Numbered from the stretch's first letter, positions 1 to 21,652 are shown. The stretch: 21,652 bases of DNA from a virus (IMGVR_UViG_3300023196_001802:1-21652); one strand, 5' to 3'. Made by a program: numbers and translations. The notes: generated from the letters alone by a model not told the origin.

Positions 1-2534
1 TATCTAGAGTCTACACCTGTCTGCGGAGTAACAGTGTTTCTTTTCCAATCTGCGCTGATGAGCATTGCGTTAGCATCTGTATGCTCTAGTCCCCCGTACA
101 GGTAGAATGCATTTTTGTATGGACCTCTCCTAGCAAGAAGTTTGTTCTGAGTGGGTACAGAAGCATACCTAGGATGTGAAGGAATTGCAATGCTTTGCCC
201 TGCAACGATCTTGTCTTCAGGCTTTCTTTTAGCGTAGTATACCTTGTACCCCTGCACTTTCTTAAGGATGTGCTTTGGTATCTTAATGTTCTTCAGTTGA
301 ATACCTAGAAGTCTTATTGGATCTCTGCTTACAATCTTACTCTCCTTGTAGATTTGATCAAACCCTGTAAGACCTGAAACTACTTCGTTTGTATACTGTT
401 CGGGTACGACAGACTGATGGGATGTATAGTATCCGATAGAATTAAGCTGCCCCAGAACTTGGTTGAATATGTCTTTTGGCTGATCCTCTTCCGATAGAAA
501 CCCACTATGCATACGCAGGTAAGAGCTTCGGGGGTTATGGTTAGAAGGCATCTTGTGGTGCCTGACTTTCTTTCCTCTTAAGTCAAAAGCCGAACTTGTA
601 CTTCCTACTCCTTGGGCAGTAACAAGACCTCCTACAAAGTCGTCGCTCTCTGGGTATCTTTCATTTATGTTCTCCCAAAACGAGAAGCCGTTGTGTTGCT
701 TCGTTACCCCGTCGTAAACCTGATTGTCATTTATGAAGCTCGGAACCATATTATCACGCATACTAGAATCTACGTACTGGTAAATTCTAGCATTTGGATC
801 ATTTACAGCTATCTCTGAGGGGTAAAACCCAAAAGAGTTTCTTATATCCCTCCACGTGTTTTCCGCACTCCCAAAACCAGCGTTCTCACTAATGTATTTT
901 GGGGAAGCGCTAGGGTTTGTTCCTGGTGGTGCAATTTTAGCCTTAAGCGGCTCCCTGCCTGGGATGTGGTAGGCATATGTCTCTGTACCATCTTTTAGTA
1001 CAAATGATATATAAAATGCGTATACGTCTCCTCTGCGGAATGTCTTCTGCTTGTAAGAGAACCTAAAGTCTTTATATCCTTTTGCTACTTTCTCGGTTAG
1101 AGAGTATGCTTGTTCTATGTCGTCTTGAAGCCCTGTTACTACACCGCTCCCAAACTTCAGCAGTCCGTACAGGTGCTCGAAGTACGTTCTCCGCATAAGA
1201 TCATCACTCATCTGCTGCCCAAGACCAGTTCCCTCGCCATACTGCGTGGAAACAAATGTCTGTCCTATACCAAACTCAGCTCCAGAATTTCCCGGGTCTG
1301 CAGCGTAGGGTAACAGCATCTGAGCGTAGCCCTTGTTGAGGCTTACAACATCAAACATGCGGATGTCAAACCTATTGTAATCTTTTACAACTGTTTCTAG
1401 CTTTATGTTGTTGGCGTACCGCTGGAATCCAATGTCTTTTCTAGACTTGAGATTTCCCAGATAGAGCCTATCGTCCAACTGTGTAATGCTCTTTGCTGTG
1501 AGGTAACCTACGTTATCTATGATAATGTCCTCTACTGAGGATGTAGACTTCTCCTCGTTGCCTGTAAAGACAACATCCATGGTAAGACCAGCACTGTTAT
1601 TAGATAGTTCTATTCTTTCCAACTTATATGCAAACTCTGCATTGCCTACCCTTTGTATAATAGTGGGCTGTAGGAATTTGTAGTTGTTGTTGTAGAATGT
1701 TTTAACCTTGAACTTGATTGCCTTTGTTGTCTGGCTACCAGCTTGACATCCAGTGATAACATCTGCAGGGTATTGCTGCTCTTGACTCTGGAATATGTAG
1801 ACCGGGTTTGACACAACAAAGTAGTCAGTCTCAAGAAAGTTCTCGTCAGAGTAACACAGTGCTAGGTGGTATGCTCCGGAAACCAATACCCCTCCCTCGA
1901 AGATTGAAGCCTTCTCTATGATAGAGTGCTTGCCCACTTTTGCAAACAAGCTTAGCTTACTTACGCTAAAACTTTCATCGCTGTCATACAGCTTGGTGTA
2001 TGCACCTTGGCTACCGTCTGTTTTGAGATACTCTAACTGACGTGTAACATTGAACGCCCTTGGAGGATTAAAGTTTTTGATTGCCTTACCCTCAGGGGTA
2101 TCCTCTTCTGTATAGTAATTGTCTGTGAAGTAGACAATGATCTCATTCTTGGAGTCTACTTTAAATTCCCCCACAATTGGGTGACTCTTTTGAAAATTTA
2201 GATTTGGACTCATATATAGAATCCTACTCTCGTTCGTTCTAGTATTTGTTAATACTATACCGGAGTTCTCGGGTGAGAAGTCTGGGACAGGCGGGCCAGC
2301 AATTGCAATTTGTGGATTTGGATCTACGTAACAGAAAGATATAACTTGGTTGTTAAGTAGAGGGACTGCACCAATGACATGCATCAGGTGAGTTCCAAGA
2401 CGTATTGTACCCTGCTCATTGACAATAGCCCCCTTGGAATAATACAAGTTGGCATTGAGAGCGTCTCTAAATGTACCTTCAGGCTGATCGACTCTTTCCG
2501 AGTCTTTGTGCATGCCTTTTACAAACTTCTTCAT
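1..2534 (-). CDS. Large virion protein, crAss-like stabilisation/tail type (3' end outside window)
   Basis: An open frame from the ATG at 2534 runs leftwards through 844 codons to the window edge without a stop, so the C-terminus is missing. The start overlaps the stop of the preceding gene as ATGA. The N-terminus (MKKFVKGMHKDSERVDQPEG, followed by TFRDALNANLYY and then GAIVNEQGT) has the pattern of a short 'GM..D' segment, a 'P.GT.RDALN' segment and an 'NE.GT' segment. I associate this with the large stabilisation or tail proteins of crAss-like and related Bacteroidota podoviruses. The body is mixed beta-rich sequence with many aromatic residues and no signal peptide or membrane span. It is last in a run of three crAss-like virion genes, which supports a portal or tail role. 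The family call rests on recalled patterns; that this is a real coding region is very likely. Confidence 0.8.
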   Translation of the reverse strand, partial: MKKFVKGMHKDSERVDQPEGTFRDALNANLYYSKGAIVNEQGTIRLGTHLMHVIGAVPLLNNQVISFCYVDPNPQIAIAGPPVPDFSPENSGIVLTNTRTNESRILYMSPNLNFQKSHPIVGEFKVDSKNEIIVYFTDNYYTEEDTPEGKAIKNFNPPRAFNVTRQLEYLKTDGSQGAYTKLYDSDESFSVSKLSLFAKVGKHSIIEKASIFEGGVLVSGAYHLALCYSDENFLETDYFVVSNPVYIFQSQEQQYPADVITGCQAGSQTTKAIKFKVKTFYNNNYKFLQPTIIQRVGNAEFAYKLERIELSNNSAGLTMDVVFTGNEEKSTSSVEDIIIDNVGYLTAKSITQLDDRLYLGNLKSRKDIGFQRYANNIKLETVVKDYNRFDIRMFDVVSLNKGYAQMLLPYAADPGNSGAEFGIGQTFVSTQYGEGTGLGQQMSDDLMRRTYFEHLYGLLKFGSGVVTGLQDDIEQAYSLTEKVAKGYKDFRFSYKQKTFRRGDVYAFYISFVLKDGTETYAYHIPGREPLKAKIAPPGTNPSASPKYISENAGFGSAENTWRDIRNSFGFYPSEIAVNDPNARIYQYVDSSMRDNMVPSFINDNQVYDGVTKQHNGFSFWENINERYPESDDFVGGLVTAQGVGSTSSAFDLRGKKVRHHKMPSNHNPRSSYLRMHSGFLSEEDQPKDIFNQVLGQLNSIGYYTSHQSVVPEQYTNEVVSGLTGFDQIYKESKIVSRDPIRLLGIQLKNIKIPKHILKKVQGYKVYYAKRKPEDKIVAGQSIAIPSHPRYASVPTQNKLLARRGPYKNAFYLYGGLEHTDANAMLISADWKRNTVTPQTGVDSR

Positions 2535-3499
2535 GTAGTACTGTAATTACCTCTGTAGATATCTTCTCTAGTTCCCAAGTTCTCAAAGCCGTTGTCGGTT
2601 CTATTGATGTTGGGTATCAATCTCACCCACTGGTTCATAAATGACTCGTATCTATCAATGTCTGGGTACACTGCAGAGTTGCGTGCCTGTGTGCAGTAGT
2701 ACTTCCACTGCTGATCAGCGAAGTCATAAGCAATACCGTTGGTACTCTGCAATCCCCCAAGCAACATCTTCTTGTATATGTACCAGAACATAGCCTCTTT
2801 GAAGCTGATGTCATCTGGAACTAGGGGGTAGCATTCTGCGTCTGTAGGGAATGCTTTGTACGATAGACAGACTTTACCTTCTTGGAAGGATGTCTTTACA
2901 TACCCGTCTTCTACGAAGTAACACTCCTTGCACTTGGCTGTCTTGTTTACACAGTCTTCGCAGTGTATGCCCTCTGGGAAGTTTGTGGTACAGTAAGACA
3001 ACATGGTCTGGGGCTGAGACATGTAGTCATTCTCCAGTATCTGCAGTCTAGTATTGATCTCATTCAGAGTAGGGCTTGTTCCCTTGAATACAGTTTGAGC
3101 TTTTTGTAATACACCGTCACTAAGATTACTGCTGACTGTGCCATCAACAAGAGTTGCGATGCTATCTGTTACCGTGTTTCTTGCAGTTATTGTATCATCC
3201 AATACCTCACCAAGCAAAGCGGTTAGAGTGCTTATTTGACTAGCCGTACTTATCCCACTGACAGATTCGTTGATCGATATCTGATTTATATAATATAGGT
3301 CTGGGGGCAGTACTGCTTTAAAGTCCTTGACTTCTAGAACGCACCCCTCGGTTACCAATTGAGCACTTGCTCCAATGTGTTCAAGAGCTTCCCCAATCCA
3401 TTCTACGGCATCATCTATCCAGTTCCCGTCGGGGGGATTCAAGTCTCTCATAACCTTTCTAAGGATTATCTGAGAAGATGTAGTCTTATATATTGCCAT
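2531..3499 (-). CDS. crAss-like virion protein (probable ring/adaptor component) with a Cys cluster
   Basis: The product has 322 residues. The N-terminus (RKVMRDLNPPDGNWIDDAVE, then WIGEALEHIGA, residues 14-44) and the C-terminal half (LSYKAFPTD..CYPLVPDD at 212-230, FKEAMFWYIYKKMLLGG at 233-249, then a stretch ending near RLIP) match what I recall of a conserved virion protein of crAss-like phages. That protein lies next to the adaptor/ring genes. Residues 180-193 form CxxC-x6-CxxC (C180, C183, C190, C193), a possible metal-binding knuckle placed just before the conserved beta region. There is no signal peptide. It starts with ATG at 3499, overlapping the upstream gene by 14 bases, and its stop overlaps the next start as ATGA, so translational coupling is likely. 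The exact place in the virion is inferred. Confidence 0.8.
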   Translation of the reverse strand: MAIYKTTSSQIILRKVMRDLNPPDGNWIDDAVEWIGEALEHIGASAQLVTEGCVLEVKDFKAVLPPDLYYINQISINESVSGISTASQISTLTALLGEVLDDTITARNTVTDSIATLVDGTVSSNLSDGVLQKAQTVFKGTSPTLNEINTRLQILENDYMSQPQTMLSYCTTNFPEGIHCEDCVNKTAKCKECYFVEDGYVKTSFQEGKVCLSYKAFPTDAECYPLVPDDISFKEAMFWYIYKKMLLGGLQSTNGIAYDFADQQWKYYCTQARNSAVYPDIDRYESFMNQWVRLIPNINRTDNGFENLGTREDIYRGNYSTT

Positions 3500-3968
3500 G
3501 TTTCTTAAATCTTAGGTAAGCTATCTCGTTATCCTTCAACAGTTTAGTTAACTTCTCTTTGTTCCCCTTTATACCTCTGGTTGGGGTAAACCTGTATGCA
3601 GACTTGTTAGAAATCTTACACTTCGATTTCTTCCAATGGTACTTACAGTACCAAGGATCGGTGTAGTAGATAAACCACTTCTCACCTTTCTCGGTCTCTG
3701 CATTGTAGAGCTCCTTACCTTGCGATAGGAGTTCCTGTTTGTATTTGTTGCTCTCCCACCAATCAATCGTGGGTTTGCTAGGGTTGCGTTCAATCCTCAT
3801 TACGGAAAGACTGGACATGTTACTGCCCATGTTAAACTCCTTACCATCAAGAATCATATCAATTACCTGCATGTTGAATTCCTCACAGAGCTGCTTGAAC
3901 AAGCGAGTCTCTATAGGGTCTTCAACATGCTTTAGGTAATCCTTATGTATATCCTTGATTGTATGCAC
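3486..3968 (-). CDS. Conserved Bacteroidota-phage protein of unknown function, in the virion gene block
   Basis: The product has 160 residues and starts with GTG at 3968, immediately after the TAA of the preceding 54-residue gene. An AAGGAAAG stretch just upstream could serve as a ribosome site. The central part contains IDWWESNKYKQELLSQGKEL, an aromatic and Lys-rich segment WFIYYTDPWYCKYHWKK, and a Y.F.PTRG..GNKEKL segment near the C-terminus. I recall this arrangement from conserved proteins of crAss-like phages, but no biochemical role is known to me. There is no signal peptide or membrane span. The 3' end overlaps the next gene by 14 bases. The sequence N-terminal of IDWW is helical and acidic/basic mixed. 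Function is unassigned; position suggests a virion or assembly role. Confidence 0.75.
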   Translation of the reverse strand: MHTIKDIHKDYLKHVEDPIETRLFKQLCEEFNMQVIDMILDGKEFNMGSNMSSLSVMRIERNPSKPTIDWWESNKYKQELLSQGKELYNAETEKGEKWFIYYTDPWYCKYHWKKSKCKISNKSAYRFTPTRGIKGNKEKLTKLLKDNEIAYLRFKKHGNI

Positions 3969-4133
3969 TTACTTTCCTTTACTGCCCCAATTAGCAGCAC
4001 CGACCTTACGGCACTTAGAGAGAGCACCTGAAGCATAAGCTGAAGGCCAGACACTATATCTAGACTTCACCTTATGATAACAGGCATCTTTCTTAGCACC
4101 CCCTTTCTTATAATCAAGTTTTGGATACTTCAT
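3969..4133 (-). CDS. Small basic marine-phage protein, 54 residues
   Basis: This short gene encodes 54 residues from the ATG at 4133 to the TAA at 3969. The start shares one base with the stop of the upstream gene (TAATG), and the next gene begins directly after its stop, so it fits the chain exactly. Residues 14-34 read KKDACYHKVKSRYSVWPSAY followed by ASGALSKCRKVGAANWG. I recognise this motif as a recurrent stand-alone or C-terminal module in proteins of marine tailed phages. It has two cysteines and about 15 Lys/Arg residues, giving a strongly basic protein. Nucleic-acid binding or packing into the head is possible but not shown. Confidence is high that it is a real gene and low for any function. 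Confidence 0.8.
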   Translation of the reverse strand: MKYPKLDYKKGGAKKDACYHKVKSRYSVWPSAYASGALSKCRKVGAANWGSKGK

Positions 4134-5611
4134 TATTTACGCCCTCTTCGCTTTGACTTTCTTCTGTCCTTGATTCCACCCTTCTTCATCTTTCTCTTTC
4201 CTCCGTACATCATCTGCTCTTCTTGTGGATCCATTCCTTGTTGAGCCATAGGGTTAGAGTTTCCGAATGCACCACCACCAGCTCCTTGCATAGCACCTTG
4301 AGCCATACCTTTCAAACCACCGCCGGAGCCAATAGCTCCTGCTAAACCTTTAGCAGCACCAAATGCTCTACCGAGAAGTCCACCACCGGCTGCGCCTTTC
4401 AATGCACCTTTGAGTCCACCACCACCTTTAGCTCCACCGATAGCTCCCATAAGTCCGCCCAAGAACTTCTTGTCGGTCTTACCTTTTGCTGCTCTGATGT
4501 TCTCTCTCATTTGAGCCTTGGCTCCTTTTACAGCTGAACGTCTAGCAATCTTTGGAGCTTTTCTTTCAGCTCTCTTTTCTTGTCTACCTGCTTTAGCAGA
4601 AGCTCTGCTTTGGATTCTACCAACTTTGCTTGCACCGCGCTGTTCCATTCTAGAGACTTTAGCTGCTCCAGACTTACGATCCGCTTTACGTACAGCACGA
4701 TCTGCTTTACGACCAGCTCTTTTAATGGCTCTCTCTTTAGATCCCGCTCTGGCTGAAGGCTTCACTTTTTTAGCACCTGATGTATCTCCCTTGGCAACTT
4801 TGTCCATAGTTGAGCTACCGCGTGTGTCTACAGTTTTAGCTTTACCTGCGGAAGTCTTTGGAGCTGATGTCTTTGGAGCTGCTCCCTCCTTCTTGTACTT
4901 ACGTCCTTCCCAAGTAAACACACTTCCTGCTTCTGCAGCACCATAGGCTTTACGGAATGACTTTGCTTGCTCAGATCCTTTAGCGTAAACTGGATAGTTA
5001 ACGCCACCTGTCTGCTTCTTGGCAGGTCCACCAAACTTGACTTCTTTAGAAGGTTCCATGTAGTCACCTCCCATTTTCTTGTAGCCCATCTTGTTGCGTA
5101 CGGGCTTAGGGAGCTTCTTGAGTCCCTTTTGCTTGGCTCCTGGGCTCTTAAGACCCCCTGCCTGCATTTTCTTTTTCATTGTTTTAGATTTTTTGTTTTT
5201 AGGTTCTTTTCCTGCAGGACCATCATCGTCATATGGGGTACCGCCGGGATACTGTCTTGCGACTTTAGTTTCTTTTGGAGTTCTATTTGGGACCTGCTGA
5301 AAAAATGCGCTCTTACCTTTTTTGAGCATCTCATCTCTTTTACGAAGTTGCTTTGGTGTAAGAGTATCGCTCATGTACGGTGAACCGCCTCTTTGCTTTG
5401 TCTTAAGACCTCTAGCTTTTTCTTTGTCTTTGTTTGCTATACGATCAACAGACAGCTGCCTTTGTCTAAAGTCTGCCATTGACTCTCCGGGCTTTCTCTT
5501 GACGGCTCCTATCCTACGCTCAAAGCTAGGATCTCCGGCACCGACTTTTCCCATTTTTCGCATTCTAAACGCAGAGCGTTTTGGGCCCCCTGATTGTTTC
5601 TTATATGTCAT
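4133..5611 (-). CDS. Very basic, low-complexity protein (candidate DNA-associated internal virion protein)
   Basis: The product has 492 residues if it starts at the ATG at 5611, which overlaps the upstream stop as ATGA. A TTG 18 bases further upstream would add MEKQKE but is less likely. The composition is extreme. Residues about 1-290 are Lys/Gly/Pro-rich with tracts such as KKSKTMKKKMQAGG. Residues about 290-380 are an Ala/Arg/Lys helix region resembling histone H1 tails (repeats of KADR and ASKAGR type). Residues about 385-460 are a Gly/Ala-rich stretch (GAIGGAKGGGGLKGALKGAA) with almost no charge except scattered Lys. The C-terminus returns to a dense basic tail. Such a protein could condense DNA in the head or be ejected with it; this is inference from composition. 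No enzymatic motif is visible. Confidence 0.75.
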   Translation of the reverse strand: MTYKKQSGGPKRSAFRMRKMGKVGAGDPSFERRIGAVKRKPGESMADFRQRQLSVDRIANKDKEKARGLKTKQRGGSPYMSDTLTPKQLRKRDEMLKKGKSAFFQQVPNRTPKETKVARQYPGGTPYDDDGPAGKEPKNKKSKTMKKKMQAGGLKSPGAKQKGLKKLPKPVRNKMGYKKMGGDYMEPSKEVKFGGPAKKQTGGVNYPVYAKGSEQAKSFRKAYGAAEAGSVFTWEGRKYKKEGAAPKTSAPKTSAGKAKTVDTRGSSTMDKVAKGDTSGAKKVKPSARAGSKERAIKRAGRKADRAVRKADRKSGAAKVSRMEQRGASKVGRIQSRASAKAGRQEKRAERKAPKIARRSAVKGAKAQMRENIRAAKGKTDKKFLGGLMGAIGGAKGGGGLKGALKGAAGGGLLGRAFGAAKGLAGAIGSGGGLKGMAQGAMQGAGGGAFGNSNPMAQQGMDPQEEQMMYGGKRKMKKGGIKDRRKSKRRGRK

Positions 5612-5841
5612 TTCTTTTTGTTTTTCCAAGACACACGCTTGGTAGATTTTTTAGAGGACATACCTTTTCTAGTACACCCACTGAGTGTTGGACGGCAAGC
5701 AGGGTATCCCGTCTTCCTGCCTTCCGATTTAGATTTTCTACCACAGGGTACAAATTTACCTGCAGCCTTGGAAGCTTTGCAGTCCACCCAGCCTCGACCG
5801 CTATTGCGGCCAAACCATTTACGTAGACCTTCGCTAGCCAT
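5608..5841 (-). CDS. Small basic Cys-containing phage protein, 77 residues
   Basis: The product has 77 residues and starts with ATG at 5841, sharing a base with the upstream TAA (TAATG); its TGA overlaps the next ATG. It contains GLRKWFGRNSGRGWVDCKAS, then CGRK, then GYPACRPTLSGC, and ends in a Lys-rich tail with a WK near the C-terminus. This order (GL..WF, GW.DC, PCGR, YPACRPT..C) is a pattern I recall from small conserved proteins of marine T4-like and other tailed phages. Four cysteines and more than 20 Lys/Arg suggest nucleic-acid or metal contact, but no function is established that I know of. The two frames that overlap it on the opposite strand are shadows. Confidence 0.75.
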   Translation of the reverse strand: MASEGLRKWFGRNSGRGWVDCKASKAAGKFVPCGRKSKSEGRKTGYPACRPTLSGCTRKGMSSKKSTKRVSWKNKKK

Positions 5842-6230
5842 TACCCCTTGGTCCAGTACCCGTACTCAGCTACAATAGTAGCTGCAGATGCTTCAAGCTG
5901 TATACCGTGACTTGCTCCTCCACATGGGAAGAAAGTAAATTCACCTGGAGCAAGCTTGGCAAATACTACGTCTCCTGTTTTCTCTACAGCAAGGGTAGTT
6001 GTAACTGCAGAACCAGCAGCGTCAAGGCCTGTATGCTTGATGTAAACGTAATACGTTTGTCCATCTGTATTAGGTTGGATAATGTTATCTGCCCCCGTAG
6101 TAGTCACGGAAGCCCTGGCTATATTAATAGCTGGGTTGGTTGTAGTCAAAGCGTCAGTTACTGTTACGCTAAGTCTATCGGATGTAGCGTCACTCGAAGT
6201 AAGAGAGAGTGTTGCATTTAAAGTTGCCAT
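5841..6230 (-). CDS. Small beta-rich virion-type protein (paralogue of the 14657-15058 product)
   Basis: The product has 129 residues, with Thr/Ser/Ala-rich beta strands, no signal peptide and no cysteine cluster (one Cys near the C-terminus). The C-terminal half (YYVYIKHTG, FAKLAPGEFTFFPCGG, IVAEYGYWTKG) aligns by eye in order and spacing with the 133-residue protein at 14657-15058 (VFMFIKNLTG, AFKLKPNGYTIFPWYV, VKVEYFASK). The 'KL.P.E..FFP' core is one I recall from small surface or decoration-type proteins in marine phages. It starts at ATG 6230 after a 28-base gap, the second largest in the window. A head-decoration or tail-accessory role is a plausible inference. Confidence 0.75.
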   Translation of the reverse strand: MATLNATLSLTSSDATSDRLSVTVTDALTTTNPAINIARASVTTTGADNIIQPNTDGQTYYVYIKHTGLDAAGSAVTTTLAVEKTGDVVFAKLAPGEFTFFPCGGASHGIQLEASAATIVAEYGYWTKG

Positions 6231-6258
6231 TTTATTCTATTTGTTTGTAAGATACTAA

Positions 6259-6624
6259 TTAAAACGAGTTCATTATGATTTCATCTACAGCTTCTTGTAC
6301 ATCTTTTTCTGTAGCTTCAAGTTGCATCATAATGTTTGCCTGAAAGCGGGCTTCTTCTTCCCCCTCGTTAAACACTATAATAGTCGGCACAACTACTATC
6401 TTGTGTTCTTTTTGCAGATCAGGCGATGCTGCAATGTCTATGCGATTTGTAGTACAATCGCTTATTTTGTTTATCCACGCAACAGAGTTTGCGGCATTGA
6501 AGCTCGCGTTAAACTCTACTACACAGATACCACTACTGCTTATTTCTGGAGCAGGATTGTCCGTGGCCACATACACCGCCGAGAATAATAGTAGAGATAA
6601 GGCAGCCAATAGTGCAGTTTTCAT
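6259..6624 (-). CDS. Exported thioredoxin-fold protein lacking the CXXC active site
   Basis: The product has 121 residues. Residues 1-20 (MKTALLAALSLLLFSAVYVA) form a signal peptide or membrane anchor. The rest follows the thioredoxin order: a first strand ICVVEFNASFN at 33-43, a helix with NSVAWINKI, a strand with RIDIA at 61-65, then the cis-proline loop IVVVPTIIVF at 76-85, and a C-terminal amphipathic helix. Where thioredoxins carry WCGPC, this protein reads FNAANS, so no redox cysteine pair is present; the only cysteines are C34 and C57. It is therefore unlikely to be a thiol oxidoreductase and more likely a binding or structural module, by analogy with other redox-inactive thioredoxin folds. 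It follows the membrane protein at 6633-6917 after an 8-base gap and ends an envelope-gene run. Confidence 0.78.
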   Translation of the reverse strand: MKTALLAALSLLLFSAVYVATDNPAPEISSSGICVVEFNASFNAANSVAWINKISDCTTNRIDIAASPDLQKEHKIVVVPTIIVFNEGEEEARFQANIMMQLEATEKDVQEAVDEIIMNSF

Positions 6625-6632
6625 GTCTCATG

Positions 6633-6917
6633 TTATTTAAGTTTATCGATTTTTTCTTCAATACGTTTCATGTCTTCTTTGATCTCAGTGACATCTTCCT
6701 GAGTGGTCATGATTGTTTGACGGACTAGCTGGTCCTTCATGTCAAACTCCATGCGTGTAATCTCTGGAGCCAAGGGCTCAGGCAATTCTTTTGCTTCTGC
6801 AATGTCTGCTTGTAATACAAACCACATGCTGATCAACGCCCCCAACCCCGTAGCTGCCATACCTATAGTCTTTAGGTCTAGCGTAATCTTAGTATTCTCA
6901 CCTATCTGTTTTGCCAT
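6633..6917 (-). CDS. Single-span membrane protein with C-terminal coiled coil
   Basis: The product has 94 residues. Residues about 16-38 (TIGMAATGLGALISMWFVLQ) are one hydrophobic span preceded by basic and polar residues. The following segment begins with an acidic, Pro-containing linker (EAKELPEPLAPE) and ends in a heptad-like coiled coil at about 71-94 (TTQEDVTEIKEDMKRIEEKI). I recall similar short proteins beside lysis or envelope genes in marine phages. A holin-like, spanin-like or membrane-scaffold role is possible, but none is proven, and the clearer holin candidate lies at 14220-14657. The start shares one base with the stop of the beta-barrel gene (TAATG), so the two are probably co-translated. 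Confidence 0.72.
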   Translation of the reverse strand: MAKQIGENTKITLDLKTIGMAATGLGALISMWFVLQADIAEAKELPEPLAPEITRMEFDMKDQLVRQTIMTTQEDVTEIKEDMKRIEEKIDKLK

Positions 6918-7963
6918 TATAGTAGTATGTAATTTAATCCTATAGAGAAGTCATGCCATTCTCTATTCCAGTATCTGTTATATTTACCCTCAGCAAATAT
7001 CCCAAAGTTCTTTGTAAGCTTAGTTCCAAATACAAGTCCTACCCCAAAGTCAACCCATTGGTCGCTGTTGACAAAGTTGTGGTAAGAGTATTCCCCATCT
7101 GTATTAAGATGGTACGGCATCAAGTTGCCCCAGCTATGTACCCAGAAGTCTTTGCTATAGTGGTAGAAGTCATATCCTACAACGAGGGAGTAAACCCATT
7201 GGTCTTGCAGCTCTGATCTTTTAGACGCTACGTAGTCATCTAGCACCTGAGGTATTACTACCTGCTCCCATACTGCGGGGTCATTGGCTACAAGCTCACC
7301 ATCGGGGTTAAAGAACTCACCAGTATTTACATCTATGCTGTATCCTTCTTGCAAAGCAAGTGAGGTGTAGTGTATCTGATCGTTATCAAGCACCCACTCC
7401 TGCAATGGGTCATAGCCGTATGGCTCAGAGATACGCTGCATGATTCCTGCATTGACTGAGAACTTCTTACCAATCTTAGCTCGAGCTCTTTGTGAGCCTT
7501 CGAAGTAGCTAATGTCAGCGAAACCGTCTGCAAGATATTCAGCCTTTACAACCCACCACTCATCTACATATCGTATGAAGTAATCCTGGTCTAGGAAGTT
7601 TCTTCCTTGCTGTCTTCTCCAATCTGCTTCTGCAAGGAATTCAAGTCCGTTGAACTTTCCAACGGTTGCTGCGTCCCCGTACGTTTTCTCAGTGCCATCA
7701 TAGAAAACATTAGCTCTGTTCTCATAGCCAAAACGCGCAATCTTGCGGACCCCAAGCGTAAGAGAGTAGTCAAAGGGTGTTTCAATAATCCCGGTTGTAA
7801 GTGATCCGGTACTGACAGAATATACGTCATCGTCAGATATCGAGTTGCCGCCATTAGCCGCTGCATAGAACGTTGCTCTTCTAAGCACTTTCTTGTAGAA
7901 GTCTCCTTGGGCATAGCTTGTAGTTGAAATTAAAGCTAGGAGTATAGTTAGTATATGCTTCAT
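6917..7963 (-). CDS. Phage-encoded predicted outer-membrane beta-barrel protein
   Basis: The product has 348 residues. Residues 1-18 (MKHILTILLALISTTSYA) form a clear Sec signal peptide with cleavage before QG. The mature part is rich in alternating aromatic and polar residues and glycine, as in transmembrane beta strands: FDYSLTLGVRKIARFGYENR, WWVVKAEYLADGFADISYF, WVYSLVVGYDFYHYS, WVDFGVGLVFGTKL and FGIFAEGKYNRYW. It ends in an aromatic/hydrophobic strand (FSIGLNYILL), typical of barrels recognised by the BAM complex. There are no cysteines. It overlaps the T9SS-protein gene as ATGA and the membrane-protein gene as TAATG. The likely place is the host outer membrane; possible roles are blocking superinfection or altering permeability. 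I recall relatives in marine viral sequences. The barrel call is by pattern, not structure. Confidence 0.78.
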   Translation of the reverse strand: MKHILTILLALISTTSYAQGDFYKKVLRRATFYAAANGGNSISDDDVYSVSTGSLTTGIIETPFDYSLTLGVRKIARFGYENRANVFYDGTEKTYGDAATVGKFNGLEFLAEADWRRQQGRNFLDQDYFIRYVDEWWVVKAEYLADGFADISYFEGSQRARAKIGKKFSVNAGIMQRISEPYGYDPLQEWVLDNDQIHYTSLALQEGYSIDVNTGEFFNPDGELVANDPAVWEQVVIPQVLDDYVASKRSELQDQWVYSLVVGYDFYHYSKDFWVHSWGNLMPYHLNTDGEYSYHNFVNSDQWVDFGVGLVFGTKLTKNFGIFAEGKYNRYWNREWHDFSIGLNYILL

Positions 7964-10371
7964 TGCTTTACGATTGTTTGTTTAACTACTCTTCCCTTGT
8001 AGTTGACTATAACAGTGTACACACCTGCAGCAGGCAATTCAATCTGAGAGTCAGAGCTCATTAATACCTTTTGGCCCGTAGAGTTGTACACAGTAGTCAA
8101 GGTACCCTCAGGGGCTTGTATGTTAATGTAGTCTCTGGTTGGGTTAGGGTATACTCTGACTTGGTCTACATACGACGGTACATTGGTTATCCCATCTCCG
8201 CAGTACCCGTACATTTCTACGCATACATCATCCCATCCTATTTCACAGCAGTAGGGGTCAACAGATATAACCCATGCATAGCACTGGTCATTTAACCAGT
8301 ATGGTTCTCCAGGCCCTGTAATACATCCAGCATCGTAGAAGCATTGGGTTGATGTGTTGGCCTCGCCGTCGTAGTTGTAGGCGTCTGGGTCCATACATCC
8401 TTCTAGTATGGCTATGCAGCTGTTGTTGTCTACGTTTGCTTCAGGCTCGTAGTTCAATGCGTATTGATCAGTGCACCCAAAGATTGCAAGTGTTTGACAG
8501 CTGCCGTCATCGTAATCAGCGTCAAAGCCCTGCGTGTAGTATTCTAAGTACCCTGCCTGACCACACCCAGGATTGTAGTAGCATGTACTATCCCCACTGT
8601 TAACATTAGGATTAAAGTTAAATGCTAGGCTATCTGTACATCCGTATGAGAATGGTATACAGCTGTTACCGCAGTATGGAGTTACTGAGTAGGTGTTGGG
8701 GAATGGGATCATGCTCCACTGAGGTACATTAATCAGTGTGTCCCCTGTTGGTCCTTCGAGCATGAACCCACATTGTGCTATTTGATTTTGTGACTGTGGT
8801 GTTGTAAAGAAGAATATCTCAATATCCTGCTGGGCTGACAGAACTATATCGAAGACCTCTTCGTTACCGTCATTAGGCCCCATCTGATATTGTGGGGATA
8901 GTTCACCGTTTTGGTACACACCCAACCAGCTACCAAACCATCCGTCGCCTACCCCGTCTGTAATGGTGAGGGTGTAGAAGCAGGAGTCTATGGCATTCTC
9001 TGTGTTGGCCAGAGAGTCGTAGTTAAAGTAGGAGTCGTCTGTGCACCCGTAAACTTTTAGGGTCTCACACAATAGGTCTACAGCTACAGTTGCGTCTGGG
9101 TTGTATTCTAGATAATCTGGGTTACCGCATCCTAGTATGTCTTCTATGGTTGTGCATAGTGGTGTGTTAAATGTGGAGGATGCACTGTACCCAAAGTCAG
9201 CTACAGGTAAAGACCACAGTGTGTCTTCGCACGCAGTAACCGATGCCGTCCCATCTTGACCGCCCCATTGTGATGCCCCTAATCCATCCCCATAGCTATC
9301 GTTAAGTACAATCTCTAGCTCATCACCTGTAGTAGCACAGGTAGAAAACAAGAGTGGTATCCCTACAATGTCGTCAGAGAGTTGACCTATAGATACGTCT
9401 ATGATCTCTTCGTCTGTGGTAAGGTTGTGTATGCTAAAGCTTGTTTCTCCTGGGTAGTTGTCAAGTACAAGCGTAGTGGTTATCTCTGTCTCCCAGGGCT
9501 CACATTGTATAGTAAGTCCTGTACATGATCCGTTCTCGAAATTGGCCCATGGATTCCAGTTAGATGCTTCGGGATTTGTACAGCCTGGTATTGCTCCACA
9601 CGGTAGGCAGCTCTCCCAGCAGAATGGGGGTAGAGTCATAGGCCCTTCTACATTGATGGTCCTATTTACAAATCCGTTCTCGTCAAACAAAAAACAAGGA
9701 GACTCAAGAACACCTACGGGCTGTTCCTGAACCTCCCATGCGTCTGCAGAAAACTTCCACAGGTGTTGTCCTTGTGGCATGGGGACTGTTACCTCCCACA
9801 CCCCGTCACCATCTTCATCACTCATTGCCCAGCAGTTACCACACCATCCATTTACTGAGGAGTTAACCTCTGGGATGTCTATCTCTGGTGGGTGTGGTCC
9901 ATTCAGATCTAGTCGGAAGGTTACGTCATAGACACAGTCATCGCTTTCAAAGAATGCATCGGGATTGTAGTTGTTTGCCTGTGGGTCTGCACATCCATAT
10001 GATGGTGGGGGACACGGCAGTAGATCAAAGAATACTACGAGCTGGCTAGTGTTAAAGTCGTAGTAGTAGTCATTGAGACCGCATGCATTGCTTATCCCAA
10101 TCCATCCTTCCCCAAAGTCACAGCAAATACCATCCCCGAAAGAATCATCAACTACTAGGTTGTATTCTCCTGGAGGTAGTTCTATAAGCTGTTGTACATA
10201 TTGAAAAGCTTCTGTGTATGGACCACCTGATGCAAACGTGCTATCCCCCTGTACGATTGACCATGTGGTCTCAGGTGAGTACTGGTCTGCCTGCAGCTCT
10301 AGATTAATCCAGCTCTGACCTAACAACAAGTTAGACAGTCCTATAAATAGTATGGTAAGAAAATTCTTCAT
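7960..10371 (-). CDS. Secreted Cys-repeat protein with type IX secretion (Por) sorting domain
   Basis: The product has 803 residues from the ATG at 10371, which gives a TAATG junction; an ATG two codons upstream (10377) is an alternative. Residues 1-19 (MKNFLTILFIGLSNLLLGQ) are a signal peptide. The body holds eight copies of a 'GC.D..A.NYNP.A....SC' cysteine repeat (from about residue 126 to 678) and three 'D.-GDG' motifs (VDDSFGDGICCDFGEGW, LNDSYGDGLG, ITDGVGDGWFG). A region near 150-225 resembles starch-binding-like E-set folds (NGWCGNCWAMSDEDGDGVWE), and near 707-724 there is DPYCCEIGWDDVCVEMYGYC. The last 70 residues are a classic T9SS type A sorting domain: RVYPNPTRDYINI, TVYNSTGQKVL, then AAGVYTVIV and KQTIVKQ. 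It should be exported to the outer surface by the host type IX system. Such domains are normal for Bacteroidota proteins and unusual for a phage. Confidence 0.88.
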   Translation of the reverse strand: MKNFLTILFIGLSNLLLGQSWINLELQADQYSPETTWSIVQGDSTFASGGPYTEAFQYVQQLIELPPGEYNLVVDDSFGDGICCDFGEGWIGISNACGLNDYYYDFNTSQLVVFFDLLPCPPPSYGCADPQANNYNPDAFFESDDCVYDVTFRLDLNGPHPPEIDIPEVNSSVNGWCGNCWAMSDEDGDGVWEVTVPMPQGQHLWKFSADAWEVQEQPVGVLESPCFLFDENGFVNRTINVEGPMTLPPFCWESCLPCGAIPGCTNPEASNWNPWANFENGSCTGLTIQCEPWETEITTTLVLDNYPGETSFSIHNLTTDEEIIDVSIGQLSDDIVGIPLLFSTCATTGDELEIVLNDSYGDGLGASQWGGQDGTASVTACEDTLWSLPVADFGYSASSTFNTPLCTTIEDILGCGNPDYLEYNPDATVAVDLLCETLKVYGCTDDSYFNYDSLANTENAIDSCFYTLTITDGVGDGWFGSWLGVYQNGELSPQYQMGPNDGNEEVFDIVLSAQQDIEIFFFTTPQSQNQIAQCGFMLEGPTGDTLINVPQWSMIPFPNTYSVTPYCGNSCIPFSYGCTDSLAFNFNPNVNSGDSTCYYNPGCGQAGYLEYYTQGFDADYDDGSCQTLAIFGCTDQYALNYEPEANVDNNSCIAILEGCMDPDAYNYDGEANTSTQCFYDAGCITGPGEPYWLNDQCYAWVISVDPYCCEIGWDDVCVEMYGYCGDGITNVPSYVDQVRVYPNPTRDYINIQAPEGTLTTVYNSTGQKVLMSSDSQIELPAAGVYTVIVNYKGRVVKQTIVKQ
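7963..8160 (-). other. T9SS type A C-terminal sorting domain (coding segment)
   Basis: This 66-codon segment encodes the C-terminal domain of the secreted Cys-repeat protein. Diagnostic elements in order are YPNP with following DYINI, a VYNSTGQKVL strand pair, an AAGVYTVIV strand, and a basic KGRVVKQTIVKQ end. These match the Por secretion C-terminal sorting family known from Flavobacteriia and Porphyromonas, where the domain is removed and the protein attached to the cell surface after passing the outer membrane. In the phage it predicts recognition by host PorU/PorV-type components. Confidence 0.85.
8341..9996 (-). repeat. Eight in-frame copies of a GC.D..A.NYNP.A cysteine repeat
   Basis: The encoded repeats begin at about residues 126, 263, 414, 442, 577, 602, 632 and 658 of the secreted protein. 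Clear examples are GCADPQANNYNP, GCTNPEASNWNP, GCTDSLAFNFNP, GCTDQYALNYEP and GCMDPDAYNYDG, each closed by a cysteine 18-22 residues after the first. Some copies (GCGNPDYLEYNP, GCGQAGYLEYYT) have diverged. Spacing is irregular because other domains are inserted between copies, so this is a protein-level repeat and not a tandem DNA repeat. The same unit occurs in T9SS-exported proteins of marine Bacteroidota and in the giant protein at 17018-21652. Confidence 0.75.
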
Positions 10372-10643
10372 TAGCATCTACATCTCCACTTTCTAAGTGC
10401 TTTGTTAATACGTGAGTTGGGATCTCTTTTTCCTTTAGAGCCTGTTCTTTTTGCTTTCATCCCACACATACGAGAGCAGAATGATTTACGTCTGGACTTC
10501 TTCTTACCTGTGGGGTTCTTCTCTGTAACAGCCATAGATAGTTTACTACCTGGATTGGCTTTACGATAAGAAGCAATGCCCTTTCGGTTTAGTCCTCCTG
10601 ATGGGTTCTTACCCTCTTTCCGTGTCCATGCTGCGCTTGCCAT
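10371..10643 (-). CDS. Small basic conserved marine-phage protein, 90 residues
   Basis: The product has 90 residues from the ATG at 10643. The N-terminus reads ASAAWTRKEGKNPSGGLNRK, the middle RRKSFCSRMCGMKAK, and the C-terminus DPNSRINKALRKWRC. I recognise this order (AW.RKEGKNP.GGLN, SFC.RM.GM, DP.SRINK.LR.W.C) from a widespread domain of unknown function in marine tailed phages, where it can also be fused to larger proteins. About a third of the residues are Lys or Arg and there are four cysteines. There is no signal peptide. It lies between the 84-residue gene and the T9SS-protein gene, overlapping the latter by one base. A nucleic-acid or structural role is inferred only from charge. Confidence 0.78.
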   Translation of the reverse strand: MASAAWTRKEGKNPSGGLNRKGIASYRKANPGSKLSMAVTEKNPTGKKKSRRKSFCSRMCGMKAKRTGSKGKRDPNSRINKALRKWRCRC

Positions 10644-10645
10644 GA

Positions 10646-10900
10646 TTATAAGCCATCTAGATATGCCTGCGTGTCAGCTATGTACCAGCCTTGCGCTTCA
10701 TCGGTTAGTATTGTTCTTATCTGCGAGTGAGTGTATTCAGCCTTACCGTCTAGGAATGACGGAGTGCTGCCATCAAACTTTACAAATGTTTTGCTGTTGT
10801 CAAGGTTGTAACGCAGGGTATCTGCAGAGTCCTCACGTACTTGTGAGAAGTCTACAGAGCTTACCTCGCTTGCGTCTATGATTACGTACTTCGTTGCCAT
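10646..10900 (-). CDS. Conserved small phage protein of unknown function, 84 residues
   Basis: The product has 84 residues from the ATG at 10900 (TAATG junction with the lectin-like gene) to the TAA at 10646. It begins ATKYVIIDASEVSSVDFSQV and contains SADTLRYNLDNSKTFVKFDG and YTHSQIRTILT, ending in an IADTQAYL segment. I recall near-identical short proteins in marine phage genomes, always uncharacterised. The protein is acidic, cysteine-free, and predicted soluble with mixed strands and helices. Its position between a lectin-like virion gene and small basic genes suggests a virion-associated or fibre-accessory role, but nothing in the sequence fixes a function. Confidence 0.75.
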   Translation of the reverse strand: MATKYVIIDASEVSSVDFSQVREDSADTLRYNLDNSKTFVKFDGSTPSFLDGKAEYTHSQIRTILTDEAQGWYIADTQAYLDGL

Positions 10901-11676
10901 TATATTCTAGTATCTGAGCTCCAGAAGTTTGCAGTAGGATTTATAGCATTAAGATCGTTATTGCTATTACCAGAGCTATCTGACAAAGCAGTACCTGATC
11001 CTTCCTCTATCTTGTAGTAAGTTTCTAGGTCATCAGAAGAAACGTAGTTTCCTGAGTCTGCTGTAAGATCTGGGTAGTTGTCGTAAATCTCTGTAATCTC
11101 AGCAGATGTTAGTACACTGGTCCAAGAAAACAATCTATCAAATCTAAAGTTATAGAAGGCTATGTTCAGGAACGTGCCCATAGTAAACTTACCTGGCGTT
11201 GCTTTGTTGTCTTCGGATGCAGGCCACGCAGCCGCAGCATTAGCAGTTTGTTCAACTTTGTTGACGTAGCATTTTAAGTCTCGGTTCGTGTCATTGGTTC
11301 CTGTAATAACAATGTCGTACCAAGTTCCTGTAGAAAAGTTTGTATCCCATGTCTCACTACCATTACGAGTTGGGCTAGTTCTAGCGAAAGAAAATTGTAG
11401 ATCACCTCCTGAGTTTACTACGATCCACAAGTAATTGCTTGAATTACCTGTGAAACTTATAGTCGAATTAAGAGCATCAAGCTTTAGAGAAAAGTGTATA
11501 GAGAATGGTTCGTTAGCAGCAACAACCTTTAGCCAACTGACTGATAGATTGGTTGATCTTATTGTGTCATTAGTCCCATCCAAGTACGCAGAATAGTTCT
11601 GTGTCTCAGCAGGTAGCCCACCAAACAATGTAGGGTGCGAAGTATCCTCAGCTGTATGTAGGCCTAGACCAATCAT
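10900..11676 (-). CDS. LamG/concanavalin-like lectin-domain protein (candidate receptor-binding component)
   Basis: The product has 258 residues without a signal peptide. The pattern is that of a LamG-type jelly roll: an opening strand YSAYLDGTNDTIRS at 28-41, FSIHFSLKLDA at 58-68, a central TGTWYDIVITGTNDTNRDLK with CYVNKV at about 115-141, and a closing NIAFYNFRFDRLFSWTSVLT at 168-187 followed by SAEITEIYDNY. After it comes a YYKIEEGSGTALSDSSGNSN segment, typical of LamG-containing proteins. Such domains bind glycans or proteins and are common in phage adhesion modules. It overlaps the upstream gene as ATGA and the downstream gene as TAATG. With no export signal, it is most likely part of the virion; glycan binding is inferred. 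Confidence 0.78.
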   Translation of the reverse strand: MIGLGLHTAEDTSHPTLFGGLPAETQNYSAYLDGTNDTIRSTNLSVSWLKVVAANEPFSIHFSLKLDALNSTISFTGNSSNYLWIVVNSGGDLQFSFARTSPTRNGSETWDTNFSTGTWYDIVITGTNDTNRDLKCYVNKVEQTANAAAAWPASEDNKATPGKFTMGTFLNIAFYNFRFDRLFSWTSVLTSAEITEIYDNYPDLTADSGNYVSSDDLETYYKIEEGSGTALSDSSGNSNNDLNAINPTANFWSSDTRI

Positions 11677-12134
11677 CCCAAGTATGCTACTACTTTACCT
11701 GATGCCAGTGTGAAGCTGCTGTACCTACCGTACAAGGTCATTCCCTTTGGGAAGGTGATGCTATCTGTATTTGCACCACCCCCACCTGAAGCAACACCTG
11801 CACCTGTTGCATCATCATCTAGGTATAAGTTTTCAGTGCTAGCTACCAAGCCTCCTGCAGCCGAAGCAAAAACAGTGTCTTCTAGAAATTGTATAGCTAC
11901 AAATTTCAAAGAACCTGATCCAGCTGTAGCAATTACGTTAGCAGTCCCTGTAACCAAGATGCACCCACTCTGTCCAAATGCTCTTGCATTGTGCTGAGTT
12001 ACTTCTGATTGAGTGGTGTTGTTAGAGCTTTTAGATGCTGCACCATCAGTTTGTATAGTTGCCAAGCTTGTGTTAGTTGCTTCCTGCTTAGTGCTTAACC
12101 TTTCTAAGAGCCTGTCTGTTGTTGTATTAGCCAT
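11673..12134 (-). CDS. Small Thr/Ser/Gly-rich structural-type protein
   Basis: The product has 153 residues starting with ATG at 12134, two bases after the stop of the adaptor-type gene. The N-terminal 50 residues are helical and Gln/Thr/Ser-rich (LLERLSTKQEATNTSLATIQ), like the trimerising stems of small fibre or decoration proteins. The rest is beta-rich with a short Gly tract (ASGGGGANTD) and a C-terminal FPKGMTLYGRYSSFTLASGK that resembles the closing beta region of small phage surface proteins. There is one Cys, no signal peptide and no membrane span. It directly precedes the lectin-like protein and may form part of the same appendage. The role is inferred from position and composition. 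Confidence 0.72.
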   Translation of the reverse strand: MANTTTDRLLERLSTKQEATNTSLATIQTDGAASKSSNNTTQSEVTQHNARAFGQSGCILVTGTANVIATAGSGSLKFVAIQFLEDTVFASAAGGLVASTENLYLDDDATGAGVASGGGGANTDSITFPKGMTLYGRYSSFTLASGKVVAYLG

Positions 12135-12136
12135 AA

Positions 12137-12799
12137 TTAGTCTTGTTGTCTATCGTTAGTTGTATCATTAACACCCCCAGATAGGAGTGCCAGTTCGCCT
12201 GCTGCCATTCCGGCTGTTATAGCAGACACCATATCCATGGGGAGTGGGAAGTCAGAGTATTCATCATAACAATTCCCATCATTACATGTGGCAAAGTTTG
12301 ATACACTTTCAGGGTCTTCGAATACCCCCCTAATATTAATTGCCTCTAACCCCTTAGGTTCGTACACGTAAATATACTCATCAATGATGTAATATTTAGT
12401 ATGCCTAGAAGTATATTTATCGTACGGAAGAAACTCTATCTCGTAGGCTTCTATCTTAGGTATAGTACCTGTTCCATTGGGTTTACCTATGAAGGTAAAT
12501 GCATCAGATAAGTTGAACCTTACAGTCTTAGGTAACTTTCGTTTGGTCCTGTAGACTGGACAGTCCTGTGGGAGATTGCAGCACTTACTTGCGTCAACAC
12601 GTTCTAGATCTATACACCCCAAGTCTTGCTCAAGGTGATTAGAGACATAGCCATTTCTAGCATAGTCTCTACGTATGAACATAGCACGATAGTGCTTTAT
12701 GTTGAACTTTATCTGTTCGATAGATATAAGCTCGTCGTTGCTAGACCTACCCCCTCGGAGTAGATTTAGAATGTTGTATGCAATCTCATCTAGGGTCAT
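12137..12799 (-). CDS. crAss-like head-tail adaptor/ring-type virion protein
   Basis: The product has 220 residues. The N-terminus (TLDEIAYNILNLLRGGRSSN, followed by ISIEQIKFNIKHYRAMFIRR) is a pattern I recall from the conserved adaptor or ring protein of crAss-like phages, where an all-helical N-terminal region packs under the portal. A middle beta region follows (PKTVRFNLSDAFTFIGK, YYIIDEYIYVYEPKGLEAIN, IRGVFEDPE). The end has PLPMDMVSAITAGMAAGELA, a helix typical of such connectors. A Cys group CCNLPQDC occurs near residues 73-80. There is no signal peptide. The ATGA overlap with the small acidic gene upstream implies co-translation. The family call is moderately firm; the precise ring position is not assignable. 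Confidence 0.8.
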   Translation of the reverse strand: MTLDEIAYNILNLLRGGRSSNDELISIEQIKFNIKHYRAMFIRRDYARNGYVSNHLEQDLGCIDLERVDASKCCNLPQDCPVYRTKRKLPKTVRFNLSDAFTFIGKPNGTGTIPKIEAYEIEFLPYDKYTSRHTKYYIIDEYIYVYEPKGLEAINIRGVFEDPESVSNFATCNDGNCYDEYSDFPLPMDMVSAITAGMAAGELALLSGGVNDTTNDRQQD

Positions 12800-13080
12800 T
12801 GATGCTTTTCTTTCGCACTGATCAGCTCAGCACACTTTTCGTATTCTTCGTTCTCTTCAAAGTACTTTATTATATCGTCAATGACCATCCTGAATGTCTC
12901 AGGAGCAGAAGGATCGAAGGGTAGGAATATCATGTCCGGGCTCTTGGATAGGAGCTCAGTCACAGATACTCTACCTGTGGCGATAGCATACGCATTGCGA
13001 TATGCCTCGTCTAAGATCTCAATCTCCTCTTCTACGGAGGAGACGAAATCGTCATCATCTATGTCGTCAAATTCTAACAT
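12796..13080 (-). CDS. Small acidic conserved phage protein, 94 residues
   Basis: I place the start at the ATG at 13080, giving 94 residues and a 14-base overlap with the metallophosphoesterase gene. A longer open frame reaches back to 13227, but it would overlap the conserved C-terminus of that enzyme by 161 bases and its extra N-terminus looks like shadow sequence. The protein begins MLEFDDIDDDDFVSSVEEEI, very acidic, and ends with FLPFDPSAPETFRMVIDDII followed by a helix EYEKCAELI. I recall the latter arrangement in short uncharacterised proteins of Bacteroidota phages. It is predicted helical and soluble. Its function is unknown; it sits directly before the adaptor-type gene and shares an ATGA with it. 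Confidence 0.72.
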   Translation of the reverse strand: MLEFDDIDDDDFVSSVEEEIEILDEAYRNAYAIATGRVSVTELLSKSPDMIFLPFDPSAPETFRMVIDDIIKYFEENEEYEKCAELISAKEKHQ

Positions 13081-14203
13081 TTGTCTGTAAATAGCCTTCA
13101 AGTCCTTTGAACTTATTCCATATATATGCTTGCCCTGTTCGTTTAGCCTCATACCCCATCTGCTTGTGCCATTCATCGTTAGGACAAATAGATGGTATGA
13201 AGCGTACTTTGATACCTCTGTACTCATTCACCATTTCTTTGTGAAGATGCCCACAGTGTACTTCACGATGTGATGTACGCGCAAACATTTCTGGGTTTTC
13301 AGTCGCCATAATGAGTGGCATGTCTGCAGGCTTCTCCTTGTCGCCGTGAGTAAACATCAACATGTTCTTGCCGTACTCGTAGTACTTGCGAGAACTGTAG
13401 CTGTTATCCACAGTAACATCGGCATCATTCCTGTACCATCCTGCGAGCACATCTCCTGCATAGAACATGCGCTCGTAATCGTGGTTACCTGATATGACAA
13501 TGATATCTACAGGAGCCTTCTCTTTCAAGAAGTCTATTGCTGTAGTCATCAGTTGCCAGTATCCTCTGAAAGTATCCTTCCACCCTCCGGAGTCCTGTTG
13601 TGGAGTCCCTTTGGTGGTGGTACCTCTCATACCCTCTGAGTTCATTCCGTCGTTGCCGACTGGGAGTATGAACCTTTCTATCTCAAGTCCTGATGCCTTG
13701 CGTACTAGATCTTGCACGGCCATCATGTATTCGTCTTCAACCTGTGTTAGGCTCAAGTCATGAAGTTTGCCGTAGTGAATGTCCGGTAGTGATATCTCAT
13801 ATGCTACAGGATTAATGATTGGTTTACGAAGCTTCCTAGGAGCACTGGGGCTATAGGTTGCTGCGAATTGTTCAATCTCTTGTTTAATGGATTCAACACT
13901 CATTGACTCTCCCTTAGTAACGACAGAGAATCTCTGCTGTCCAGACACTGTCTGCCAGAACTTTACGCTAGATACATCAGACTGGCTGATGCCGTTTTTG
14001 TCAAGGAACTGTTCGAATTCATTAATAACGTTATCGCTATCGTTATCGTTGTCTTCTGTGTTACGAGCCAGCTTTCTGGCTTCGTAGAGTGCTGTCTCAC
14101 AATCTTCAATCGGGCAATTAAGTCTCTCAGATAGTACGTCAGCGCTCTTTTTAAGATATCCTGCCTTTTCGGACAGGAAATCTTTGATTTCATTTACGGT
14201 CAT
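13067..14203 (-). CDS. Calcineurin-like metallophosphoesterase
   Basis: The product has 378 residues. Residues 1-125 are a helical N-terminal region unrelated to the catalytic core. The core carries the ordered metal-binding motifs of the calcineurin-like family: DIH at 141-143, VGNDGMN at 182-188, SGNHDYER at 238-245, THGD at 285-288 and CGHLH at 317-321. A TTTKGTPQQD segment at 195-204 is seen in phage members of the family. This should be a dimetal phosphoesterase or nuclease; the substrate cannot be read from sequence. There is no signal peptide. It lies in the virion/lysis block between the holin-like gene and the adaptor-type gene, with a 16-base gap upstream. Roles in DNA processing or host nucleotide control are possible. 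Confidence 0.88.
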   Translation of the reverse strand: MTVNEIKDFLSEKAGYLKKSADVLSERLNCPIEDCETALYEARKLARNTEDNDNDSDNVINEFEQFLDKNGISQSDVSSVKFWQTVSGQQRFSVVTKGESMSVESIKQEIEQFAATYSPSAPRKLRKPIINPVAYEISLPDIHYGKLHDLSLTQVEDEYMMAVQDLVRKASGLEIERFILPVGNDGMNSEGMRGTTTKGTPQQDSGGWKDTFRGYWQLMTTAIDFLKEKAPVDIIVISGNHDYERMFYAGDVLAGWYRNDADVTVDNSYSSRKYYEYGKNMLMFTHGDKEKPADMPLIMATENPEMFARTSHREVHCGHLHKEMVNEYRGIKVRFIPSICPNDEWHKQMGYEAKRTGQAYIWNKFKGLEGYLQTNVRI

Positions 14204-14219
14204 GTGTTTGGTTTGTACA

Positions 14220-14657
14220 TTACTTTTTAGCTTTTTCTATAGTCCTACCTGCGAAGTATGCACCGAATGCTGTGAGCATCAGTATCTCCAACAGAGACAC
14301 ATAGGAGTCTTTTACATTGAAAGGCCACCCGTCCATACTATCTGCTACCATGGTGCCTACAAACATGACCATGAGAGCTATAAGTGTGACCGGTCTAATG
14401 AGCTTAGCGAGTTTGACGTCGCTTCCCATATCAGCCTTCCAACGCTCAGTAACGTTATTTTGGAATGCTATCTCAGCATCAATTTTAGCCTTTGCTTCGG
14501 CTGGGTCAACATTTGGATCGTTATCCAAGAGGTTCTTTACGACACCCAAAGCCCCTTTGTCGGGGAGAAGGTCACCCACTGTACCAAGTACATTAGGTGC
14601 CTTTTCCGCCAACCATTTGCCAAGGAGGGTATCTTTTATTTTCTTACGATCAGCCAT
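14220..14657 (-). CDS. Holin-like membrane protein (GTA/3TM-type)
   Basis: The product has 145 residues from the ATG at 14657, which gives a TGATG junction with the preceding gene; a GTG one codon upstream is a less likely alternative. The N-terminal region is soluble and helical (LLGKWLAEKAPNVLGTVGDL, then LPDKGALG and an acidic FQNNVTERWKADM stretch). Two membrane spans follow at about 88-107 (RPVTLIALMVMFVGTMVADS) and 119-138 (YVSLLEILMLTAFGAYFAGR), ending in a short basic tail. A helical N-terminal arm, an R-P before the first span and an 'AYF.GR..EK' end match the gene-transfer-agent holin family. It would form lesions in the host inner membrane to start lysis. I see no endolysin in the window. 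Confidence 0.8.
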   Translation of the reverse strand: MADRKKIKDTLLGKWLAEKAPNVLGTVGDLLPDKGALGVVKNLLDNDPNVDPAEAKAKIDAEIAFQNNVTERWKADMGSDVKLAKLIRPVTLIALMVMFVGTMVADSMDGWPFNVKDSYVSLLEILMLTAFGAYFAGRTIEKAKK

Positions 14658-15058
14658 CACGTGCTTTCCTTAGATGCGAAATACTCTACTTTAACACCAG
14701 TTGAGGCGTCGTTTGAGTATATCATAATATCAGTACTTCCACTGTTTACGTACCAAGGGAAAATAGTGTATCCATTGGGCTTAAGCTTAAACGCAATCTG
14801 GCTCCCTATCTTAATGTACAAGAACTTATTAGCCGTACCAGTGAGGTTTTTGATAAACATAAAGACTGTTTCATCGCCAGTACTGTGGTAATCAGTAGCA
14901 TCTATAAGAGTTGCAGGTGCACCGGAAGCTTCTTTAATCGTTCTTACTCGCCTATCTGCGTCTTGACCAACAGATGTTACTTTGTCGTAACGACCAGTAA
15001 TTCCATTGGTGAATAGGTTTTTAGACCGTATACTAAGTCTTGTAACTATTGAGGGCAT
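14657..15058 (-). CDS. Small beta-rich virion-type protein (paralogue of the 5841-6230 product)
   Basis: The product has 133 residues, starting at ATG 15058 (TAATG). Its second half (VFMFIKNLTGTANKFLYIKI, then IAFKLKPNGYTIFPWYVNSG and VKVEYFAS) shows the same order of strands and the same 'KL.P...T.FP' core as the 129-residue protein at 5841-6230. The N-terminal half is basic (RLSIRSKNLFTNGITGRYDK). There are no cysteines, signal peptide or membrane span. It lies between a helical protein and the holin-like gene. By analogy it could be a head-decoration or tail-accessory protein. Having two diverged copies at the two ends of the cluster suggests separate virion positions. Confidence 0.73.
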   Translation of the reverse strand: MPSIVTRLSIRSKNLFTNGITGRYDKVTSVGQDADRRVRTIKEASGAPATLIDATDYHSTGDETVFMFIKNLTGTANKFLYIKIGSQIAFKLKPNGYTIFPWYVNSGSTDIMIYSNDASTGVKVEYFASKEST

Positions 15059-15462
15059 TATTCTATAATTTTAATGAGCTTTTCAATGTGCTCACCGGTA
15101 ATCTCTTCAGGAAGCTTAGCTTCTTTGATCAGATGCAAGAAGAGTTCTGCTGGCTCTTCGAGCATATCTTCTACAGCAGCGAGTTGAACTTTCCTTTCTT
15201 CGATCAAGTCTGTGTTCTCCTCCTCGAGTTTGATCATAGCATCTTTGTCCTCCTTGTCTGCGAACTCCTGCATCTGTACAGATACTTCTTGGAACTTCAT
15301 AGTTGGGACTGCTGCTTTCTCAATAGGCTCGAGGTGGTGCCTCAGTTCCTTAAGATTCTTACCAACGAGCACTGCAAAACGTGCTCCTTTGATTTGTTTA
15401 ACTGACTCAAGACCTCTAAAGAGATCAAGAAACTCACGGTTGGTTGCTTCGACTTTCGTCAT
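15058..15462 (-). CDS. Helical coiled-coil protein of unknown function
   Basis: The product has 134 residues, almost wholly helical and charged. It opens with TKVEATNREFLDLFRGLESV, continues with KGARFAVLVGKNLKELRHHL and a Glu-rich region with LEEENTDLIEERKVQLAAVE, and ends with LPEEITGEHIEKLIKIIE. I recall this arrangement from uncharacterised proteins of marine phages, next to fibre or tail genes. There is no cysteine, signal peptide or membrane span. It starts 30 bases after the fibre-like gene, the largest gap in the window. A chaperone or assembly role for the adjacent fibre would fit, but nothing shows it. Confidence 0.74.
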   Translation of the reverse strand: MTKVEATNREFLDLFRGLESVKQIKGARFAVLVGKNLKELRHHLEPIEKAAVPTMKFQEVSVQMQEFADKEDKDAMIKLEEENTDLIEERKVQLAAVEDMLEEPAELFLHLIKEAKLPEEITGEHIEKLIKIIE

Positions 15463-15492
15463 AGTAAAATGTATTTAATGGTTTACTTAAAG

Positions 15493-17016
15493 TTACACAG
15501 AATTATTTATAATCAAGAAGTGAATCTTACTTGCTGTAGCAGAAGTAGCTCCTGTAGCTGCAGGGTTAAACACTGAAATCTTGAAACTGCCTCCAGCTAT
15601 AGTATGTGTGCATGCTGTAATCTGAGCGTTATTTGTTGTATTCTCGTCCTGCACTGTTAAGATAATAACTGAGTCGGCTTGTACGGTACTATTTGTCACA
15701 GTAAATTCTGCATTTGTTGCGGCATTAAGTGCAACAGCTGCTAGCTGTATTACGCCAGAAGTAGCATTAAGGGTTACAGCTGTAGTATGATTTGATGCCT
15801 GAGTAACAGTTCCGCTGCCCGTGTGTACGATACCCTCGGTAGCTGCAGTCACAATCAAGCTACCAGCATTGACGGTAACATCTTGGTTTTCGTCTACAGT
15901 CAAGGCTGTAGTTATACTACCAGATGCACCAGTTCTGATAAGAACATCTCCGTCTGTACCACTTCCTGCTTTTATACCTCCCTGAAGTGTTAGTGATCCA
16001 CCAGCCCCATTACCATCACCGTTTCCAGCTTGTAGTATTGTAGCACCACCAGCATTACCTGTACCACTTGCGCTAGATCCGGCAATGAGAAGTGCTTGAG
16101 TTACACCAGAAGTACAGGGCTTGGCTATTACCGTCACAGACTCGTTGCCTGTTGATGTACCAAGAGACACACTACCATTGACATTCAGGTCAGTTGTAAA
16201 GTATGCTGTTGGGTTACCTGCTCCAATAAATACCTGGCCTGCAGAATCTATATTGATTGCCTCTGCTGTACCATCACCACTCAGCCATCCTGTGCCCAAG
16301 TCAATGTTGTTGTTTGAGGTATCCAGGGTTGAGCTTATAGTCCCAATGCTAGAAGCAATTGTAATAGCTCCGTCTGCATTTGTGATGGCGACATTTGTAC
16401 CAGCCGTAAGTGTTGCTACTGCAGGTCCTGATGTACCACCTATTAGGAGTTGCCCATTTGTAGACATTGCTACTGCAGCAAGTGTATCAGTTCCTGAGTC
16501 CTGTGTAATAATAACGGACTTGTCCGCAAACGCAGTTGCATTTGTACCACCATTGGCTACTGGCAGCGTTCCTGTTACATGAGCTGAATTGCTCAGTGTA
16601 GCTTGTGAAATGAAACCAGAGTTCGTGTTGTTACAGGTGTTCAGATCAAGCTGAGCTTGATTGAAATCAAGTACAAGATTGGTCTTTGTTGCGTCTGCAC
16701 TAAGAACCTCATTCTTTACCTCCAATACAGTATCGTTTGAGCGAATACCTTTAAATATCAGTGTGTTCTTATCGCTGCCAGTAATGCTACTACCAAACCC
16801 TCCTCCCACAAAGAGAGACGTGGGAACAGTTGTTCCTAGGGCACTGCCTAGAGACTTGCTGCCATTGTTGGTAGATCCATCCTGGAGCATTGGAAATACA
16901 TCATCCAGTGGGAACTGACTTGCTTTATTGGTCTTTGTATTCTGAACAATAAGCACTTCATCAGTTGTAGTACTGCTCTTGGTTTTCTTACTTAAGTCTT
17001 TAGCTCTTTGCGCCAT
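15493..17016 (-). CDS. Repetitive fibre-like virion protein
   Basis: The product has 507 residues, rich in Thr, Ser, Gly, Ala and Asn, with short strand-turn repeats such as VFIGAGNP, SVSLGTSTGNES and GGSLTLQGGI that suggest a beta-helical or triple-stranded shaft. It contains GTLPVANGGTNAT (about residues 149-161), a motif frequent in phage tail fibres. The N-terminus (MAQRAKDLSKKTKSSTTTDE) is basic and helical and could attach to the virion. The last 90 residues (AALNAATNAEFTVTNS-like, then ILTVQDENTTNNAQ and KISVFNPAA, ending FLIINNSV) look like a compact head domain reminiscent of decoration ends of marine phage fibres. It starts one base after the stop of the giant upstream gene. Receptor binding is inferred. 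Confidence 0.8.
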   Translation of the reverse strand: MAQRAKDLSKKTKSSTTTDEVLIVQNTKTNKASQFPLDDVFPMLQDGSTNNGSKSLGSALGTTVPTSLFVGGGFGSSITGSDKNTLIFKGIRSNDTVLEVKNEVLSADATKTNLVLDFNQAQLDLNTCNNTNSGFISQATLSNSAHVTGTLPVANGGTNATAFADKSVIITQDSGTDTLAAVAMSTNGQLLIGGTSGPAVATLTAGTNVAITNADGAITIASSIGTISSTLDTSNNNIDLGTGWLSGDGTAEAINIDSAGQVFIGAGNPTAYFTTDLNVNGSVSLGTSTGNESVTVIAKPCTSGVTQALLIAGSSASGTGNAGGATILQAGNGDGNGAGGSLTLQGGIKAGSGTDGDVLIRTGASGSITTALTVDENQDVTVNAGSLIVTAATEGIVHTGSGTVTQASNHTTAVTLNATSGVIQLAAVALNAATNAEFTVTNSTVQADSVIILTVQDENTTNNAQITACTHTIAGGSFKISVFNPAATGATSATASKIHFLIINNSV

Positions 17017-17017
17017 C

Positions 17018-20000
17018 TTAGAATAGTTTTATTTCATTCCCGTTTTCATCTACAAGACCTGAAGTTTGATTAACTGTAGGTTGCCTTGATTTTTGTTTTG
17101 CGGGGGTTATTCTCTGAGCTGGGTCTGAGTAGATAGAACATTGTTCACAGTACTTAGTCATAAACTCAAAGAACGTGTATACGTAAGGTCTCTCTTGTCC
17201 TGCTGGGGCCATCTTGCCCCTTGTATCGATACATGGTGCCCACTTAGACACATTTATGTTTGATATAGTAGAATCCGGTCTTACATCTCCTGCAGATACA
17301 TTGTTTACAGCTCTGTAGTACCTCTTCTTTCTAACTCCGACTTCGTTGTAAATAATTGCAACAACAGTGCCTTTTGCATAAGTACTCGTTGGTGTCCATA
17401 TCTGCTTGTTTCCTCTCTTCCAATTATCTACGCAGGATATCTTGTTGATGCCCTTTGCCAGTGCTTTTGGATCACGAGTGTCATCGCAGCTGTTGATACA
17501 TGTAAGGTTGATGGAGTTGTTAAACAAGTAGTTTATCATCTCAAGCTTAATCAGATCCGTACGATCGTACTTTACACCGGACCTCATCTTAAACAAAAGC
17601 TTGCTTCCCTCATTTGCGGAACATGTCATAGCTGCCCGCTGTACTTCTGCAAACGATCCACTCTGTCCTAGATTAGGCTCACAGTATACTTCCTGGATGA
17701 TTTCCACCTCCTCGATATCCACGACTGGATCACCACCGCCGTCATCACCAAATCCTTCTGGGCAGTTTCCAAGAATAACACATTCTGCTACAGGTGGTCC
17801 ACCGCAGTCTCCGTTAGGACAGGGATCAACAGGGGGCTCTGAGCATAGAGGGTTGTTGGGATCGGGACACTCTGGTATTTCGCAGTCCGGAATTACATTT
17901 CCATCTTGGTCTTCGCACTCATCGTCCGTGACATCGTCAGAGCAGTCCTCCAAACCATCACAGCAGTATTCACATCTGCTAGACAAACAAGTATCTACCG
18001 TAGGGTCGTAGTTGCAAGCTAGTAGGTCACAACACCCTTCAGTACTGTCGTTGAAATCATCACAATCTCTAAACGTAACCAAACCTGACGCAGCAGCGCT
18101 CTCACAATCCTCACATCCAACTTCATCTTCTCCTTGGTCGCAAGGATCATTATCAGCATAGTTGCACGTTCCATCATTGTAGTCTGCAAGTGGGTTGTAG
18201 TTTTGTGCATTCTCATCAGTGCAGCCACCTACAATGTCCGGACAATCTTCTGGGTTAGCCTGATCGTTACATGGTGTTGGACAATCAGTATAATCGACGG
18301 TTGATCCAACAACTACTTGATCAATGGCATCGAAGTTATCTATAAATCCTACTCCTGAACAACTTTCATCTAGTACTGCTTGATAGTTGTTGACCATCAT
18401 GACCACATACTGACCAGCAGCCAATACACCTCCTGTATTAAGAATTGGATCTCCAAGAGCACTGAAGCCCATCAACAATCCCAATGGTCCTACTGTACCT
18501 GGAGCAACGATTGGCTCTGTGCGATTTGTATTGAATGCGTTCGCACTGTTTTCAACCAAGTTAAGTATATTGCCTATGGCAGCTCCTGTATTTCCGTTCA
18601 CTACGGCAAATACACCCATTACGAATGTGCCTGTTACCTCCCCTCCACTAACGGTTCCGTCAAAGCTATCTACCGTAATAGCTCCAGAGGCACTATCCAG
18701 TAGAGTGTTTATAGTATCACCACCACCTAAGTCTGTTTCTACACACTGTATCCTAGTATTTGCAGTAGTTACTGCCCCAATCTTACCGTCTAGGTATACG
18801 TTATCACAGTCTATATAGTTACAACAACCTGTGTTGTTAACTGTAACACCGTCACTGCATTCGCCGTCACTGGTGTTATCACAAGCGCAGTCGAAGTTTA
18901 TAGCAGCTGGGTCAAGACACCCAAAAATTGTTTCTGGACATTCAGTCTCACCATTGACACTAGCAGTTATTCCCGCGCCTCCAATAAGTATGGGTTCACA
19001 GACTATAGAGTTTCCTGCAGCATCTACTTGGAAACTAAACTGGTTGGTTTGTGCTATGTAAACAAAGTACTCCCCTGCCCCAACTATGTCAAGGACAATA
19101 TGCAGCGGGCTGTCAGCAACGTTGTACGGATCGACCCCGTAGCTCTCGTAGTCGGCTACTGATGCAATTTCTATTATCTCATCTGCATTACTGTTGAGAA
19201 GACTTATAGTGGGGTTATTTATTACACCTTCTATTACATATATATTAAATGTAAAGAGCTCTGTACCCAAAACGAACTGGTACTGGTCTCCATCTGCATT
19301 GTTTGTGTACGCCCCAAACACATCTATTTCTATGGTACCTGATATTGTTGAGGTTGTTTCCCCCTCATTAGGTATACAATCAAAGGATGTAGTATGAACA
19401 CAAGCGTCTATGAAACTGTCGCAGCTAAACTCTGGTGGTATAGGTGCACAGAATCCATTGTCATCGGTTGTTTTCTTTTTTATTCTCCGTGACTGAGCCT
19501 GGCCCGTATTACAAGCTCCAATGCTTGTATACCCCGCAGGGAATGGAATTGACCCACTCCATGGGTAATCAAAGAACTTACCTGCATAGGTCGGTGAGTT
19601 TATTATATCACACCCACAAATCAGATTCCAGAAGTTAAACGAGAAGGCGTAGGATCTTCGGCAGTCTCCCAGAGCAGGACTAGTCAATCCTGCTAGAAGG
19701 GCTGAAACATCGAGTCTCAGTACAGCTACATAATGCTTACCTGCTTGTAAGTATGTCTGACTGTGGGGGTCATTGAGTATATCTACAGTGTTAAAGTTAA
19801 ACGTATTGGCATTATCTGAAGTCCCATTTGCCTCAATCGTGTAACTAGCAAACTTGGGTTCCAGGGCCGTGCCCTGATTTGTCATGGTGCCTATAGGGCT
19901 ACCTGTAACTGGAGTACTCTCTCCTGCGTAATTACCAACCGTATCTTCCCATTGATCGTAATTCCAACCCAGAGCTGTTCCATCCCATTGTTCTATGTTG

Positions 20001-21652
20001 TATATGTCTAGGCTCCATGCTAGTGGCTCTAGATCTGAGGTCTGGTTTGTTATAAGCCCACCTATAGCCCCCATACTACCAACAGATACTGTATGCTCAA
20101 ATTTAAATTGAGTGTATATAGCGGCAGGGTCTATAGAAAGGGCATCCCAAGCAGCCCCGAAGGGTAATACAATTCCCTCAACGTCTGCACTATAAGTTAC
20201 TGCAGCATTTAGAGATGGCCCCCAGTGGTTAAATGCATTACCTATCTGACCTTGATTCCAAGTTCCTTCTTGGTAATCGGTATCATTGTACCAAGGACCC
20301 ATGTCAAATGGGGCATCAGCACTTGTAATAGCAGCCAGTGGTCCTATTGAAGCGTTTTCGTAATCTCCAAGCAGGGGCTCCACGTCCGGGGCCAATGTTC
20401 CAGCTAGATCATCAGGTTCACACGTTACGCATGTATCATTATCTACTGTAGCTATGGGATCGTAGTTAAGAGAATTCTCATCTGTGCATCCTGCTACGTC
20501 CTCACCCCCGCCCCCTCCAGGTACTACTTGTGCTCCGAGTGTTACAAACTCAAAAACTTCACCCATCTTAAACTCATTACCTGCCTTGTTGACGGCACTC
20601 TCAAGTCCCATCTGTACGGTAGTAGTGTTTTTGTTTTTAGGGGTTACGTATATCTCCGAATGCCTCGTTGGCTCTTCACCTCCGTCTGTTAAATATTCGT
20701 TGTCGTGGGAGTTTGCTTCACTGTTTGCATCTATCCCATACCCACTACTGTCAAATATTTGTCTGCTGTCCCAGTTGAAATTTGATGAGTTTACATCAAC
20801 GTAGGGTCTGTCAAGTGCTTGTGATCCACTGGCTGTAAGCAGCAGTGTGAGCTTTTGAGTTCCATTTGCCTGAGTGAAAGTTCCATTCCCCAAAAAAGTA
20901 GTTGTGGAAGTGTTGGGTGAGAATGTATTGCCTGCTCCTTCTGCGTCACCTGCTTGAGGAGCAGACAGTGTTGGGAATGAATTCTCTGTGTAGAAGCTAT
21001 CATCAAAGTGATTTCTACCAGGAGTGTACTTGTAAGCAAATACATCTGAAGCATCAGTCACAGATAAAGCATCGGTGCTTGTAGAGGCTTCGTAGTTTGC
21101 AACGCTATTATTGCACCCACAATCCCATGTCTGAGCGAAATTTGAGCTCTGGAGTCCATTTTCTGCTGCACCCCCAGGGACAGTCTGGGTGGCTATAGCG
21201 GTATCGCTAAAGGCTAAGCCTACGCCATCTGCTTCAGTAAATATAGTGGATGGCGGAATCACTTCCTCACTGAAGCCATAAGGGTAGAAATACTCAAATT
21301 TAACCTCCGAGACAATTTCAGTCGTGCTAGTAACTTGTGGATCTATCAGCATCCTTAGCCTTGTTGCTGTAAACGAAGAAGGGTCCATTCGTTTAATTGG
21401 CTGCATGCAACCTCTTAAGTAAGCTTTCCTGCGAGAACCTGAATATTCGTGTGCCCTTGATCCGTTTGTTAAGATACCTAGAGCATCGTTGTATGATATT
21501 CGCTCAAACTCAGATAGGTTATTAAAAGGTTGTGTCCAGGCTGCGGAAACGGATGAACCACCGGTCCCTATGGTATCCTGCAGACATCCTGTCGATTTCT
21601 GACCTAGAGGAAGAACCTCAATTTGATTGAATTCGTTGGTATCAGACAAAGC
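17018..21652 (-). CDS. Giant Cys-rich, multidomain presumptive virion protein (5' end outside window)
   Basis: The open frame continues to the right edge of the window, so the true start is probably outside. A TTG at 21649 is the only in-window candidate near the edge, and counting from it gives 1543 residues. The frame ends with TAA one base before the fibre-like gene. There are Ser/Thr/Asn-rich beta domains throughout. Repeats of the 'GC.D..A.NY.P.A' type occur near 387 (GCTDENSLNYDP), 910 (GCLDPAAINFDC) and 1142 (GCTDENAQNYNP). A dense cysteine/aspartate linker spans about 1120-1330. The C-terminal 220 residues are different, basic and aromatic (LLFKMRSGVKYDRTDLIKLE), and may be the virion-attachment end. 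Size, position and linkage to fibre genes suggest a tail spike or appendage. It is not clear whether it is exported, since the N-terminus is missing. Confidence 0.75.
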   Translation of the reverse strand, partial: ALSDTNEFNQIEVLPLGQKSTGCLQDTIGTGGSSVSAAWTQPFNNLSEFERISYNDALGILTNGSRAHEYSGSRRKAYLRGCMQPIKRMDPSSFTATRLRMLIDPQVTSTTEIVSEVKFEYFYPYGFSEEVIPPSTIFTEADGVGLAFSDTAIATQTVPGGAAENGLQSSNFAQTWDCGCNNSVANYEASTSTDALSVTDASDVFAYKYTPGRNHFDDSFYTENSFPTLSAPQAGDAEGAGNTFSPNTSTTTFLGNGTFTQANGTQKLTLLLTASGSQALDRPYVDVNSSNFNWDSRQIFDSSGYGIDANSEANSHDNEYLTDGGEEPTRHSEIYVTPKNKNTTTVQMGLESAVNKAGNEFKMGEVFEFVTLGAQVVPGGGGGEDVAGCTDENSLNYDPIATVDNDTCVTCEPDDLAGTLAPDVEPLLGDYENASIGPLAAITSADAPFDMGPWYNDTDYQEGTWNQGQIGNAFNHWGPSLNAAVTYSADVEGIVLPFGAAWDALSIDPAAIYTQFKFEHTVSVGSMGAIGGLITNQTSDLEPLAWSLDIYNIEQWDGTALGWNYDQWEDTVGNYAGESTPVTGSPIGTMTNQGTALEPKFASYTIEANGTSDNANTFNFNTVDILNDPHSQTYLQAGKHYVAVLRLDVSALLAGLTSPALGDCRRSYAFSFNFWNLICGCDIINSPTYAGKFFDYPWSGSIPFPAGYTSIGACNTGQAQSRRIKKKTTDDNGFCAPIPPEFSCDSFIDACVHTTSFDCIPNEGETTSTISGTIEIDVFGAYTNNADGDQYQFVLGTELFTFNIYVIEGVINNPTISLLNSNADEIIEIASVADYESYGVDPYNVADSPLHIVLDIVGAGEYFVYIAQTNQFSFQVDAAGNSIVCEPILIGGAGITASVNGETECPETIFGCLDPAAINFDCACDNTSDGECSDGVTVNNTGCCNYIDCDNVYLDGKIGAVTTANTRIQCVETDLGGGDTINTLLDSASGAITVDSFDGTVSGGEVTGTFVMGVFAVVNGNTGAAIGNILNLVENSANAFNTNRTEPIVAPGTVGPLGLLMGFSALGDPILNTGGVLAAGQYVVMMVNNYQAVLDESCSGVGFIDNFDAIDQVVVGSTVDYTDCPTPCNDQANPEDCPDIVGGCTDENAQNYNPLADYNDGTCNYADNDPCDQGEDEVGCEDCESAAASGLVTFRDCDDFNDSTEGCCDLLACNYDPTVDTCLSSRCEYCCDGLEDCSDDVTDDECEDQDGNVIPDCEIPECPDPNNPLCSEPPVDPCPNGDCGGPPVAECVILGNCPEGFGDDGGGDPVVDIEEVEIIQEVYCEPNLGQSGSFAEVQRAAMTCSANEGSKLLFKMRSGVKYDRTDLIKLEMINYLFNNSINLTCINSCDDTRDPKALAKGINKISCVDNWKRGNKQIWTPTSTYAKGTVVAIIYNEVGVRKKRYYRAVNNVSAGDVRPDSTISNINVSKWAPCIDTRGKMAPAGQERPYVYTFFEFMTKYCEQCSIYSDPAQRITPAKQKSRQPTVNQTSGLVDENGNEIKLF

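Follow-up and report, generated by a model that had tools for sequence, protein, structure and literature searches.

A phage gene with a type IX secretion sorting domain belongs to a four-gene, envelope-spanning cassette with a possible role in lysis

Background

The stretch of DNA analysed here (the window), which is of marine origin, makes up the initial 21,652 bases of an IMG/VR record of 45,412 bp, and carries a long gene whose product appears to be addressed to the type IX secretion system (T9SS) of a bacterial host. This raises the question of whether the gene really belongs to a phage and, if so, what a phage would gain from sending a protein to the surface of the cell that it is about to destroy.

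Results

Gene, strand and record

The open reading frame proposed in a sequence-only reading of the window, at positions 7960-10371, is a real one and lies on the minus strand (10371..7960). Started at 10371, its product has 803 aa and begins MKNFLTILFIGLSNLLLGQS...; an in-frame ATG further upstream, at 10377, would give 805 aa. The overlapping neighbours described in the same reading were found as well: the cargo gene and the following beta-barrel gene share an ATGA overlap at 7960-7963, the barrel gene meets the next gene (TM94) in a TAATG at 6917, and the cargo gene also overlaps the neighbour at 10371-10643. The features used below are the following (evidence in brackets):

7960..10371, minus strand: T9SS cargo gene, 803 aa (ORF, TIGR04183 over cut-off, AlphaFold model)
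10312..10371, minus strand: predicted Sec signal peptide of the cargo, about residues 1-20 (rule-based test)
9592..9930, minus strand, putative limits: carbohydrate-binding-like domain of the cargo (FRLDLNG...), about residues 148-260 (homologous domain and fold match)
7963..8154, minus strand: T9SS type A sorting domain of the cargo, or CTD (TIGR04183, profile against solved CTDs, fold match 8glk_D)
6917..7963, minus strand: predicted outer-membrane beta-barrel with signal peptide, 348 aa (AlphaFold model, Foldseek, signal-peptide rule)
6633..6917, minus strand: TM94, 94 aa, with one N-terminal membrane segment and an acidic, probably coiled tail (alignment, charge)
6259..6624, minus strand: predicted secreted thioredoxin-like (Trx-like) protein without redox motif, 121 aa (profile, motif scan, signal-peptide rule)
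14220..14660, minus strand: holin, 146 aa, in the same late gene block (phrog_3427, E 6e-21)

The record encodes a terminase, a portal, a major capsid protein (phrog_11589, E 1e-83) and a DNA polymerase, and was considered as phage because the first three of these are present. Its terminase has 40-44% and its capsid protein 27-32% identity to crAss-like phages; judged by this shared capsid and large terminase, it is a crAss-like phage (a relative of the Crassvirales) and not host DNA. A host gene at a contig join, which the sequence-only reading had already argued against, was ruled out, since phage genes lie on both sides of the cargo gene and the same context is repeated in relatives. The description of the surroundings as a virion/lysis operon holds in part: the holin gene does lie in the same late block, whereas the amidase gene is far off, at record position 37783-38202.

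Sorting domain and signal peptide

The combination of a Sec signal peptide with a Por-type sorting domain, suggested from the sequence alone, was borne out by profile searches for the sorting domain and by rule for the signal peptide. TIGR04183 aligns over its full length with cargo residues 742-805 (E 6.6e-7; 29.2 bits, the cut-off being 23) and reached 33.3 bits (E 2.1e-9) in a six-frame search of the genome; PF18962 also matched the CTD end to end, with 25.4 bits, slightly below its gathering score of 27. A profile built from 31 related-phage CTDs matched solved T9SS CTDs in the PDB, the best being that of the lipase 7pzj (E 1e-13), followed by 8glk, 8glj, mirolase 8qb1 and the gingipains 5hfs and 5ag9. 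In the AlphaFold model of the whole cargo the C-terminus forms a seven-strand sandwich (pLDDT about 71-87), and among the Foldseek matches is 8glk_D, the NucA CTD in its translocon-bound state (T9SS; TMt 0.75, rmsd 2.2 A, 75 columns).

The same domain recurs in other viral records. In a first related set TIGR04183 scored above cut-off in 29/32 records, the contigs of the remaining 3 ending inside the gene, and in a wider set of 49 related IMG/VR records the CTD was found in 48, above cut-off in 46. The match is not considered to be due to chance because all 29 first-set records that include the 3' end of the gene have it above cut-off; the wider set, the PDB profile matches and the fold match likewise tell against chance. 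Among related-phage CTDs the PNP, G, Y and K positions are invariant and G65 is nearly so, and the domain is, on the evidence of codon substitutions, under purifying selection (dN/dS below 1 in 142 of 142 pairs, median 0.21). At the other end of the protein, a signal-peptide-like N-terminus was recognised by the rule-based test in 84 of the 92 distinct members of the cargo (T9) family, versus 8% of other phage ORFs. Judged by profile, rule and model, the cargo thus carries a genuine T9SS type A address label, by which the product would be exported.

Between these ends, the cargo is made up in order of beta domains with DxxGDG motifs, the carbohydrate-binding-like domain and paired-Cys repeats (GCTDxxAxNYxxxAN), the number of which varies among relatives. 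A homologous domain of about 112 aa, often in tandem, is found in chromosomal proteins of Flavobacteriales at 40-50% identity, and AMPK glycogen-binding domains are among the fold matches of the cargo model (TMt about 0.7), a match that is probably to be placed on residues 148-260. The cargo thus looks as if it were built of host surface-protein parts.

A four-gene cassette

The cargo gene belongs to a cassette of four genes with the barrel, TM94 and Trx-like genes, whose products are predicted to span the envelope. Gene content was counted in 74 distinct IMG/VR loci, those in which the barrel gene is flanked on both sides by 3.5 kb or more: TM94 and the Trx-like gene are present in 74/74, a cargo with CTD in 73/74, and the complete set in 73/74. 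Searches of IMG/VR with the barrel and with TM94 gave at least 560 confirmed matches each, and the cassette is common to hundreds of uncultured phages. The set is kept together while its order differs (cargo-barrel-TM94-Trx, TM94-Trx-cargo-barrel or barrel-TM94-Trx-cargo). At one locus (L163) barrel, TM94 and Trx-like genes adjoin a holin gene and the cargo is absent; it could therefore be an accessory component.

The AlphaFold model of the barrel protein (pLDDT 69.8, a moderate confidence) has about 12 barrel strands, and its best PDB fold matches by Foldseek are outer-membrane barrels, the nearest being NanC-like porins and autotransporter barrels; 97 of 102 distinct family members have a signal-peptide-like N-terminus by the rule-based test. 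A PorP/SprF- or PorV-type barrel was considered and rejected, no NCBIfam match being obtained at E 0.1 and no such match in Pfam. TM94 (81% mean column identity in the family alignment; charge around the membrane segment -0.6 versus -4.6) gave no match in the PDB and is predicted to be an inner-membrane protein with a periplasmic tail, its topology being derived from hydropathy and charge only and the coil judged by eye. For the Trx-like protein, the family profile matched thioredoxins in the PDB (E 4e-5), the single sequence remaining sub-threshold against Pfam (20.6 versus 23.5 bits). The redox-active motif [WFY]CxxC is absent from 113/113 distinct members, and 98/109 distinct members are signal-peptide-like by the same rule.

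Spread and origin of the cassette

Among 49 records, the phrog_6547 portal was found in 41 and the crAss capsid family in 9, while five other records (those of L030, L031, L035, L100 and L102) have a T4-like portal (E 1.4e-68 or better); by these marker genes, the cassette is present in both crAss-like phages and T4-like myoviruses. In a tree of barrel, TM94 and Trx-like proteins the T4-like cassettes form a single clade together with one crAss-like cassette (L107), whose position makes at least one transfer between phage classes likely. At three loci (L025, L028 and L192) the surroundings read as DNA-metabolism genes and not as virion genes, and M43-type metallopeptidases lie near the cassette in some relatives.

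The nearest named relatives by portal are elemo, Calle, phi38:1, phi13:2, Gundel and Panino. Cassette profiles found no cassette gene in the profiled stretches of MW202828, elemoE, phi38:1, phi13:2 and Gundel, and TIGR04183 had no match in these or in Panino; tblastn searches of INPHARED, for which the window's four proteins plus three divergent ones served as queries, gave no convincing match, chance-level hits at most. A pattern scan over 84,980 species genomes located the barrel in four contigs only, all in MAGs, and of 298 genomes of the order a single one had TM94, again on the same phage-like contig; a host origin of the whole cassette was rejected on these figures. SprA is present in 52/60 genomes from the order of one MAG holding a cassette contig. 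The cassette phages probably infect T9SS-bearing Bacteroidota.

Link to lysis genes

The holin family directly adjoins the cassette in many relatives. Adjacency was counted in 18 large phage records, each searched over its whole length with profiles: in 13 of them the cassette has a holin, endolysin or amidase gene at a distance of at most 113 bp, versus 0.6 expected under random placement (naive P 2e-16, a value that is too small because the 18 records are related). In the other five, including the window's own phage, lysis genes were found 3.8 to 34 kb away. The arrangements, which involve both crAss-like and T4-like phages, are:

holin-cargo...Trx-endolysin: G051, G052
endolysin-cargo...Trx-holin: G039
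TM94...barrel-holin: G026, G031
amidase-cargo...Trx-holin: G045
holin-cargo...: G048, G013, G057, G004
holin-barrel..., without cargo: G072
...cargo-holin: G054
...Trx-amidase: G044

A 2-TM "holin" family was called by size and hydropathy and has no database match. A lipobox scan for a candidate o-spanin found none in 10/18 records; within the cassettes of the 18 records a lipobox occurs only in the Trx-like protein of G051 and G052, and none in the cassette proteins of the window. Absence of lipobox genes does not discriminate, because several cultured relatives without the cassette likewise show none, and it was dropped as support for spanin replacement.

Discussion

The four predicted layers, together with the holin and endolysin neighbours, suggest a trans-envelope lysis device. 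The joint presence of the four genes in 73/74 loci, the variety of arrangements beside lysis genes in both phage classes, and the near-universal CTD under purifying selection also speak for it. The reading put first, with a probability of roughly 0.45, is that the cassette is a lysis-linked module which spans the envelope and disrupts the outer membrane in a spanin-like manner, with the cargo as its surface component. Late in infection, the four products would be placed at successive layers of the envelope: TM94 in the inner membrane with its tail extending into the periplasm, the Trx-like protein in the periplasm, the barrel in the outer membrane and, outermost, the cargo, which its sorting domain would have taken through the host T9SS to the cell surface. 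They would then assemble across the envelope; holin and endolysin would clear the inner barrier and the wall, after which the module would disrupt the outer membrane, doing the spanins' job without an o-spanin lipoprotein. Against this reading, none of the cassette proteins is related to any known spanin, the lysis genes found are distant in five of the 18 records, and the locus without cargo (L163) keeps the other three genes beside a holin. The full form of the claim is offered more tentatively: a trans-envelope lysis machine of four parts, free of lipoproteins, would have its outermost part supplied by way of the host T9SS, and would so far be known only from uncultured phages of at least two unrelated lineages.

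The idea that the cargo alone is a coat or an adhesin, as the sequence-only reading had it, is not supported: the gene travels with three envelope genes, and in unrelated phages the set goes along with holin and endolysin genes, for which reason lysis was put first. A strong, if less probable, rival to the lysis reading is that the module serves surface coating or superinfection exclusion. The infected cell, and subsequently the debris that it leaves, would be coated or masked by cargo and barrel via the carbohydrate-binding-like domain, thereby excluding other phages or the re-adsorption of progeny, and the link to lysis genes would mean no more than that both are expressed late. This would agree with the surface address of the cargo, its carbohydrate-binding-like fold match and its variable number of paired-Cys repeats, and resembles the proposal made for other phage T9SS cargo in PMC7468147; it leaves unexplained the near-invariant TM94 and Trx-like partners and the repeated adjacency to holin and endolysin genes across shuffled orders and phage classes.

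The trans-envelope topology and direct holin adjacency would also suit a device for lysis timing or inhibition, in which surface and outer-membrane parts sense the outside (e.g. a superinfecting phage) and signal via the Trx-like protein and TM94 to the holin, as in T4 lysis inhibition; this is improbable, as the cassette showed no relation to RI or RIII of T4 and the barrel would be less needed. Little probability is likewise given to auxiliary or host-fitness genes (nutrient capture, particle attachment) carried by the phage, to which the carbohydrate-binding-like domain and the nearby metallopeptidases of some relatives might point: auxiliary genes are usually sporadic, whereas the cassette is near-invariant over very many contigs and tied to lysis genes. 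That the four products are parts of the particle with fortuitous signal sequences, as the position of the window genes in a late block among structural genes might suggest, is scarcely credible given that about 90% of the proteins in three of the families bear signal peptides (versus the 8% background), and given a T9SS CTD that is conserved and under selection, and T4-like relatives that have the cassette among other genes, with holin and endolysin.

Compared with known systems, the cargo resembles T9SS type A cargo (TIGR04183/PF18962; CTDs of gingipain, NucA and mirolase) in signal peptide and CTD, by HMM, motifs and fold, and differs in being phage-encoded, in a lysis-linked cassette known from sequence and models. 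Phage-encoded T9SS cargo was proposed for "Cryophage" by Bellas et al. 2020 (PMC7468147), and T9SS sorting domains near crAss-BACON ORFs were noted in PMC6949934; as presented there, these too are phage genes with sorting domains thought to use the host system. By description, the Cryophage cargo differs in consisting of an endoglucanase, a GH39 and a PA14 protein in variable islands (PMC7468147), and the passages concerned of both reports describe no conserved four-gene cassette or lysis link. No report of the four-gene cassette, its spread or its lysis linkage was found in the open-access PMC literature searched. Phage T9SS cargo is known in principle from what these two reports set out.

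With two-component spanins (Rz/Rz1) the cassette shares linkage to holin and endolysin in the 13/18 records (the window's own is not adjacent). By hydropathy and charge, TM94 may have the topology of an i-spanin, a short N-terminal anchor with a periplasmic tail. It differs from them in having a barrel, a Trx-like protein and a surface cargo in place of an o-spanin lipoprotein, the lipobox being absent from nearly all Trx-like members. The barrel is, like PorP/SprF and PorV, a predicted outer-membrane barrel, encoded beside a T9SS cargo gene, but has no NCBIfam or Pfam match to either family; the Trx-like protein shares the fold profile of thioredoxins and differs in missing CxxC. Kongari et al. 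(PMC6139136) list phages that have no spanin, some of them on Bacteroides and Croceibacter, and suggest that an OMP could serve as o-spanin, which agrees with the lysis reading; a 2025 survey found only unimolecular spanins in Bacteroidota phages (PMC12596118).

How Bacteroidota phages rupture the outer membrane is poorly known, and the cassette is a concrete candidate. The finding suggests that these phages exploit the host's own export machine when bursting the cell. If the lysis reading is true, phage lysis would depend in part on the T9SS of the host, a gene set that is common but unannotated in environmental viromes would gain meaning, and phages would have one more means of breaching the Gram-negative outer membrane as infection ends.

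Composition of the cassette

In L163:4900-6657 and L193:9989-11698, the genes for the outer-membrane beta-barrel, TM94 (the 94-aa inner-membrane protein) and the secreted thioredoxin-like protein are grouped without an adjoining T9SS cargo gene, which hints that these three form the core of the cassette and that the cargo is an addition. Contigs L191, L193 and L194, which carry cassette genes in MAGs labelled Nitrosopelagicus and Woesearchaeota, are probably phage contigs that binning assigned to archaeal MAGs. When the barrel model was compared with BFVD, the best match, far ahead of all others, was A0A516LKJ4 (E 1.8e-20, 21% identity), an unnamed viral protein of 342 aa; a diverged relative is thus present in UniProt.

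Genes near the cassette in related phages

Second, more distant homologues of the cargo were observed in several phages, some kilobases away from the cassette:

L025:17743-19800, distant cargo homologue
L028:19434-22202, distant cargo homologue
L030:11451-14108, distant cargo homologue

Some relatives encode, close to the cassette, metallopeptidases of the M43 type (pappalysin/cytophagalysin-like) that carry signal peptides, and the C-terminal end of one of 669 aa resembles a T9SS sorting domain:

L116:7583-9343, (-), M43-type metallopeptidase
L028, 669-aa gene, M43-type metallopeptidase
G026 (large phage record) 25512-29755, (-), M43-type metallopeptidase

Other genes of the window

10371-10643, basic protein, 90 aa, DUF6321 (Pfam E 1e-18)
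12796-13227, (-), ORF
13067-14203, (-), ORF, weak metallophosphatase match
17018-21649, extending to record position 24034, late protein, 2,338 aa

DUF6321 also occurs in several PHROG families, whose phage proteins are much longer. The two ORFs, in different frames, share 161 bases, and the same overlap is found in locus L023. In the 2,338-aa late protein a sorting domain was not found; the GCTDxxAxNYxxxA...C repeats of the cargo are present in it, so that one phage encodes two different proteins with this type of repeat.
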